A stretch of DNA of 64,000 nt from contig JAFXFM010000004.1 of the NCBI GenBank assembly GCA_017520545.1, positions 1 to 64,000 of the forward strand. The letters are read 5' to 3'. Below the pieces are notes generated by a model. The model worked only from the letters and a program-made list of their open reading frames with translations. It was not told where the DNA came from and made no database searches. This DNA comes from Alistipes sp. Lineage in GTDB: Bacteria; Bacteroidota; Bacteroidia; Bacteroidales; Rikenellaceae. Positions 1 through 64,000 of this stretch are shown piece by piece. The stretch's first letter is position 1; the number at the start of each line of letters is the position of its first letter. The position numbers were made by a program, and so were the translations under genes.

Positions 1-290
1 GCAGGCTTTTCCTCCTTCGCGCCAAGGCAAAGTCTGCAAGCAGCCTCTGCGCTAGGCTTAATGTTCCATTTTCTTCCTTCTTGCAAGGCATAATCAAAGT
101 AAACTTTGCTTCTGCCCTTACTTCGTGCGTCAGTTGGCGTCAGTTGCCCTTCGGGCTTCACCGCTCCGTCTCGGCATAGTCTGCAAGCAGTCTCTGCTCT
201 CGACTTAATTGCGGCGTTCCGTTTTCACACTTCAAGCGAACACAGAAAAACTAAAAGTTTTCCGTTTTCCGCTTTCCGTTTTACGTTTTT
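1..290. repeat. Dispersed intergenic repeat block upstream of the cysteine desulfidase gene
   Basis: No gene is seen in this stretch. A unit built around GTCTGCAAGCAG followed by CTCTGC occurs twice (about 28-63 and 176-211). The right part (about 222-290) contains TTCCGTTTTCACACTTCAAG and a run ending AAAAGTTTTCCG with further TTTTCCG-type motifs. The same arrangement occurs in reverse complement at 54440-54600, so this is a dispersed repeat. An open frame reaching back to 106 is an in-frame extension of the downstream gene through repeat DNA and is not taken as coding. Confidence 0.7.
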
Positions 291-294
291 TAAC

Positions 295-302
295 TACCTT
301 TG
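295..302 (+). promoter_or_regulatory. -7 box, TACCTTTG, four bases before the start codon
   Basis: The sequence matches the Bacteroidota -7 consensus TAnnTTTG. Only CAGT separates it from the ATG at 307, so transcription would begin at or next to the start codon. No convincing -33 TTTG is visible at the usual spacing. Confidence 0.6.
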
Positions 303-306
303 CAGT

Positions 307-1593
307 ATGACTGCACAAGAACACGACAAAATCATCGACCTTATAAAGCGCGAAGTTGTGCTTTCAATAGGTTGCACCGAGCCTATGGCTGTATCACTAT
401 GCGTTGCCAAGGCTTGCGAAACTCTCGGCACTCAACCCGAACATATCTCGGTGGCACTCAGTGCCAACATCTTCAAAAATGCTATGGGCGTAGGTATTCC
501 GAATAGCGGAATGACAGGTCTGCCTATCGCTGTCGCCCTCGGTGCCGTAGCCGGACGCTCGGAGTACGGCTTGGAGGTGTTGCGCGATGTGGATAGCGCA
601 GACGTAGAGCTTGCAAAAGTGTTTTTGGAGGAGGTAAAGCCCTCGATTTTCGTAACCGACGAGAGCGACGACATTCTATTTATTAAGGTGTGCGTCGAGG
701 CTGGCAACAACTCTGCCGAGGTGGTTATTTCGGGTTCACATACCAACTTCTCCTCGATACGTCGCAATGGTGAGGAGGTCGCCTATGCCACAGCAACAAA
801 TAGCGAAGTTCAAGCGGATGATAATTTGGATTTGACTCTGCGCAAAGTCTACGATTTTGCCGAGGAGGTGCCACTCGAAAAGATAGAGTTTATAGGCGAA
901 GCTGCACAGCGCAATGTTGCAGCCGCAGAACTCTCATTTACAGGCGACTACGGACACGGCTTGGGCGCGATGCTACACAGCGGCGTTGTTAAGAACATCT
1001 TTGGCGACACGCTTTTCACGAGCATTCTGGCTCATACAAGCGGTGCTTGCGATGCACGTATGAGCGGCGCAATGGTGCCCATAATGAGTAACTCAGGAAG
1101 TGGTAATCAGGGTATATCAGCGACTGTTCCGGTGGCAATTTTCGCACTTGCAAACGATGTCGAGCGCGAGAAGATGTTGCGAGCTTTGATATTGAGCCAC
1201 CTCACCGTGATATATATCAAGCAGAGCCTTGGTCGTCTATCGGCACTGTGCGGTTGCGTTGTGGCTGCTACAGGCTCAGCTTGTGGAATAACTCGATTGA
1301 TGGGTGGCGGCTTCGAGGAGGTCTCGGGTGCAGTGAAAAATATGGTTGCCAACCTTACGGGTATGATTTGCGATGGTGCAAAACCTTCGTGCTCGCTCAA
1401 AGTAACAAGCGGTGTAGCAACTGCCGTTCTATCGGCTACACTCGCAATGAATCAGCGCGTTACGACCTCGTTAGAGGGAATTATCGAAGATAATGTGGAC
1501 AACTGCATACGCAATCTCACCGAGATTGGTCGCTGCGGAATGAGCGAAACCGACCGACTAATCCTCAAAATAATGACAACAAAGGAGAGTTGA
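307..1593 (+). CDS. L-cysteine desulfidase / UPF0597 (YhaM, serine dehydratase alpha-like) family
   Basis: This 428-aa cytoplasmic protein belongs to the family of oxygen-sensitive iron-sulfur L-cysteine desulfidases, which convert cysteine to pyruvate, sulfide and ammonia. It has the N-terminal GCTEP motif (Cys23) carrying the catalytic cysteine of the family. It also has the C-terminal cysteines expected for a [4Fe-4S] cluster: CGCVVAATGSACG and the CX6C pair in ICDGAKPSC. The glycine-rich stretch MSNSGSGNQG is typical. The ATG at 307 is chosen because the family starts a short distance before GCTEP and the -7 box sits just upstream. The gene stands alone and ends inside its own terminator. 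The exact substrate is not settled by sequence. Confidence 0.85.
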   Translation: MTAQEHDKIIDLIKREVVLSIGCTEPMAVSLCVAKACETLGTQPEHISVALSANIFKNAMGVGIPNSGMTGLPIAVALGAVAGRSEYGLEVLRDVDSADVELAKVFLEEVKPSIFVTDESDDILFIKVCVEAGNNSAEVVISGSHTNFSSIRRNGEEVAYATATNSEVQADDNLDLTLRKVYDFAEEVPLEKIEFIGEAAQRNVAAAELSFTGDYGHGLGAMLHSGVVKNIFGDTLFTSILAHTSGACDARMSGAMVPIMSNSGSGNQGISATVPVAIFALANDVEREKMLRALILSHLTVIYIKQSLGRLSALCGCVVAATGSACGITRLMGGGFEEVSGAVKNMVANLTGMICDGAKPSCSLKVTSGVATAVLSATLAMNQRVTTSLEGIIEDNVDNCIRNLTEIGRCGMSETDRLILKIMTTKES

Positions 1594-1614
1594 TGCCAAC
1601 TCTCCTTTGTTGTC
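1575..1614 (+). terminator. Perfect 17-bp stem terminator overlapping the stop codon
   Basis: The arms at 1575-1591 and 1598-1614 are perfect complements around a 6-nt loop, and the TGA stop lies across the end of the left arm and the loop. There is no strong T-run. The right arm is also the start of the first unit of the following tandem repeat. Confidence 0.7.
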
Positions 1615-1919
1615 AAGTGTGTTACCTATCCCCCAAACCCCCTTTCTGTAAAGGGGGCTTATTAATCTAACACCAACACACTGATAATAACCCCTTTGTT
1701 GTCAAGTGTGTTACCTATCCCCCAAAAACCCTTTCTGTAAAGGGGGCTTATTAATCTAACACCAACACACTGATAATAACTCCTTTGTTGTCAAGTGTGT
1801 TACCTATCCCCCAAACCCCCTTTCTGTAAAGGGGGCTTATTAATCTAACACCAACACACTGATAATAACTCCTTTGTTGTCAAGTGTGTTACCTATCCCC
1901 CAAACCCCCTTTCTGTAAG
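1604..1919. repeat. 89-bp direct tandem repeat, three full units and a partial fourth
   Basis: Units start at 1604, 1693, 1782 and 1871, an exact 89-bp period. The fourth breaks off after about 49 bp. Each unit begins with CCTTTGTTGTCAAGTG and contains a hairpin with arms CCCCCTTT and AAAGGGGG around CTGT (one unit has a changed left arm). Units are nearly identical and there are no unique spacers, so this is not a CRISPR array. No ORF is supported. Confidence 0.9.
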
Positions 1920-1947
1920 AACTCATTAGAACGATTTACAGACACTT

Positions 1948-2064
1948 TTAATTGAAAATTAGCGAGGAAATTTTGTGCAAAGCAAGGTAGCGAAACCGCA
2001 GTTTACTAAGCGTAAATGAGGATTTCGATATCCGATGATTTGTGCAAAAAGAACTAATCAGAAC
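1948..2064. repeat. Palindromic interspersed element, copy A
   Basis: This is a member of a family seen seven times in the window. It has left arm TTAATTGAAAATTAGCG, core CCGCAG-TTTAC-TAAGC-GTAAA-TGAGG, and a right end in GTGCAAAAAGAACTAATCAG. The inner stem is TTTAC/GTAAA, against CATAG/CTATG in most other copies. It is flanked on both sides by versions of AGAACTAATCAGAAC. No ORF is supported. Confidence 0.85.
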
Positions 2065-2096
2065 CCTACCACCTAAAAATCGTCAATGATTAGATT

Positions 2097-2191
2097 ATTT
2101 TTGTGCGAAGCAATGCGACAAAACCGCAGCATAGTGAGCCTATGTGAGGATTTTGGCGTCAGCAGGTTCGTGCAAAAAGAACTAATCAGAA
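2097..2191. repeat. Palindromic interspersed element, copy B
   Basis: This copy is shorter on the left than its neighbours. It has TTGTGCGAAGCAATGCGAC, then CCGCAG, inner stem CATAG/CTATG around TGAGC, TGAGG, and the right end GTGCAAAAAGAACTAATCAG. It sits in tandem between copies A and C, separated from them by the repeated AGAACTAATCAGAAC motif. Confidence 0.85.
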
Positions 2192-2208
2192 CGATTTTCC
2201 TAATACTT

Positions 2209-2332
2209 TTAATTGATAATTAGCGAGGAAATTTTGTGCAAAGCAAGGTAGCGAAACCGCAGTTTACTAAGCGTAAATGAGGATTTCGATATCCGATGAT
2301 TTGTGCAAAATTTACCGCTAATTTTCAATTAA
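2209..2332. repeat. Palindromic interspersed element, copy C, complete with inverted ends
   Basis: This copy has both outer arms: TTAATTGATAATTAGCG on the left and CGCTAATTTTCAATTAA on the right, inverted repeats that continue inward through TTTTG/CAAAA. The core matches copy A with inner stem TTTAC/GTAAA. The whole 124 bp can fold into one long interrupted hairpin, which looks like a miniature inverted-repeat or REP-type element. No transposase is nearby. Confidence 0.85.
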
Positions 2333-2358
2333 AAAAAGGGTTGCTAAATAGCAACCCT
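2331..2358 (-). terminator. Rho-independent terminator of the sigma factor / small ORF transcript
   Basis: On the minus strand, stem AGGGTTGC/GCAACCCT with loop TATTTA is followed directly by seven T residues. It lies about 18 bp beyond the stop of the 44-aa ORF, so that ORF and the sigma factor gene probably share this end. Confidence 0.85.
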
Positions 2359-2376
2359 CCCACAAATTAACCCTCT

Positions 2377-2511
2377 TTATGCCTCCGAACGAAGAATAGA
2401 GTGCAAGAACGAATCAAGATAGAGAAGTTCTGCATCTTCGCAAATCACTTGCGATAGAAATAGGTCCTCGTCGCAGACATTGTGTAATACTCGATTGTCG
2501 GCTTGTTCCAT
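2377..2511 (-). CDS. Small 44-aa ORF downstream of the ECF sigma factor gene
   Basis: The predicted peptide starts MEQADNRVLHNV and ends FLHSILRSEA. It is acidic, has two cysteines (VCDEDLF and VICEDA), and no signal peptide or membrane segment. It begins 64 bp after the sigma factor stop on the same strand and is followed within about 20 bp by a strong terminator. Codons look similar to neighbours. No family was recognised. Its position suggests a partner or regulator of the sigma factor, but that is inference, and it could be an untranslated 3' region. No clear Shine-Dalgarno is seen, which is normal in this phylum. Confidence 0.5.
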   Translation of the reverse strand: MEQADNRVLHNVCDEDLFLSQVICEDAELLYLDSFLHSILRSEA

Positions 2512-2575
2512 AGGCGAGGTATTTTATATGATTTCACCACTATAACGACAAGCCCGAGCATTTTATTGCATAAAT

Positions 2576-3160
2576 TTAGCAAAGAACCAAATTTTTCTTC
2601 TTTATGATTTGGCGCATATTTATCAAGGCGTAACGCATACGACCAAGTGCAGTGTTGATACTCACTCCTGTATGCTCGGCTATCTCCTTGAAGCTAAGCC
2701 CCTCATAGTAGCGCATACGAACAACTTCGCGTTGCTCTTCAGGCAACTCATCGACCAAGGCCCGCACCTCCTCGGCGCACTGTTCCGAGATGATATTGTC
2801 CTCTATCGAAGGTTCTGCAAAGCTCTTACTGCCCAAAATATCGAAACCGGCATTTGCCTCGTTCACAGACTTATTCTGTTTCTGCGCACGGAAGTAATCC
2901 AATACCCTATTGTGTGCTATTCGCAACAACCACGGCAAGAAACGACCTTTGTCGGTGTAGCGACCTTCGTCAATAACCTTAACAACCTTTATGAGCACCT
3001 CTTGTGTCAAATCATCTGCCACATCACTATCCTTTACCAACATACGGATATAATCGCGTAAACGGCGGTTGTGGCGCTCTAAGAGTTGAGAAATGGCTTC
3101 ACGATTTCCCTGCTGATACTGTACTAACAAGGCGTGATCGCTCAACATTGTTCCTTTCAT
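2576..3160 (-). CDS. ECF-type RNA polymerase sigma-70 factor
   Basis: A 194-aa sigma factor of the extracytoplasmic-function group. Region 2 is seen around DVADDLTQEVLIKVVKVID and FLPWLLRIAHNRVLDYFR. Region 4 is at LPEEQREVVRMRYYEGLSFK with the helix-turn-helix EIAEHTGVSINTALGRMR. It would direct RNA polymerase to a specific promoter set. The start is supported by GGAGGAG about 7 nt upstream of the ATG. No anti-sigma factor of the usual membrane type lies next to it; only a 44-aa ORF follows. A good promoter is seen upstream. This resembles the sigma factors of Bacteroidota without FecR partners, so its signal is unknown. Confidence 0.92.
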   Translation of the reverse strand: MKGTMLSDHALLVQYQQGNREAISQLLERHNRRLRDYIRMLVKDSDVADDLTQEVLIKVVKVIDEGRYTDKGRFLPWLLRIAHNRVLDYFRAQKQNKSVNEANAGFDILGSKSFAEPSIEDNIISEQCAEEVRALVDELPEEQREVVRMRYYEGLSFKEIAEHTGVSINTALGRMRYALINMRQIIKKKNLVLC

Positions 3161-3283
3161 ACTCTCCTCCTTTCTTAAAAAATGGTTAAAAGAGTAGATT
3201 TTTTTCGATAGGCAATAATTTTTTAGTTAAACTTCGCGTTATACTTTTGCATATAATCCCCTTAAAAGGATATGTTCTTGGCT

Positions 3284-3315
3284 GCAAGGTACGCAGTTTT
3301 TGCTGATTTTCCAAA
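3284..3315 (-). promoter_or_regulatory. Promoter of the ECF sigma factor gene
   Basis: On the minus strand TTTG (-33) is followed after 20 nt by TACCTTGC, close to the -7 consensus TAnnTTTG. The leader to the start codon is about 120 nt. Confidence 0.6.
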
Positions 3316-3317
3316 TC

Positions 3318-3350
3318 GGCACGTTTCTCTCTTTTTCACCCCAACGTGCC
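3318..3350. promoter_or_regulatory. Inverted repeat GGCACGTT/AACGTGCC upstream of the sigma factor promoter
   Basis: Two perfect 8-bp arms are separated by 17 bp, just upstream of the -33 element of the sigma factor promoter. It could be an operator, or a weak hairpin. Function is inferred from position only. The rest of 3161-3480 holds the promoter and a terminator but no gene. Confidence 0.35.
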
Positions 3351-3360
3351 CAATATAGCA

Positions 3361-3402
3361 CAAAAATAGTGCCGAGAACGCATTCTATCTGCATTCTCGG
3401 CA
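3361..3402 (-). terminator. Terminator downstream of the CDF transporter gene
   Basis: Arms at 3370-3382 and 3390-3402 (TGCCGAGAA.../...TTCTCGGCA, 12 of 13 paired) enclose a 7-nt loop. On the minus strand the hairpin is followed by TATTTTTG. It ends the proS-hydrolase-CDF operon. Confidence 0.75.
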
Positions 3403-3480
3403 AAAAGCTCATCTCTCACCTCAAAGGGTGAATCGACCAAACAAGGCGGTGAAATTACGCGTTTAAGAATATCTCTCACT

Positions 3481-4371
3481 CTATTTCAGAGGCTCTATAT
3501 GTATGGCGACAGCTGTACGTTCTCCAAAACGAGCACGCAATTTTTTCTCTACATCGCGTGAGATTTCGTGCGACTCGAAAACTGTCATCGCACCATCAAC
3601 TCGGATATGTACCTCTATGGCAATATCGGCACCGATACGACGAGTACGAAGGTTGTGGGGTTTCTCTACATTCGGAGTCGCGGAGATTATGGATAGAATC
3701 TCCCTCTCGACATCGTGCGGTAGACTCTTTTCGAGTAACTCGGCAAGAGCCGTGCGGCAAAGTCCTATCGAGACCTTTATGATGAGTGCAGCCACCACAA
3801 TTGCAGAGATAGGGTCAGCAATGCGCCACTCCTCACCGAGGAAGTAGGCGGCACCAACACCCAGCAACGCGCCAATCGAAGAGAGCGCGTCGCTACGATG
3901 ATGCCACGCATTTGCCTCGACCGAAGGGCTGCCCAACCTACGGGCTTTGCGAACAGTAAATTGATATAACAGTTCTTTTACGACAATCGAAACGGCGGCA
4001 GCAACAATCGCGATAACGCCCGGGCGTGGCAACACCTCGCCGTGAACAACCGCAGAGATTTTGGTGGCACTCTCGATTAGTATCTCGACTCCTACGGCAA
4101 AGAGCGCTGCGCCTATAATCAACGAGGCGAGCGTTTCGTACTTGCCGTGTCCCCAATGGTGGTCGTCATCACGAGGCTTGGCGCTGATGCGCACAAAGGC
4201 CAGCACCACAACATCGGTAGCAAAGTCCGAAGCGGAGTGTGCAGCATCGGCAATCATCGCACTACTTCGTCCTACAATACCCGCAATGAGTTTGAAGATG
4301 AAAAGCACTATATTTACAAACATACCGAGTATGGTAACTCGGTATATCTGATTTGTTCGTTGGTCTGCCAT
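3481..4371 (-). CDS. Cation diffusion facilitator (CDF) family metal transporter
   Basis: A 296-aa inner-membrane protein that would export divalent metal (zinc, iron, manganese or similar) in exchange for protons. Several hydrophobic segments fill the first two thirds. Metal-site residues are seen in DAAHSASDFATD and in HHRSDALSS, with the histidine-rich HHWGHGKYE between transmembrane segments. The cytoplasmic C-terminal domain contains HNLRTRRIGADIAIEVHIRV, as in FieF/CzcD-type proteins. The length is normal. It is the last gene of a tight operon after proS and the GDSL hydrolase (15-bp gap). The metal cannot be assigned. Confidence 0.9.
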   Translation of the reverse strand: MADQRTNQIYRVTILGMFVNIVLFIFKLIAGIVGRSSAMIADAAHSASDFATDVVVLAFVRISAKPRDDDHHWGHGKYETLASLIIGAALFAVGVEILIESATKISAVVHGEVLPRPGVIAIVAAAVSIVVKELLYQFTVRKARRLGSPSVEANAWHHRSDALSSIGALLGVGAAYFLGEEWRIADPISAIVVAALIIKVSIGLCRTALAELLEKSLPHDVEREILSIISATPNVEKPHNLRTRRIGADIAIEVHIRVDGAMTVFESHEISRDVEKKLRARFGERTAVAIHIEPLK

Positions 4372-4386
4372 ACTATATTTTATATA

Positions 4387-5247
4387 TTAGTCGAGTTTTG
4401 CAGGGTAACCAAGCAACTGATATGCCAGCGACTGTGCCATTCGCAAATGACCTGCACTATTTGGGTGGAGCCTATCTTTAAGGTTTCGATTCGACTTTTT
4501 GCTCTTCTCGAACGATGGGCGACGCCAATACGGACCATTCGCCTCCGACAACGGATAGAGTCCGCAGATGGCATTCAAATCAATCACAGGCACAGCCCAA
4601 ACATTTCCAGCCTCCTTCACGGCGTTTACATAGGCGTCGATATACTCGCCCACGCCATTGGCATATAGTTCGTTCGGCTGAATGCTTCGCGAGCTTACGT
4701 AGGTGCTACGGTGGATTGGCGTAAGCAGAATAATCTGCTTGGTAGGATAGAGCTCCTTCAACTTCGACATTGCGATATTGATGCGACCACGCAGAGTGTT
4801 TCCGTCCATAAGGAGGGTTCGCTTCTTGCGCTGCTCCACGACACTTGTTCTCTTGTCGCGCGAGCCCGTAACCTCGACATCGACCACCTCCTCCGAGAAC
4901 CACTCTCCGAGTGGAACATTAGCGTTGTAGTCGTTGGTGCCAATAAATATCATTATAGCATCAATATCCTGGCCACGCTCGGAGGCTAGTTTGTCGGTCT
5001 GAGCAGGAATGTGCGACCACTGCTCTCCGCTGATACCGTAGACATACGACTCGATACCGAGCAACGATTCGAGATATACCCAATAGGTGTCATTCTGACC
5101 CTTCTCTACCTGTCGTTTATCGGTGATAGAGTCGCCGAGGTACGCCACGCGCGCACCTCGCCACTGACTCTTAATCTCCGCCTTCGGCTTTGCCGCCACG
5201 GGCAAAACAAGGCTCAATGCCACAAGGATTATCGCTATGCGCTTCAT
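4387..5247 (-). CDS. Exported SGNH/GDSL-family hydrolase
   Basis: A 286-aa protein with signal peptide MKRIAIILVALSLVLPVAA, so probably periplasmic. The SGNH blocks are visible: YLGDSITD near residue 37 (nucleophile Ser), the GTND block (FIGTNDYNA), and DRLHPNSAGH near the C-terminus (Asp and His of the catalytic set). Such enzymes hydrolyse esters or acyl groups on lipids or glycans; the substrate is unknown. The start at 5247 is preferred because it gives a clean signal peptide and lies 1 bp after the proS stop. A longer frame reaching 5421 would run inside proS. Confidence 0.85.
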   Translation of the reverse strand: MKRIAIILVALSLVLPVAAKPKAEIKSQWRGARVAYLGDSITDKRQVEKGQNDTYWVYLESLLGIESYVYGISGEQWSHIPAQTDKLASERGQDIDAIMIFIGTNDYNANVPLGEWFSEEVVDVEVTGSRDKRTSVVEQRKKRTLLMDGNTLRGRINIAMSKLKELYPTKQIILLTPIHRSTYVSSRSIQPNELYANGVGEYIDAYVNAVKEAGNVWAVPVIDLNAICGLYPLSEANGPYWRRPSFEKSKKSNRNLKDRLHPNSAGHLRMAQSLAYQLLGYPAKLD

Positions 5248-5248
5248 A

Positions 5249-6733
5249 TTAGTAGCTCTTTGCAAACAGTACACGGTATGGCGACGGTTTGCCCGTAAAG
5301 ATACACTTGCCCTCCTCAGGCTCAACGTCCAAAGGAATACAACGGATCGTAGCCTTCGTTGCCTCCTTGATAGCCTGTTCGGTCTCAGGAGTTCCATCCC
5401 AGTGAGCCGAGATGAAGCCACCCTTCGTGTTCAACACCTCTACGAACTCGTCCCAAGTATCAACCTTGGTAATCATCGAATCACGATAGTCGAGTGCCTT
5501 CTTAAAGATATTTTTCTGCTGCTCGTCGAGCAAGTTCACGATATAATCAACGATGCCCTCCTGCGAAACGGTCTCCTTGGTGAGGGTATCACGACGCGCC
5601 AACTCAATGGTTCCGTTTGCGAGGTCGCGCTGACCGAGCGCAAGACGTACAGGTACACCCTTCAACTCGTACTCTGCGAACTTGAAGCCTGCGCGAACAT
5701 TGTCGCGGTCATCAACCTTCACACGAACACCCTTTGCCTTCAACGCATCGGCTATCTCATTCATTTTCGCACGTGCGGCAGCCAACTGCTCCTCTCCCTT
5801 GTAGATAGGGACGATAACAACCTGTGTAGGAGCCAACTTCGGAGGCAACACCAAACCATTATTATCCGAGTGAGCCATAATGAGCGCACCCATCAAACGG
5901 GTCGAAACGCCCCACGATGTAGCCCAAACATACTCCAACTTACCCTCTCGGTTGGCATACTTAACGTCGAAGGCCTTGGCAAAGTTCTGACCAAGGAAGT
6001 GCGAAGTGCCACTCTGCAAAGCCTTACCGTCCTGCATCAGGGCCTCGATTGTAAGGGTATCCTCAGCACCCGCAAAGCGCTCGTTTGGCGACTTATGACC
6101 TACGATAACAGGCAAGCACAACCACTCTTCGGCAAACTTCTTATAGACGTTAATCATCTTGAGTGCCTCCTCCATAGCCTCCTCACGGGTCTCGTGTGCG
6201 GTGTGTCCCTCCTGCCACAAGAACTCGGCAGTACGCAAGAACAAACGGGTACGCATCTCCCAACGAACAACGTTTGCCCACTGGTTGCAGAGAATTGGAA
6301 GGTCGCGATACGAGTTAATCCAACCCTTGTATGTATTCCAGATAATCGTCTCCGAGGTTGGACGAACAATAAGCTCCTCCTCCAAGCGAGCTGCCGGGTC
6401 TACAACTACACCCTTGCCGTTCTCGTCGTTCTTCAAACGGTAGTGGGTAACCACAGCACACTCCTTCGCGAAGCCCTCAACGTGGCTCGCCTCGCGCGAG
6501 AAGAACGATTTGGGAATAAATAGTGGGAAATATGCATTCTGGTGGCCTGTCTCCTTGAACATTCCGTCCAGCACCTCGTGCATCTTTTCCCAAATAGCAT
6601 AGCCGTAAGGCTTGATAACCATACAACCACGCACCGCAGAATTCTCTGCCAAACCCGCCTTTACTACAAGGTCGTTGTACCACTGCGAATAGTTCTCATC
6701 GCTCTTGGTCAAATCTTTCAGTTCTACTGCCAT
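5249..6733 (-). CDS. proS: Prolyl-tRNA synthetase, short eukaryotic/archaeal-like type
   Basis: A 494-aa class II aminoacyl-tRNA synthetase that charges tRNA-Pro. Motif 2 is in [20 protein letters not shown] and the motif 3 region in [19 protein letters not shown]. An anticodon-binding domain follows ([27 protein letters not shown]). The editing insertion of the long bacterial form is absent and the C-terminus ends FAKSY, as in the archaeal/eukaryotic-type enzymes common in Bacteroidota. First gene of the operon with the SGNH hydrolase and CDF transporter. A -7 box lies upstream at 6785-6792. Confidence 0.95.
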
Positions 6734-6740
6734 ATATCTT

Positions 6741-6778
6741 TCAAAAATTCAAAATGCAAAATTCAAAATGCAAAATTA
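6741..6778. repeat. AT-rich heptad-like simple repeat in the proS leader
   Basis: Two copies of ATTCAAAATGCAAA follow each other. The same word family (AAAATGC, ATTCAAA) occurs at 61200-61235 and 62728-62800, always next to a promoter. Confidence 0.7.
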
Positions 6779-6784
6779 AGTCTG

Positions 6785-6792
6785 CAAAGATA
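6785..6792 (-). promoter_or_regulatory. -7 box TATCTTTG of proS
   Basis: Matches TAnnTTTG on the minus strand, 51 nt before the proS start codon, with the AT-rich simple repeat forming most of the leader. Confidence 0.6.
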
Positions 6793-6863
6793 GCGTTTTT
6801 TTATTATATTCGGGATATAATCCCGATTTTTTATTGTTTTTACAACGCTTTAACTTACAAGAG

Positions 6864-7535
6864 TTACCAAACGAATGGGAATATACGCCACCTAATTCGT
6901 TGGCAATACTCCTCATAACCCTTCAACTCCTTGCACAAAAGTCGCTCCTCGTCAATCGTTCGAACAACTACAACCGGAAGGTAGAGAAGCATTAACAAAA
7001 ACGCCCACCACGAATCAAGCACCAACGGCATAGAGAGAAACATCAGTAGCGTGGCAAGATACATCGGATGGCGAACAATGCTGTATAAGCCCGTCTGTAC
7101 AACTCGCTGTCCCTCGCTAATCTCGACCGTACGAGATAGCCACTCGTTTTCCCTCATAACCTCCCAATATAGTGCGTAACCGATTAAAAATGTAATCATT
7201 GCAACAATCTCCATCGTGCGACCCACATCACTCCAACCAAAGCGATAATCAAGCCCTGCAACAACGAACGACGCCACAAAGACAAGTCCCGATAACTTCA
7301 CCACCCTACTCTGCGTCGGGCGTTTTTCACGAGAGGAGAGGCGTCTCCTCAACAATTCGGGTGCAAACACAAGCAGTATCACCCCCAACACCAACATAGG
7401 TACAAAGAGTATCAACATCAATCGCCAAGCACCCTCGTAACAAATACTTCCCGCTGGCACAAATAGCAAAAGTGCCAACAAGACAACACCACCAAGGAAC
7501 TTTGTCAAGGCAGAGAATAATAATTTCGCATCCAC
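6864..7535 (-). CDS. Isoprenylcysteine carboxyl methyltransferase (ICMT)-like membrane protein
   Basis: A 223-aa integral membrane protein with about five hydrophobic segments. The C-terminal half carries the family signature GLYSIVRHPMYLATLLMF and, after two membrane segments, DEERLLCKELKGYEEYCQRI ending RIFPFVW. These form the S-adenosylmethionine site in ICMT and phospholipid-methyltransferase-like proteins. Bacterial members have few known substrates, so methyl transfer is likely but the target is unknown. The gene starts 2 bp after the nucleotidase-like gene and is probably co-transcribed with it. Confidence 0.8.
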   Translation of the reverse strand: MDAKLLFSALTKFLGGVVLLALLLFVPAGSICYEGAWRLMLILFVPMLVLGVILLVFAPELLRRRLSSREKRPTQSRVVKLSGLVFVASFVVAGLDYRFGWSDVGRTMEIVAMITFLIGYALYWEVMRENEWLSRTVEISEGQRVVQTGLYSIVRHPMYLATLLMFLSMPLVLDSWWAFLLMLLYLPVVVVRTIDEERLLCKELKGYEEYCQRIRWRIFPFVW

Positions 7536-7537
7536 CG

Positions 7538-8983
7538 CTACTCTCTTTTGCGCACAACGACGCTCTGCAACATCTTGTTCGAGATTGAAACGGGCGAATT
7601 CTTCTTGAAGTATGCCACGTCGAGGTCGTAGACCAAAAGCGGCGTGCGCACCTCATTTTCGCACTCGAAGTGAGCGTAGTTACGAGCCACATAGTCGGCA
7701 ATGGCAACCCTATACTTCTTACCCTCGGTGAGCAATGGGAACTCCACGTCGTATGCCATATCATTCTCGTCGGTAATAATTCTATAAGGCGTTGTAGCAT
7801 AGAGGTCTACAACGTGCGACTCTTTGGCGTTTACCGTATCGTTATACTTCTCCACAATCAATTCTCGCAACTGTGCAGGCGTGATATCCGCGGTATGCAC
7901 CTGCGAGAAGAACGGCTCATTATCGAAGAGGGTCTTAACAGTTACTTCGCCCGCAGGTAACCCCTCAATAATACGCACGCCGCCACGATGATAGATTCCA
8001 ATTTCGGCATTCGTAGCCTCTTTGATGATTTTTGTCTGCAAATTGCACAAACCGACGTGATTGGTCGAGTGAGCCATCGAACCCACCACAACCTTCAACG
8101 CCGGATTGGACTTTATCTTCTCTATCATTTTGCAAACAGCCTCATCTTTTGCATAATTTTTCAGTGGAACATTCTCATATTCAATACCGGCTACCCTCTT
8201 ACCGCGCATTTTAACCCTTGTTACGCCGATATTTTTGAGTTTACGTCCTGTTTGACCGATAACCGTGCCATTTACAAGCGTATCGAGCACCTTATGGGTA
8301 TGTCCGCCCAAAATAACATCGTAGCCACCATACTGCTCAGCCAATGCCAAGTCGCGATCGTGCCCCATATGCGAGAGCAGCACCTTTACGTCGCCATCGC
8401 TATCCAAACACTCGTGCTTGGCAACGTGCTGCGGGTCCTCGAACTCCAACCCCTCAAAATTGACATCGTTTCCGTCGGGGTGTCCATTTGCATAGCTCGT
8501 AACAACGCCCACAAAATCGATCTCTACTCCCGCAGGAGTAGTTATACTCTCGCTATCACTGACATCATCGAGCAACTCACCCTCAGCGTCCATATTGGCG
8601 CAAACAACATCGAAATTGGCATAGCGAATAGCGTTATCCAAGACCTGCTGTCCGGCATCGAAGTCGTGATTACCAAGTGTTGCAACATCGTATCCGACAG
8701 CATTCATCAATGTGATAATAGGCAGACGTCCCTCTGCTAAATCGACATACGCATCGCCTGTCCAACGATCGCCCGCATCCACAACCACAGTGAATACTGT
8801 ATCACGACACTCCTTAACCGCCGTAGCCAACTGCGCCATATTGTCGAGCGAGGCGTGCACGTCGTTCGTCGAAAGAATAACAAACTCACTCTTCTTGAAC
8901 ATCGCAAGATAAAAATAGACTCCCACACCCGCCACAAGCGACAATACAACAGGGATAACAATAGCACCAATCCTCTTTTTCAT
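7538..8983 (-). CDS. 5'-nucleotidase / UDP-sugar hydrolase-like metallophosphatase
   Basis: A 481-aa protein anchored or exported through one N-terminal hydrophobic segment (VIPVVLSLVAGVGVYFYLAM). The calcineurin-like metallophosphatase domain shows the metal motifs in order: STNDVHA, DAGDRWTGD, GNHDFD, LSHMGHDRD and GGHTHK. The C-terminal 5'-nucleotidase substrate domain follows (residues about 290-480, NEPFFSQVHTADITPAQLRE). It would hydrolyse nucleotides or nucleotide-sugars outside the inner membrane for phosphate or nucleoside salvage. Paired with the ICMT-like gene downstream. Confidence 0.88.
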   Translation of the reverse strand: MKKRIGAIVIPVVLSLVAGVGVYFYLAMFKKSEFVILSTNDVHASLDNMAQLATAVKECRDTVFTVVVDAGDRWTGDAYVDLAEGRLPIITLMNAVGYDVATLGNHDFDAGQQVLDNAIRYANFDVVCANMDAEGELLDDVSDSESITTPAGVEIDFVGVVTSYANGHPDGNDVNFEGLEFEDPQHVAKHECLDSDGDVKVLLSHMGHDRDLALAEQYGGYDVILGGHTHKVLDTLVNGTVIGQTGRKLKNIGVTRVKMRGKRVAGIEYENVPLKNYAKDEAVCKMIEKIKSNPALKVVVGSMAHSTNHVGLCNLQTKIIKEATNAEIGIYHRGGVRIIEGLPAGEVTVKTLFDNEPFFSQVHTADITPAQLRELIVEKYNDTVNAKESHVVDLYATTPYRIITDENDMAYDVEFPLLTEGKKYRVAIADYVARNYAHFECENEVRTPLLVYDLDVAYFKKNSPVSISNKMLQSVVVRKRE

Positions 8984-9004
8984 AATATGTCCATCTTTTA
9001 CGCG

Positions 9005-9031
9005 GAAGACTGCCTACAAGAGACAGCCTTC
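9005..9031. other. Intercistronic hairpin between purC and the nucleotidase-like gene
   Basis: An 11-bp stem (arms 9005-9015 and 9021-9031, two wobble pairs as RNA) with a 5-nt loop lies in the 73-bp gap. No T-run follows on either strand, so it may be a weak terminator or an RNA-processing/stability element. Confidence 0.4.
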
Positions 9032-9056
9032 AACACTATATTTCAACTATGTAATA

Positions 9057-10001
9057 CTACAATGTTGCCAAAAAATCGCTAACATTCTGCTTGATGCGAG
9101 CCTCAACGTCATTACACTCCGCCTTAACGAACTTCTCGCCTACGATTTGCTCGTACAACTCTATATAACGCTCGGTGATGCTCGACACAATCTCAGGGGT
9201 CATCTCAGGCACCTGCTGTCCCTCCTGACCTTGGAAACCGTTAGCCATAAGCCACTCTCGTACAAACTCCTTCGAAAGTTGCTTCTGCTTCTCGCCCTTA
9301 GCAAGACGCTCCTCGTATCCCTCGGCATAGAAGTAGCGCGACGAGTCTGGCGTATGAATCTCGTCCATCAAATAGATTACGCCATTCTTCTTACCGAACT
9401 CATACTTTGTATCCACAAGAATCAAGCCCATCTTGGCGGCAATCTCCGTACCACGCTGGAAAATTGCACGGGTATACTTCTCCAACTGCTCGTAGTCCTC
9501 ACGCGAAACGATGCCCTGGGCAATAATCTCCTCCTTCGAGATATCCTCGTCGTGTCCCTCGGCAGCCTTAGTCGTAGGGGTGATAATAGGTGTTGGGAAC
9601 TTCTGGTTCTCAACCATACCCTCCGGCATCTCCACACCGCAAATTGTTCGCTTACCCGCCTTGTACTCACGCCAAGCGTGTCCAGAGAGGTATCCACGAA
9701 TAACCATCTCAACCTTGAACGGCTCGCACTTATGACCTATGGTTACCATCGGGTCGGGAGTCGCTATTTTCCAATTAGGAAGGATATCGGCGGTTGCATC
9801 GAGGAACTTCGCCGCGATTTGGTTGAGCACCTGGCCTTTGAACGGAATACCCTTTGGCAATACTACATCGAATGCCGAGATACGGTCCGAAACGACCATT
9901 ACGAGATAGTCGCCCTCGATGCTGTACACATCGCGCACCTTACCCACATAGTGAGCAGTTTGACCTGGCAACTGCAAATTTGTTTTAACGATTGCTTCCA
10001 T
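9057..10001 (-). CDS. purC: Phosphoribosylaminoimidazole-succinocarboxamide synthase
   Basis: A 314-aa SAICAR synthetase, which joins aspartate to CAIR with ATP in purine synthesis. Signature stretches are [50 protein letters not shown] and [15 protein letters not shown]. It is longer than the about 240-aa enterobacterial enzyme, as expected for the long (yeast-like) form usual in Bacteroidota. No other pur gene is adjacent. The upstream -7 box is at 10039-10046. Confidence 0.95.
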
Positions 10002-10038
10002 ATTTGTTGTGTTTTTGTTGTTTGCTCCTTATCAGGTG

Positions 10039-10046
10039 CAAATATA
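10039..10046 (-). promoter_or_regulatory. -7 box TATATTTG of purC
   Basis: Matches TAnnTTTG on the minus strand, about 37 nt before the purC ATG. AAGGAG lies in the leader. Confidence 0.55.
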
Positions 10047-10054
10047 GTAAAAAA

Positions 10055-10125
10055 ACTGAAAACGGAAAGCGGAAAACGGAAAACTTTTGTTTAGATAGTA
10101 GTTAGTAGAGAGTAGAGAGTAGTTA
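10055..10125. repeat. Dispersed CGGAAAAC-type repeat
   Basis: Contains GCGGAAAACGGAAAACTTTT followed by GTTTAGATAGTAG. The same words occur at 54605-54650, and shorter versions at 250-290, 25367-25410, 50380-50425, 54445-54500 and inside the helicase gene at 52281-52326. Confidence 0.75.
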
Positions 10126-10135
10126 AAGATATGCC

Positions 10136-10350
10136 GCGCACCCCAGTAAAGGGCGGAACGCCCGCCCCCAGTAAGCACCAAAGGTGCGCCCCCAGTAACC
10201 CCAGAATCGTTGCGCCTTGAAAAGCCTCGGAGTTCGCACTTGGTAGCGCACCCCAGCAAACCCCAGTAAGCACCGAAGGTGCGCCCCCAGTAAACCCCAG
10301 AATCGTTGCGCCTTGAAAAGCGTCAGAGTTCGCAGTTGGTAGCGCACGCC
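10136..10350. repeat. GC-rich tandem repeat, about 95-bp period
   Basis: Two units (about 10166-10260 and 10261-10350) share CCCAGTAAGCACC, GAATCGTTGCGCCTTGAAAA and GAGTTCGCA. They contain small hairpins such as GCACC/GGTGC. Open frames across them repeat with the DNA and are not considered genes. The following 10351-10650 holds no recognised feature; its last part is very AT-rich. Confidence 0.75.
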
Positions 10351-10652
10351 ATAGAGGACTGAAAGTCCGACGGCATAAACCGCTGGCTCCTATTTTTACA
10401 CACTCCTTACGAAGTGCGCCCCTCCGCATATTTGCATTTTTATGCAGTTGCAATTCGTAACAACAGACATAAATCCGACTCCGGCTAAAACAAAAATCCG
10501 TACAAAATCGCTAAAAAATCGTCCATTCCGAATTATTAAAATTTTTTCATTTTAAATTTAAACTTTTATTTCGCTTTTACTTTCAATCTGTAATTAAATT
10601 AATATATTTTTGTAATAACCCCTCAAAATCACGCATTTTTATTCGTGTATTT

Positions 10653-10684
10653 TTTGGTGAACGTGTAATTTATTTGTACCTTTG
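10653..10684 (+). promoter_or_regulatory. Promoter of the SusC/SusD locus
   Basis: TTTG at 10653-10656 and TACCTTTG at 10677-10684 are separated by 20 nt, a full match to the Bacteroidota consensus. The leader is about 35-40 nt. Confidence 0.8.
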
Positions 10685-10724
10685 CCCAAAACGCACATAT
10701 ATATAATTTATTAATAAAAACAAA

Positions 10725-13700
10725 ATGCTTATGGTTAAGAAAATTGTACTAACAATCACTGCCGTTCTGTTTGCGTGTGCTTCGGTGCTTGCACAGAACA
10801 AGCAGGTTGCGGGTACGGTTACCGGCGCGGACGGATCTCCGATTGTCGGTGCTACCGTAGTGGTAGATGGTACCACAGTTGGTACTTCGACCGATTTGCA
10901 GGGTAAGTATACACTTGCGGCTCCAACCAACGGAACGCTCGTATTCTCCTTCATCGGTTACGAGGATACCAAAATTGCCATCAATGGCAAAACAACCGTA
11001 GATGCAACCCTTAAAGAGTCCTCGAAGGCTATCGACGACGTTATCGTCATCGCTTTCGGTGAGGCTAAGAAGGAGGCGTTTACTGGTTCGGCAAAGGTTG
11101 TCTCTTCGGAGGACTTGTCGAAAATTCAGACATCGAACGCGGCTACCGCATTGAGCGGTAAGGTTGCCGGTTTGCAGATGACCACATCTTCGGGTGATTT
11201 GAGCGCAGGACCCTCTATCCGCGTCCGTGGTTTCGGTTCGATCAACGCAGGTAAAGAGCCATTGTGGATTGTCGATGGTATGCCTTACGACGGCGACTTG
11301 AACAATATCAATATGGCCGATATTGAGTCGATGACCGTATTGAAGGATGCTGCTTCGAACGCCCTCTATGGTGCTCGTGGTGCTAATGGTGTGATTATGG
11401 TTACCACCAAGAATGCACGTGCCGGCGAGGCTGTTGTGAATGTTGATGCCAAGTGGGGTGTGAACTCGCGTGCTTTGCAGGAGTATGACCTCATTCAGAA
11501 CCCGGGCGAGTACTACGAGACTCACTACAAGGCTCTCTTCAACTACTACAAGGGCAACAACTCGAAGAATCCTTATATGGATGCCGTTCTCGGTTTGACT
11601 GCAAATGGTACAGGTGGTTTGGGTTATAATGTTTATAACGTACCGGCAGGACAGTACCTCATTGGTACAAACGGCAAGTTGAATCCGGCAGCGACACTCG
11701 GTAACGTAATTTCGTACAAGGGCAAGGAGTATATGCTCTACCCTGACAACTGGATGGACGAGGCTTACCGCACATCGTTCCGCCAGGAGTACAACGTTAG
11801 CATCTCGGGTGCAACACAGCGTTCTAACTTCTACGCGTCGTTGGGTTACCTCGATAACACAGGTATTATCAAGAGTTCGGAGATGAACCGTTTGACTGCT
11901 CGTTTGAAGGCTGATTATCAGGCAAAGAAGTGGTTGAAGGTTGGTGTGAATATGGCATACACCCACTACCGTTGGAGCAATGGTAACGACAGCGAGGGTG
12001 AGAGCGGATCGACTGCAAACATCTTTGCTTTCGCATCGCAGATGGCTCCTATCTACCCTGTTTATCTTCGCGATGCACACGGCAACATTATGATTGACGA
12101 GCACGGCTACCAGATGTATGACTACGGTTCGGGTGGCAACGCAGGACACACCCGTCCTTTGCTCCCAGACTCGAATGCATTGCAGACCAGTTGGTTGAAC
12201 AAGTCGTACAGCGAGGGTAACGCATTCCTCGTAAATGGTTTTGCCGATTTCTACCTCTATAAAGGTTTGAAACTCTCGATTAACGCTTCGACCAATATCG
12301 ACGAGACCCGTATGACAAGTACCAGCAACCCATACTACGGACAGTTCGCATCGTCGGGCGGTTCGGTTGGTAAGGGCCACGGTCGCACTATGGCGTACAA
12401 CGTGCAGCAGTTGCTCTCGTATAAGGAGACCTTTGCAAACTTCCACTCTATCGACTTGATGCTCGGTCACGAGTACTACAACAACAGAACGTACTACCTC
12501 AGTGCATACAAGACGATGTTGGCTTCGTACAACAACGATGAGTTGGCAGGAGCTGTAGTAGATGGCGCAAGTTCGAACTCTTATACAAGTGAGTACAACA
12601 CCGAGGGTATCTTCTTCCGCGCAGGCTACGACTACAACAACAAAATTTTCGCAAGTGTTTCGTATCGTCGCGACGCATCTTCGCGCTTCCACCCAGACCA
12701 CCGTTGGGGTAACTTCTGGTCTGTCGGCGCAGCGTGGTTGATCAACCGCGAGAGATGGTTCAACGCTCCGTTCGTAGATCTGTTGAAGGTTAAGGCTTCG
12801 TATGGTTCGCAGGGTAACGACGAGATTGGTGCATACCGTTACACCGATACTTATACCTACGCAAACAACGATGGTCAGGTTGCCGTACTCTTCAACTCGA
12901 AGGGTAACCCTAACATCACTTGGGAGACCAACGGTAACTTCAATGTTGGTGCGGAGTTCGGCTTCTGGCAGAATCGCCTCTATGGTAATATCGACTACTT
13001 CCACCGTAAGACTACCGATATGTTGTTCTACTTCTCGGTACCTTCGTCGCTCGGTTACAGCGGTTACTACTCTAACGTAGGTGATATGGTTAACCAAGGT
13101 GTCGAGGTTGAGTTGGGTGCAGACCTTATTCGTCGCAAGAACTTCAACTGGTCGTTCAACCTCAACCTTACTCACATCAAGAATAAGGTTACCTACCTTG
13201 CCGATGAGCATAAGACATATCCGCTCAATGGCTATAACGGATATTTGAGTGGTTCGTACTACATCGCCGAGGGTCTTCCTCTCTATACATTCTATATGCG
13301 TTCGTACGCAGGTGTGAATGAGAAGACCGGAGAGTCGCAGTGGTGGGTAGAGGAGAAGGATAAGTCTACCGGAAAGATTGTACGCAAGCCTACGACCGAC
13401 TACAACAGCGCAACTCGTTACCTCACCGGTAATGCTATGCCTGATTTGTATGGAGGTTTCACAACATCGTTCGACTTCTACGGTGTAGATATTTCGGCAA
13501 ACTTTACCTACCAGATTGGAGGTATGGTTTACGATAGCGGCTATGCAGGCTTTATGGCATCGCCGCAGGGTACCAGCGTGGGTGGTAACTATCACCGCGA
13601 TATCCTCAATGCTTGGACACCGGAGAACACCAAATCGAACATTCCTCGTTTGCAGTACGGCGATGAGTATTCGGTAGCGATGTCTGACCGTTTCCTTATG

Positions 13701-13931
13701 GATGCTTCGTACTTGAACGTTCAGAATATCACTGTTGGTTACACACTTCCGCAGAACATTACTCGCAAGTTCCTCGTAAGCAAATTGCGTATCTATGTAG
13801 TATGCGACAATGTTGGTTACGTATCGCGTCGTAAGGGTCTCGACCCACGTCAGTCGTTCACCGGAGGAACCAACAATGCTATGTACTCTCCTATCCGTAC
13901 TATTTCGGGAGGTATCAATGTTACATTCTAA
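10725..13931 (+). CDS. SusC/RagA-family TonB-linked outer membrane transporter
   Basis: A 1068-aa outer-membrane protein that would import large nutrients powered by TonB, working with the SusD-type lid encoded next. The signal peptide ends near SVLAQ. A carboxypeptidase-regulatory-like domain follows (residues about 24-110). Then come the SusC-type plug with DDVIVIAFGEAKKEAFTGSA, SIRVRGFGSINAGKEPLWIVDG and ALYGARGANGVIMVTT, and a long beta-barrel ending INVTF. The length is typical. An alternative ATG is at 10731. The gene opens a protease-containing locus, so the cargo is more likely protein or peptide derived than glycan; this is inference. Codon choice is strongly biased (Ser TCG, Leu TTG/CTC), as in highly expressed genes. 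Confidence 0.95.
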   Translation: MLMVKKIVLTITAVLFACASVLAQNKQVAGTVTGADGSPIVGATVVVDGTTVGTSTDLQGKYTLAAPTNGTLVFSFIGYEDTKIAINGKTTVDATLKESSKAIDDVIVIAFGEAKKEAFTGSAKVVSSEDLSKIQTSNAATALSGKVAGLQMTTSSGDLSAGPSIRVRGFGSINAGKEPLWIVDGMPYDGDLNNINMADIESMTVLKDAASNALYGARGANGVIMVTTKNARAGEAVVNVDAKWGVNSRALQEYDLIQNPGEYYETHYKALFNYYKGNNSKNPYMDAVLGLTANGTGGLGYNVYNVPAGQYLIGTNGKLNPAATLGNVISYKGKEYMLYPDNWMDEAYRTSFRQEYNVSISGATQRSNFYASLGYLDNTGIIKSSEMNRLTARLKADYQAKKWLKVGVNMAYTHYRWSNGNDSEGESGSTANIFAFASQMAPIYPVYLRDAHGNIMIDEHGYQMYDYGSGGNAGHTRPLLPDSNALQTSWLNKSYSEGNAFLVNGFADFYLYKGLKLSINASTNIDETRMTSTSNPYYGQFASSGGSVGKGHGRTMAYNVQQLLSYKETFANFHSIDLMLGHEYYNNRTYYLSAYKTMLASYNNDELAGAVVDGASSNSYTSEYNTEGIFFRAGYDYNNKIFASVSYRRDASSRFHPDHRWGNFWSVGAAWLINRERWFNAPFVDLLKVKASYGSQGNDEIGAYRYTDTYTYANNDGQVAVLFNSKGNPNITWETNGNFNVGAEFGFWQNRLYGNIDYFHRKTTDMLFYFSVPSSLGYSGYYSNVGDMVNQGVEVELGADLIRRKNFNWSFNLNLTHIKNKVTYLADEHKTYPLNGYNGYLSGSYYIAEGLPLYTFYMRSYAGVNEKTGESQWWVEEKDKSTGKIVRKPTTDYNSATRYLTGNAMPDLYGGFTTSFDFYGVDISANFTYQIGGMVYDSGYAGFMASPQGTSVGGNYHRDILNAWTPENTKSNIPRLQYGDEYSVAMSDRFLMDASYLNVQNITVGYTLPQNITRKFLVSKLRIYVVCDNVGYVSRRKGLDPRQSFTGGTNNAMYSPIRTISGGINVTF

Positions 13932-13959
13932 TGTTTGACGCAGAAAGGAGATTAAAATT

Positions 13960-15627
13960 ATGAAGATGAAGAATATATATAAGTTTTTGGCAACGGTTCT
14001 CTGCGCAGCGGTAGTGGCTACCGGCTGTATTAAGGAGACCTTCCCTACCGATGGTGCTACACAGGACCAGATTTCGGAATCTAACACTGCGTTGGAGTCA
14101 TTGGTTGGTGCTATTGCGGTAAATATGGCATATCCTTACTCGGCATTTGGTAGTGACGAGAATATGGGATTTGACTTTGGTTACCCTGGTTTGATGTGCG
14201 CATTGGACGCTTGTACAGGCGATGTTATCTGCACCGCAGGTGACGATGCTGCCGGTTACGACTGGTTCTGGTATTGGGAGCGTGGTACAATGTTGGGCCC
14301 AACTATGGCAATCTGCCCATTTGCTTGGAACACCTACTTCGCATTTATGAAGTCGTGTAACGACGTTATCGGCTTGGTTGATATGAACAATCCAAGCCTC
14401 TCTTCGAGCGAGAAACTTTCGCTCGGTTCGGCAAAGGCTATTCGAGCTTGCTTCTACCTCGATATGGCTCGCCAGTTCGAGGCGCTCGAAGTAACCGACG
14501 AGGCTGCTGCCGGTAAGTATGACATCTCGGAGGTTAAGGGCATGACAGTGCCTATCATCGACGAGACGACTACCGAGGAGAAGGCTCGCAACAACCCACG
14601 TGCAAAGCGTGATGATATGTTTAAGTTTATCCTCAAAGACTTGGACGATGCCGAGATGTTGCTCGATGGTCTTTCGGTTAAGAAAACCGTCCCTTCGAAG
14701 GCCGTTGTTTACGGTTTGAAGGCTCGTGCATACCTCTGGTTGGGACAGTTCGACCAAGGCACAAAGGTTCCTGTTGGCGAGGAGGCTTACAAATTGGCAG
14801 CAGAGTATGCTCGCAAGGCAATCACCGAGTCGGGTGCTACGATTATGACCGAGGGTGAGTGGTTGAACCCTACTTCGGGCTTCAACAAGGCTAACAACGC
14901 TTGGTTGTGGTACTTGCCACAGACCGCTGAGGGTATCACCAACTTGGTGAACTACATCGCTTGGCGTTCGAGCGAGGCTACTTGGGGCTATGGCGGTAAG
15001 TTCGTATTCGAGGGTGTTACCACCAAGTTCTACGAGCGTATGTCGGAGAGTGATTGGCGTCGTAAGGCGTTTGTAGGCGAGAGCCCAGCAGCTTGGTACA
15101 AGCAGCACGCTTCGCTCACAAACCTGACCGAGGAGCAGTTTATGGAGAAGGTTCCACCATACGCAAATATGAAGTTCCACCCTGCAAACGGCAACACCGT
15201 CAGCTACACTATCGGTAACGTTACCGATGTGCCATTGATGCGTGTTGAGGAGATGTATTTGATCGAGGCAGAGGCTATTGCACAGTACAACGAGGCAGAG
15301 GGTAAGCGTCTTATCGAGGAGTTTATGACCCACCGCGACCCTAAGTACTCGGCTAACAACAAGTCGAACCTCATCGACGAGATCATCTTCCAGAAGCGTG
15401 TTGAGTTGTGGGGCGAGGGTATCGTATTCTACGATTTCAAGCGTTTGAATATGGGTATTCAGAACGGATATACAGGCACAAATGTTCCTTCGGACAGCCG
15501 CGTAAACGTTTCGGGCCGTGCTCCTTGGTGGAACTTCTGTATTCCAGAGAGCGAGGTTAATCAGAACCTTGCACTCAAAGACAAGAACAACCCAAATCCT
15601 GACGGACTCATTAAGTTGTGGAAATAA
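13960..15627 (+). CDS. SusD/RagB-family outer membrane lipoprotein
   Basis: A 555-aa lipoprotein with lipobox VATGC (Cys23), surface-exposed by family precedent, forming the substrate-binding lid of the SusC transporter. TPR-like alpha-helical repeats are interrupted by loops. The family-typical C-terminal part contains MRVEEMYLIEAEAIAQYN and DEIIFQKRVELWGEG with the final DFKRLNMG. RBS AGAAAGGAG precedes the ATG. It follows susC by 28 bp. Substrate cannot be read from the sequence; the protease downstream argues for protein substrates. Confidence 0.93.
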   Translation: MKMKNIYKFLATVLCAAVVATGCIKETFPTDGATQDQISESNTALESLVGAIAVNMAYPYSAFGSDENMGFDFGYPGLMCALDACTGDVICTAGDDAAGYDWFWYWERGTMLGPTMAICPFAWNTYFAFMKSCNDVIGLVDMNNPSLSSSEKLSLGSAKAIRACFYLDMARQFEALEVTDEAAAGKYDISEVKGMTVPIIDETTTEEKARNNPRAKRDDMFKFILKDLDDAEMLLDGLSVKKTVPSKAVVYGLKARAYLWLGQFDQGTKVPVGEEAYKLAAEYARKAITESGATIMTEGEWLNPTSGFNKANNAWLWYLPQTAEGITNLVNYIAWRSSEATWGYGGKFVFEGVTTKFYERMSESDWRRKAFVGESPAAWYKQHASLTNLTEEQFMEKVPPYANMKFHPANGNTVSYTIGNVTDVPLMRVEEMYLIEAEAIAQYNEAEGKRLIEEFMTHRDPKYSANNKSNLIDEIIFQKRVELWGEGIVFYDFKRLNMGIQNGYTGTNVPSDSRVNVSGRAPWWNFCIPESEVNQNLALKDKNNPNPDGLIKLWK

Positions 15628-15651
15628 TAAATATAGAAAGGTATTAAGAGT

Positions 15652-17874
15652 ATGAAAAATCTTAAAATGATATATTCGATGTTGGTTGTTGTGGTTACAA
15701 GCCTCTTTGTGGCTTGTACCGCCGACACAACATACACACCTGGCGAGGTGCCTGCGGGCCCACAGGTGAGTTTCTCGAACGATGTGAATGACAATCCGGA
15801 GTTTTTGGAGGTTGCAGGTGCAACGGACAATGTAAAGAAGGTTGTTCTTAACCGTATCGTAACCGACGAAGCTTTGGATGTGTACATCATCGCAGATGCC
15901 GGTGATAACGCAGCATTGTTCATCCTGCCCGATAAGGTAACTTTCGCAGCAGGCGAGAGCAAGGCTTACTATGAGATTACTGTTAATGATTACTCGCAGT
16001 TGGAGGAGAATAAGACCTACGAGGTTAGTTTGCTCCTCGCAGACGAGAAGCAGGGCACCCCTTACGGAGATGCTGCATTCACTGCAAAGATTAAACTCTT
16101 CCCTTGGTCGTTGATCAAGACCGACGATGGTGTTGAGGAGGGTAGGTTCCGTGGTGGCGATGTATTCTCGGCTCTCTTCGAGGGTGTTGCTATCGACGCT
16201 GAGATTGGCGTAAAGGTTTACGAGCACAACACCAACAAGGGCGTTTATATGGTTCAGAACCCTTGGTTGAAGTTGGCTGTACCTGCTCTTGGTCTCGAAA
16301 GTGAGGAGGCAGCCGTTATTTCGGGTGGCTTCAAGCACACCGTTACCGACCTCGTAATCAACTGTACAAACCCTGCAAAGTGCTACATCGAGAAGCAGAA
16401 TATGGGCTTGTCTTATGGTAGTGCCGGCGACCTTATGATTGCTTCGGACTATCATCCTGAAACCAACCCAACCGGTCTTGCCGGAACTTATGAGGATGGC
16501 GTAATCGTATTCCCAGCCGAGGCTATCTTGGCAGGTGCTTCGAAGCACGAGGGTGGCGAGATGTTTGCAAGTAACTTCGAGGGTATGTTCCGTGTGGTAT
16601 TCCCTGGCAAGGTTGCTATGGACTACAATGTTGCTGTTGATTACCTCGGTATGGAGGTATCGCCAGATATGAAGAATGTTATCGCCAAGTTCACCGTAAA
16701 CTATGGCGGCGACGTAAATGGTCTTAAATACTACTTCGCAGAGGGTAACGTTGTGGCTAATCCACAGAGCGCAATCGAGGCACTCGTAAACGGCACTGCA
16801 ACAGATATCCGCGAGGTGGAGGGCTTCACAAAGGGCGGTAAGACTATGAAGTTCAACACAACTATCGCAAACGGCGGTCTTTATACTATCGTTATTGCAG
16901 CGGTAAATGGCGTTGGCGAACTGGTTGCAAAGACAGCAGCCGTAGATTCGTTCTACTACTCCGGTCTTGGCGACACAGGCAGCCACCCTTGCGAAATCAC
17001 TCTCGAAGTTGGCGACTACACTGCATACAACACCGATGACGAGAACGATGACACCGCAAACCACAACGCTATTGGTTACAACATCAAGGGTAAGAACATC
17101 AAGCAGCTCTATATTGGAGCTTTGACCACTACGGCTTTGACCGAGTACCTCGCAAAGGAGGGTAAGTCTTACGAGACACTTATCGTTGACCAGAAACTTG
17201 TTCCATTTACAGCAGAGGAGTTTGCAGAGCTTCACTCGGAGGCAGGTAAGAGCGGTGCGCTTTTGAACCTCGATGCCGAGAGCGACTACACCGTATTCGC
17301 AATCGTTACTAACGACTACGAGGAGAGCGATGTAGTAACCAAGACCCACAAGACAGGCGTTGCTCCTGTATATTCGGGTGAGTTCAAGGTTGGTAAGTAC
17401 CTCTGGAAGTACGAGAAGAGCAAGACCAAGTACGAGACTATCGTAGATGTTCAGAGCCACCAGGGTAGCTCGACACGCTTCGTAGTATCGAACCTCGGTT
17501 ACAACGATGGCTCGCAGTGGTTTGCTACTTACGATGCAGAGAAGGGTACTTTGACACTCGATGGTACTGTTAAGGGCCGCGAGAAGGAGGGTAACCTCTT
17601 CGGTAAGGAGTTTGGCATTGGCAAGTTCCTCGACAAGAACGGCAAGGAGGTTGAGTACAAGTACATCTACCTCTCGACATTGGAGTCGGGCAACAACTCG
17701 CCACTCGTATTCAACGTTGATAAGGATACAAAGGCTATCTGTGGTCAGCAGAACAAGTCGTTCTCTATTATGCTCTTCGATGTGAACACAAGCGCAACAA
17801 TAGGAACGCACTGTAAGTTCGACAACAGCACAAGCACTACTATCGCTCCCTATGTAGAGGGCGCAACAGAGTAG
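15652..17874 (+). CDS. Large surface lipoprotein of the SusCD locus, unknown family
   Basis: A 740-aa lipoprotein (lipobox FVACT, Cys22). The N-terminal 25-150 region is beta-rich and resembles Calx-beta/BACON-type modules found in SusE/F-position proteins (PDKVTFAAGESKAYYEITVN). The rest has several beta-sandwich-like stretches (GGLYTIVIAAVNGVGELVAK, SDYTVFAIVTNDYE). No catalytic motif was recognised. It starts 24 bp after susD, the place where accessory cell-surface binding proteins lie in Sus-type loci, so substrate binding is a reasonable guess. The enzyme/binding distinction remains open. Confidence 0.7.
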   Translation: MKNLKMIYSMLVVVVTSLFVACTADTTYTPGEVPAGPQVSFSNDVNDNPEFLEVAGATDNVKKVVLNRIVTDEALDVYIIADAGDNAALFILPDKVTFAAGESKAYYEITVNDYSQLEENKTYEVSLLLADEKQGTPYGDAAFTAKIKLFPWSLIKTDDGVEEGRFRGGDVFSALFEGVAIDAEIGVKVYEHNTNKGVYMVQNPWLKLAVPALGLESEEAAVISGGFKHTVTDLVINCTNPAKCYIEKQNMGLSYGSAGDLMIASDYHPETNPTGLAGTYEDGVIVFPAEAILAGASKHEGGEMFASNFEGMFRVVFPGKVAMDYNVAVDYLGMEVSPDMKNVIAKFTVNYGGDVNGLKYYFAEGNVVANPQSAIEALVNGTATDIREVEGFTKGGKTMKFNTTIANGGLYTIVIAAVNGVGELVAKTAAVDSFYYSGLGDTGSHPCEITLEVGDYTAYNTDDENDDTANHNAIGYNIKGKNIKQLYIGALTTTALTEYLAKEGKSYETLIVDQKLVPFTAEEFAELHSEAGKSGALLNLDAESDYTVFAIVTNDYEESDVVTKTHKTGVAPVYSGEFKVGKYLWKYEKSKTKYETIVDVQSHQGSSTRFVVSNLGYNDGSQWFATYDAEKGTLTLDGTVKGREKEGNLFGKEFGIGKFLDKNGKEVEYKYIYLSTLESGNNSPLVFNVDKDTKAICGQQNKSFSIMLFDVNTSATIGTHCKFDNSTSTTIAPYVEGATE

Positions 17875-17890
17875 TTCTCGCGCTATACAA

Positions 17891-17931
17891 CACTGCAAGC
17901 CGACCTAAAAATTTTTAGTCGGCTTGTGGTG
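17891..17931 (+). terminator. Hairpin between the surface lipoprotein and protease genes
   Basis: Arms CAAGCCGAC-C-TAAAAA and TTTTTAGTCGGCTTG pair with one bulged C and can extend by CAC/GTG. No T-run follows the full stem, so it may be a partial terminator, lowering protease expression relative to SusCD, or a 3' stabiliser. Confidence 0.6.
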
Positions 17932-17961
17932 TCTAAATAACAACTTAACACTTATTATTTT

Positions 17962-19953
17962 ATGTTTTCAGTTATAAAAAGATTCGGCTTAACCGCACTC
18001 GTAACATCAATGGTTGTCGGTTGCGTATCGTTTAACGAGGAGGATATCCCTGTTGGAGAGGTTCAAAACACCTCCGCAACAAAGATTATCAACTCGTCGC
18101 GCTCTGCCGAGGCTGGTAGCTTGCTGATTAAGTTCAACGAGCGTGCTGCCCTCGCATTCGAGAGCGCAAAGGCGAGCGCAGATGTAGTAACCCGTTCGGG
18201 CATCGAGCCATTAAACGCTGCACTACACGAAATTGGAGCAACCACCGTTGAGCGTCTTTTTCCGATAAATCCGAAGTTCGAGGAGCGCACCCGTAAAGCG
18301 GGCTTGCACCGCTGGTACGTAGTTCGTTTCGACAGTAGCGAGCAACTCGAAAAGGCGGCAAAGGCTTTGGCTGAGGTTGAGGAGGTAACAATCGTTCAAT
18401 ACAACTCTATTCTGTCGCAGCAGCCTTCGGCTGTTGTGCCTGCTGACATTGCCCCAACAACACGCCTTACTGTGGATAAGGTAAATGACCCTGGCTTTGC
18501 CGATCAGTGGCACTATTACAACACCGGCTCGGGCATTCACGAGAAGCAAGTTGCTGGTGCTGACGTAAATGTGAAGGAGGCTTGGAAATATACCACAGGC
18601 GATCCTTCGATTATCGTAGCGGTAATTGACGAGGGTGTCGATTACACTCACGAGGATTTGGCCGCGAATATGTGGGTAAATAAGGGCGAGATTCCGAACA
18701 ACGGTAAGGACGACGACGGCAATGGCTACATTGACGATGTTTATGGCTACAACCACCAATCTGCCGACGGCAAAATCAGTTGGGCAGAGAAGGGCGATTC
18801 GGGCCACGGAACACACGTTGCAGGTACTATCGCTGCGGTAAACAATAATGGAACAGGCGTTTGCGGTATTGCAGGTGGCGACGGCTCGGGCAATGGCGTA
18901 AAGATTATGTCGTCGCAGTTGTTCAGCGGCAAAAGCAAAGGTAATGCCGAGGTTAGCGCACGTGCCTTCAAATATGCTGCCGACAATGGTGCTGTAATTG
19001 CGCAGTGTTCGTGGGGCTACGATGGTGGTACAATGACGAGCGACAAGGATTTCAAGTTGCGTGCAGGTGCCGAGTACGACGGTATTCTCTACTTCCAGAG
19101 CGTAAAGAATAGCGATGTCTTGGACGGAGGTTTGGTTATCTTCGCTGCCGGCAACGACTCGCTCTATATGTCGGGCTACCCTGCCGCTTACCGCGATTTT
19201 ATCTCGGTGGCTTCGACCGCTTGCAACGGAATGCCTGCATACTACACCAACTACGGTCCGGGCACAAATATCTCGGCTCCGGGTGGCGATATGAAGAATC
19301 ACGGCGACAAGGGTGGCGTACTCTCTACCCTTCCAAACGAGATTGCTCGTAGCGGCTACGGCTATATGCAGGGTACTTCGATGGCGTGTCCTCACGCTTC
19401 GGGTGTAGCGGCTCTCGGTTTGTCGTACGCCAAGAAGTTGGGCAAGAAGTTCTCGTTGGAGGAGTTTACAGCAATGTTCCTTCTCTCGACCAACAACATC
19501 GACAACACGATGAAGAACTATGTAGAGGAGAAATACTACGATGTTTATGCCGGCAAGATGGGCTCGGGAAGCATCGACGCATTGCGTATGATTATGAATG
19601 TGGAGGGCACTCCTTGCGTCAATCTTCCGAAGGGACAACTCGCAATGATTGACCTGCGCCCATACTTTGGCGACGGAACGCTCGATGTTACAATTATGAA
19701 CAACACAACCGACTCCTCACTGATTATTTCTGACGAGGATAAGGAGCGCTTAGGCATCACGAATGGCCCACGTATCAACAACGGCAAGTTGATTATCACT
19801 TGCGAGAAGAGCGGACACGCCATAATCAACGTTTCGTGCGTTGTAGGTGGCAAAGAGGCCGGCTCGGACGACTCGATGGGTGGCCGTGTTACCACCAAGC
19901 GTTTGGCAATAATCGTGCGTGATGGCCACGCCACAAACGGAGGTTGGATGTAA
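17962..19953 (+). CDS. Subtilisin-like (S8) serine protease lipoprotein
   Basis: A 663-aa lipoprotein (lipobox VVGC, Cys21). A prodomain-like region (about 50-150) precedes the S8 domain. The catalytic triad is intact: Asp223 in VAVIDEGVDYTHEDL, His282 in GHGTHVAGTI, and Ser473 in GTSMACPHASGVAAL. The oxyanion Asn398 is in FAAGND. A calcium-binding-like DDDGNGYIDD loop lies near 249-259. A C-terminal beta domain of about 100 residues follows. It would degrade proteins at the cell surface or in the periplasm, feeding the SusCD pair encoded upstream. RagAB-like peptide uptake is the nearest known precedent. Confidence 0.93.
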   Translation: MFSVIKRFGLTALVTSMVVGCVSFNEEDIPVGEVQNTSATKIINSSRSAEAGSLLIKFNERAALAFESAKASADVVTRSGIEPLNAALHEIGATTVERLFPINPKFEERTRKAGLHRWYVVRFDSSEQLEKAAKALAEVEEVTIVQYNSILSQQPSAVVPADIAPTTRLTVDKVNDPGFADQWHYYNTGSGIHEKQVAGADVNVKEAWKYTTGDPSIIVAVIDEGVDYTHEDLAANMWVNKGEIPNNGKDDDGNGYIDDVYGYNHQSADGKISWAEKGDSGHGTHVAGTIAAVNNNGTGVCGIAGGDGSGNGVKIMSSQLFSGKSKGNAEVSARAFKYAADNGAVIAQCSWGYDGGTMTSDKDFKLRAGAEYDGILYFQSVKNSDVLDGGLVIFAAGNDSLYMSGYPAAYRDFISVASTACNGMPAYYTNYGPGTNISAPGGDMKNHGDKGGVLSTLPNEIARSGYGYMQGTSMACPHASGVAALGLSYAKKLGKKFSLEEFTAMFLLSTNNIDNTMKNYVEEKYYDVYAGKMGSGSIDALRMIMNVEGTPCVNLPKGQLAMIDLRPYFGDGTLDVTIMNNTTDSSLIISDEDKERLGITNGPRINNGKLIITCEKSGHAIINVSCVVGGKEAGSDDSMGGRVTTKRLAIIVRDGHATNGGWM

Positions 19954-19970
19954 AGAAGGAGGCAACGACT

Positions 19971-20462
19971 ATGAAAATTTCAAAAATAGTTTTAGCAGTT
20001 TTGGCTATGTGCGCTATCGTAGCGTGCAATCCCGACAATGGCGATGGTGGTAACAGTGGTGGTAACACCGAAACTTGGAGCGACAGTGGCTCGCACGTGG
20101 GCGATTGGGCTTTGACCGAATGGAACGGCACAACCGACCTCTCGCTGGGTGTCTATTTGAGCCTCAACGAGGATAACACCTTTGTACTCTATCAACACTT
20201 TTCCGACGTGTTGTGGGAGAAGTACGAGGGTACTTACACCCTCTCGGGCAACACCCTTTCAGGTGTCTATTCCGATGGAGTGAAGTGGGCTGACTATACC
20301 ATTAAATATAATAATGGCGAGAAGAAACAGATTAAACTCACCCGTAAGAGCGACGCGGAGGATGTAAGCATCTACACCGCAACCGATATCCCGGCCGAGG
20401 TTGTAGATAACGCTACCGCCCCTGCGGCAGTTCGTTCTACCGAGAGAAAACGCTTCTTGTAG
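19971..20462 (+). CDS. Small lipocalin-like lipoprotein
   Basis: A 163-aa lipoprotein (lipobox IVACN, Cys19). The mature part has the pattern VGDWALTEWNG ... LSLNEDNTFVLYQ ... YEGTYTLSGNTLSG, characteristic of lipocalin-like small beta-barrels in Bacteroidota (a W at the first strand, then NTF, then GTY...L.GN.L). The ATG at 19971 is preferred because it follows AAGGAGG and gives a proper lipobox. It is the last gene of the SusCD-protease locus, 17 bp after the protease. Binding or inhibition roles are possible; no catalytic residues are seen. Confidence 0.75.
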   Translation: MKISKIVLAVLAMCAIVACNPDNGDGGNSGGNTETWSDSGSHVGDWALTEWNGTTDLSLGVYLSLNEDNTFVLYQHFSDVLWEKYEGTYTLSGNTLSGVYSDGVKWADYTIKYNNGEKKQIKLTRKSDAEDVSIYTATDIPAEVVDNATAPAAVRSTERKRFL

Positions 20463-20482
20463 GAGAGGCGTACATATACACA

Positions 20483-20512
20483 AGATAGGGGCGAGAAAAC
20501 TCGCCCCTATCT
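20483..20512. terminator. Bidirectional terminator between the SusCD locus and ssb
   Basis: Perfect 13-bp stem AGATAGGGGCGAG/CTCGCCCCTATCT with an AAAA loop, between convergent genes. A short T-rich tract (TTTGTCT) follows on the plus strand. Confidence 0.8.
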
Positions 20513-20532
20513 TTGTCTAATATCCCACGCGT

Positions 20533-20997
20533 TTAGAACGGAAGGTCGTCCGCGTCATTCTGTGGAACAGACACAGGTTGTGGCACCGGAGTTGGAGCCA
20601 CTTGCGGTGCAGGTTGTGGCTGCGGTGCGGCATAATCCGGCGAAGTGGCAGTCGTTGGCTGTGCATCGCTACGACGACCGAGCAACTTCATATCGGTTGC
20701 TACAATCTCGGTGGTGTAACGCTTCTGATTATCCTTATCGGTCCACTCACGAGTGCGCAACGAACCCTCTACGTATATCTGACTGCCCTTGTGAACATAC
20801 TTATCCACTACGTCTGCCAAGCCTCGCCACAGCGTTACGGTGTGCCACTCGGTCAGCTCTTTTGTTTCGTTTGTCTGGCGGTCGGTATATCGCTCTGTTG
20901 TCGCCAAGCGCAGACGAGCAACCTTCACCCCCGACTCCAATGCTCGAACCTCGGGGTCAAGTCCGACATTTCCTACTAAAATAACCTTATTAATCAT
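20533..20997 (-). CDS. ssb: Single-stranded DNA-binding protein
   Basis: A 154-aa SSB with an N-terminal OB fold (MINKVILVGNVGLDPEVRAL, WHTVTLWRGLADVVDKYV, QIYVEGSLRTREW) and a Pro/Gln/Ala-rich tail ending NDADDLPF, the acidic tip that recruits partner proteins. It protects single-stranded DNA in replication and repair. It starts 12 bp after pnp and ends the lpxK-pnp-ssb operon. Confidence 0.95.
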   Translation of the reverse strand: MINKVILVGNVGLDPEVRALESGVKVARLRLATTERYTDRQTNETKELTEWHTVTLWRGLADVVDKYVHKGSQIYVEGSLRTREWTDKDNQKRYTTEIVATDMKLLGRRSDAQPTTATSPDYAAPQPQPAPQVAPTPVPQPVSVPQNDADDLPF

Positions 20998-21009
20998 ATT
21001 TTTTCTCTG

Positions 21010-21813
21010 TTATAACTCTCTAATCAACTCGGTAAAGAGGCGGGCCATACTCTCACCAGCCTTCTTGCCCTGCTTCTGAACATCCTCGTGGTCGCCCTTC
21101 TCGTCGCTCAATCCGCAATTTGTAACCACCGACACACCAAAGCAAGGAACTCCCATATGACGTGCTACGATAACCTCCGGCACAGTGGACATACCTACGG
21201 CATCGCCACCTATGGCCTTGAAGTAGCGATACTCTGCCTGTGTCTCGAAGGTAGGACCCGTAGTGCCTACATAGACACCATACTGCAACTTAATGTGCTC
21301 ACGCTCGGCAATGGCTGTCGCCTTGTTGCGAATGGCGTGGCTGTAGCAGTCGTGCATATCGGGAAAGCGAGGTCCGAACTCCTCCATATTTGGTCCGATA
21401 AGCGGATTAGGCAGAAGGTTGATATGGTCGGTGATAATCATCAAATCGCCCACACAGAACGAGGTGTTGATACCTCCGGCAGCATTCGATACAAAGAGGT
21501 ACTTTATGCCGAGCAACGCCATAACGCGTACCGGGAAGGTAACCTGCTTCATAGTGTAACCCTCGTAGTAGTGGAAGCGACCCTGCATTGCCACAACCTT
21601 ACGACCTGCCACTGTACCGAAAATCAAACAACCCTTATGTCCCTCGACGGTCGAGACGGGCATCTCGGGGATATCCTTATACTCCAAACGGTACTCCACG
21701 TTGATGCTATCAACAAAGCCACCCAAACCTGTACCGAGAATTATACCAACCTCAGGATCGAAACTATTTGTAGCCTCCCGAATTGCCTGACAAGCCCTTA
21801 ATATGCTTTTCAT
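21010..21813 (-). CDS. Purine nucleoside phosphorylase I (inosine/guanosine type)
   Basis: A 267-aa cytoplasmic enzyme that cleaves purine nucleosides with phosphate. Motifs seen are GIILGTGLGGF, MQGRFHYYEGYTMKQVTFPV, FVSNAAGGIN and MSTVPEVIVARHMGVPCFGV, all typical of the trimeric (mammalian-like) PNP family. The start at 21813 overlaps the end of lpxK by 50 bp. This start is kept because PNP proteins normally carry about 20 residues before GIILGTG. Confidence 0.92.
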   Translation of the reverse strand: MKSILRACQAIREATNSFDPEVGIILGTGLGGFVDSINVEYRLEYKDIPEMPVSTVEGHKGCLIFGTVAGRKVVAMQGRFHYYEGYTMKQVTFPVRVMALLGIKYLFVSNAAGGINTSFCVGDLMIITDHINLLPNPLIGPNMEEFGPRFPDMHDCYSHAIRNKATAIAEREHIKLQYGVYVGTTGPTFETQAEYRYFKAIGGDAVGMSTVPEVIVARHMGVPCFGVSVVTNCGLSDEKGDHEDVQKQGKKAGESMARLFTELIREL

Positions 21814-22852
21814 TGTCCCTGTTCTTTATATCGTTATCAATGTTGTCGAATAGCTCCATACGGCTATTGCCCACGAAGCACATCGTTATCTTTTCGTAGA
21901 ATATCTTTGAGCGCAAGTCTGCCGTTACAGCCTCGCTATTAGCCAACTTCACAGCGTCCTTCTCGGTTGTCATAATCACCGCTCCTGGGTGTCTTTCGAG
22001 GAGGTGTATCATACGCTTCAAATCGCTCATACGATAGGAGTGATGATCCTCCAAATCCATCGTTGCAACGACCCTATATCGCTGTTTCAAATCGCGATTA
22101 AAGGCGTCGTTATCGCCGAGTCCTGACATTGCAATAACCGGTGCGCCCAATGTAACCGTAGACTTAACACCTGCAAAAACCGAGCAAGGCTCAGAGCGTT
22201 GCATACGAGAGAAGTATATCTCCTGCGAAGGCTTCTCAATCAACCACATACGCTTCTCGCGCATATCGATCGGCTTCATAGTCTCGGGACACTTCGTAAC
22301 GATAAAGTAGTGAGCCCTATACAAAGATGAGATAGTGTCGCGCAACTGACCATAAGGGAGCAGGTGGTCGCGTTCAACAGGACGGTTGTAATCGACTATG
22401 ATGATATTCACCAACGGATCGACGTAGCGGTGCTGGAAGCCGTCGTCCATAATAATCATATTGACCTCAGGGAACTCCTCCTGAATACGACGAACGGCAA
22501 ATGCACGCTTCTCGCACACAACCACTCTCACATTCGGGAATTTGAGCTTTATCTGCAACGGCTCATCGCCCACCTCGCGATAGTTATCGGTGGTTTTGAC
22601 CTCGCGATAACCCTTGGTTATACGTCCATAGCCACGCGATAGAACGGCAACGTGATAGGTTTCGGAGTAGTGTTCCACAAGCATCTCTACGGCAGGAGTT
22701 TTGCCCGTTCCACCAACTGTGATATTGCCTACGCAGATAATCGGAATATCGAACCTCTCACTGCGAAGAATGCCGATATCAAAGAGCAGGTGGCGCAACT
22801 TTATGGCTGCACCATAGAAAAATGACGCTATTTTGAGTAACACATCTCTCAT
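21764..22852 (-). CDS. lpxK: Tetraacyldisaccharide 4'-kinase
   Basis: A 362-aa inner-membrane-associated kinase that phosphorylates the 4' position of the lipid A precursor. A Walker A loop is seen in VGNITVGGTGKTPAVEML. Family motifs SRGYGR, GDEPLQIK and MDDGFQHRYV follow, and DHHSYRMSDL is near residue 260. An N-terminal hydrophobic helix is present. It shows that the organism makes lipid A. First gene of the lpxK-pnp-ssb operon, divergent from the M23 peptidase gene. Confidence 0.94.
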   Translation of the reverse strand: MRDVLLKIASFFYGAAIKLRHLLFDIGILRSERFDIPIICVGNITVGGTGKTPAVEMLVEHYSETYHVAVLSRGYGRITKGYREVKTTDNYREVGDEPLQIKLKFPNVRVVVCEKRAFAVRRIQEEFPEVNMIIMDDGFQHRYVDPLVNIIIVDYNRPVERDHLLPYGQLRDTISSLYRAHYFIVTKCPETMKPIDMREKRMWLIEKPSQEIYFSRMQRSEPCSVFAGVKSTVTLGAPVIAMSGLGDNDAFNRDLKQRYRVVATMDLEDHHSYRMSDLKRMIHLLERHPGAVIMTTEKDAVKLANSEAVTADLRSKIFYEKITMCFVGNSRMELFDNIDNDIKNRDNEKHIKGLSGNSGGYK

Positions 22853-22948
22853 AACACTCCTCCCTGCATATTATAATCCAACCAAAGATATAACAAATTA
22901 TTAAATCTTCCAATTTTTTGGGTGATATTTTTCAATTATTTATGGATA

Positions 22949-22982
22949 TTTGATGATTTCTGTGATTTTTTTTATAATTTTG
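22949..22982 (+). promoter_or_regulatory. Promoter of the M23 peptidase operon
   Basis: TTTG at 22949-22952 and TAATTTTG at 22975-22982 lie 22 nt apart. The ATG at 22988 comes only 5 nt later, so the transcript would be leaderless or nearly so. Confidence 0.55.
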
Positions 22983-22987
22983 CCAAT

Positions 22988-24259
22988 ATGAAAAAGTTTA
23001 TCTACCCCCTAATCGCAGTTGTCGCTATACTGCCGTTGCTCACCTCTTGCGGATCGAAAGAGGAGAAGCAGCAACAAGAAGTTGAGCCTGTTATCGAAGA
23101 GGTTAAGGAGCCTACCATCGTCTTCGGCATCGTTGCCGACGACTACACCCTCGAGAATAAAGAGGTGAAGAGCGGAGAGTCGTGGAGCACCATTCTCGAC
23201 GGCTATGGCATTGGCGTACGAAAGGTTTTGCGCCTCGAAACACTCGCAAAAGATATCTGTCCGCTCAACAAAATCAGAGCCGGTAACAAATACACAGCAT
23301 TCACCCGTCAGGATTCAGTTGCGACACACCTTGACCACCTCGTATACGAGAAGGATCGAGTAAATTACGTAGTATTCTCGTTCTTGGGCGACTCGGTGGC
23401 CATTCGCGAAGGCAAGCACAATATCACTGTTCGCCGTACAAAGAGCACCGCTACCATCAAGTCGTCGCTATGGGGTGCAATTATGAGTGCAAAACTACCA
23501 TACGCTCTTGCAGCCGAGATGGAGGATATATACGAGTGGACCATCGACTTCTTTGGTATTCAGGAGGGCGACACCTTCACCGTCATCTATGACGAGAAGT
23601 TCATCGACACAGTTTCGATTGGTATCGGTCGCATCTGGGGTGCAAAATTCACCCATCGCAAGAAGGATATCTACGCAATACCTTTCGCACAGAACGGCAA
23701 ATTGCAGTATTGGGAGAAGGACGGTTCTTCACTTCGCAAGCAGCTCTTGAAGGCTCCGTTGAAATTCACCCGTATATCATCGGGCTACACTAACGCTCGA
23801 CTCCACCCCGTACTCAGAGTCTATCGCCCTCACCACGGTATCGACTACGCTGCACCTGCCGGTACTCCGGTACGTTCAGTGGCCGACGGAGTTGTCATAA
23901 AGAAGGGCTACAGCGGTGGTGCGGGTCATATGGTGAAGATTAAGCACTCGGGCGACCTCGTTTCGGGATATCTCCATTTGAGCAAGTATGGCAAGGGCAT
24001 TGAGAATGGCGCACGAGTATCACAGGGTCAGATTATCGGATACGTGGGCAGTACAGGTCGTTCGACAGGTCCACACCTCGACTTCCGTTTGTGGAGAGCA
24101 GGCAAGCCTATCAACCCTGCAAACGTAACGCAGAATCCGTCGGAGCCTATCAGCAAAAAGCAGCGTGATAAGTTCAACGCTATCAGGGATCGTGTAACCG
24201 CAGAGTTGGAGGGTGCCGTTCCCGATTCGGTAAAGGTTACAAACGCCGATCTCTTCTAA
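22988..24259 (+). CDS. M23-family peptidoglycan endopeptidase lipoprotein
   Basis: A 423-aa lipoprotein (lipobox LLTSC, Cys21) with a C-terminal LytM/M23 domain that would cut peptidoglycan cross-links in the periplasm. His282-xxx-Asp286 (HHGID) gives two zinc ligands. The second motif is His363-Leu-Asp365 (GPHLDF), where the classical form is HxH. The same HLD form is, as far as I recall, common in Bacteroidota members, so activity is still likely. A beta-rich middle domain (70-260) precedes it. The 22988 ATG gives a proper lipoprotein signal; an upstream in-frame ATG at 22922 adds a non-signal extension. First gene of the operon with the YhbP-like protein and ispD. Confidence 0.9.
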   Translation: MKKFIYPLIAVVAILPLLTSCGSKEEKQQQEVEPVIEEVKEPTIVFGIVADDYTLENKEVKSGESWSTILDGYGIGVRKVLRLETLAKDICPLNKIRAGNKYTAFTRQDSVATHLDHLVYEKDRVNYVVFSFLGDSVAIREGKHNITVRRTKSTATIKSSLWGAIMSAKLPYALAAEMEDIYEWTIDFFGIQEGDTFTVIYDEKFIDTVSIGIGRIWGAKFTHRKKDIYAIPFAQNGKLQYWEKDGSSLRKQLLKAPLKFTRISSGYTNARLHPVLRVYRPHHGIDYAAPAGTPVRSVADGVVIKKGYSGGAGHMVKIKHSGDLVSGYLHLSKYGKGIENGARVSQGQIIGYVGSTGRSTGPHLDFRLWRAGKPINPANVTQNPSEPISKKQRDKFNAIRDRVTAELEGAVPDSVKVTNADLF

Positions 24260-24266
24260 TCAGAAA

Positions 24267-24683
24267 ATGGTCGATAAGCGCATCGTTGATTTCATAAAGC
24301 GCCACCACGTTCTCACACTTGCCACCGTTTCGGGCAAGGGAGAGCCCTATTGTGCCGCCTGCTTCTACGCATACGACAAGGAGCGCAACCGCCTCGTCTT
24401 CACTTCGGACGACACGACTTGCCACGCCCAGCAGATGATGGAGAATGCAGCCGTAGCGTGCGGTATAACGCTCGAAACACGTGTCGTGGGTAAGGTTCAG
24501 GGTGCACAGATTTGCGGTATTGCCGGACGAGGCGACGAGAGCGACAAGAGAATTTACATCAAACGATTCCCCTACGCAGCAGTTGCTCCACTAAATATAT
24601 GGGCAGTGGAGCCTACATTTATAAAATTGACCGATAATACGCTCGGTTTTGGTAAAAAGTTGATATGGAAGAGCCAAGAGTAG
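24267..24683 (+). CDS. YhbP/UPF0306-family FMN-binding split-barrel protein
   Basis: A 138-aa protein of the pyridoxamine-phosphate-oxidase-like flavin split-barrel fold. The match to the YhbP group is clear in HVLTLATVSGKGEPYCAACF near the start and KLTDNTLGFGKKLIW at the end. The biochemical role is not established; flavin or haem-related redox roles are proposed for relatives. It starts 7 bp after the M23 gene and its end overlaps ispD by 19 bp, so it is translated from the same message. Confidence 0.85.
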   Translation: MVDKRIVDFIKRHHVLTLATVSGKGEPYCAACFYAYDKERNRLVFTSDDTTCHAQQMMENAAVACGITLETRVVGKVQGAQICGIAGRGDESDKRIYIKRFPYAAVAPLNIWAVEPTFIKLTDNTLGFGKKLIWKSQE

Positions 24684-25366
24684 GTGTAATAATCGTTGCC
24701 GGAGGTAGCGGCAAACGTATGGGTGGAGCCCTCCCGAAGCAGTTCTCGTTGGTGGGTGGCGAGCCAATTTTGGCACGCACCATAAACGCCTTTCGCAAGG
24801 CACTACCCACCTCACGCATTGTCGTTGTTCTACCAGCTGAATACATCGAATTTTGGAAGAACTTTTCGGCTCGTTTCGATGTGGCAAAACACTCCATAGT
24901 CGAGGGTGGCAAGGAGCGTTTCCACTCCGTTCGAAATGGCATTGCAGCACTGAGCGATGCCGTAGATTTGATAGCCGTACAAGATGGTGTACGCCCATTT
25001 GCGTCGAAGGAGATGATTCTCCGAGCGGTGGCTTGTGCTGCCGAGAAAGGCTCGGCAATACCGGTAGTTAAAGCTGTCGATTCATACCGCACCATCGAGG
25101 GCGAGGAGTCGCGCATAACAGACCGCACACTGCTCCGCATTGTACAGACTCCACAGATATTCTCGGCACCTATTCTGCGTGCCGCCTACGACACCGATTT
25201 CCGTAGTGAATTTACCGACGACGCATCGGTTGTAGAGTACTCGGGAGAGTGCGTTTCGCTCTGCGAGGGGGAGTATACAAATATAAAAATCACAACCCCT
25301 ACGGATATGGTTTTTGCCGAAGCGATTGTTTCAAATCTCGGCGAAAATAACAACAACGAAGAATAA
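24665..25366 (+). CDS. ispD: 2-C-methyl-D-erythritol 4-phosphate cytidylyltransferase
   Basis: A 233-aa enzyme of the MEP isoprenoid pathway, forming CDP-ME from MEP and CTP. It has the nucleotide-binding start VIVAGGSGKRMGGALPKQF, the VQDGVRPFASKEMI block, and RIVQTPQIFSAPIL and TDDASVVE near the C-terminus. It overlaps the YhbP-like gene by 19 bp. ispG of the same pathway is at 61253. Confidence 0.95.
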   Translation: MEEPRVGVIIVAGGSGKRMGGALPKQFSLVGGEPILARTINAFRKALPTSRIVVVLPAEYIEFWKNFSARFDVAKHSIVEGGKERFHSVRNGIAALSDAVDLIAVQDGVRPFASKEMILRAVACAAEKGSAIPVVKAVDSYRTIEGEESRITDRTLLRIVQTPQIFSAPILRAAYDTDFRSEFTDDASVVEYSGECVSLCEGEYTNIKITTPTDMVFAEAIVSNLGENNNNEE

Positions 25367-25410
25367 AAAACTAAAAGTTTTCCGCTTTACGTTTTCAGAT
25401 TTCCGTTTTT
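25367..25410. repeat. Dispersed AAAGTTTTCCG-type repeat
   Basis: ACTAAAAGTTTTCCGCTTTACG and further TTCCGTTTTT words make this a short copy of the dispersed family also seen at 250-290, 10055-10125, 50380-50425 and 54445-54650. Confidence 0.65.
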
Positions 25411-25415
25411 ATTCG

Positions 25416-25423
25416 TATCTTTG
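25416..25423 (+). promoter_or_regulatory. -7 box TATCTTTG of galK
   Basis: Matches TAnnTTTG, about 42 nt upstream of the galK start. Confidence 0.6.
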
Positions 25424-25465
25424 AGAGATTGAAAAAACCTAAACACACTAAATACTTTTTAAATT

Positions 25466-26602
25466 ATGGACATTAATTTGGTAAAAAAGGCATTTGCCGA
25501 CCATTTCGAGGGCAAGTGCGGCGTTTATGCTTCGCCGGGTCGTATTAACCTTATCGGTGAGCACACCGACTACAATGGTGGTTTCGTATTTCCGGGTGCA
25601 GTAGATTGCGGAATCGTTGCTGCAATTCTCCCTAATGGTCTCGACAAGGTTCGTGCCTACTCTATCGATATGAACGAGTTGGCAGAGTTCGGTCTTAACG
25701 AGGAGGACGCTCCACAGCAGGGCTGGGCAAAGTATATTTTCGGTGTATGCCGCGAGATGGCAAAGTTGGGCGTTGAGGTTAAGGGCTTTGATTGCGCATT
25801 CGCAGGTGATGTACCTCTCGGAGCAGGTATGTCGTCGTCGGCAGCATTGGAGAGCACATTCGCTTATGCTATCAACGATATGTTTGCCGATAACAAAATC
25901 GACAAGTTCGCCTTGGCAAAGGTTGGTCAGATGACCGAGCACCACTACGTAGGTGTAAATTGCGGTATTATGGACCAGTTCGCATCGGTATTCGGCAAGA
26001 AGGGTAACCTTATGCGTCTCGACTGCCGTTCGATGGAGTTCGAGTACTTCCCATTCGACCCACAGGGTTACAAATTGTTGCTCGTGAACTCGGTTGTAAA
26101 GCACGAGTTGGTTGATTCGCCATACAACAAGCGTCGCGAGTCGTGCGAGCGCGTAGCAAAGGTTCTCGGTGTTGAGACTTTGCGCGATGCAGAGTTCGAG
26201 GATTTGGAGCGCGTAAAGGGTGAAATCTCGGAGGAGGACTACAAGCGTGCAAAGTATGTTATTGGCGAGAAGCAGCGCGTACTCGACGTTTGCGATGCGC
26301 TTATTAAGGGCGACTACGAGACCGTAGGTCAGCGTATGTACCAAACCCACTGGGGTATGTCGAAGGACTACGAGGTATCGTGCGAGGAGTTGGACTTCTT
26401 GGCTGAGTTGGCAGAGAAGTGCGGCGTAACAGGTTCGCGTATTATGGGTGGCGGCTTTGGCGGTTGTACCATCAACCTCGTTAAGGAGGAGTTGTACGAC
26501 AACTTCGTTGCTACTGCAAAGAGGGAGTTCGCCGCAAAGTATGGCCACGAGCCAAAGATCTACGATGTAGTAATCTCGGACGGCGCACGTCGTTTGGAGT
26601 AA
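25466..26602 (+). CDS. galK: Galactokinase
   Basis: A 378-aa GHMP kinase that phosphorylates galactose at C1. The galactokinase signature GRINLIGEHTDYNGGFVFP lies near residue 25, the ATP-loop GAGMSSSAALE near 120, and the third GHMP motif GSRIMGGGFGGCTINLV near the C-terminus. The length is normal. The gene is monocistronic with its own terminator; no galT or galE is adjacent. Confidence 0.95.
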   Translation: MDINLVKKAFADHFEGKCGVYASPGRINLIGEHTDYNGGFVFPGAVDCGIVAAILPNGLDKVRAYSIDMNELAEFGLNEEDAPQQGWAKYIFGVCREMAKLGVEVKGFDCAFAGDVPLGAGMSSSAALESTFAYAINDMFADNKIDKFALAKVGQMTEHHYVGVNCGIMDQFASVFGKKGNLMRLDCRSMEFEYFPFDPQGYKLLLVNSVVKHELVDSPYNKRRESCERVAKVLGVETLRDAEFEDLERVKGEISEEDYKRAKYVIGEKQRVLDVCDALIKGDYETVGQRMYQTHWGMSKDYEVSCEELDFLAELAEKCGVTGSRIMGGGFGGCTINLVKEELYDNFVATAKREFAAKYGHEPKIYDVVISDGARRLE

Positions 26603-26621
26603 CAGATACTACCAACAAGAG

Positions 26622-26653
26622 TAAGGGTTGCCCTGCGGGACAACCCTTATTTT
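26622..26653 (+). terminator. Terminator of galK
   Basis: Stem TAAGGGTTG/CAACCCTTA with a 10-nt loop, followed by TTTTAT. The following gene is convergent. Confidence 0.75.
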
Positions 26654-26672
26654 ATGCTCTAAAACTCATTGA

Positions 26673-27569
26673 TTACTCCTCGAATACGCCCTTCGAGATG
26701 CCGTTGCGCATACGCATCAGCCACTTCGCCTTTTGAGGGCGGAAGGTCAATGCGTAGAATATGGCGAGCAACATAGTGTAACGACGCTTTGCATTCTCGT
26801 CGTCGAACAGCTCCTCTACGGTGTCGAACTTTTCGGCACGAAGACGCTTGCTGACACCTACACCATAAGATAACTTATCGAAATACTCGGGTGAAAGTTT
26901 ATACTCGGCAATATGGTGATATGCTATGGCGTGCGGAGTGTAGAATACTCGTTCACCAAGGTCGCGAATACGCTTGAACAGATCATTCTCCTCACCTCCG
27001 AACAAATCGCTACCCTTGCGACCGAGGTTTGTATCGAAGTTACCATAAAGGCGGAAAACCTCACGATTGAACGCCATATTTCCACCCGTCGGGGTGATTT
27101 TGCTGCTCATTGTGATAATCTCATTGCCCAAGTCGAGCGGATTGGCGATCATCTTCTCGGTATAGTGCGACATCCACTTCGGACGAGCCGTGTCGTAGCA
27201 CACCTTCAATGCACCTGCGCCAACAAATGCACCGTGGTTACGGAAGAGGTCGAGGTATGCCGATACGAAGCCCTCATTGATGGTTTCGTCGTCATCAATA
27301 AATACCAAAACCTGACCCTTCGACTCCACGATACCACGATTACGCGCGTAGGATAGACCCTGCTGCGGCTCATCTACCAAGCGGATATTCAGATCGGGGT
27401 TCTGCTTTGCAAATTCGGCGACACGCTCCGCCGTATCGTCGGTGGAGTTATTGTTCACAATCACGCACTCCCACACCTTTTTGTCGGCGTCCTGCTTGGC
27501 AACCGAGGCGAGTGTACGCATTAACGATTCAGCATTATCGTATGTTGATATAATAATTGACAATTCCAT
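26673..27569 (-). CDS. Family 2 glycosyltransferase
   Basis: A 298-aa GT-A fold enzyme. It starts MELSIIISTYDNAESL (nucleotide-sugar binding strand), has the metal-binding VLVFIDDDETINEGFV, and QGLSYARNRGI between them. The ED/GGEENDLFKRI segment lies near 210. It would transfer a sugar to a surface glycan or lipid; donor and acceptor are unknown. The ATG at 27569 is chosen because the family starts with this strand and a -7 box sits 4 nt upstream. A longer frame up to 27635 crosses the promoter. Confidence 0.88.
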   Translation of the reverse strand: MELSIIISTYDNAESLMRTLASVAKQDADKKVWECVIVNNNSTDDTAERVAEFAKQNPDLNIRLVDEPQQGLSYARNRGIVESKGQVLVFIDDDETINEGFVSAYLDLFRNHGAFVGAGALKVCYDTARPKWMSHYTEKMIANPLDLGNEIITMSSKITPTGGNMAFNREVFRLYGNFDTNLGRKGSDLFGGEENDLFKRIRDLGERVFYTPHAIAYHHIAEYKLSPEYFDKLSYGVGVSKRLRAEKFDTVEELFDDENAKRRYTMLLAIFYALTFRPQKAKWLMRMRNGISKGVFEE

Positions 27570-27573
27570 AGCA

Positions 27574-27581
27574 CAAAGATA
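27574..27581 (-). promoter_or_regulatory. -7 box TATCTTTG four bases before the glycosyltransferase ATG
   Basis: The minus strand reads TATCTTTG-TGCT-ATG. This spacing puts transcription start at the start codon. Confidence 0.6.
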
Positions 27582-27648
27582 GTGTTTTTTTATCATATTA
27601 TTCGCGACTTGGCTGAAATTATTTACAACACACACCCAAACCGAAGCG

Positions 27649-28551
27649 CTACCCTACTGCCGCCGTATCGCAAGCATTCGACAGAGGCGAGGAGCACTTG
27701 CGTCGAAACGATGCAGGAGTCTCTTTGTATCTTTGACGAAACAACTTTATAAAGTGCGAGATGTTGGCAAATGCACACTCCACGCCAATCTCCGATACGG
27801 TGCGCGAGGTCGATACAAGCATTATCTTCGCCCTATCGAGTCGTTGCTCCACAATCCAATGATGTGGTGAGGCGCGGAAAAGTCGCCTAAACTCCTTCTT
27901 GAACGAAGTGAGTGAACGATTTGTCAGTTCAGCCAATGTTTCGACAGATATATCATTGAAGATATTATCGTAGATAACACTTATAAACTGACCCGACTCG
28001 GTATCCGCCGAGCGCAATATCTTACGCCTGATGCAACCGTCCTCCTCGGATAGAAGAAGATATATCAGTTCATTCAACTTTATGCGCTGTCCTATATCGT
28101 TGTGAAGCAAGCCCGAACTGCGCAGCGACAGATCGATACTCACAAAGAAGTTGCGCAATGGTGCAGACGACGCCATATTCGCAAAGTTTCGCGACATACA
28201 TCGTGTACAGGAGTGGTGCGAGGAGAAGGAGAGTCCGTAGTTGATATTCAACCCGAAGATAACCTGCTGTAAACACTGCGCCGAGAGATAGAACGTTATC
28301 TGCTCGAAACGACCATTCGCACCCACGATATTCTCCTCGTAGTGGAAACCTATGTCGAGAATAAACACACTACCCTCCTCTATGGAGTAGGAGTAGTCGT
28401 TGCAGTAGATGTACTTCGTACCTGAGAGTACATAGCCAATGGCTATTCGAGATAGCGAGAGGGAGCGTACTCCCGAATTTTCACGTTCCGTGATTTTTAC
28501 AATGTCGGACATAGACGCCGGCGACAGAGAGTTGTTGGTTTTGCCATTCAT
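27649..28551 (-). CDS. AraC-family transcriptional regulator
   Basis: A 300-aa regulator. The N-terminal half (about 20-170) is a cupin-like sensor domain (IEEGSVFILDIGFHYEENIV). The C-terminal 100 residues hold the two helix-turn-helix motifs of AraC: SVETLAELTNRSLTSFKKEF and VSEIGVECAFANISHFIKLF. It resembles Bacteroidota regulators with DUF6597-like or cupin sensors. The start at 28551 avoids an N-terminal extension through the promoter. It is divergent from tsaE; its targets are unknown. Confidence 0.9.
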   Translation of the reverse strand: MNGKTNNSLSPASMSDIVKITERENSGVRSLSLSRIAIGYVLSGTKYIYCNDYSYSIEEGSVFILDIGFHYEENIVGANGRFEQITFYLSAQCLQQVIFGLNINYGLSFSSHHSCTRCMSRNFANMASSAPLRNFFVSIDLSLRSSGLLHNDIGQRIKLNELIYLLLSEEDGCIRRKILRSADTESGQFISVIYDNIFNDISVETLAELTNRSLTSFKKEFRRLFRASPHHWIVEQRLDRAKIMLVSTSRTVSEIGVECAFANISHFIKLFRQRYKETPASFRRKCSSPLSNACDTAAVG

Positions 28552-28612
28552 AGTTAATTTATGTAAAAGTTGTAAATTTGTTGTAACTCGTCGTGCTGCG
28601 ACTGTTGCGACA

Positions 28613-28620
28613 CAAATGTA
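28613..28620 (-). promoter_or_regulatory. -7 box TACATTTG of the AraC-family gene
   Basis: Matches TAnnTTTG on the minus strand, about 61 nt upstream of the start at 28551. Confidence 0.5.
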
Positions 28621-28746
28621 TTCTATTGATAGCATTAAATTGGATTTTGCCGTCTTATCCCTGCAAAATTGCGCCTAAACGGGTCATAAATCGGCAAAGT
28701 GCCTCAATTTTTGCCCAAAAAGATGGGTGTTGTAAAATTCTTTTAT

Positions 28747-28754
28747 TATATTTG
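28747..28754 (+). promoter_or_regulatory. -7 box TATATTTG of tsaE
   Basis: Matches TAnnTTTG with a leader of about 15-20 nt to the ATG at 28775. Confidence 0.6.
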
Positions 28755-28774
28755 CGTTACCAAGATTTGTTTGA

Positions 28775-29194
28775 ATGAAAGAGATAGAAATTGACTCTCT
28801 TGACGGGTTGAAAGAGGTAGCCGAAGAGGTTATAAATGGGTTGAACGGACGCAATGTTGTTGCGTTTTGTGGTGCTATGGGCGCGGGTAAGACCACGCTT
28901 ATAAGTGCCATTATGGAGTATCTCGGCTCACACGACACTGTAACGAGCCCCACCTTCGCACTCGTAAATCAGTATAATACGGCAAACGACGAAGCGGTCT
29001 ACCACTTCGATTTCTACCGCATAAACCGCATCGAGGAGGTCTTCGATATGGGTTACGAAGAGTATTTCTATTCAGGAGATTTGTGTCTTATCGAGTGGCC
29101 CGAACTGATTGAGGAGCTACTACCGGAAGATGCTATGGTAGTGAGGATAGAGGTTCTCTCCCCTACCGAAAGAAGATTTACGATAGAGAACTGA
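28775..29194 (+). CDS. tsaE: tRNA threonylcarbamoyladenosine biosynthesis ATPase TsaE
   Basis: A 139-aa P-loop protein required with TsaB and TsaD for t6A37 modification of ANN-decoding tRNAs. Walker A is GAMGAGKTTLISAI, the switch-like TVTSPTFALVNQY follows, then HFDFYRI and CLIEWPELIEELLP. The length is typical. Monocistronic, ending at a strong terminator. Confidence 0.94.
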   Translation: MKEIEIDSLDGLKEVAEEVINGLNGRNVVAFCGAMGAGKTTLISAIMEYLGSHDTVTSPTFALVNQYNTANDEAVYHFDFYRINRIEEVFDMGYEEYFYSGDLCLIEWPELIEELLPEDAMVVRIEVLSPTERRFTIEN

Positions 29195-29234
29195 GCGCAT
29201 AAGGCGTGAGATGTGGTGCATCACAAAAGAAGAG

Positions 29235-29275
29235 TCCTCGGGATAGTACATAACGTACAGCCCGAGGATTTTTTG
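29235..29275 (+). terminator. Terminator of tsaE, with conserved central sequence
   Basis: Stem TCCTCGGG/CCCGAGGA is followed by TTTTTTG. The enclosed 18 nt contain GTAC twice. The same central sequence and the preceding TGTGGTGCATCACAAAAGAA occur again at 29454-29518 with a different but still complementary outer stem. Confidence 0.85.
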
Positions 29276-29337
29276 CTTTTAGCCACTACCTTTCATTACA
29301 CTAACGCAATAACAATGATTATGGGCGAGGGAATTTT

Positions 29338-29432
29338 TTGACAAACAAGAAACCCGATGCGCAGCATACTTGTCGTATGTGAGCAATCGGGTTATCGATG
29401 AGCGACTCAAAAAGAGTCAATTAGAACTCTTT
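29338..29432. repeat. Palindromic interspersed element, divergent copy G
   Basis: AACCCGAT ... GCATAC-TTGTC-GTATG-TGAG ... ATCGGGTT forms a closed stem, with the right end AAAAAGAGTCAATTAGAAC. The inner stem CATAC/GTATG is a third complementary version of the family stem. It lies between the two terminators in the tsaE-fba gap. Confidence 0.65.
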
Positions 29433-29474
29433 AATTTCTCGTCAGAAGACGCGAGGTGTGGTGCATCACAAAAG

Positions 29475-29518
29475 AAACACCTTCGGGATAGTACAAAACG
29501 TACAGCCCGAAGGTGTTT
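29475..29518 (-). terminator. Terminator of the aldolase gene, second copy of the covarying hairpin
   Basis: Perfect 13-bp stem AAACACCTTCGGG/CCCGAAGGTGTTT with the same inner GATAGTACA and ACGTACAG as the tsaE terminator. On the minus strand TTTCTTTT follows, fitting termination of fba. Confidence 0.8.
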
Positions 29519-29560
29519 ACTTTTAGGGATGTGCCGCAGATTGCGGCTTATCACAAGAAA

Positions 29561-30562
29561 TTATTCTGCCTTGCCGTCAGAACCAAGCACATTCTTAATC
29601 TTGTGAATGTACTGCTTCTTCATATTCTCACGAGCAGGACCGAGGTACTTACGAGGGTCGAACTCTGCCGGTTTGGTAGCGAATACCTCGCGGATAGCTG
29701 CGGTCATTGCAAGACGTGAGTCAGAGTCGATGTTAATCTTGCAAACTGCGCTCTTCGCTGCCTTGCGGAGCTGCTCCTCAGGAATACCAACAGCAGCCTG
29801 CAATGCTCCACCATACTTGTTGATAGTCTCAACCTCCTCCTGTGGTACCGACGACGAGCCGTGAAGTACGATAGGGAAGCCAGGAAGCTCCTTCTCGATA
29901 GCTGCAAGAATGTCGAATGCCAATGGCGGTGGTACAAGGCGACCTGTCTGAGGGTCCTTAGTACACTGCTCCGGAGTGAACTTGTAAGCACCGTGCGAAG
30001 TACCAATCGAGATAGCCAACGAATCAACACCGGTCTTGGTTACGAAATCTACAACCTCCTCAGGCTTTGTGTAGTGGCTCTCCTCAGCCTCTACCTCGTC
30101 CTCAACACCTGCCAATACGCCGAGCTCACCCTCAACGGTTACGCCGTACTGGTGTGCATACTCTACAACCTTCTTTGTGAGAGCTACGTTCTCATCGTAT
30201 GGAAGGTGCGAACCGTCGATCATAACCGACGAGAAGCCCATATCTACGCACGACTTGCAAGTCTCGAACGAATCACCGTGGTCGAGGTGAAGAACAATCT
30301 GTGGGTTAGCCCAACCGAGCTCCTTTGCATACTCAACAGCACCCTCTGCCATATAGCGGAGAAGAGTCTGGTTAGCATAGTTACGAGCACCCTTCGATAC
30401 CTGAAGAATAACAGGCGACTTGGTCTCTGCCGAAGCCATAATAATTGCCTGCAACTGCTCCATGTTGTTGAAGTTGAACGCAGGGATAGCGTAGCCACCC
30501 TCAACTGCCTTTGCGAACATCTCCTTGGTGTTCACAAGTCCCAATTCCTTGTACGAAATCAT
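29561..30562 (-). CDS. Class II fructose-bisphosphate aldolase
   Basis: A 333-aa zinc-dependent glycolytic/gluconeogenic enzyme interconverting fructose 1,6-bisphosphate and triose phosphates. Zinc ligands and catalytic residues lie in VLHLDHGDSFETCKSCVDMG and GTSHGAYKF, with VMIDGSHLPYDENVALT between, and FPIVLHGSSSVPQEEVE near residue 240. The length and motifs fit the FbaA group. Monocistronic with a clear promoter and terminator. Confidence 0.95.
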   Translation of the reverse strand: MISYKELGLVNTKEMFAKAVEGGYAIPAFNFNNMEQLQAIIMASAETKSPVILQVSKGARNYANQTLLRYMAEGAVEYAKELGWANPQIVLHLDHGDSFETCKSCVDMGFSSVMIDGSHLPYDENVALTKKVVEYAHQYGVTVEGELGVLAGVEDEVEAEESHYTKPEEVVDFVTKTGVDSLAISIGTSHGAYKFTPEQCTKDPQTGRLVPPPLAFDILAAIEKELPGFPIVLHGSSSVPQEEVETINKYGGALQAAVGIPEEQLRKAAKSAVCKINIDSDSRLAMTAAIREVFATKPAEFDPRKYLGPARENMKKQYIHKIKNVLGSDGKAE

Positions 30563-30615
30563 AGTTGTTTTTGTTTTATATTTGTGAAATAAAGTTTGTT
30601 ATCTGTTTAACAGCA

Positions 30616-30623
30616 CAAAAGTA
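30616..30623 (-). promoter_or_regulatory. -7 box TACTTTTG of the aldolase gene
   Basis: Matches TAnnTTTG on the minus strand, with a leader of about 50 nt. Confidence 0.6.
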
Positions 30624-30645
30624 CTATTTTTTTTTGAAAAATAGT

Positions 30646-31953
30646 CTAAAAAAGCAAATTATATACAAAGGTAGTAGCAATCAACAACGGCGCTACCCAT
30701 TTCAGCAGAAATACCAACACCCCAAAGAGAGGCGCACGCAACGTTCCGTCGTTGGTGATTTCTCGCCTAAAAATTGCTCTATCGAGGTACCAGCCTGCAA
30801 AGATGCAGGTCAGCAAACCGCCGAGTGGCATCAGCACATTGGCGGTAAATCTATCGAAGAGGTCGAAGCACTCGTTCGACAACAGACACATTATCGACGC
30901 CACAACCGCAATAGCGGTAGAGACCAATGCACTCATACGTCGCGAGAGATTGTGGTGCTCTTGGAAGTACTCGGTTATAACCTCGTGGAATGTTATGGTT
31001 GAGGTGAGCGCTGCCAAGGCTATAAGTAGGAAGAATATAGCTGACCAGAACTGCGGCATCGACATACTTTTGAAGACAAATGGTAGCGTTTCGAATATAA
31101 GAGTCGGACCCTGCGAAGGCTCCAAGCCCTCAACGCTGAACACTGCCGGAAATATCACCATACCCGACAACACCGCCACAAGGAAGGTCATCATCGATGC
31201 CGACCACGCCGTAGTCGAGAGATTTGTCCCCTTTTTGAAATAGGAGGAGAAGGTTATCAGACAGCCCAAGCCTATCGAGAGCGAGAAGAATGCCTGACCT
31301 ATGGCGCTGATGATAGTCTGCATTGTAAACGCCTTCTTGAAGTCGGGCATAAAGAAAAATTCGTAACCCTCACGCGCTCCGGGCATCATAGCCGAACGCA
31401 CCGCAATAACGAGCAAAATAACGAAAAGTATAGGCATAACCAACTCTGCCGTGCGCTCCAATCCCTTACGCACACCTCGCGCCACTACGATATGCGTAGC
31501 AACAATAAAGAGCATTGTACAGAGCGGCTCCCTCCACGAACTTGTGAAGTTCTCGAAGATGGAGTGAAACTCCTCGCCCGAATAGAGTGTTCCGTCGATT
31601 GATGCCACAAAATAGTAGAGCGACCAACCCGCAACAATGTAGTAGAAACCCGAAATTAGCGTTGATACGATAATACTGTTATAGCCCAACGGCTTCCACC
31701 ACTTCGAGAATTGCGCATAAGCCTTTACCGGACCTTTACGGGTGTAGGTACCTATAGCAAACTCCGACAGCATAACCGGAATACCGAGTATCAGCACGCA
31801 GAGAAAATAGAGCAGTACAAATGCTCCGCCACCATTTTCGCCCGCAATATATGGAAAACGCCAGATGCTACCCAAGCCTATCGCACTGCCTGCCGCAACC
31901 AATACCGCACCTATCTTGCTACCAAAAGAGTCATTATTACCCTGCTCTCCCAT
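30646..31953 (-). CDS. Neurotransmitter:sodium symporter (NSS/SNF) family transporter
   Basis: A 435-aa inner-membrane transporter with about 11-12 hydrophobic segments that uses sodium to import amino acids or related compounds. The first helix has the family sodium/substrate motif VLVAAGSAIGLGSIWRFPYI followed by NGGGAFVLLYFL. Helix 6-8 sequences such as AIGQAFFSLSIGLGCLITF are typical. The length is at the short end for bacterial members, which often have 11 helices. The substrate is not predictable. It lies between fba and folB, in an apparently separate unit. Confidence 0.92.
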   Translation of the reverse strand: MGEQGNNDSFGSKIGAVLVAAGSAIGLGSIWRFPYIAGENGGGAFVLLYFLCVLILGIPVMLSEFAIGTYTRKGPVKAYAQFSKWWKPLGYNSIIVSTLISGFYYIVAGWSLYYFVASIDGTLYSGEEFHSIFENFTSSWREPLCTMLFIVATHIVVARGVRKGLERTAELVMPILFVILLVIAVRSAMMPGAREGYEFFFMPDFKKAFTMQTIISAIGQAFFSLSIGLGCLITFSSYFKKGTNLSTTAWSASMMTFLVAVLSGMVIFPAVFSVEGLEPSQGPTLIFETLPFVFKSMSMPQFWSAIFFLLIALAALTSTITFHEVITEYFQEHHNLSRRMSALVSTAIAVVASIMCLLSNECFDLFDRFTANVLMPLGGLLTCIFAGWYLDRAIFRREITNDGTLRAPLFGVLVFLLKWVAPLLIATTFVYNLLF

Positions 31954-32013
31954 ACAAACCTAACCTTTCACTCTCCTTGCAGAGAACTTTTGCTATCAGC
32001 TCTTGGCCATTAG

Positions 32014-32382
32014 CTAATTTTGACCTCTCAAAATCACACTTACTCTCGCCACCTTACCTCCGAGGGGAGGGGCGATTTTTGTTACCCTGCACTCCGTTTC
32101 GCAAATCTGCGGAAAGCGAAGATGCAGAGCATCTATGATATTCTTTGCTACGCGTTCTATGGTGCACTGTGTGCGTTGCATCTGCTCGCGCACAACCTCA
32201 TAGACCGTCAGGTAATTCACCGCCTTCGTAACGTCGTCGTCCTCGGCAACAGTTCCCAGTTCTGTTGTTATGCGCAACGACACCTCGAAGTGGCTTCCCG
32301 TCTGCTGTTCCAACTCGTAGCAACCGTGAAAGGCTTGGAAATCCAAGCCTTCCAACTCTATTGTATATCTCTCGGCAACCAC
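32014..32382 (-). CDS. folB: Dihydroneopterin aldolase
   Basis: A 122-aa folate-pathway enzyme that cleaves dihydroneopterin to hydroxymethyl-dihydropterin. FQAFHGCYELEQQTGSHFEV at the start and YLTVYEVVREQM in the middle are family motifs, with TIERVAKNIIDALH following. The start appears to be GTG at 32382, immediately after the tyrS stop, so translation is probably coupled. Confidence 0.9.
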   Translation of the reverse strand: MVAERYTIELEGLDFQAFHGCYELEQQTGSHFEVSLRITTELGTVAEDDDVTKAVNYLTVYEVVREQMQRTQCTIERVAKNIIDALHLRFPQICETECRVTKIAPPLGGKVARVSVILRGQN

Positions 32383-33681
32383 CTACTCAACAATTACGAG
32401 ATAGTAATTCTTCTTTCCGCGCTGTACCAAGATGTACTTCTCGGCAATCAAATCCTCGGCAGTAACTACACGCTGAATATCCGTTACCTTCTCCTTGTTG
32501 AGCGACACGCCACCGCCCTGAATCATCTTGCGGCACTCGCCCTTCGATGGAAAAATCGACGACTTCTCGGCACAGAGGTCGATGAACGAGCAACCCAGCT
32601 CCTCTTTCGACACCTTAAACTGCGGCACACCGTCGAACACCTGCAACAAGGTCTGCTCATCGAGGCGATGCAGCGCCTCCGAGGTCGATTGTCCAAAGAG
32701 AATCTGCGAAGCCTCAACTGCCTTCTCGTACTCCTCGCGCGAGTGAATCATCGTGGTAATCTCCTCTGCCAAACGCTTCTGCAAGAGGCGCAAATGCGGA
32801 GCCTCGTCGTGCTCTGCAATCAGCCCCTCGATAGTCGCGCGGTCGAGCAAAGTAAATATCTTAATGTAACGCTTTGCATCGTCGTCGCTTACATTCAACC
32901 AGAACTGATAGAACTTATAAGGCGAAGTGTAGCGGGCATCGAGCCATACGTTACCACTCTCGGTCTTTCCAAACTTCGTACCATCGGCCTTGGTGATGAG
33001 TGGGCAGGTGATTGCAAACGCCTCAGCCTCCGAGCCGAGTTTACGACGAATAAGTTCGGTACCTGTGGTGATGTTACCCCATTGGTCCGCGCCACCCAAC
33101 TGCAACTTACAGTTCATCGTCTGATAGAGGTGCAAGAAGTCGTATCCCTGCAACAACTGATATGTAAACTCGGTGAACGACATACCATCACCCTCGCCAT
33201 TAAAGCGTTTCTTCACCGAATCCTTTGCCATCATATAGTTTACGGTGATGCTCTTGCCAATTTCACGTGCGAAGTCGAGGAACGAGAACTCCTTCATCCA
33301 GTCGTAGTTGTTCACCATAACGGCAGCATTCTCGGCGTCCGAGTCGAAGTCGATAAGGCGAGCCAGCTGAGCCTTGATAGCCTCCTGATTGTGGCGCAGA
33401 GCCTCCTCATTCAAGAGGTTACGCTCCTGCGACTTGCCCGATGGGTCGCCAATCATACCGGTAGCACCTCCAACCAGAGCTATTGGACGGTGTCCGCACA
33501 TCTGCAAGTGTTTCAATATCATTACGCCAACCAAATGACCAATGTGCAACGAGTCTGCCGTAGGGTCAATACCAAGATAAGCGGTTGTCATCTCCTTTGC
33601 GAGTTGCTCCTCGGCTCCCGGCATAATCGTATGAATCATACCGCGCCATTGCAACTCCTCAACAAAATTCTTTCTTCCCAT
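32383..33681 (-). CDS. tyrS: Tyrosyl-tRNA synthetase
   Basis: A 432-aa class I synthetase. The HIGH motif is in [14 protein letters not shown], the tyrosine-site [12 protein letters not shown] lies near 200, the KMSKS equivalent is KFGKTESGN, and an S4-like RNA-binding domain is at the C-terminus ([12 protein letters not shown]). It is flanked by dnaX (32-bp gap) upstream and folB immediately downstream on the same strand. Confidence 0.96.
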
Positions 33682-33713
33682 TTTTATATATTTTTTGTCT
33701 TATTTTTACACTG

Positions 33714-35564
33714 CTACTCAAAATCCATATCAAGCGCCTTCTGCATATAGGCGAGTTCGGGGGCTACCTTGCAAATATGTTCGATACGGTCTTCGAGTTT
33801 GATAGGTTTTAATTTGAAATCCATCTCCTTAATCTCGATGTGCATATCGAGCGAGCCCTTAACCCCTGCAACTTCGGCAATAGTGGTCAAAATATCGTAT
33901 CGTTCGCCCAGAAGTTCATCGCGCAAACCCTCCGACGGCACTGCTAACTTCACCTCATTACCCTCAAATTCGATAGACTCGAATGCCGAGACATAACGAG
34001 GTCTATCCGAACACATTCGCGCTACAATCTGCTCTTTTGCACGACTCATCTTCTCCTCGCTGGCGGGGTCTATAACGATGTGGGCACTCTTTCCCTCCAC
34101 ATCAACCGGATTCGACACCTTATTGAGCAACGAGGTCAAAGAGTCGCCAAGCATCTTCGGTTTTGCCTCAGTTGCAGGCTTTGCTTCGACAGTCGGCTTC
34201 ACTTCGACAGTCGGTGTAGGCTTTGCTACGACTGTCGGTGCAGGTGTAGCCTCGGCAGCCACCTTTGGCTCCGGTTGTTTCTCGACAGCCGACTCAGGTT
34301 TAACGGTCGGCACCTGCTCCGATATTGGTTGAGGAGTTGGCGCAGGTGCTACCGTAGATTGCTCTACCTTTTGTGTCATAACAGGCTGCGGAGCTATTGT
34401 AGCCTGCGGTTTTGGTGCGTTCAAATCGGGCAACGGATAGTTAGCCTCGATGGGAGCGGTCAGTTCATTGTTTTTTTTTTGACCGAGCGTCGAAATTTTC
34501 ATCAACGTAAGTTCGACAAGGAGTCGTTGCGACGATGCCGTACGCAACTTCGAGTCTGCCTCAGTCAGGAGCGATATTGCTCCGAAGAGGAACGCCGGCT
34601 CGCAAACTGCCGCCTGCTGGCGATACTTTTCGAGCAACGAACCTGTATACTCTATCAACTTCACGGCAGGACCCTTCGCCACCAACAAGTCGCGGAAGTG
34701 CTGGTTCAAGCCGCCCATAAAAATCTGTCCCGAAAACCCCTTTGATAAGACCATATCATACTCCAACAGAGCATTCACATAGTCGCCACGAAGAAGCAAA
34801 TCGGTGAAACGGAAGTATGTTTCGTAGTCGAGAACGTTCAATGTTGCCGCCACCGCGTGATACTCCAACTTTGTACCGCAGAACGACACCGCCTTATCGA
34901 ACATCGACAACGCATCGCGCATACCGCCGTCCGCCTTTTGGGCGATAAGGTTGAGCGACTCATCGTCCGCCTCTACGCCCTCACTTTGGGCAATATATCG
35001 GAGATAGCCCACAGCATCCTCCACGCGGATACGGTTGAAGTCGTAAATTTGACAACGCGAGAGAATCGTTGGGATAATTTTATGTTTCTCGGTGGTTGCG
35101 AGGATGAATATAGCGTGCTGCGGTGGCTCCTCCAAGGTTTTCAGAAAGGCATTGAACGCCGCAGACGAAAGCATATGGACCTCATCGATAATGAAGACCG
35201 AGTATTGACCAATTTGCGGAAGCACTCGCACCTGCTCGATAAGGTTGCGGATATCCTCCACCGAGTTGTTCGACGCAGCGTCCAACTCGTGTATATTGAG
35301 TGAGCGATTCTCGTTGAACGAGCGACACGAATCGCACTCATCGCACGCTTCGGCACCTACCGGGTGCTGACAGTTAATCGCCTTGGCAAAGATACGAGCG
35401 CAGGTAGTCTTACCCACTCCACGAGGTCCGCAGAAGAGGTAGGCGTGCGCCAACTGACCACGCTCGATGGCATTCTTCAATGTCGAGGTGATATGATTCT
35501 GTCCCACCACACTTGCGAAGGTGGCAGGGCGATACTTTCGAGCAGATACTATAAACTTCTCCAT
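33714..35564 (-). CDS. dnaX: DNA polymerase III subunit gamma/tau
   Basis: A 616-aa clamp-loader ATPase. Walker A GPRGVGKTT is at 46-54, zinc-module cysteines at 65, 74, 77 and 80, DEVHMLS and the sensor LSRCQIYDF follow. Domain III ends near residue 362. A long Pro/Val/Glu/Lys-rich linker (about 375-470, repeated VEVKPTVEAKP-like units) leads to a C-terminal tau domain. Codons 362-365 (QKKN) lie on ten consecutive A residues; a slip of one base either way meets a stop within 2-4 codons, giving a product of about 366 aa equal to domains I-III. The ATG at 35564 matches the family start MEKFIVSARKYRP. Confidence 0.95.
   Translation of the reverse strand: MEKFIVSARKYRPATFASVVGQNHITSTLKNAIERGQLAHAYLFCGPRGVGKTTCARIFAKAINCQHPVGAEACDECDSCRSFNENRSLNIHELDAASNNSVEDIRNLIEQVRVLPQIGQYSVFIIDEVHMLSSAAFNAFLKTLEEPPQHAIFILATTEKHKIIPTILSRCQIYDFNRIRVEDAVGYLRYIAQSEGVEADDESLNLIAQKADGGMRDALSMFDKAVSFCGTKLEYHAVAATLNVLDYETYFRFTDLLLRGDYVNALLEYDMVLSKGFSGQIFMGGLNQHFRDLLVAKGPAVKLIEYTGSLLEKYRQQAAVCEPAFLFGAISLLTEADSKLRTASSQRLLVELTLMKISTLGQKKNNELTAPIEANYPLPDLNAPKPQATIAPQPVMTQKVEQSTVAPAPTPQPISEQVPTVKPESAVEKQPEPKVAAEATPAPTVVAKPTPTVEVKPTVEAKPATEAKPKMLGDSLTSLLNKVSNPVDVEGKSAHIVIDPASEEKMSRAKEQIVARMCSDRPRYVSAFESIEFEGNEVKLAVPSEGLRDELLGERYDILTTIAEVAGVKGSLDMHIEIKEMDFKLKPIKLEDRIEHICKVAPELAYMQKALDMDFE
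34471..34480 (-). other. A10 slippery homopolymer inside dnaX
   Basis: The coding strand reads C-A10-C in frame as CAA AAA AAA AAC. Adding one A gives AAA CAA TGA. Losing one gives ACA ATG AAC TGA. Both alternatives stop at once, just after domain III. This is the arrangement expected for transcriptional slippage or frameshifting that makes the short gamma subunit. Confidence 0.65.
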
Positions 35565-35572
35565 AATCGGCA

Positions 35573-35580
35573 CAAAGTTA
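35573..35580 (-). promoter_or_regulatory. -7 box TAACTTTG of dnaX
   Basis: Matches TAnnTTTG on the minus strand, 8 nt before the dnaX ATG, so the leader would be very short. Confidence 0.55.
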
Positions 35581-35602
35581 ATAAACTTTGTAGAACATTT
35601 GC

Positions 35603-35627
35603 CATTTTTCCGATAAAATGTCGCCTT
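35603..35627 (-). promoter_or_regulatory. Operator-like 25-bp motif upstream of dnaX
   Basis: Matches 24 of 25 bases with 36756-36780, upstream of the acyltransferase gene in the same orientation. The minus strand has GGCGACATTTTATCGG, a near copy of the palindromic GGCGACATTTTGTCGG. Confidence 0.5.
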
Positions 35628-35648
35628 CGCTCTCTTTTTTTTCTCTTG

Positions 35649-36743
35649 TCAGGCCCTACTGCCGAGTATAAATGCGGTAAATTTAGGGAAAAGGCGCTTC
35701 AACAAGTGAAATAGCCCAACTCCTAAAAGCACTATCACAGCAAAAGAGGCAAAATAGATGACGAAGTACTCCACGTTTGTTGTGGGCTTCAAGAACTTGA
35801 CCGCTACCCTTTGCAACAGCGCCAACGGAATGTAGTGATAGACAAAGATAAAGAAGTAACTTTGACTCAACCAAGCAGGAACTGTCCAACCCTTCGCTTT
35901 AACTATGTGATAAGTGCCATACATCAAAAGTAACGAGCCAATAAGCAGAGCCGACTCGTAGAATAAGACGCCCACTCTGCCACGACGGAAAAATATCGCC
36001 GTAACAGCCAAAACAAACAGTACACCCGCTATCACTATCGCCGCAGGTCGAAACTTCGGAACCTTCACCTTATGCAGAGCAAACCACGCTCCCAACGAGA
36101 AGAAAAAGTAAAATTTAGGTTGCAGCCACACCACCTCCCTCTCAATCGACGGAACGAAAAGCCACAAAGCAAGCATTGTTACATTAAAAATCGCCCCTAC
36201 AACTCTATTTTTCAGTAGCCAGAAGAGCAATGGCGAGAGCACAACCGCAACCATAAGATTGCGAACAAACCACAATGGAGCGTTTATCGGACTCATTGTG
36301 CCATCTACACGCCAAAATGCTTTAACCCAATCGAGTAGCGTATAGTCGCAGACTCTCGTATTATTACCCGAAAACAGTTCAGGTACAATGGTTTGTCCAA
36401 CGAAAAAGAGCAGAATCACCACTCCATTCCAAAAGAGGTACGGAACGAGTATTGAGCCTACTCGGCGTTGCAACTTCTCGCCATACTGTCGCAACGTGAA
36501 CGACTCGATATTTCGAAAAAACAGATAGCCCGATATAAGCAAATAGCAGGGAACTGCCACATTGGCAATAACTCTCGACAAGACAAACGAAGTATTGGCA
36601 AAGCAGGCAACCTCCGCATTGCCCATAACACTATCCATAAATGAGTGGCAAAGTACCACCAGCACTATCAGCGGAAAGCGCAAAAAGGAGAATATTGCCA
36701 ACAGAGCGCTCTCTTCGTTCGATGTAATTCTGCAACTTTTCAT
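35649..36743 (-). CDS. Acyltransferase-3-like integral membrane protein
   Basis: A 364-aa protein with about ten hydrophobic segments. It resembles membrane O-acyltransferases that modify surface polysaccharides: RFPLIVLVVLCHSFMD near the start (the family has R..A...V...H), then FVLSRVIANVAVPCYLLISG, and ALWFVRNLMVAVVLSPLLFW in the middle. The acceptor is unknown. A -7 box is 4 nt before the ATG, and a palindromic motif shared with the dnaX promoter lies just upstream. Confidence 0.82.
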   Translation of the reverse strand: MKSCRITSNEESALLAIFSFLRFPLIVLVVLCHSFMDSVMGNAEVACFANTSFVLSRVIANVAVPCYLLISGYLFFRNIESFTLRQYGEKLQRRVGSILVPYLFWNGVVILLFFVGQTIVPELFSGNNTRVCDYTLLDWVKAFWRVDGTMSPINAPLWFVRNLMVAVVLSPLLFWLLKNRVVGAIFNVTMLALWLFVPSIEREVVWLQPKFYFFFSLGAWFALHKVKVPKFRPAAIVIAGVLFVLAVTAIFFRRGRVGVLFYESALLIGSLLLMYGTYHIVKAKGWTVPAWLSQSYFFIFVYHYIPLALLQRVAVKFLKPTTNVEYFVIYFASFAVIVLLGVGLFHLLKRLFPKFTAFILGSRA

Positions 36744-36747
36744 ACTG

Positions 36748-36755
36748 CAAAGTTA
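36748..36755 (-). promoter_or_regulatory. -7 box TAACTTTG four bases before the acyltransferase ATG
   Basis: The minus strand reads TAACTTTG-CAGT-ATG, so the mRNA would be leaderless or nearly so. Confidence 0.6.
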
Positions 36756-36780
36756 CATTTTTCCGACAAAATGTCGCCTT
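36756..36780 (-). promoter_or_regulatory. Operator-like palindrome upstream of the acyltransferase gene
   Basis: The minus strand contains CGACA-TTT-TGTCG, a perfect 5-bp inverted repeat, directly before the -7 box and therefore between -33 and -7. Its near copy lies upstream of dnaX (35603-35627). Confidence 0.5.
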
Positions 36781-36782
36781 TA

Positions 36783-36808
36783 TGACACAATTTTTGACAC
36801 GTATGTCA
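36783..36808. promoter_or_regulatory. TGACAC repeat cluster upstream of clpB
   Basis: TGACAC occurs twice, at 36783 and 36795, and the second forms an inverted pair TGACA-CGTA-TGTCA. It lies in the 161-bp divergent region between the acyltransferase and clpB genes and may bind a regulator. This is position-based inference. Confidence 0.35.
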
Positions 36809-36904
36809 TCAAAAACCGCCAAAACGACACCCCGAATCGGTTGGCAAAAGATTTGTTATGGCAAAAAACAGAATGAGAAGATAAAAACTAACAGATAGAA
36901 AACT

Positions 36905-39052
36905 ATGAATAATCAGAATTACGAGGCTCTATCGCGGTATGCCATAGACCTCAACGAACAGGCGCAAAAGGGTAAGTTAGACCCTGTAATCGGTCGAGAT
37001 GAGGAGATTCGACGAGTGTTGCAGATTCTCTCTCGACGCACCAAGAACAACCCCGTACTCGTGGGAGAGGCGGGTGTCGGAAAGACCGCTATTGTGGAGG
37101 GTATAGCCCACCGAATAATCGACGGTGATGTGCCCGAAAATCTCCGCTCGAAGCGCATATTCTCGCTCGATATGGGCGCACTGATTGCGGGTGCAAAGTA
37201 TCAGGGAGAGTTCGAAGAGCGACTCAAAGCGGTAATAAACGAAGTTATCGAGAGCACGGGTGAGGTATTGCTCTTCATAGACGAAATTCACACGCTCGTA
37301 GGTGCTGGCAAGACAAGCGGCGCAATGGACGCAGCAAACATTCTCAAACCTGCACTTGCGCGTGGCGAACTCCGCACTATTGGCGCCACCACACTCGACG
37401 AATATCAGAAGTATTTCGAACAGGATAAGGCGCTCGAACGACGTTTTCAGAAGGTTATGGTCGATGAGCCTACACCCGAGGACTCTATCTCGATTTTGCG
37501 TGGTTTGAAGGAGCGCTATGAAAATCACCACAAGGTGAGAATTAAGGACGAAGCGATAGTTTCGGCAGTGGAGTTGTCGCACCGCTACATCACCTCGCGT
37601 TTCCTGCCCGACAAGGCTATTGATTTGGTCGATGAGGCAGCATCGCGTCTGCGTTTGGAGATGAACTCCGTACCCGAGGAGTTAGACTCGTTGGATCGCC
37701 GTATCCGTCAGCTCGAAATCGAGCGCGAAGCGATACGTCGCGAGGGCGACAAGAAGCGCATCGCCAACCTCGACAAGGAGATTGACGAGTTGAAGTCGAA
37801 ATCCTCGTCAATGCGTGCCAAGTGGGAAAATGAGCGCGATCTTATCCGCAAAATTCAGCACGAGAAGGAGCGCATCGAACAGCTGAAAATCGAGGCGCAA
37901 CAGGAGGAGCGCGTAGGTAATTACGGACGTGTAGCGGAGATTCGCTACGGCACTATCGTAGAGGCGGAGAAGCGCATCGCAGCACTCAACGAGGAGTTGA
38001 AAGAGAGCACCTCAGGAGGCTCTATGATTAAGGAGGAGGTTGATGCCGAGGATATTGCCGAGGTGGTATCGCGCTGGACGGGAATACCCGTGGCGAGGAT
38101 GTTGGCGTCCGAGCGCGAAAAACTGCTCAATATGGAGGCTGCACTCCACGCCCGAGTGGTTGGTCAGGAGCAGGCAATAAGTGTCGTTTCTGATGCGGTA
38201 CGTCGTGCGAGGGCAGGACTTTCGGACGCCCGCAAGCCTATCGGCTCGTTCATATTCCTTGGCTCTACGGGCGTTGGAAAGACCGAATTGGCGCGAGCAT
38301 TGGCAGAGTTCCTGTTCAACGACGAGAATATGATGACCCGTATAGATATGAGCGAGTATCAGGAGCGACACGCCGTATCACGCTTGGTAGGAGCGCCTCC
38401 GGGATATGTCGGCTACGACGAGGGCGGACAGCTCACCGAGGCGGTGCGACGTAAACCATATTCGGTGGTTTTGCTCGACGAAATTGAGAAGGCCCACCCC
38501 GACGTATTCAATATACTGTTGCAGGTGCTGGACGATGGTCGTCTGACCGACAACAAGGGACGTACGGTCGATTTCCGCAACACCATAATCATTATGACCT
38601 CGAATATGGGAGCCTTCACTATTCAGGAGCGTTTCCTCAACGCAATGAGCAAAGATGGCGAGGTGTCGGAGGATATTGTCGAGCTGACTCGTAACGAGGT
38701 TATTGAGCAGTTGAAGCAACACCTGAAACCCGAATTTTTGAACCGCATCGACGAGATTGTTATGTTCGAGCCGTTGTCCGAGAAGGATATCTTGGAGATT
38801 GTCGATATACAGCTCGGCATCGTATATAAGATGTTGAAGCAGAGTGGCATCGAGTTGCGCGTAACCGACAAGGCAAGGGCGTGGATAGCCCACGTGGGCT
38901 ACGATGCCGCATACGGAGCACGCCCTGTGAAACGAGTTATTCAGCGCGAGGTTATCAACGAGCTGTCGAAGCGCATCTTGGCAGGACGAATCGATAAGTC
39001 GCAACCGATTGTTATCGACTGCGAAGGCGAGAAATTGACCTTCAAGAATTAG
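36905..39052 (+). CDS. clpB: ClpB-type AAA+ disaggregase lacking the N-terminal domain
   Basis: A 715-aa Hsp100 ATPase that resolubilises aggregated proteins with DnaK. AAA1 has Walker [10 protein letters not shown] and Walker [10 protein letters not shown]. The coiled-coil middle domain is present (about 250-385, [20 protein letters not shown]). AAA2 has GSTGVGKTE and [15 protein letters not shown], with the C-terminal [16 protein letters not shown]. The protein begins directly at the linker to AAA1 ([21 protein letters not shown]), so the usual about 150-residue N-domain is absent. The 161 bp upstream do not encode it in any frame. E. coli makes such a form from an internal start; here it seems to be the only product. 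Confidence 0.92.
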
Positions 39053-39080
39053 ACGAGAAAAAACCAATGGCTAATGGCCA

Positions 39081-39116
39081 AAATAAATAGAGGGGCGCGT
39101 GCCCCTCTATTTATTT
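39081..39116. terminator. Bidirectional terminator between clpB and ridA
   Basis: Perfect 16-bp stem AAATAAATAGAGGGGC/GCCCCTCTATTTATTT with loop GCGT. Its right arm contains the ridA stop codon. Confidence 0.85.
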
Positions 39117-39500
39117 TACCGCTACGGCATCTATCTCTACCTTCGCACCCATCGGTAGGGCTGCCACTTCGTAGCACATTCGGGCAGGTTTCTCGCCCTC
39201 GAAATACTCGGCATAGACCGCATTCATCGCCGCAAAATCCTTAATATCATCGAGCAAAACAGTTGTCTTTACGATATCCGAATAGTCCATTCCCGCCTCG
39301 TAAAGGATTGCACCAAGATTGTCGAGCGACTGGCGAGTCTGCTCCTCGATGGTTGCGGGCATTGTGCCCGTTGCAGGGTTGATTGGGAGCTGTCCCGAAA
39401 CATAGAGCGTAGCCTCTACATCGACCGCTTTGCGAGCCTGCGAATAAGGGCCCACCGCCTTTGGCGCATTTTGCGCCGCAATAGTGATAATTTTTGTCAT
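39111..39500 (-). CDS. ridA: RidA/YjgF-family 2-iminobutanoate/2-iminopropanoate deaminase
   Basis: A 129-aa RidA-like enzyme that hydrolyses reactive enamine/imine intermediates. Family motifs: PKAVGPYSQARKA at the start, LYVSGQLPINPATGTMPATI, then GMDYSDIVKTTVLLDDIKDF and near the end RMCYEVAALPMGAKVEIDAVA (catalytic Arg context). The start at 39500 matches the family; an upstream extension is not conserved. Last gene of the uvrC operon. Confidence 0.92.
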   Translation of the reverse strand: MTKIITIAAQNAPKAVGPYSQARKAVDVEATLYVSGQLPINPATGTMPATIEEQTRQSLDNLGAILYEAGMDYSDIVKTTVLLDDIKDFAAMNAVYAEYFEGEKPARMCYEVAALPMGAKVEIDAVAVK

Positions 39501-39520
39501 AATCGTATATTTTATAGAGT

Positions 39521-39997
39521 TTATAGTTTTCCGTTCGCAAGGTATTCGCCAACAATAAGTGCAGCGTCGTAAACATACTCGGCGCAAGGGCGTTTCTTGT
39601 AGTATTCGGCAGTGCGAGCCGATGGTGTAGGGTCATCTTTTGGTCGGTCCAGACCAAGCAGAGTGCGACACACTATCGCCCCATTCTTCTTGCGAAAGTT
39701 CTCGGCAAATTCCTGAACAAGAGCATAGTTAGCCTTTTTAGCCTCGGCATTATCCGCCGTAGAACAAGGCGACACAAAACTCGCCACAAATGCCATTCCG
39801 CTAACCGCTCCGCACACTTCGCGCAGACGTCCCATACCCCCGCCAAACGAGGCGGTTATCTTTGCCACCATCTCCTCGTCGAGCGAGGTGATGTCGGCAT
39901 AAGCAAGAGCTACCGACTGGGCGCAATTATACCCCTTATTAAAATACTCCTTGGCACGTAACGCACGCTCCTCGGCACAAAATTTCACGCTATTCAT
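39521..39997 (-). CDS. C_GCAxxG_C_C-family putative redox protein
   Basis: A 158-aa protein with the cysteine pattern that names the family: YNCAQSV near residue 25, FGGGMGRLREVCGAVSGM near 60, and further cysteines in VSPCSTAD, VCRTLLG and RPCAEYVYDA. Members are thought to bind metal or act in redox reactions, but their function is not established. It is 13 bp after uvrC and 20 bp before ridA. The start at 39997 is used because the 5' extension would run inside uvrC. Confidence 0.85.
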   Translation of the reverse strand: MNSVKFCAEERALRAKEYFNKGYNCAQSVALAYADITSLDEEMVAKITASFGGGMGRLREVCGAVSGMAFVASFVSPCSTADNAEAKKANYALVQEFAENFRKKNGAIVCRTLLGLDRPKDDPTPSARTAEYYKKRPCAEYVYDAALIVGEYLANGKL

Positions 39998-40010
39998 ATT
40001 TAAAATCCTT

Positions 40011-41834
40011 TTAATTTTCTTTCTCTGCTTGCAGGAAGGCAACAACCTTCTCGGCACGCGATTTACCTACAATTTCGGCTATCTCCTCGACCGTAGCGGC
40101 ACGGAGTTTTGACAGAGTGCGAAAGTGGCGCAGAAGTGCCGTGATACTCTTCTCTCCTACACCCTCGATGTCCTCCAAGCCAGTCTGAATAAAGTTCTTG
40201 CTGCGACGGTTGCGGTGGTGGGTAATTCCGAAGCGGTGCGCCTCATCGCGAATATGGCAGATAACCTTCAACGGCTCGCCCGTGCGACTCAGATAGTACG
40301 GCATAGGGTCATTCGGATAGAAGACCTCCTCCAAACGCTTTGCCAAGCCCACGACAGGCACTCTGTCGGCGATGTTCAGCTCCTGCAACACGGCATAGGC
40401 GCTCGACAGCTGTCCTTTACCACCATCGACAACTATCAAATCGGGCAACTCTGCCCCCTCCTCCAACAGTCGGAAGTAGCGACGAGTGAGAATCTCACGC
40501 ATCGAGGCAAAGTCGTCTGCCCCGACAACGGTCTTTATGTTGAAGTGGCGATACTCCTTGCGCGACGGCTTGCCATCGCGGAACACCACGCACGATGCTA
40601 CGGGGTTGGTACCCTGCAAGTTGGAGTTATCGAAGCACTCGATATGGCGAGGTTCCTTCGCAAGTCGCAACTCTCGGCGCATTGCCTCCATAAGGCGGTC
40701 GGTGTGGCGTGCCGGATTGTGAATTTCGAGATTTTTCAACCGCTCCGCACGAGTGGTCTTTGCCGAGCGCAACGAGAACTCCAATAAATCGTGCTTCTCA
40801 CCTCGTTTCGGCACGGTGAATTTAACCCCCTCGAACAACTCTTCGTGAGGCATCACCGACACCAAAACTTCGCGTGCCAACTCGCTCGCGATATTCTCCT
40901 TAATATGCTGAATACCAAGCGTCATAATATCTTGCTCGGTACTCTCAACTCCTACGGAAATAGTGGCAGTATGAACGGCTGTAATCGAGCCGTTTCGCAC
41001 TCGCAAGAAGTTGCAATACGCCTCGTCGTCATCAACCAGCAACGAAAAGATATCCATATCGCCCATCTTCGCACTCACAATTACCGATCGTGAGGCATAA
41101 CGTTCCAACGCATCCAAGCGAGCCTTATATCGTGCTGCAACCTCGAAGCGCAACTCCTCGGCAGCGCGCATCATCTCACCTTCGAGGTAACTCCTCACGG
41201 GTCGCAAATCACCCTTCAAAACCGAGGTGGCGATGTCGATATAGCCCTGATACTCCTCGCGACTACACTGCCCGATACAGGGAGCTTTGCAGTTGCCGAG
41301 ATGAAACTGCAAGCAGGCGGTGTGTTTAGCCTTCGAGATACTCTCCTCGGTCATCTTTTGGCGGCAACTGCGCAGTGGCAATGCCTCTCGAATAAAGTCG
41401 AGAACTGCCCTTTGGGCAGATATTGAGCCGTAGGGTCCATAATAGTGCGAACCATCGCGCACAATTTGGCGGGTCGAAAGCACACGCGGAAACTCCTCCG
41501 CCGTAACCGCTATCCAAGGGTATGTTTTATCATCTTTCAGCAATATGTTGTAGCGCGGTTGCAGAGTTTTTATGAGGGAGTTTTCGAGCAATAGTGCATC
41601 GGTCTCGCTATCGACCACAATATGGCGCATCGAGGCGATTTGTCGCACCATAACACGCACCTTCGCCGAGTGGTCGCGATTCTCCACAAAGTAGGAGCGC
41701 ACTCTGTTGCGCAGATGCTTCGCCTTGCCCACATATATAACCTCGCCTTTGCTATTCTCAAAGAGATAGCAACCTGCCGACATAGGTAGCAATGCGACCT
41801 GTTCTTTTAGTGATATTTTATCGTTTTCCGCCAT
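40011..41834 (-). CDS. uvrC: Excinuclease ABC subunit C
   Basis: A 607-aa nucleotide-excision-repair nuclease. The GIY-YIG domain is at the start (AGCYLFENSKGEVIYVGKA), then a cysteine-containing segment (CLQFHLGNCKAPCIGQCS), a UVR-like UvrB-binding segment near 200, the RNase H-like endonuclease region (IECFDNSNLQGTNPVASCVV, LIVDGGKGQLSSA as VVDGGKGQ), and helix-hairpin-helix motifs at the end (DIEGVGEKSITALLRHF). The start MAENDK at 41834 is preferred over 41846; the -7 box lies at 41844-41851. Confidence 0.95.
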   Translation of the reverse strand: MAENDKISLKEQVALLPMSAGCYLFENSKGEVIYVGKAKHLRNRVRSYFVENRDHSAKVRVMVRQIASMRHIVVDSETDALLLENSLIKTLQPRYNILLKDDKTYPWIAVTAEEFPRVLSTRQIVRDGSHYYGPYGSISAQRAVLDFIREALPLRSCRQKMTEESISKAKHTACLQFHLGNCKAPCIGQCSREEYQGYIDIATSVLKGDLRPVRSYLEGEMMRAAEELRFEVAARYKARLDALERYASRSVIVSAKMGDMDIFSLLVDDDEAYCNFLRVRNGSITAVHTATISVGVESTEQDIMTLGIQHIKENIASELAREVLVSVMPHEELFEGVKFTVPKRGEKHDLLEFSLRSAKTTRAERLKNLEIHNPARHTDRLMEAMRRELRLAKEPRHIECFDNSNLQGTNPVASCVVFRDGKPSRKEYRHFNIKTVVGADDFASMREILTRRYFRLLEEGAELPDLIVVDGGKGQLSSAYAVLQELNIADRVPVVGLAKRLEEVFYPNDPMPYYLSRTGEPLKVICHIRDEAHRFGITHHRNRRSKNFIQTGLEDIEGVGEKSITALLRHFRTLSKLRAATVEEIAEIVGKSRAEKVVAFLQAEKEN

Positions 41835-41843
41835 ATTACACAC

Positions 41844-41851
41844 CAAAGATA
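41844..41851 (-). promoter_or_regulatory. -7 box TATCTTTG of uvrC
   Basis: Matches TAnnTTTG on the minus strand and lies 9 nt before the preferred uvrC ATG. It overlaps the alternative start at 41846, which argues against that start. Confidence 0.6.
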
Positions 41852-41893
41852 CAAATTTTTATGAAAAATGTAAGTATTTCAAAAAATTAAACT

Positions 41894-41901
41894 TAACTTT
41901 G
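41894..41901 (+). promoter_or_regulatory. -7 box TAACTTTG of the large lipoprotein gene
   Basis: Matches TAnnTTTG, about 45 nt upstream of the ATG at 41947, back to back with the uvrC promoter. Confidence 0.55.
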
Positions 41902-41946
41902 TAACGTAGCAAGTATCAAGAAATCATAATTTTATCGTAAAACAAT

Positions 41947-44900
41947 ATGAAAAGAGTATTTATCGCACTATTCGCGTGCGCCGTTGTGCTGTTTACGGGG
42001 TGCATCGACCGCGAGTTCGACATTGCCGACACCTCGGGCGAGGTTACGGTTGGTGGCAAGGAGTTGCTCCTCCCATTGGGTGATATCGACAAAATCAAAC
42101 TCGACAGCCTTTTGGGTAATAACCAAACTTTCACAACCGATGAAAATGGCATCTATCAAATCCAATTCTCGTCGTATGGCGACGACCCTACAAAATACGA
42201 AAAGGTGTCGATTGAGGGTATCTCCATACCAAACCTCACAAATCTGGCACCAGAGTTGGAGCCGATTGATTTCTCATTTGGCTCGCTCCCATCGTCGCTA
42301 TTGTTTAGTGCGATAGAAAAGCCATTCCCTATCGACTACCCTACCACCATCGGCGACGTGATGGTAATCGCCCCTATCAACATCCAGCAAGAGCTCAATT
42401 TCTCGCTGCCAAGCCAAATTTCGGGACAGGGTACCATAGATGACCAAGCGTTAGCACTGCTCGAAGCGATGCAACTCAACACCATCAACTCAACAGGCGA
42501 GGACGAAGTTGTGTTCCAAGCGAAGTTGCAAATTTTGGAGCAGTTGGAAAAAGTAGATTGGGTTGAGTTTGGTTGCAAAGACCACCCTTACGGTGCACCA
42601 TTCAACCTCAAAATCAACCTCAACGGTATAAGCGATGTGATTGGCGGTGGTACACTCAAACTCAACATCAATTTCCCCGAGGGCTACTACCTTCGCGACG
42701 AGAATGGCACAGACTTCCCTGTTGCCACACACAACATTTTCTCGAAAGAGATTACACTCGCAGCTAAGCAGGAGGAGGTTGATGTGCTTGTCTATCTGCA
42801 TAAAATTGATTACAGCGACCACACCTTCACAAACGGAGTGCTGGATATTGACGACCACATCAAGTATTCGTACGAACTCTCGGCACAGCTCGACAAGGGC
42901 AATTTCAACACCAACTCTAAGCCTCAACTCACGATGCAGGCCGCTCCCGAGTATAAGGACGTAGAGGTGCGCATCAATCACTTCGAGTTGCCAAAACAGG
43001 AGTACGTCTTGACCCATACGTTCAATGGTATTCCAAGCGGCATCGACATCAAAAAAATTGCTTTCACACAGAACAGCAACCTCACCGTCTCGGTTAAGGG
43101 ATTGGAGTGGTGCGTAGTGAAGGATAATATCACGGACGAAAACATCTCGCCAAAGATTGAGATCGATATGCCACGCTCTATGCGCTTCCGCGAGCATCCA
43201 CTGCTCGACGAGACGACCAATGTGCTGTTGGCATCGACCACCGAACTTTCGCAGGGTATTACTCTCTCGCTCGAATATCTCGATTGCGAAAATACGACCG
43301 GTTTGAAGCAGGAGGACGGTCAGTTGATTATCAACGAGAAGATTACTGCCGCCATACATATGGAGAGTCTCGACGGACACGCCGTACTTGTATCGTCTAT
43401 CGCACCTCCTGCAAATTGGGAGGTTACAATGGGTATTGCCGAGTCGAAATTGGAACTCGACGCCGCAAATTCGGTTGTAACGTGGGGCGAGGATAAATCG
43501 TTCGACTTCAATTTGAAAGACAATATCCCATATATCGCACAGACCGTATCAATTCCTGAGATGATTGCCGATATCGAGCGCATCGAGATTGGCAAGGCTA
43601 ACAGCAACGACCCTGTATCGATGAACTTCAAGTTGGACGTAGGCAACACATTCCCTGTGAACGAACTCGACATCGACGTAGCGGTAAACCTCGGTAAGTT
43701 GCTCCACCCTACACAGAAGATGATTGACGAGGGTCTTATTAAGCAAAACGAAAATGGCGACTATATTCTCGCCATCAAGGAGTCGTGGCAACCGAAGTCG
43801 GCACCGCTGGTAAAGAACTTGGAGTTCGATGCTTTGCATAACCTTCCTGATATCGTTGATGGCAAGGTTTCAATCAACCAATCGTTCCCTGTTACTGGTA
43901 GCGTAAAAATTAAGAGTGGCGAGAATATCGACCTCTCATCAACCTCCGATGCCAAGGTCAATATCGATTTCGAAATTGACGATATCGAAATTCGCTCGTT
44001 TACGGGCAAGGTCGATTTATCGGTTAAACCTGAAAGTATGTTTGTGGAGTTGGGACTCGGCGAACTCGAAGGTCTTAATATAAGTTCGCTCAATATAAAC
44101 CCAATACTCACACTCCGCCTCAAAGATAATCCGACAGGCGTAGGATTGAACGCAAATGTATCGGTCAAGACATTCGACAAAGATGGCAATAAGCTTGCAA
44201 CTATCGATATTCCTACAATCACTATTGCAGGTAACGGAGGCTCAACCATCGTCCTCTCGACACCTTACAATGCGCCGAAATTCGAGGGCAAGGATGTAAA
44301 CTTTATTGCAGTAGAGGATCTTTCGCAACTCTTAAAGAGTCTGCCGCACAAAATCGCGGTGGATATGGAGGTTACCTCGAACAAGGACGAGAATATAACC
44401 ATAGACCTCATAAAGGCGGCCGAGGGCTACGACATCGAGTACCAATATGATGTACTGATACCATTTGAGTTCAACGACGATATCAACCTTGGTTACGAAA
44501 TTACGATTGCCGATTTGAACGAGACATTCGTTACACTTGCAGACAACGCTTCGGGCATTAAGGTCAACGACGTTGGTTTAGTAGCAGAGTTGGGCACTAC
44601 CATTCCGCTCAACATCGTTGTATCGGCTTGGTTGGTTAATGCAAATGGCACAACCGACGACATCACCGCCCGCCTCAATATCAGCGAGTGCCTTATCAAG
44701 GGATACAACAAGGAGGTCGATGGCGAGAAGAAGGTTTCGAACCTCGAAATTGGTTTCGACCTTGGTGATGAAGGTTTCGAGGGGTTGCGGGCAGCTGATG
44801 GCGTACGCCTTAAATTCTCAATTTACGATACAGGTGCCGACTCGGCGGCTCTCTCGAAGGATCAGTTCATCGAGGGTAAGTTGAAGTTGCGTGTACGCGA

Positions 44901-44955
44901 CGGATTGACCGTCGATTTGTTTGATTTTTTAAACTTAAAGGGTGAGGACGAGTAA
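41947..44955 (+). CDS. 1002-aa lipoprotein of unknown family
   Basis: A very long lipoprotein (MKRVFIALFACAVVLFTGC, lipobox Cys19). After the lipid anchor it has a run of beta-rich segments with alternating hydrophobic strands (LKLNINFPEGYYL, VKIKSGENIDLSS, AKVNIDFEIDDIEI, LNINPILTLRLKD) and few cysteines. No catalytic motif or named domain was recognised. The repeated strand pattern suggests tandem immunoglobulin-like or beta-sandwich modules. It is followed after 3 bp by an outer-membrane barrel gene, so the two products may form a surface complex; that is inference. Confidence 0.75.
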   Translation: MKRVFIALFACAVVLFTGCIDREFDIADTSGEVTVGGKELLLPLGDIDKIKLDSLLGNNQTFTTDENGIYQIQFSSYGDDPTKYEKVSIEGISIPNLTNLAPELEPIDFSFGSLPSSLLFSAIEKPFPIDYPTTIGDVMVIAPINIQQELNFSLPSQISGQGTIDDQALALLEAMQLNTINSTGEDEVVFQAKLQILEQLEKVDWVEFGCKDHPYGAPFNLKINLNGISDVIGGGTLKLNINFPEGYYLRDENGTDFPVATHNIFSKEITLAAKQEEVDVLVYLHKIDYSDHTFTNGVLDIDDHIKYSYELSAQLDKGNFNTNSKPQLTMQAAPEYKDVEVRINHFELPKQEYVLTHTFNGIPSGIDIKKIAFTQNSNLTVSVKGLEWCVVKDNITDENISPKIEIDMPRSMRFREHPLLDETTNVLLASTTELSQGITLSLEYLDCENTTGLKQEDGQLIINEKITAAIHMESLDGHAVLVSSIAPPANWEVTMGIAESKLELDAANSVVTWGEDKSFDFNLKDNIPYIAQTVSIPEMIADIERIEIGKANSNDPVSMNFKLDVGNTFPVNELDIDVAVNLGKLLHPTQKMIDEGLIKQNENGDYILAIKESWQPKSAPLVKNLEFDALHNLPDIVDGKVSINQSFPVTGSVKIKSGENIDLSSTSDAKVNIDFEIDDIEIRSFTGKVDLSVKPESMFVELGLGELEGLNISSLNINPILTLRLKDNPTGVGLNANVSVKTFDKDGNKLATIDIPTITIAGNGGSTIVLSTPYNAPKFEGKDVNFIAVEDLSQLLKSLPHKIAVDMEVTSNKDENITIDLIKAAEGYDIEYQYDVLIPFEFNDDINLGYEITIADLNETFVTLADNASGIKVNDVGLVAELGTTIPLNIVVSAWLVNANGTTDDITARLNISECLIKGYNKEVDGEKKVSNLEIGFDLGDEGFEGLRAADGVRLKFSIYDTGADSAALSKDQFIEGKLKLRVRDGLTVDLFDFLNLKGEDE

Positions 44956-44958
44956 GTT

Positions 44959-46458
44959 ATGAAGCATTTTAATAAGATAGTTTTGATTATTGCGGCGGCA
45001 GTGTGTGGTGTAATCACCGCCTCGGCACAGATGCGTACCGCCTACTTTATGGAGGGCTCATACTTCCGTACAGATATGAATGCTGCGTTGGCACCAACTC
45101 GCGGATATGTTAAAATTCCGGTAGCCGGTGGTATTGGCGTCGATTTCGGCAACAACTACCTCTCGGTTAATAACCTCTTGTATAAGCGCAACGACGGCAT
45201 CTATACCTTTATGCACCATAGTGTATCGGCAGATGAGTTCCTTGGCAAATTAGGTAACAAGGGAAAGATAAGTGCCAACCTCAACACCTCGTTAATTGGA
45301 TTTGGTGCACACACGAAGAAGTTCTTTTGGAGTTTTGGGTTGAATCTCCGCTCCAACACCGAACTTACACTCTCGAAAGATATGTTCGTGGCGCTGAAGA
45401 ACCTCTCGAATGGTTACTACAACTTGGGAGATACCCACCTCTCCAATCGTGAGTATATCGAGGGTGCCATAGGTTTTGCCATTCCTCTGAAAGAGTTTAT
45501 GACCTTCGGTTTCCGCGTTAAGGGTTTGGTTGGTCTTGCCGACCTATCGATGAAGATGGACCAGATGTATCTCGACGTTAATGAAAACAGCGTAAAGGCG
45601 GAGCTGCTGGGCAACATTCGTGGCAACTGCCCCGTATTTAAGCCTAACTACGTTGTAGGCGACCCATTCTCGGTGGAGGGCATTATGCAGCAGGATATAT
45701 TGGGTGCGTTGAAGGGCATTAAGAGTTACGGCTTCGGCTTGGACCTCGGTTTCGAGTTCCGCTTCCTGAACGACCAACTCAAAGTTTCGGTTGCAGCAAA
45801 CGATATAGGCTTTATCAAGTGGTACGGACATTCGACCGTCAATGCCCAAGGAAATGCAAATTTCACCTACAATGGTTTCAACCTCTCTACCGGCGATGCG
45901 GATCTTGCCTATGGTTTCGAGGCTAAGATGACGGAGCCACAGGGCGAATACTTCACTCGCTTAACCTGTTCGTTGAATGCCGGCATAGAGTACAACATTC
46001 TGAATAATTGGATTGCATTCGGTCTGCTTTCGCATACACAGTTCTGCCAGAACTTCACCCGTACCGAACTCACTGCATCGGCAAACTTCCGCATTATGCA
46101 TTGGCTCTCGACCTCGATCAGCCACACCTTCCTCAACGGAAATCAACCGGGAGTACTTGGCTGGGCGTTGAACTTCCACCCTGCCGGATTCAACCTCTTT
46201 ATCGGTGCCGACTTTATCGACACCCGCTTTGCGGTGTATAACACGGCAAACAAGAGTATTCCTATTCCGAAGATGATGACCTCGGCAAACGTCTATGTTG
46301 GCTTGGGCATCAACCTCGGCAAGGCGAAGTATATGCCTGCAATTCAGGGCAAGAAGCTGACCTACAAGCAGTACAAATTGAAGAAAGAGGCTGAAAAGAA
46401 GGCGGCCGAGCAGAAGGCAGCCGAGCAGCAACCTGCCGCAGCAAAAGTCGAGATTTAG
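44959..46458 (+). CDS. DUF5723-like outer membrane beta-barrel protein
   Basis: A 499-aa exported protein (signal peptide ending ITASAQ). The mature part is rich in amphipathic beta strands with aromatic ends, as in PorV/SprF-like or FadL-like barrels. MRTAYFMEGSYFRTDMNAAL and PTRGYVKIPVAGGIGVDFGNN are typical of DUF5723 proteins. The tail is Lys/Ala/Glu/Gln-rich (KKEAEKKAAEQKAAEQ) and probably periplasmic. It is 3 bp downstream of the 1002-aa lipoprotein gene and 2 bp before the WYL regulator gene. The role is unknown; assembly or export of surface proteins is possible. Confidence 0.78.
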   Translation: MKHFNKIVLIIAAAVCGVITASAQMRTAYFMEGSYFRTDMNAALAPTRGYVKIPVAGGIGVDFGNNYLSVNNLLYKRNDGIYTFMHHSVSADEFLGKLGNKGKISANLNTSLIGFGAHTKKFFWSFGLNLRSNTELTLSKDMFVALKNLSNGYYNLGDTHLSNREYIEGAIGFAIPLKEFMTFGFRVKGLVGLADLSMKMDQMYLDVNENSVKAELLGNIRGNCPVFKPNYVVGDPFSVEGIMQQDILGALKGIKSYGFGLDLGFEFRFLNDQLKVSVAANDIGFIKWYGHSTVNAQGNANFTYNGFNLSTGDADLAYGFEAKMTEPQGEYFTRLTCSLNAGIEYNILNNWIAFGLLSHTQFCQNFTRTELTASANFRIMHWLSTSISHTFLNGNQPGVLGWALNFHPAGFNLFIGADFIDTRFAVYNTANKSIPIPKMMTSANVYVGLGINLGKAKYMPAIQGKKLTYKQYKLKKEAEKKAAEQKAAEQQPAAAKVEI

Positions 46459-46460
46459 CG

Positions 46461-47366
46461 ATGGACCAGCCCAAAATTGAGCGCGTACTGCGTCTGATGA
46501 AGATGATGACGAGTGGCAACCGCTACACCGTAGAGGAGTTGGCGGAGCGACTCGACACCTCGTATCGCTCAATATACCGCTACATCGACACCTTCAAGGA
46601 GGTGGGATTTGTGGTACACAAGGAGGAGGGCGGAGTCTATCGACTCGGCAAGGAGAGCAGATATTTTAAGGATATCTCGCAACTCATACACTTCACGGAC
46701 GAGGAGGCGCACATCGTAAATCAGCTTATAGGAGGTTTGGACGACACGAATATGTTGAAGCAGAATTTGCGTCGCAAGCTCTCCTCGGTCTACAACTGCA
46801 CCTCGCTGGCGAACAGTATTGTCAAGGGTAAAAATGCCGAAAATGTAAATCGTATAATCGAGGCTATCGAGGAGCATCGCCAAGTGGTTCTGCACGACTA
46901 CTCATCGTCGCATACAGGCTCAAAACGTGATAGAGAGGTGGAGCCTATTGCCTTTACGACAAACTATGTGCAGATTTGGTGCTACGACCTATCGGACGGC
47001 AAGACAAAGTTGTTTAATACGGCACGTATCGGCGATGTCGAGGTGCGAGATACAGAGTGGCAGCACGAGGCGGAGCATCGCTGCGGATATATCGACATTT
47101 TCCGTAATATGGGTTTCGAGCAGATGCGCGTACAACTGCGACTCGGAGTTATGGCGCACAACCTTCTAATTGAGGAGTATCCGCTGGCAGAACGCGATTT
47201 GACGCAGATTGACAACACGCATTGGCTGCTCGACACTATGGTGTGCAACTATGCCGGAGTTGGACGCTTTGTGATGGGATTGATCGAAGATATAGAGATT
47301 GTCGATTCCCCCGACTTTATCGGCTACCTCCGCAAGAAACTGAAAATTTTGGAGGAACGATTCTAA
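46461..47366 (+). CDS. HTH/WYL-domain transcriptional regulator
   Basis: A 301-aa regulator. The N-terminal winged helix-turn-helix is YTVEELAERLDTSYRSIYRYI. The C-terminal half is a WYL-type ligand/nucleic-acid sensing domain, seen in VVLHDYSSSHTGSKRDREVEPIAFTT and VQIWCYDLSDGKTKLFNTAR (the usual W-Y-L is only partly kept). A WCX-like tail follows. WYL proteins often control stress or defence genes, but here the neighbours are membrane-protein genes. It begins 2 bp after the DUF5723 gene. Confidence 0.85.
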   Translation: MDQPKIERVLRLMKMMTSGNRYTVEELAERLDTSYRSIYRYIDTFKEVGFVVHKEEGGVYRLGKESRYFKDISQLIHFTDEEAHIVNQLIGGLDDTNMLKQNLRRKLSSVYNCTSLANSIVKGKNAENVNRIIEAIEEHRQVVLHDYSSSHTGSKRDREVEPIAFTTNYVQIWCYDLSDGKTKLFNTARIGDVEVRDTEWQHEAEHRCGYIDIFRNMGFEQMRVQLRLGVMAHNLLIEEYPLAERDLTQIDNTHWLLDTMVCNYAGVGRFVMGLIEDIEIVDSPDFIGYLRKKLKILEERF

Positions 47367-47371
47367 CGACA

Positions 47372-47490
47372 AAAAATCGCTTATAAGTGAGCAGATTTTG
47401 TGCGAAGCTAGGCGACAAATCCGCAGCATAGTTGGCCTATGTGAGGACTTTGGTGTCCGACGATTCGTGCAAAAAGAGCCAATCAGAACG
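47372..47490. repeat. Palindromic interspersed element, copy D
   Basis: Contains TTGTGCGAAGCTAGGCGAC, CCGCAG, inner stem CATAG/CTATG around TTGGC, TGAGG, and the right end GTGCAAAAAGAGCCAATCAG. It fills the space between the WYL regulator and the convergent ABC exporter gene and could serve as their shared 3' structure. Confidence 0.8.
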
Positions 47491-47493
47491 CTT

Positions 47494-49326
47494 TTACTTC
47501 ACGTTCTGCAACTCCACCAGCTTGGCATACACCCCACCTTTGGCTATAAGATCCTCGTGCTTGCCCTCCTCGACAATGTTGCCATCATCAATTACGAAGA
47601 TGCGGTCGGCATTCATAATGGTAGAGAGGCGATGTGCGATAACAACTGAGGTTCGACCCTTTAACAATTTGGTGAGAGCATCTTGCACAAGTTTCTCGCT
47701 CTCGGTATCGAGAGCAGAAGTCGCCTCATCAAGGATAAGAAATTCCGGATTTTTAAGCACAGCGCGAGCAATGCTCAATCGCTGACGCTGACCTCCCGAT
47801 AGTTTTGCACCACGATCGCCTATATTGGTATCGTAACCCTCCGGGCTCTCCACAATAAAGTTGTGGGCATTTGCAACCTTGCACGCCTCGATAATCTCCT
47901 CGTCGGTAGCGTCGCGACGGCCGAGTGCGATGTTATTCTTTATGGTATCGTTGAACAGCACCGTCTCCTGCGACACAAGACTCATTGCCGAGCGCAACGA
48001 ATCTTGCTTGAAGTCGCGAATAGAGACTCCATCGAAGAGGATATCTCCGCCATTAGTGTCATAGAAGCGTTCCATCAACTCGCTCAAAGTAGATTTTCCT
48101 CCACCCGAAGGGCCCACCAAAGCGATTGTTTCGCCCTTGCGCACCTCGAACGATACGCCGTGGATAACCTCGCGTGAATCGTCGTACGAGAAGCGTACAT
48201 CACGGAACTCTATCTTCTCCTTAACACCCTCGAAATCCTTGGCGTCGGGGGCATCATTTATCTCATTCCGGGCATCGAGCACCGCAAATACACGTTCACC
48301 TGCGGCAACACCCTGATTGATATTTGCAAATTGGTCGATAAAGGCTCGAACAGGTCGGGTAATCTGCGAGAAGGCGGCGATAAAGGCTATAAAGCCTGCT
48401 GCACTCAACGAGCCATTCATCACAAGTGAGCCTCCGAATATCAAAATTACAGCCACAGCCGTAATGCCGAGAAATTCACTCATAGGCGATGCCAGCTGTT
48501 GGCGACGTGCCATCCAGAGCAGAGTATCAGCAAGGGTTTTATTTAAGGAGTGGAACTTCTCCTTAATATATTCGGTTGCGGTGTAGGTCTTTACGATTTT
48601 GATACCTCCGAGCGACTCATCAAGCACACTCACCAATTCGCCCATACACTGCTGGCTCTTGCTTGCCGGACGACGCAACTTCTTCACGATATTACCAATA
48701 ATAAAGCCCACCAAAGGCAAGAACAACACCGAGAAGAGTGCCAACTCCCACGAGATACTCAACATCAGCACAAGGTAGCCTATGATAAGGAACGGCTCAC
48801 GGAAAGCGACCTGCAAGGTGTTGGTAATACAGTACTGCACAACCATAACGTCAGAGGTTATACGCGATATGATATCACCTTTGCGCTGTCCGCTGAAATA
48901 GCCTACATCCTTACCTATAACGCAGTCGAACATCACGTTACGCATACGCTGCACGGTGGCGACACGCATACACTCGACCGTATAACCGCCCAAATAGCGA
49001 AAGAGGTTCGAGAAGAAGTTCATAATGATAAGCAGCACAGCCAACATCGCAAGCACGTTGGTAATTCTCCACTCCGTGCCGAAGATATGGGTATAGAAGT
49101 AGTTGAGCCACTGATTAAGAACCTCGCCCTTAAACGAAAGTGCCGGCATTTGGTATACCGGCTGAAATTTGTAGCCCTCCGAGAACATTGCGTTCAGGAT
49201 AGGCATAATCATCGCATAGTTGAACGTATTGAACAGAGCGTGCAGTGCCGAGCAGAAGAAGTATGGCACCGCATATTTGCTTATCGGCTTTGCAAAACCG
49301 AGCAATCGTAGGTAAGTTTTTAACAT
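47494..49326 (-). CDS. MsbA-like ABC exporter, fused permease and ATPase
   Basis: A 610-aa half-transporter. Six membrane segments in residues 1-320 (VPYFFCSALHALFNTFNYAM, FFSNLFRYLGGYTVECM) precede the ATPase domain: Walker A LVGPSGGGKSTLSEL, signature LSGGQRQRLSIARA, Walker B EFLILDEATSALD. It probably exports lipid, possibly lipid A core, though related exporters move drugs or peptides. Preceded by the DHH phosphoesterase gene (12-bp gap) on the same strand. Confidence 0.9.
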   Translation of the reverse strand: MLKTYLRLLGFAKPISKYAVPYFFCSALHALFNTFNYAMIMPILNAMFSEGYKFQPVYQMPALSFKGEVLNQWLNYFYTHIFGTEWRITNVLAMLAVLLIIMNFFSNLFRYLGGYTVECMRVATVQRMRNVMFDCVIGKDVGYFSGQRKGDIISRITSDVMVVQYCITNTLQVAFREPFLIIGYLVLMLSISWELALFSVLFLPLVGFIIGNIVKKLRRPASKSQQCMGELVSVLDESLGGIKIVKTYTATEYIKEKFHSLNKTLADTLLWMARRQQLASPMSEFLGITAVAVILIFGGSLVMNGSLSAAGFIAFIAAFSQITRPVRAFIDQFANINQGVAAGERVFAVLDARNEINDAPDAKDFEGVKEKIEFRDVRFSYDDSREVIHGVSFEVRKGETIALVGPSGGGKSTLSELMERFYDTNGGDILFDGVSIRDFKQDSLRSAMSLVSQETVLFNDTIKNNIALGRRDATDEEIIEACKVANAHNFIVESPEGYDTNIGDRGAKLSGGQRQRLSIARAVLKNPEFLILDEATSALDTESEKLVQDALTKLLKGRTSVVIAHRLSTIMNADRIFVIDDGNIVEEGKHEDLIAKGGVYAKLVELQNVK

Positions 49327-49338
49327 TGTTCCTGCTTT

Positions 49339-50364
49339 TTATACTAAGCCCTCCTCGTGGTATTTCTCCACCGAGTCAATATAGTGTTGAATGGTCTCCT
49401 CCATCGAAACAAACGACTTGCCACCGGCGGCGTTCTTATGACCTCCGCCGTTGAAGTATCTGCGTGCGAAGGTATCTACGTCGATATCTCCGCGTGAGCG
49501 TAACGACACTCGAATAAAGCCCTGCTGAGCAGTGAACATTGCCGACATCTTCATCTTCTTTATCGTAAGCGGATAGTTTACGAAGCCCTCGTTATCGCCC
49601 TGCTGGAACCAGAAGCGACGCATCTCCTCCTCGGTCAAGGACATATACGCCACACGACCACCGAGCAGGGTCTTCATCTTGCGATTTATGACATAGCCGA
49701 ACAATCGGGCACGACCTTCGGTGAAGGAGTTATAGACGTTATTGTAAATCTGCGGAATATCTATTCCGGTAGCCGACAACGCCGCCACTGCCTCGAACAA
49801 CTCAGGTGTGAGATTCGAGAAGGCGAAGTTGCCTGTATCGGTCATAATGCCGACGTAGAGTTGCGTTGCGATAGTCTCGGTTAGAGCCTCTTTACCATAG
49901 AGAGCCACAATAATAGTGTACATCAAAAATGCTGTACTCGAATACTCGGGGTACGAGAACACCACATCGAATCCCTCGGCAGGGAAGAGGTGATGGTCGA
50001 TAAGCACCCGTTTTGCCGTAGTGTTCTTTGCAACCACCTCGCCCAACGCATCTGCACGAGTGAGGGCGTTCATATCGGCACAAACGATAACGTCCGACTC
50101 GTCGAGAGCCTTCTCGGTGCGATGTTCCTCGTCGTTACGATAGATTATTATGTTCTCGGAATTTGGTATCCAACGCAGATAGTATGGATAGTTGTTCGGC
50201 AACGTGCAGGTTACTTTATGGCCACGAGCCGTCAGCACATCTGCCAATGCAAGCGATGAACCAATAGCATCGCCATCGGGGTTTGTATGCCCTACAATAA
50301 CGATATTTTTTGGCTCTGCGAGGATATTTCGGAGCTCCTCAACTCTCTTTACATCAATACTCAT
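49339..50364 (-). CDS. DHH-family phosphoesterase, NrnA-like nanoRNase / pAp phosphatase
   Basis: A 341-aa bimetal phosphoesterase. The DHH motif region is IVGHTNPDGDAIGSSLAL, followed by DVIVCADMNALTRADALG, VLIDHHLFPAEGF and GIMTDTGNFAFSN. The DHHA1 domain near the C-terminus has FNGGGHKNAAGG. Such enzymes degrade 2-5 nt RNAs and 3'-phosphoadenosine 5'-phosphate. The ATG at 50364 lies 5 nt behind a -7 box. Confidence 0.92.
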   Translation of the reverse strand: MSIDVKRVEELRNILAEPKNIVIVGHTNPDGDAIGSSLALADVLTARGHKVTCTLPNNYPYYLRWIPNSENIIIYRNDEEHRTEKALDESDVIVCADMNALTRADALGEVVAKNTTAKRVLIDHHLFPAEGFDVVFSYPEYSSTAFLMYTIIVALYGKEALTETIATQLYVGIMTDTGNFAFSNLTPELFEAVAALSATGIDIPQIYNNVYNSFTEGRARLFGYVINRKMKTLLGGRVAYMSLTEEEMRRFWFQQGDNEGFVNYPLTIKKMKMSAMFTAQQGFIRVSLRSRGDIDVDTFARRYFNGGGHKNAAGGKSFVSMEETIQHYIDSVEKYHEEGLV

Positions 50365-50369
50365 CGGTG

Positions 50370-50377
50370 CAAAGATA
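50370..50377 (-). promoter_or_regulatory. -7 box TATCTTTG five bases before the DHH phosphoesterase ATG
   Basis: The minus strand reads TATCTTTG-CACCG-ATG. The mRNA would be leaderless or nearly so. Confidence 0.6.
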
Positions 50378-50428
50378 CAAAAAAAACGTAAAGCGGAAAA
50401 CGTAAAGCGGAAAACTTTTAGTTTTCAG
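50378..50428. repeat. Dispersed CGTAAAGCGGAAAAC repeat between nth and the DHH gene
   Basis: GTAAAGCGGAAAAC occurs twice in tandem and is followed by TTTTAGTTTTCAG, the same words as at 54445-54500. It sits where the -33 region of the DHH gene promoter should be. Confidence 0.7.
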
Positions 50429-50439
50429 TTATCAACCAT

Positions 50440-51090
50440 TCATTTTTTGCTCTTCGTTTGAAAATACTTGCAGTAGGCTGTAATACCACAGTTTTCGCAC
50501 TTCGGCTTGCGGGCAAGGCAGGTGTAGCGACCGTGCAGAATAAGCCAATGGTGCGCAATAGGAAGAAGGTGCGAAGGGATATATTTTTCGAGTTGCAACT
50601 CGGTGGCACGAGGAGTTTTCGCACCCACCGACAAACCGATACGTGCCGAGACACGAAATACGTGTGTATCGACCGGCATAACCTCCTTATTCCAAACGAC
50701 TGCACCCACAACATTTGCCGTTTTGCGACCTACACCCGGTAGGCGCATCATCTGCTCAATATCGCTCGGTACCTCGCCGCCAAACTCCGCCACCAACATT
50801 CGCGCCATAGCCGCCAAGTTCTTCGCCTTGTTATTGGGATACGAAATGCTGCGGATATATTCGTAAATCTCCTCTGCCGAGGCTTTTGCCATATCGTAAG
50901 GCGTAGGGTACGCCTCGAAGAGTGCCGGCGTAGTGAGGTTTACCCTCTTGTCGGTACATTGCGCCGACAAAATCACCGCCACCAGCAGTTGGTAGGGATT
51001 TTCGTAGTTCAACTCACTCTCCGCCACAGGCATAGCCCTCTCGAAGTACTCAATCACAGCCTTATATCGCTCCTCTCTTCTCATACTCAT
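50440..51090 (-). CDS. nth: Endonuclease III
   Basis: A 216-aa base-excision-repair glycosylase/AP lyase. The helix-hairpin-helix is RLPGVGRKTANVVGAVVW with the catalytic Lys, then VDTHVFRVSARIGLS (catalytic Asp). The four-cysteine [4Fe-4S] motif CX6CX2CX5C is CLARKPKCENCGITAYC. Its start overlaps the stop of the glycosyltransferase gene by 4 bp (ATGA). Confidence 0.95.
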   Translation of the reverse strand: MSMRREERYKAVIEYFERAMPVAESELNYENPYQLLVAVILSAQCTDKRVNLTTPALFEAYPTPYDMAKASAEEIYEYIRSISYPNNKAKNLAAMARMLVAEFGGEVPSDIEQMMRLPGVGRKTANVVGAVVWNKEVMPVDTHVFRVSARIGLSVGAKTPRATELQLEKYIPSHLLPIAHHWLILHGRYTCLARKPKCENCGITAYCKYFQTKSKK

Positions 51091-52013
51091 TTATTTTTCG
51101 CCAAACGAAACAATTTCTTTACAAACAGACCATATGAAACAACATTGCACACGCCCAATTTATCATCTTTAACCTCTCGCCACCAACGCTTTACAAAGTC
51201 GCCCACCGAGCCGATATGCGAATATACCCACAGTGCCGTATTCATTCGCTCACGCAGCAGGTGGCGACGTTGGCGAGAGTGGTTGTAACGCTCATCAAGC
51301 CACAACTTTATATTCGACGATGAGTCGCAGAAGGCGAGTCGTTTTGCAAGGCTTGTGCTATGGCTTACGCTATCGGGAAACACCCGATGCACCGCCGTCG
51401 CTTTGCCGATATATGCCACCTCGGAGTGGGCTGCCACATAGAGCCACATTGGTAGATCTTCGGTTAGCCATTCGGGGTGATTTTCGGGCTTTTCGGTAGC
51501 ATAATAGCCCAAAATCAACTCACGGCTCGCGAGCGTTGTGCAGTTTTCAACGCACCAATCGTGCAACATTGCATCGAGCGAGGTGTGTCCCTCTCCTATC
51601 GGGAAACAACCTACAAGTTCGCCCTCCTCGTTGCGTCGCTCAGCAAGCGTATAGCACAAACCGATATTGCGATTTTGCTCCATTAGTGCCACCTGCTCCA
51701 CCAAGCGATGCGTGTCGCACCAATAGTCGTCGCCATCGCAGAAGGCGATATATTTACCCTTTGCGGCCTCAACACAACGACGATAATTGTTGCGCCAGCC
51801 GACATTTTCGACAGAGGCTATAAGGTGTATTCTGCCAGGGCATTGTTCAGCGTACCGCTTACAAATGGCGAGTGTATTATCGCTGCTGCAATCTTCGCCC
51901 ACGATAATCTCCACACCAAAGTCGCACTCCTGCGAGAGTATCGCATCGAGTGCCTCCGCCAAATATGGCTCGTGGTTGAAAGTGGTAACGATGACCGAAA
52001 CGAGTGGCTCCAT
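51087..52013 (-). CDS. Family 2 glycosyltransferase (second copy type)
   Basis: A 308-aa GT-A glycosyltransferase starting VSVIVTTFNHEPYLAEAL, with VGEDCSSDNTLAICK and the metal-binding GKYIAFCDGDDYWCD (DXD as DGDD). The middle has LTEDLPMWLYVAAHSEV, typical of surface-glycan transferases of this phylum. The substrate is unknown. It lies 5 bp after the helicase gene and overlaps nth, so it shares their message. Confidence 0.88.
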   Translation of the reverse strand: MEPLVSVIVTTFNHEPYLAEALDAILSQECDFGVEIIVGEDCSSDNTLAICKRYAEQCPGRIHLIASVENVGWRNNYRRCVEAAKGKYIAFCDGDDYWCDTHRLVEQVALMEQNRNIGLCYTLAERRNEEGELVGCFPIGEGHTSLDAMLHDWCVENCTTLASRELILGYYATEKPENHPEWLTEDLPMWLYVAAHSEVAYIGKATAVHRVFPDSVSHSTSLAKRLAFCDSSSNIKLWLDERYNHSRQRRHLLRERMNTALWVYSHIGSVGDFVKRWWREVKDDKLGVCNVVSYGLFVKKLFRLAKNK

Positions 52014-52018
52014 AGCGA

Positions 52019-54430
52019 CTATAATTTTGTCAATTTCGCCAACTTCGAGAGCAGAGTTTTCTCCTCGCCCGATGCGAAACGAACTACGAGTTTATGGTCG
52101 GTAGCAAGTGGCTCGATGCGAATAACCTCTCCCTTGCCGAAGCGAGGGTGCTCGACGCGTTCGCCCACCGAATAGGCACACGGCTCCGAAATGACCTGCC
52201 CAACGGTAGAAGTTGCCATACGGCGCATACCCGAAACATCGCGCTGCGGAGTCGGTTGTGGTCGAGAAACAATCTCTCGATTAAAAAAGTTTGCCGTTTT
52301 CCGTTTTTCGTTATCCGTTTTTTGCTGGTATCTGACATCGAAGCGGCGGCGCAAAGCGTCGATAGCCGACTCCTCCTTGCCCCCTCCGACAACCTTTACA
52401 CTACCCTGCTCGCCACGAGGTTTGCGCAGATTGAAGTCGCACTCAACATACTGCTCGTCAATCTCCGAGAGGAAACGGCTCGGCTTCGAGAACTCCATAT
52501 TTCCCCACTTGAAGCGCATATCCACACACGAGAGTGTAGCCAACGACTTGGCACGCGTCAAAGCGACATAGAACAGTCGTCGCTCCTCCTCGATACCCTC
52601 AACTGTTTCGAGCGCACGTTGCGAAGGGAAGAGATTCTCCTCGCAACCCACTACGTATATATATTCGTACTCCAAACCCTTTGCCGAATGGACGGTCATA
52701 AGGGTTACTCGCTCCTCCTGCTCCTCGTTTTTGTCGCTATCCATATCGGTTAGCAACATCAGACTCTGCAACCACTCCTCGATGGTGGCTCGCTCGAACT
52801 CCTCGCGCTCGCCGTTGCGAACCTCCGCCTCGACCTGCTCGTGAAACATCTGCATCGAATTGACAACCTCCTCCAAGTTGCCCACTGCCGACTGTGCCTC
52901 GGGGGTATTCTGCTCACGATAGAATGGCAACAAGCCACTTCGCACCGCAACCTCCATACCGAAGTCATACAGCCCCTTATGCTCACGCTCCAACGACAAC
53001 GAACGAATCAACTGCACAAACTCGGTAACCTTGCGTACAATAGCCCTCTCGACCGAGTCGGCAGGTGTGCGCTCAACCATCGTATCAACCGCCTCCCACA
53101 TCGACGTCTGCTGCTCCTGTGCTATCGTTGCAATACGATCAACCGTCGTGTCGCCAATACCTCGCGCCGGAGTGTTTATGATACGCTTGAAGGCCTCATC
53201 GTCGCGAGGATTTATGATAAGGCGGATATACGAGAGCATATCCTTAACCTCCTTATGGTCGTAGAATGAACTACCCTTGTAGATGATGTACGGGATACCT
53301 CGCTGACGCAACGCATTCTCCAACGCCTGCGATTGGTTGTTTGTGCGGTAGAGAATAGCCACATCGTCCCAACTCTTCCCACTTTCACGCACCCTGTCGC
53401 GCAGATCCATTACCACCAAATCCGCCTCTTCGCGGTCGGTGTACGCCTTGAAGATACGAATCTTCTCGCCACTCTCACCCTCCGAGAAACAGCGTTTTTT
53501 CAGTCGGCGCGAGTTGTGGTCGATAACCGAGTTTGCAGCATCGACAATGGTCTGCGTCGAGCGATAGTTCTGCTCCAACTTAAAGACCTTCGCCTGCGGA
53601 TAATCGCGCTGAAAGGAGAGGATATTTTCAATCTTTGCACCTCGGAACGAGTAGATGCTCTGTGCATCATCGCCCACCACACAGATACGCGAGTGGTGCT
53701 GCGCCAAACGTCGCACAATGATATATTGAGCATTGTTGGTGTCCTGATACTCATCGACCAACACATATTGAAATCGCTCCTGATAGCGTGCCAACACCTC
53801 GGGGTGATCACGAAACAGGAAATTTGTCTGCAACAACAAATCATCGAAGTCCATCGCTCCGTTTGCCTTGCAACGACGGCAATACTCCGCATAGAGAGCA
53901 CCAAATTCGGGGATTTGCATTCTCCTATCCTCGGTGGCAAAGATCGAATTCTGAATATATGCTCCCGGCGTTATAAGATTGTTCTTCGCCATCGAAATAC
54001 GCGATGCGATAACGTTAGGCTTGTACTTATCGTCGCTCAAACCACGCTCCTTGATGATGGTTTTGAGGAGATTTTTCGAGTCGGTAGGCTCGTAGATGGT
54101 GTACTCCTTCGGATAGCCCAGTACCTCGGCATTCTCGCGTAAAATTCGGGAGAATACGGAGTGAAAAGTACCCATACATATATAGCGGCTATTCGCACCA
54201 ACCATCTTCTCGATACGCTCACGCATCTCGTTGGCTGCCTTGTTGGTAAATGTAAGCGCCATAATCGAGTGCGGAGCGACACCCTGTGCCAACATATAGG
54301 CGATACGGGTGGTCAGCACACGGGTTTTGCCCGAACCCGCACCGGCAATAATCAGCGACGGCTCGTTATACGCCTCAACAGCAGCACGTTGTGCAGGATT
54401 AAGCCCCTTTAATATCTCTTCATTCGTCAT
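52019..54430 (-). CDS. UvrD/PcrA-type superfamily 1 DNA helicase
   Basis: An 803-aa 3'-5' helicase. Motif I is LIIAGAGSGKTRVLTTRIAY, motif II DEYQD in YVLVDEYQDTNNAQY, motif III VVGDDAQSIYSFRGA, motif IV EQNYRSTQTI, motif V/VI VTLMTVHSAKGLEYEYIYVV and RRLFYVALTRAKSLATL. The C-terminal Tudor-like tail (GERVEHPRFGKGEVIRIEP) is typical of PcrA/UvrD and binds RNA polymerase. Residues 702-717 (QQKTDNEKRKTANFFN) in the linker are encoded by a copy of the dispersed CGGAAAAC repeat. First gene of the helicase-glycosyltransferase-nth unit. Confidence 0.94.
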   Translation of the reverse strand: MTNEEILKGLNPAQRAAVEAYNEPSLIIAGAGSGKTRVLTTRIAYMLAQGVAPHSIMALTFTNKAANEMRERIEKMVGANSRYICMGTFHSVFSRILRENAEVLGYPKEYTIYEPTDSKNLLKTIIKERGLSDDKYKPNVIASRISMAKNNLITPGAYIQNSIFATEDRRMQIPEFGALYAEYCRRCKANGAMDFDDLLLQTNFLFRDHPEVLARYQERFQYVLVDEYQDTNNAQYIIVRRLAQHHSRICVVGDDAQSIYSFRGAKIENILSFQRDYPQAKVFKLEQNYRSTQTIVDAANSVIDHNSRRLKKRCFSEGESGEKIRIFKAYTDREEADLVVMDLRDRVRESGKSWDDVAILYRTNNQSQALENALRQRGIPYIIYKGSSFYDHKEVKDMLSYIRLIINPRDDEAFKRIINTPARGIGDTTVDRIATIAQEQQTSMWEAVDTMVERTPADSVERAIVRKVTEFVQLIRSLSLEREHKGLYDFGMEVAVRSGLLPFYREQNTPEAQSAVGNLEEVVNSMQMFHEQVEAEVRNGEREEFERATIEEWLQSLMLLTDMDSDKNEEQEERVTLMTVHSAKGLEYEYIYVVGCEENLFPSQRALETVEGIEEERRLFYVALTRAKSLATLSCVDMRFKWGNMEFSKPSRFLSEIDEQYVECDFNLRKPRGEQGSVKVVGGGKEESAIDALRRRFDVRYQQKTDNEKRKTANFFNREIVSRPQPTPQRDVSGMRRMATSTVGQVISEPCAYSVGERVEHPRFGKGEVIRIEPLATDHKLVVRFASGEEKTLLSKLAKLTKL
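52281..52326 (-). repeat. Dispersed CGGAAAAC repeat inside the helicase coding region
   Basis: On the coding strand this reads AAAAAACGGATAACGAAAAA then CGGAAAACGGCAAACTTTTT, close to intergenic copies such as 54445-54500. It is read in frame as the linker segment TDNEKRKTANFF before the Tudor-like tail. Confidence 0.6.
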
Positions 54431-54439
54431 AGTGGCTAC

Positions 54440-54655
54440 AAAGATAATAAAAAACGGAAAACGTAAAGCGGAAAACGGAAAACTTTTAGTTTTTCAGTTT
54501 TCGCTTGAAGTGTGAAAACGGAACTGACGCCAAACCGAGAGCAGAGGGTGCTTGCACACTCTGCCGAGGTGCGAAGGAAGAAAAGCCTGCAACGCAGGAT
54601 TAAAGCGGAAAACGGAAAACTTTTAGTTTAGATAGTAGATAGTAGTTGAAATAAT
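54440..54655. repeat. Dispersed repeat block between the helicase and DUF4924 genes
   Basis: Holds two tracts of CGGAAAACGGAAAAC followed by TTTTAGTTT (about 54450-54500 and 54605-54640). Between them, about 54500-54600, is the reverse complement of the block at 1-250, including CGCTTGAAGTGTGAAAACGG and the AGAGCAGAGGGTGCTTGCAC part. No ORF is supported in 54431-54770. Confidence 0.75.
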
Positions 54656-54745
54656 TTTGCATTCTCAATTCCCCTAACGACTCTAACGACCCTATAAAAA
54701 GTTAATGGCTAAAAGCCTACATTTGCACTTTTCGAAATAAACTGC

Positions 54746-54753
54746 TACTTTTG
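54746..54753 (+). promoter_or_regulatory. -7 box TACTTTTG of the DUF4924 gene
   Basis: Matches TAnnTTTG with about 17 nt to the ATG at 54771. Confidence 0.6.
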
Positions 54754-54770
54754 TCGAAAATAACGAAACT

Positions 54771-55325
54771 ATGGATATTGCACAGCAAAAACGTAAGGAG
54801 AATATCGCCGAGTATATCTTGTATCTGTGGCAGTTGGAGGACCTATTACGAGCGTTGCAGTTCTCGCCCGAGGCGATATATTCGACACTCGTAAAGCCCC
54901 GCAACCTCGATACACAGCAGGGGCAGATGCTCTTGGCGTGGTATATGGATATTGCCAATCTGCTCACGCAAGAGGGCAAGGAGAAGTCGGGACACCTCGA
55001 CCACACACTGCATCTTATCTCGGATCTGCACGACCTCCATCTGCGACTGATGCAGCAGCAGGACGTAGCAGAGTTGTATCGCCAACGATACACCGTACTG
55101 ACGCAATATCTCCCAACGTTGCGTTCGCGCCTCGGCAAGGAGAGCGATATGAGCGATACGGAGTTGTGCTTCCGCGCACTCTATGCCGCTATGCTCTACC
55201 GTATAAAGGGCGAGGGTGAGAAGGCTGTGGCAGATACCATCGAGGTTATCTCACCATTTGTAGCACTGCTCACCGACTACTTCCATAAGGTTGAAAAGGG
55301 AGAAATTGACCTATTCAAAGAGTAG
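54771..55325 (+). CDS. DUF4924-like all-helical protein
   Basis: A 184-aa soluble protein without signal or membrane segments, predicted mostly alpha-helical. The start IAQQKRKENIAEYILYLWQLEDLLRA matches what I recall of DUF4924, a Bacteroidota family of unknown function. The central segment (GHLDHTLHLISDLHDLHLRLMQQQDV) is leucine/histidine rich. No active site is recognised. It lies upstream of rpmH, separated from it by two palindromic elements. Confidence 0.75.
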   Translation: MDIAQQKRKENIAEYILYLWQLEDLLRALQFSPEAIYSTLVKPRNLDTQQGQMLLAWYMDIANLLTQEGKEKSGHLDHTLHLISDLHDLHLRLMQQQDVAELYRQRYTVLTQYLPTLRSRLGKESDMSDTELCFRALYAAMLYRIKGEGEKAVADTIEVISPFVALLTDYFHKVEKGEIDLFKE

Positions 55326-55405
55326 GCTGATTCTTACGGCAAATCCGCGACATAGTACGCCTATGTGAGGAGTTTGACAACCGAAGATTCGTGCAAAATT
55401 TGCCG
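55326..55405. repeat. Palindromic interspersed element, copy E (left-truncated)
   Basis: Begins immediately after the DUF4924 stop. It has inner stem CATAG/CTATG around TACGC, TGAGG, and the right end TTCGTGCAAAATTTGCCGAG. The left arm is missing or replaced by TGATTCTTACGGC. Confidence 0.75.
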
Positions 55406-55422
55406 AGAAGAACAAAAAAATA

Positions 55423-55547
55423 AAAATCAGAGATTATCGAGAAAATTTTGTGCGAAACAAGGCGACAAATCCGCAGCATAGTACGCCTATGTGAGGAGTT
55501 TGGCGACCGAAGATTCGTGCAAAATTTGCCGAGAAGAATGATTTTTA
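55423..55547. repeat. Palindromic interspersed element, copy F (complete)
   Basis: Left arm AAAAATCAGAGATTATCGAG... and right arm ...TTGCCGAGAAGAATGATTTTT are partial inverted repeats that continue inward through AAATTTTG. The core is CCGCAG-CATAG-TACGC-CTATG-TGAGG. It ends 11 bp before the -33 element of the rpmH promoter. Confidence 0.8.
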
Positions 55548-55557
55548 CCAAAAAAGT

Positions 55558-55588
55558 TTTGTAAAAAAGAAAAAAGGTTATACCTTTG
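55558..55588 (+). promoter_or_regulatory. Promoter of rpmH
   Basis: TTTG at 55558-55561 and TACCTTTG at 55581-55588 are 19 nt apart, a full consensus match. The leader is about 60 nt. Confidence 0.8.
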
Positions 55589-55650
55589 CACCTCGCATAG
55601 GGGAATTATGCGCTTAATTTTGAGAGTAAAACAATAAAAACGATACAACT

Positions 55651-55818
55651 ATGGCAATGAAAAGAACTTACCAGCCATCGCGCCGCAAGCGTATCAACAA
55701 GCACGGTTTCCGCGCTCGTATGGCTACAGCAAATGGTCGCAAGGTGTTGGCTGCTCGTCGCGCAAAGGGCCGCAAGAAGTTGACGGTTTCGGACGAGGCA
55801 ACTTTCAAGTACAATTAA
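55651..55818 (+). CDS. rpmH: Ribosomal protein bL34
   Basis: A 55-aa basic protein of the large ribosomal subunit: [20 protein letters not shown], then [20 protein letters not shown] and [15 protein letters not shown]. The length is slightly above the 44-50 aa of many bacteria because of the C-terminal tail. It has its own promoter and terminator. The usual neighbour rnpA is not present here; the next gene is an unrelated AT-rich ORF. Confidence 0.97.
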
Positions 55819-55837
55819 TCAGCAATCAAGTGTGATT

Positions 55838-55876
55838 AAAATATAAAGGACTGCGAAATGCAGTCCTTTATATTTT
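55838..55876 (+). terminator. Terminator of rpmH
   Basis: A 17-bp stem (arms 55838-55854 and 55860-55876, AAAGGACTGC/GCAGTCCTTT at its core) with a 5-nt loop, ending in TATATTTTT. Confidence 0.85.
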
Positions 55877-56003
55877 TGGGGGTACCTATATACGAGATTG
55901 CCAACAAGGGACAAAATTCTCTTTTGAGTTATTTTTTGGTTATTTAAAAAATAATTACTACATTTGTTGCATAATTATCCAACCACACTAATCCCTCACA
56001 ATT

Positions 56004-56933
56004 ATGGAGCAGCAGAACTACGAAGAACGGATTGCTCAAATGAGCGACTACGAGTACGCCAGAGCTTATTTTACATTACATAAGTATTTGCCTAAATACC
56101 GAAAAATCTTCATACAATCACTTGAACAGAGGCAAGAATTCGCCAAAATCCTAAAAATTGTAAAGAAGCAAAAGGATTTATCATTAAACGAAAAGATTCA
56201 ATTGGCTGTAGATGCATACGAGAATGGGCTACCTGAGGAGAAATACGACTTTACAAAAGTTCCTGTTATCTACGATTACGTACCACCACACAACAATGCG
56301 GGAGATACCCCTACGCAGCAAAACTATGAAGAGCAGATTGATAAAATGAGCGACCACGAGTATGCCAGAGTATATTTCAAGTTAGACGAATATGTGCCTG
56401 AATTTCAGGAATTATTTCAGAAATCGTTAAAACGAAGGCCGATATATTCCAAGATACTCAGAACCATCGATAATCAAAAAGATCTCATCACAGACGAGAA
56501 AATTCGGTTAGCGTCGTATGCATATGAACACGGACTACCAGAAGAGTATTACACCTATGTAGAATCGACACCTGCTTATGATAATACGTCATTATCTTCC
56601 TATACAGATGATACCAGAACTCTTCGGCAACAAAAGTCAAAAGATCTACACTCATTCAATGGATGTGGCACCACTCACTTAGGAAAATATAATAAAAATG
56701 GGGACGAGTACGACACCGTATGTTGGTTTGTCTTGCTAGATATTCCTATAATACCATATGAAGCATATCGTATAAAGGTTATCGAAGAGTCGAAAAATAA
56801 TATAAAATTTTGGATCTTACACCCTGTTAAGATGAAAAAGGAATGGATCACCACAGAATACCTAAAAGGATTTATAAAGCTTGTAGTGATAATTATAATA
56901 GTTCTGACACTCTATACTATCAAATTTATGTAA
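56004..56933 (+). CDS. Duplicated-domain protein with C-terminal membrane anchor, unknown family
   Basis: A 309-aa protein. Residues 5-81 and 107-183 are copies of one helical module: NYEERIAQMSDYEYARAYF against NYEEQIDKMSDHEYARVYF, ending GLPEEKY and GLPEEYY. A beta-rich domain starts at about 220 with GCGTTHLGKYNKNGDEYDT and VLLDIPIIPYEAYRIKV. This resembles a small domain I have seen in bacterial hypothetical proteins (pattern GxGT.xxGK...wfV.l.iPIiP..sYrv). The last 20 residues (KLVVIIIIVLTLYTI) form a membrane anchor. Codon use is more AT-rich than neighbours, and TCG serine bias is weaker, which suggests acquisition from elsewhere. Function unknown. Confidence 0.75.
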   Translation: MEQQNYEERIAQMSDYEYARAYFTLHKYLPKYRKIFIQSLEQRQEFAKILKIVKKQKDLSLNEKIQLAVDAYENGLPEEKYDFTKVPVIYDYVPPHNNAGDTPTQQNYEEQIDKMSDHEYARVYFKLDEYVPEFQELFQKSLKRRPIYSKILRTIDNQKDLITDEKIRLASYAYEHGLPEEYYTYVESTPAYDNTSLSSYTDDTRTLRQQKSKDLHSFNGCGTTHLGKYNKNGDEYDTVCWFVLLDIPIIPYEAYRIKVIEESKNNIKFWILHPVKMKKEWITTEYLKGFIKLVVIIIIVLTLYTIKFM

Positions 56934-56946
56934 GAAGATGTGATTC

Positions 56947-56984
56947 AACAAAAAATAGAGCGCAAATGCGCTCTATTTTTTGTT
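56947..56984. terminator. Bidirectional terminator after the duplicated-domain gene and rubredoxin
   Basis: Perfect 17-bp stem AACAAAAAATAGAGCGC/GCGCTCTATTTTTTGTT with loop AAAT. Its right arm reaches into the rubredoxin stop codon. Confidence 0.85.
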
Positions 56985-57144
56985 ACCCTATCGGATTAAA
57001 ATCCTCTTTACCTACTCCGCAGACCGGGCATACCCAATCTTCGGGAATATCCTCGAACGCTGTACCAGGCGCAATGCCACTATCCGGATCGCCAACAGCA
57101 GGATCGTAAACCCAAGCACAAACTGTGCACACATACTTTTTCAT
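56983..57144 (-). CDS. Rubredoxin
   Basis: A 53-aa one-electron carrier. Two CXXC iron ligands: [20 protein letters not shown] and [14 protein letters not shown]. The full-length sequence ends NPIG. It likely serves oxygen or peroxide detoxification or another anaerobic redox chain; no partner is adjacent. It is 22 bp after the coiled-coil membrane protein gene and shares its message. Confidence 0.95.
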
Positions 57145-57166
57145 AATCGTCTATTTTTAAAAATTA

Positions 57167-58165
57167 CTACTCCAATGCGATAGTTCTCGAACCGAGCAAG
57201 CCTCCGTCCATATACAACTCCACTCTGTATGTTCCAGGAACAAAATCCTTGCCACCCGAACCACGATAGAAGATTGTTACACCGAGAGCCTCGTTCTGGT
57301 AATCGACCTCACGCGATGCCGAGTAAGCCTTGCTCTTGCCGTTGAGTGCAAAGCTACCACCACCTGCCGACAAGAGATAGCCGTCAGGACCGTAGATGCA
57401 GAGATATACGCGACGATTTCCCGGCTGAGCCAACTCGTTCTCGCCAATTGTAAAGCTTACGAGAAGAGCCGTCGCATTCTTAACGCGCGAAACTGTACGT
57501 TGTCTATTATTCTGAGCAGTAAGGCTGATGCCTCGGGCTTTAAGTACCGAGCCCACTCTAACCTTATTTTGCAACTCCTTCTCGCGCTCCTCAGCCTTGT
57601 CGGCACGAAGTCGAGCCGTCGAAACCTCCTTGCGCAGAGATGTATTCTCGCCCGAGAGTTTCTTGTTGATATTGTTAAGTGAATCGATCTGACGTAAGTA
57701 GCTCTTCATCACAGCACGCAGAGTGCCAACCTCCTTCTGATACTTTTTGATAGTGCGATAGTTGAGGCGACGCTCCTTTTTAAGTTGCGCGATAATCGAA
57801 TCGCCCTTTGCGAGTTCCGCCGAAATAGAGTCATTCTTGATACCCAAAGCATCGTACTCCTGACGCAAGGACGCAAAGTTGCTGGCGATGGTATCGCGCT
57901 CAATCTCCAAAGCGGCGTGCTCCTGCTCCATAACAGCCATTGCAGCCTGCTGCTGGCGATTAAGGTTGAAGTACAACACCGAAACTCCCGCCAAAATAAT
58001 AACCAACAAGATAACCACTACTCTGTAACCAAGCAGAGCCTTTTTGCTTGCACCGTCATTGTAGTCGTCCTGCTCAAAATCGTCCTCCGGCAAGTAGAGG
58101 TTATCATCTTCTTTCTCCTGATTAACATTCTCCTCAGGAGTGTAATCGTTCTTATTCTCTTCCAT
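57167..58165 (-). CDS. Membrane-anchored coiled-coil protein with beta domain
   Basis: A 332-aa protein. An acidic cytoplasmic N-terminus (about 1-40, rich in D/E/N) is followed by one membrane helix (YRVVVILLVIILAGVSVLYF, about 47-67). A long coiled coil follows (about 75-205, EQEHAALEIERDTIASNF, NNINKKLSGENTSLRKEV). A C-terminal beta domain (215-332) carries RRVYLCIYGPDGYLLSAGGG and GTYRVELYMDGGLLGSRTI. Similar proteins are widespread in Bacteroidales; the role is not known, though an envelope or division scaffold is possible. A -7 box TATATTTG lies at 58185-58192. Confidence 0.75.
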   Translation of the reverse strand: MEENKNDYTPEENVNQEKEDDNLYLPEDDFEQDDYNDGASKKALLGYRVVVILLVIILAGVSVLYFNLNRQQQAAMAVMEQEHAALEIERDTIASNFASLRQEYDALGIKNDSISAELAKGDSIIAQLKKERRLNYRTIKKYQKEVGTLRAVMKSYLRQIDSLNNINKKLSGENTSLRKEVSTARLRADKAEEREKELQNKVRVGSVLKARGISLTAQNNRQRTVSRVKNATALLVSFTIGENELAQPGNRRVYLCIYGPDGYLLSAGGGSFALNGKSKAYSASREVDYQNEALGVTIFYRGSGGKDFVPGTYRVELYMDGGLLGSRTIALE

Positions 58166-58184
58166 AATGGTAAATTATTTTGCG

Positions 58185-58192
58185 CAAATATA
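58185..58192 (-). promoter_or_regulatory. -7 box TATATTTG of the coiled-coil protein gene
   Basis: Matches TAnnTTTG on the minus strand, with about 19 nt to the start at 58165. Confidence 0.5.
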
Positions 58193-58231
58193 ACACTTTT
58201 TTTGTTATTCGTAACTCACTATCAGCCTTTT

Positions 58232-59041
58232 TCATTCAAGTTTGGAGCTCAACGGATAACGCAACCCCTCGTATCGGCGAATATAGGCGCGAATCTCGCC
58301 CACACGCACGGGTGATGCGAGCATTAGCGGAATTTTGTTTTCGTCGTTGGATATCCAGATAAAAAACTCCGTTCCATCCGTAAACGAAAACTCCTCCGAC
58401 GAACCTATCGTACAGGCAAACTTCATAGTATCGAACATACCCAGCTTCGGCACCTTCAACTTTTCACGTCCGATATATCGGTAGTTGAGGGTTCTGATTG
58501 TATCCTCCAACACCATATCCAAATATCGCTTCTCGCCCTCGCGGAACGACTTCAAGTCGATAGAGCGAAGGTTGAAATAGAGCGACACGGCGTCCATACT
58601 GTTCGGCGTAAGCTTCATACTCTTTTGCTTTGGCGCATTTTGCTTCTTTTGCGACCACGTATGCACCTTCATTGCCACCCAATCGTAGATATATCGGCTG
58701 CGGAAGGTATAGTCGTCCTCCTTCAAGTCGCTCTCGAAAAGCAGCGTGCGCAGGGAGCTCTTATCCACCCATATATTATAGGTATCGTCCATATCGAAGA
58801 ACCAACGGAAGAATGGCAACGTGCGACCATTTCCCACTACGCGATAAACCTCCTTGCCATTCAGAGTATCGACAGTCGTAGAAACCGACACTTCACCTGC
58901 CTCGGTATTTGGCACCAACTTGGCACGATAGGCGGCACGATAGTACAACTTCTCGCCGGGATAAAAGCGTTGCGCCGAAACACTCAACACCCCGACAACA
59001 AGCAATAGTGCAAATATCGAACCTTTTAAAAATCTGATCAT
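58232..59041 (-). CDS. DUF3108-domain exported protein
   Basis: A 269-aa protein with signal peptide ending LSVSAQ. The mature part begins RFYPGEKLYYRAAYRAKLVP and contains YRVVGNGRTLPFFRWFFDMDD, matching DUF3108, a periplasmic beta-rich family of unknown function. A central LTPNSMDAVSLYFNLRSID stretch and GTEFFIWISNDENKIPLMLA near the end are also family-like. It follows recG by 30 bp. Confidence 0.85.
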   Translation of the reverse strand: MIRFLKGSIFALLLVVGVLSVSAQRFYPGEKLYYRAAYRAKLVPNTEAGEVSVSTTVDTLNGKEVYRVVGNGRTLPFFRWFFDMDDTYNIWVDKSSLRTLLFESDLKEDDYTFRSRYIYDWVAMKVHTWSQKKQNAPKQKSMKLTPNSMDAVSLYFNLRSIDLKSFREGEKRYLDMVLEDTIRTLNYRYIGREKLKVPKLGMFDTMKFACTIGSSEEFSFTDGTEFFIWISNDENKIPLMLASPVRVGEIRAYIRRYEGLRYPLSSKLE

Positions 59042-59071
59042 ACTTTATTAACGGGCGTCCACCGCCACATA

Positions 59072-61186
59072 TTATGATATCTCCGAAAAATCGGTCTTAT
59101 ACTTTGGTGTATAGCGGTCGCGCAACTCGCGCAGTGCAACGTGGTCGGGGTGCGAGAGCGACGCATCGATACCCAACAACGTAATGGCCAACTCCTGAGC
59201 TACCTGCAAAATCTGATTGTCGTAGGTTGGGTTGGCAATCTTCAAATCGAACGCCTCGCCACTCTGCATTGTGCCGTTGATATCGCCTGCGCCACGCAGT
59301 TTGAGATCCAACTCCGCCAACTCAAATCCATCAGTTGTCTGACACATAGCCTCTAAACGTTTGCTCGACTCCTTCGACAACTTCTCGTCCGACATCAGCA
59401 CACAATAGGACTGCTCCGAGCCTCGACCTACGCGACCTCTCAACTGATGCAACTGCGCCAAGCCAAATCGCTCCGCCGACTCGATAACTATAACCGTAGC
59501 GTTCGGAACATCGACACCCACCTCAATAACCGACGTGGCAACCAAAATATCTGCCCGCCCGCTTTTGAACTCCTCCATAGCCTCCTGCTTCAAGTCGGGT
59601 TTCATCTTGCCGTGGCACACCGCAACTCGATATTTAGGCAGCGGGAAATCGCGCACAATGGCGTCGAAACCCTCCTGCAACGAGAGGTAATCCATCTTCT
59701 CAGACTCCTGAATAAGCGGATAAACCACATATATCTGGCGTCCTCGCTCAATCTGCTGACGCATAAAGTTCTGCAACACAAGTCGTCCCGACTCATAGTA
59801 GTGATAGGTCTTTATCGGCTGGCGTCCGGGTGGCAAACCCTTAATGGTCGAAACATCGAGGTCGCCATACAGAGTCATAGCCAACGTTCGCGGAATTGGC
59901 GTAGCCGTCATCACAAGTATATGCGGAGGTTGCGAATTTTTCGTCCATAATCGGGCTCGCTGCTCCACGCCGAAACGGTGTTGCTCGTCGATAATCACAA
60001 GTCCGAGGTTCGAGAACTGCACTCTATCCTCAATCAAGGCGTGCGTTCCAACCAATATATCCACCTCGCCCGCCTCCAAAGCCGCCAGAATCTCTCTGCG
60101 CTCCTTCGTCTTTGTCGTACCCGTCAAAATAGCGATACGCACAGGAACCCCCTCACACATCTTCGACATCGAGGCGTAGTGTTGGCGTGCCAAAATTTCG
60201 GTCGGCACCATCATACACGATTGAAAGCCGTTATCGCCTGCAAGCAACATTGACAACAGAGCAACCACGGTCTTTCCGCTACCTACGTCGCCCTGCAAAA
60301 GACGATTCATCTGAATGCCCGAAACGGTATCCTTGCGAATATCGCGCACCGCCTGCTTTTGGCCCTCGGTAAGCGAGAATGGGAGCTTCGTATGATAGAA
60401 GGTATTGAACTTGTCGCCCACCTTCGGGAACATAAATCCATTTCGACGTCCCGTGCGCTCCGAGCGACGAGCCTGAATGTTCAACTGAATACCGAACAAC
60501 TCGTCGAATTTCAGTCGATACTGCGCCTGTCGCAACTTCTCGGGCGACTGCGGAAAGTGAATATTGTAGAGCGCCTCCTCTATCGACATCAGACCATATT
60601 TGCGCACAATATATTCGGGCATATACTCCTGAATATGGTTGCGCACAACACCCCACAACGAGCAGACTATATTGTAAAGTCCCTTTCCGCCAAGCGTGGT
60701 CGAGAGTTTTTCGGTTGTGGAGTAGATGCCCTGCAAACCACTCTCCACCTTGCGGGCAAGAGCCTTTTCGACAATCTCGATTTCGGGGTGAATCATCGAG
60801 AACTCGCCACGGAAGAAGGACGGGCGACCAAATACGATATATTCGCGATTGGGCTCAATTATTTTATCAATCCACTTTATGCCGCGAAACCAAACCAGCT
60901 CCACGCGTCCCGTGTCGTCGGCACAATAGACCGAAAATCGCTGCTTGCGCCCCTCGCCGGCAAACGATTTACCCACGACGCGAACGCGCAGTTGGATATA
61001 GGCTGAGGAGTTATCCTCGGTTACTTCGCGCACTTTGTAGGTACGCGAACGGTCTATATAGCGGAATGGGAAGTGGTAGAGCATATCGCGCATAGTAACG
61101 ATACCAAGCTCCTTTTCGAGCAACTTGGCACGCACCTCGCCTACACCCTGCACAAACTTTATCGAATTATCGAGCATACTTCCCAT
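59072..61186 (-). CDS. recG: ATP-dependent DNA helicase RecG
   Basis: A 704-aa branch-migration helicase that remodels stalled forks. The N-terminal wedge/OB region (MLDNSIKFVQGVGEVRAKLL, YIVFGRPSFFRGEFSMIHPE) is followed by helicase motifs: Walker A LLQGDVGSGKTVVALL, DEQHRFG in VIIDEQHRFGVEQRA, TATPIPRTLAMTLYGD, and the QLRGRVGRGSEQSYC motif VI. The TRG region follows. The start at 61186 is chosen because it gives the family start and lies 4 nt behind a -7 box; a longer frame to 61528 would overlap ispG. Confidence 0.96.
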   Translation of the reverse strand: MGSMLDNSIKFVQGVGEVRAKLLEKELGIVTMRDMLYHFPFRYIDRSRTYKVREVTEDNSSAYIQLRVRVVGKSFAGEGRKQRFSVYCADDTGRVELVWFRGIKWIDKIIEPNREYIVFGRPSFFRGEFSMIHPEIEIVEKALARKVESGLQGIYSTTEKLSTTLGGKGLYNIVCSLWGVVRNHIQEYMPEYIVRKYGLMSIEEALYNIHFPQSPEKLRQAQYRLKFDELFGIQLNIQARRSERTGRRNGFMFPKVGDKFNTFYHTKLPFSLTEGQKQAVRDIRKDTVSGIQMNRLLQGDVGSGKTVVALLSMLLAGDNGFQSCMMVPTEILARQHYASMSKMCEGVPVRIAILTGTTKTKERREILAALEAGEVDILVGTHALIEDRVQFSNLGLVIIDEQHRFGVEQRARLWTKNSQPPHILVMTATPIPRTLAMTLYGDLDVSTIKGLPPGRQPIKTYHYYESGRLVLQNFMRQQIERGRQIYVVYPLIQESEKMDYLSLQEGFDAIVRDFPLPKYRVAVCHGKMKPDLKQEAMEEFKSGRADILVATSVIEVGVDVPNATVIVIESAERFGLAQLHQLRGRVGRGSEQSYCVLMSDEKLSKESSKRLEAMCQTTDGFELAELDLKLRGAGDINGTMQSGEAFDLKIANPTYDNQILQVAQELAITLLGIDASLSHPDHVALRELRDRYTPKYKTDFSEIS

Positions 61187-61190
61187 AGTG

Positions 61191-61198
61191 CAAAGATA
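61191..61198 (-). promoter_or_regulatory. -7 box TATCTTTG four bases before recG
   Basis: The minus strand reads TATCTTTG-CACT-ATG. Leaderless or nearly leaderless transcript expected. Confidence 0.65.
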
Positions 61199-61235
61199 AG
61201 AAAATTCAAAATGTAGAATGCAAAATGCAGAATTA
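61199..61235. repeat. AT-rich simple repeat between the recG and ispG promoters
   Basis: AAAATTCAAAATGTAGAATG followed by CAAAATGCAGAATT, the same words as at 6741-6778 and 62728-62800. It fills the space between two back-to-back -7 boxes. Confidence 0.65.
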
Positions 61236-61240
61236 TTTTT

Positions 61241-61248
61241 TATCTTTG
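61241..61248 (+). promoter_or_regulatory. -7 box TATCTTTG four bases before ispG
   Basis: Reads TATCTTTG-TGGT-ATG. Mirror arrangement of the recG promoter 50 bp away. Confidence 0.65.
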
Positions 61249-61252
61249 TGGT

Positions 61253-62728
61253 ATGAATTTGAGCAAATACATACGCAGACAAAGTTGCGAGGTTAAAATT
61301 GGAGCGACCGTAATTGGTGGCAACCGCCCGATTGCGGTGCAGTCGATGACAAATACCGCCACGGCAGACGTGGAGGCGAGTGTGGCGCAGATTGAGCGCA
61401 TAGCCGATGCCGGTGCGCCCATTGTACGACTTACGGCACAGGGTAAGCGCGAGGGCGAGGCGTTGCGCGATATCGTAGCGCAAGTGCGCAGGGACAACTA
61501 CCCTACCGCCATTGTTGCCGACATTCACTTCGTGCCCGAAATAGCATCAATCGCCGCCGAATCGGTCGATAAGGTGCGCATCAACCCCGGCAACTACCGC
61601 ACCAGCGGTGGCGAGTTGGAGGCTCTTATCGAGAAGTGCCGCAAGCGCGGTGTTGCATTGCGCATAGGCGTAAATCACGGCTCGCTGGCAAAGCATATTG
61701 TAGACCGCCTCGGCGACACCCCTGCCGGAATGGTTGAGTCGGCAATGGAGTTTTTGCGTATTTGCGTCAAGGAGAATTTCGACCAAGTGGTCGTGTCGAT
61801 GAAGTCAAGCAACACTCGTGTTATGGTCCACGCCTACCGACTTTTGGTCGAGGCGATGGAGCGTGAGGGTATGACGTTTCCGATTCATCTCGGCGTTACC
61901 GAGGCGGGTAACGGTATTGAGGGCAGAATAAAGAGTGCCGTAGGCATTGGCGCACTCTTGGCTGACGGCGTGGGCGACACCATTCGTGTTTCGCTGACCG
62001 AAGCGCCCGAAAACGAAGTTCCCGTAGCGAAGATGCTGGTCGAGCATTTCCAAAATCGAGAGGGCGAATTTGTGGTTTTGCACCCGGAACGTTACTCCCC
62101 TACCGAGTATCGTCGTCGCACCTCGGCACCAATTATTGCACATAGCGAAATCACCGACAACTATACAGTTATAGAGGCCACAAGTGGCAATCCTACTGCC
62201 GAGTGGCGTGCTGCAATTCTCAATCGCGAGGACGATTTGCCCGTTGTTATTCGTCGCCACTACGAGGGCTCTGCCGAAGATGTTGCCGTATACGCTGCTG
62301 CCGATATGGGACAGCTTATACTCGACGGCTTGGCTGACGGCGTATGGATTGATGCACCGCAGATTGCGGAGGAGGAGTTGCACGAGGTGGAGTTGATGAT
62401 TTTGCAAGCTTCGCGTGCAAGATTTTCGCAGACAGAGTATATCGCTTGCCCATCGTGTGGCCGCACACTATATAATATAGAGCAGGCATTGACGGATATC
62501 AAGGCACGCACCTCGCACCTGAAAGGTTTGAAAATTGGCGTTATGGGCTGCATTGTAAATGGTCCGGGCGAGATGGCTGATGCAGATTACGGCTATGTCG
62601 GCGCAGGTGCAGGCCGCATTTCGCTCTACAAGGGCAAGGAGTGCATCGAGCGCAATATCCCACAGGAGGAGGCCCTCGAAAGGCTTATTGAACTCATCAA
62701 GGCCAACGGCGATTGGAAAGAGAGATAA
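61253..62728 (+). CDS. ispG: (E)-4-hydroxy-3-methylbut-2-enyl-diphosphate synthase
   Basis: A 491-aa [4Fe-4S] enzyme of the MEP isoprenoid pathway. The TIM-barrel half begins VIGGNRPIAVQSMTNTATAD with VADIHFVPEIA, VRINPGNYR and GVNHGSLAKHI. The C-terminal half holds the cluster cysteines: Cys399 and Cys402 in CPSCGRTLYNIEQ and Cys433 in GVMGCIVNGPGEM. The middle insert (about 275-385) is shorter than in the about 600-aa enzymes I recall from other Bacteroidales, but longer than the insert-free about 370-aa form. Confidence 0.94.
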   Translation: MNLSKYIRRQSCEVKIGATVIGGNRPIAVQSMTNTATADVEASVAQIERIADAGAPIVRLTAQGKREGEALRDIVAQVRRDNYPTAIVADIHFVPEIASIAAESVDKVRINPGNYRTSGGELEALIEKCRKRGVALRIGVNHGSLAKHIVDRLGDTPAGMVESAMEFLRICVKENFDQVVVSMKSSNTRVMVHAYRLLVEAMEREGMTFPIHLGVTEAGNGIEGRIKSAVGIGALLADGVGDTIRVSLTEAPENEVPVAKMLVEHFQNREGEFVVLHPERYSPTEYRRRTSAPIIAHSEITDNYTVIEATSGNPTAEWRAAILNREDDLPVVIRRHYEGSAEDVAVYAAADMGQLILDGLADGVWIDAPQIAEEELHEVELMILQASRARFSQTEYIACPSCGRTLYNIEQALTDIKARTSHLKGLKIGVMGCIVNGPGEMADADYGYVGAGAGRISLYKGKECIERNIPQEEALERLIELIKANGDWKER

Positions 62729-62800
62729 TGTAGAATGCAAAATGCAAAATGCAAAATGCAGAATTATCAATTTTTAATTTTTAATTCTTAATTTTTAATT
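62728..62800. repeat. AT-rich simple repeat between ispG and the WbqC-like gene
   Basis: Tandem CAAAATG units (GCAAAATGCAAAATGCAAAA) followed by repeated TTTTTAATT words, ending in a -7 box TAATTTTG at 62796-62803. Confidence 0.7.
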
Positions 62801-62803
62801 TTG
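62796..62803 (+). promoter_or_regulatory. -7 box TAATTTTG of the WbqC-like gene
   Basis: Matches TAnnTTTG. It lies 3 nt before a candidate ATG at 62807 and 24 nt before the preferred ATG at 62828. Confidence 0.5.
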
Positions 62804-62827
62804 CCAATGGCTAACGGCAAAGAGAGT

Positions 62828-63433
62828 ATGGTAGTGCTTCCATTGACATATTGGGGCTCGGTGGAGCATTTTGCCCACCTGCGACAAGGGGGCGAAAAGG
62901 CGGTTATCGACCTTGGCGAGAACTATGTGAAACGTTCGGAGCGCAACCGCACCGAGATTGTTACGCCGACGGGCGGAATGGTTCTGTCGGTGCCGCTCGT
63001 GAAGGCAAATCGTCCTCGAACACCTATGTGCGATATGCGCATCGACAACTCCAAACGTTGGCAACACCAACACTGGGTAGCAATTCTCTCCGCCTATCGT
63101 TCGTCGCCCTACTTCGACTACATAGCCGACCGCATTGCCCCGATTTACGAGCGCGAGTGGTCATTTTTGACCGACCTCAACCGCGAAATTCTACAAGCCG
63201 AATTCGACATCTTGGGCATAGAGCCAAAACACCAATTCTCGGAGCGTTACATCGAGCCGAGCGAGGCAACCATCGACCTACGCAACAAAAAAAGAGAGAG
63301 CCATTTTGGCTCTCCCCAATACTTTCAGCTGTTTATGGACCGCACACCCTTTGTCGAGAACGCCTCGATGCTCGACCTGCTGATGTGCGAAGGTCGCCAG
63401 GCTATTGCACTCTTAGATAGTTGCCAATTGTGA
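62828..63433 (+). CDS. WbqC-like family protein
   Basis: A 201-aa protein of the WbqC group, found in O-antigen and other glycan loci and of uncertain enzymology. The family start VVLPLTYWGSVEHFAHL is followed by ENYVKRSERNRTEI, LSVPLVKANRP and WQHQHWVAILSAYRSSPYFDYIA. The C-terminal half has FGSPQYFQLFMDRTPFVENA and SMLDLLMCEGRQA. The start at 62828 is chosen because homologues begin at this strand and AAAGAGAG precedes it; an ATG at 62807 adds seven residues. It ends convergently, overlapping the GH2 gene by 32 bp. Confidence 0.82.
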   Translation: MVVLPLTYWGSVEHFAHLRQGGEKAVIDLGENYVKRSERNRTEIVTPTGGMVLSVPLVKANRPRTPMCDMRIDNSKRWQHQHWVAILSAYRSSPYFDYIADRIAPIYEREWSFLTDLNREILQAEFDILGIEPKHQFSERYIEPSEATIDLRNKKRESHFGSPQYFQLFMDRTPFVENASMLDLLMCEGRQAIALLDSCQL

Positions 63434-64000
63434 GCACCATCTCGTCCGCCTTATCGCCAACCGACGCCTTCACCACATTTACACCTTTCAACGTAAGTGT
63501 ATCGGTGCGATATATCGTACCGCCAACGCTCTGACACCCCACAGCTTCGCCATTTACGGTTACCGTAGGTAGTCCCAACGACGAATATATGGTCAGCACC
63601 TGACGCTCCTCGGTGCGGATATCTCGATGTTTGTCGGTGATATGCAAGGTAGGCTTGCGATGATTCCACTGCGACTTATAGAGGTAGAAGAGATTTTTAC
63701 GACTCTTGTGGTCGCCCGCCACAACGCCCGAATTGCGTACACCGTGTTGGTAGCGAGTCGAGCCCATATCGAACATCGAGTTGAGCCAAACACCCCAAAA
63801 CAGCCCCTCATCAACCAAGCGTGTATACCCCTCGTGAAACTTCTGCTGTTGGGCACTTGCGGCAACAGCATTATAGACGTCTGTATCGGAGCCATAGCGC
63901 ACCTTATTGCTGCTCTCGCCATAGCAAATCGCCTGACGTAGATGATTCCAATTCGTACGTAGCGCACCCTGCCAAAGGTCCAAATCGGAGGTGTCGCCAC
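63402..64000 (-). CDS. C-terminal part of a GH2-like glycoside hydrolase (runs off the window)
   Basis: About 199 residues are visible; the start is beyond 64000. The stretch GLFWGVWLNSMFDMGSTRYQ followed by GVRNSGVVAGDHKSRKNLFYLYKSQW is typical of the late barrel region of GH2 beta-galactosidase-like enzymes. The catalytic glutamates would lie upstream. After it, TLHITDKHRDIRTEERQVLTIYSSLGLPTVTVNGEAV is the usual C-terminal beta domain. It overlaps the end of the WbqC-like gene by 32 bp. Substrate unknown. Confidence 0.85.
   Translation of the reverse strand, partial: GDTSDLDLWQGALRTNWNHLRQAICYGESSNKVRYGSDTDVYNAVAASAQQQKFHEGYTRLVDEGLFWGVWLNSMFDMGSTRYQHGVRNSGVVAGDHKSRKNLFYLYKSQWNHRKPTLHITDKHRDIRTEERQVLTIYSSLGLPTVTVNGEAVGCQSVGGTIYRTDTLTLKGVNVVKASVGDKADEMVLTIGNYLRVQ

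Follow-up and report, generated by a model that had tools for sequence, protein, structure and literature searches.

Our analysis supports the notion that a run of ten adenines in the dnaX gene of this Alistipes sp. is, with good probability, a programmed slip site, at which RNA polymerase would slip and one gene would give both a tau and a gamma-like product. The tract and the stops close behind it are kept in every readable close relative, and therefore one gene very probably makes a short and a long subunit. From these sequence comparisons we infer slippage in this organism, at the level of transcription, and a gamma function for the short product.

The dnaX gene lies at positions 33714..35564, on the minus strand of the window (the whole stretch of 64,000 nucleotides that was analysed). 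It was identified from the ORF list with its translation, from Pfam and from a PDB sequence match; in an alignment of genus proteins it begins at a conserved ATG, and it carries full-length tau in a single ORF of 616 codons (616 aa and 68.0 kDa from an A10 mRNA). The original prediction had placed an A10 tract at codons 362-365 (CAA AAA AAA AAC), and the tract is indeed found there: the plus strand reads T10 at 34471..34480, which is A10 in the minus-strand ORF. Early stops in both other frames and a product of about 366 aa had also been announced, in agreement with what we obtained when length variants of the mRNA were translated in silico. The predicted product of an A11 mRNA is ...QKKKQ-stop, 366 aa and 40.8 kDa, ending at a TGA located on the minus strand at 34465..34467. 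A second TGA (34460..34462, minus strand; both positions were taken from the sequence) would be reached by A9 transcripts, with a predicted product ...QKKTMN-stop of 367 aa, and by A12 transcripts, with one of 368 aa; an A13 mRNA is predicted to regain the tau frame (617 aa). In the mechanism that we propose, RNA polymerase would slip on the A tract and generate mRNAs of varying tract length (A9, A10, A11, A12, A13 and so on). Tau would be translated from those with A10 or A13, and the remaining ones would reach a stop within five codons, yielding a clamp-loader-only, gamma-like protein of 366-368 aa.

The dnaX product belongs to the DnaX clamp-loader family (AAA+ ATPase, DnaX lid, domain III). 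PF13177 and PF22608 (AAA, DNAX lid) match above the curated Pfam cut-off, the best PDB sequence match is 8gj0_B, "DNA polymerase III subunit tau" (E 3.2e-72), and E. coli clamp-loader chains rank first in a Foldseek search with the AF2 model (E 7.9e-20). The tract had been said to lie right after domain III, which is borne out by several observations: the Pfam match to domain III (PF12169) ends at residue 359, with a score of 19.3 bits that is below the curated cut-off of 24.4; residues 4-356 align to solved gamma constructs in the PDB sequence search; and the AF2 model has its final domain III helix at 346-366. Thus, the tract marks the gamma/tau boundary. Upstream of it, residues 1-359 (34488..35564, minus strand) form the gamma core, with clamp-loader domains I-III common to the short and long products. 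The tau-specific part (33714..34470, minus strand) comprises in the AF2 model a long low-confidence linker (residues 366-495, block pLDDT 30-44 over 371-490), followed by a better-ordered C-terminal domain at about residues 500-616 (pLDDT 79-87 over 501-580). This model was built with 24 genus sequences, has a pTM of 0.32, is also low over residues 1-79 and was used for the order/disorder boundary only.

The presence of an A10 tract in dnaX is more than chance. A pattern search of the same 1.93 Mb genome gave three exact occurrences of A10 and 25 A/T runs of at least 9 (22 of them A9), the longest being 10. In a check for ORFs that covered the A10 sites, neither of the other two A10 tracts was located in an ORF of at least 80 aa. 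Among 290 dnaX genes of the phylum, runs of at least nine A occur 0 times in codons 1-345, 229 times in the 60 codons of the junction and five times in the next 150 codons. Within the window, the only other A/T run of at least 9 is a T9 at 30627-30635. It falls within a mechanical ORF of the plus strand (30565-31002) and narrowly misses the minus-strand ORF 30646-31953.

Conservation was examined with the tract defined as at least nine A within 60 codons of residue 346. The genus comprised 180 genomes, of which 171 had a dnaX match and 118 were read at least in part (99 and 19 loci, one per genome). The alignment of relatives proposed with the original prediction revealed the A run in all 117 readable genus genomes (98/98 and 19/19), with lengths from A9 to A12. 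Beyond the genus, the tract is present in 42/51 readable genomes from other genera of the family, 27/52 from other families of the order, 27/28 from other orders of the class and 34/61 from the rest of the phylum; the runs begin in all three codon phases. The remaining genomes (9/51 in the family, 25/52 in the order, 1/28 in the class and 27/61 in the phylum) have no run of at least nine A in the part scanned, and so the site can be lost and is dispensable over longer times. Regarding the sample, many genus genomes are draft metagenome bins, and 4/101 genus genomes are without a full dnaX match. For the phylum, 62 of the 87 matched genomes were fetched and 25/87 left out; 8/38 matched g87 genomes and G101 (partial gene) were also left out. 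G045, three further loci and G376 were dropped, their sequence ending before the tract, and four genomes in which the contig ends soon after it (G016, G131, G105, G467) were counted for the tract and not for the frame.

Another element was observed in the run-less dnaX loci, 40 of 50 of which have a GGGC-(3-4 nt)-GCCC palindrome, in frame and just after domain III (about codons 368-374), a position close to that of the A tract in others. These loci are mostly from Prevotellaceae/Bacteroidaceae (L116, L118-L120, L122, L123, L125-L127, L130-L138, L140-L143, L145-L149, L151-L155, L157, L158, L161, L164, L167, L169-L171). GCAA, GTAA and TTCG are among the loop sequences, and Gly in the palindrome is encoded by GGG in 40/40 loci versus 57/563 elsewhere. 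Both other frames are closed within nine codons in 10/40 loci, versus 13.9% expected, and Rfam returned no relevant match in the 8 palindrome loci searched. The palindrome looks like an RNA- or DNA-level element.

Codon choice at the tract is exclusive throughout the genus. The lack of the run in relatives, or AAG codons in its place, had been named as evidence against a slip site, and the opposite was found: at the lysine codons 363-364, AAA is used in 196 of 196 cases, versus 333 of 1411 Lys codons (24%) elsewhere in domains I-III. Similarly, codon 362 is CAA whenever it encodes Gln (74/74, versus 280/1426 in other places); the further codons seen at this position are AAA, GAA, TCA and CCA, all with A as the third base. 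The flanking amino acids and bases vary across the genus, unlike codons 363-364. The choice of AAA and CAA points to nucleotide-level selection on the tract. One clade of the genus (L064, L076, L081, L060, L028, L034, L061, L073, L017, L063, L025, L024, L058) has A11 with codon 362 AAA and an unchanged frame, as if by base change and not by insertion.

The near out-of-frame stops, whose conservation was also to be checked, are kept as well. Both other frames close within nine codons in 89 of the 90 unsplit genus genes, versus 8.4% at other positions of the same genes, and the plus-one-A frame stops at once in 65 of these 90. The corresponding values are 37/39 in the family (9.4% expected), 17/18 in the order (28.9%), 12/14 in the class (25.6%) and 19/22 in the phylum (20.5%), the enrichment being weaker outside the family.

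Relatives also differ in the genomic frame that holds tau. Among 313 classified genes, 58 have tau outside the genomic zero frame (42/225, 15/70 new loci and 1/18), a rate that is biased upward because the families behind the 15/70 loci were selected for holding a one-fewer-A gene; one genome, G380 (f43), gives two of these loci. These counts are of genomes and not of independent events, since relatives share ancestry. One more A is needed by 44 of the split genes and one fewer (or two more) by 14; the zero frame ends within nine codons past the tract in 58/58, which would yield gamma, and the third frame within 36. With tau out of the genomic frame, a slip at the tract must occur in these relatives, unless the genes are broken or misread. 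Both kinds of split can be found in close company: genus code g153 holds two one-fewer-A and three one-more-A genomes, and in f43 five genomes need one fewer A, three of them sharing GAA AAA AAA AAA TAA, and one needs one more. A genus tree of domains I-III, which predates the reading of G466, requires four changes of state, with one four-species clade fixed in the one-more-A state and three one-fewer-A singletons; G466 later added a fourth such case in the genus. These one-fewer-A cases (G015, G018, G025, G466), singletons beside A10 or A11 relatives, could be assembly errors or fresh mutations.

As a general cause of the splits, sequencing or assembly error was considered and rejected, given the four-species clade in one split phase, the recurrent splits in several families and the split genes found in single-contig genomes (G273, G311, G360). 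Another single-contig genome (G366) has an A14 tract with tau in frame. In one further locus (L311, G158), the dnaX zero frame stops 30 codons into the stretch scanned from residue 346, where the longest A run is 3, which is due either to another recoding signal or to a defective assembly.

Taken together, tract conservation, codon choice, close stops and the toggling of frames in relatives strongly support the functional slip site that had been suggested. RNA polymerase slippage would explain why a long unbroken A run is needed, why both frames have stops, why tau can be in any phase and why the frames toggle. With somewhat less assurance than for the slip site itself, we consider it likely that the clamp-loader gene is frame-agnostic across much of Bacteroidota. 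In such a gene, RNA polymerase slipping on a conserved A9-A14 tract would mix the reading frames, both alternative frames would end immediately, and the genomic phase of tau would thus lose its importance for the cell; the tract would then drift by single bases, and seemingly frameshifted genes would arise and persist.

The main rival, which we consider unlikely, is that the slipping is done by the ribosome and not by RNA polymerase: it would move along the A tract in one direction or the other and stop in the next frame to give gamma. Sliding on iterated AAA or poly(A) is known in E. coli; passages of Koutmou 2015 (PMC4363877) describe forward and backward movement as thought possible, with a robust truncated product at A11. 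Sliding of this sort would work without stimulators and could explain splits of either direction. However, the A10 of the window has only two in-frame AAA codons, and passages on the A9 tract of Thermus dnaX place its slippage at transcription (PMC1088944). A programmed -1 ribosomal frameshift of the E. coli type, at A_AAA_AAA or A_AAA_AAC with stimulators, is very improbable. Any run of at least nine A contains the A_AAA_AAA heptamer whatever its phase, and the equivalent of a -1 shift is what 44 of the 58 split genes need, but the 14 one-fewer-A genes, which RNA polymerase slippage serves, would not be served by it. The A_AAA_AAG slippery heptamer is not in the window dnaX tract, nor was an SD-like sequence (AGGA, GGAG or GAGG in -20..-3) found upstream of it; such a sequence is missing from 95/98 genus genes, being found in 3/98, and occurs in 1/42 family, 4/27 order, 5/27 class and 8/34 phylum genes. 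Bacteroidia ribosomes are reported, in parts of one study, not to recognise SD (PMC9976891). No strong hairpin was apparent downstream: in the genus (49/98 genes folded) structure was in weak excess (mean z -0.98 versus -0.33 for the control), and in the other groups the mean z ranged from -0.18 to -0.49, with family and order controls lower than the test. Rfam gave no relevant family, including none of the frameshift kind, over 33700-35700 at E<=10 and none over 11 loci at E<=1. A promoter and terminator scan of 33600-35800 returned counts near those of shuffles (4 vs 2.3 and 3 vs 2.1).

Equally improbable is ordinary coding, in which a conserved A-rich Lys-Lys-Asn turn would end domain III and slippage would be of no use. 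As this explanation would have it, K363 and K364 do not vary among 24 aligned proteins of the genus, but it is at odds with the exclusive choice of AAA and CAA despite a different usage in the rest of the gene, with the enriched nearby stops of both other frames and with the relatives that have tau out of frame. The least probable explanation, to which we give almost no credit, is a mutable contingency tract, where replication slippage would turn tau on and off by phase variation and split genomes would be off variants or assembly errors. The four one-fewer-A singletons of the genus would fit such a tract, whereas the four-species clade retains one split phase with intact tau ORFs and splits also occur in the single-contig genomes mentioned above. 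Moreover, losing tau should harm the cell.

In the open-access literature (titles, abstract starts and some passages), we found neither a Bacteroidota-wide dnaX slip site nor tau in all three phases. If our reading is true, the long-argued need for gamma would become testable by recoding of the tract, in a phylum whose ribosomes are reported, in parts of one study, not to use SD (PMC9976891). It would also mean that, in a large phylum with gut and environmental members, two clamp-loader subunits of the replicase arise through a stutter of RNA polymerase, and that annotation pipelines may label many such important genes as frameshifted. The three-phase pattern of tau is, in addition, a natural experiment on the slippage efficiency required in the cell.

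Transcriptional slippage on an A9 tract in Thermus thermophilus dnaX is said to have been described by Larsen in 2000. The type of mechanism is already known, from Thermus dnaX and from split dnaX genes with A10 (Antonov 2013). According to passages of two papers (PMC1088944, PMC5009743), experiments in T. thermophilus showed that gamma arises when transcription slips on A9, and both frames have stops there. The window gene is similar in having a single tau ORF, an A tract of 9-10, near stops in both other frames and a short product with a shared N terminus; it differs in that its tract is A10 and lies directly after domain III, and slippage, experimental in Thermus, is here deduced from sequence. 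Antonov 2013 (GeneTack), in passages of the article (PMC3711429), lists 17 split dnaX genes from 12 genera, all described as -1 at the DNA level and 9 of them with A10, and proposes transcriptional slippage; the split species named in those passages are from Chlorobium and Chloroherpeton only. An A tract in dnaX is common to that set and ours, and the split relatives of the window gene match its type, in which tau needs a slip, as far as those passages go. In contrast, the window gene is unsplit, with gamma and tau in one ORF, and unlike the -1 set in those passages, 14 genes here require a change in the other direction, and within genera split forms alternate with unsplit ones. The outcome is the same as with the -1 programmed ribosomal frameshift of E. 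coli dnaX, namely gamma from the tau gene, but the window gene has no AAG in its slippery site, no SD-like stimulator and no apparent strong hairpin, and its relatives show both directions. The insect endosymbiont Blochmannia also has a poly-A tract in dnaX, a frameshift-correcting homopolymer on which slippage is proposed to restore tau; in the passages of that study (PMC3017870) the tract lies in the tau-only region, downstream of the ribosomal slip site, whereas the window tract is at the gamma/tau boundary with stops close behind. Thus, on our analysis, the window gene belongs with Thermus dnaX, and its split relatives are similar to the genes of the Antonov set.
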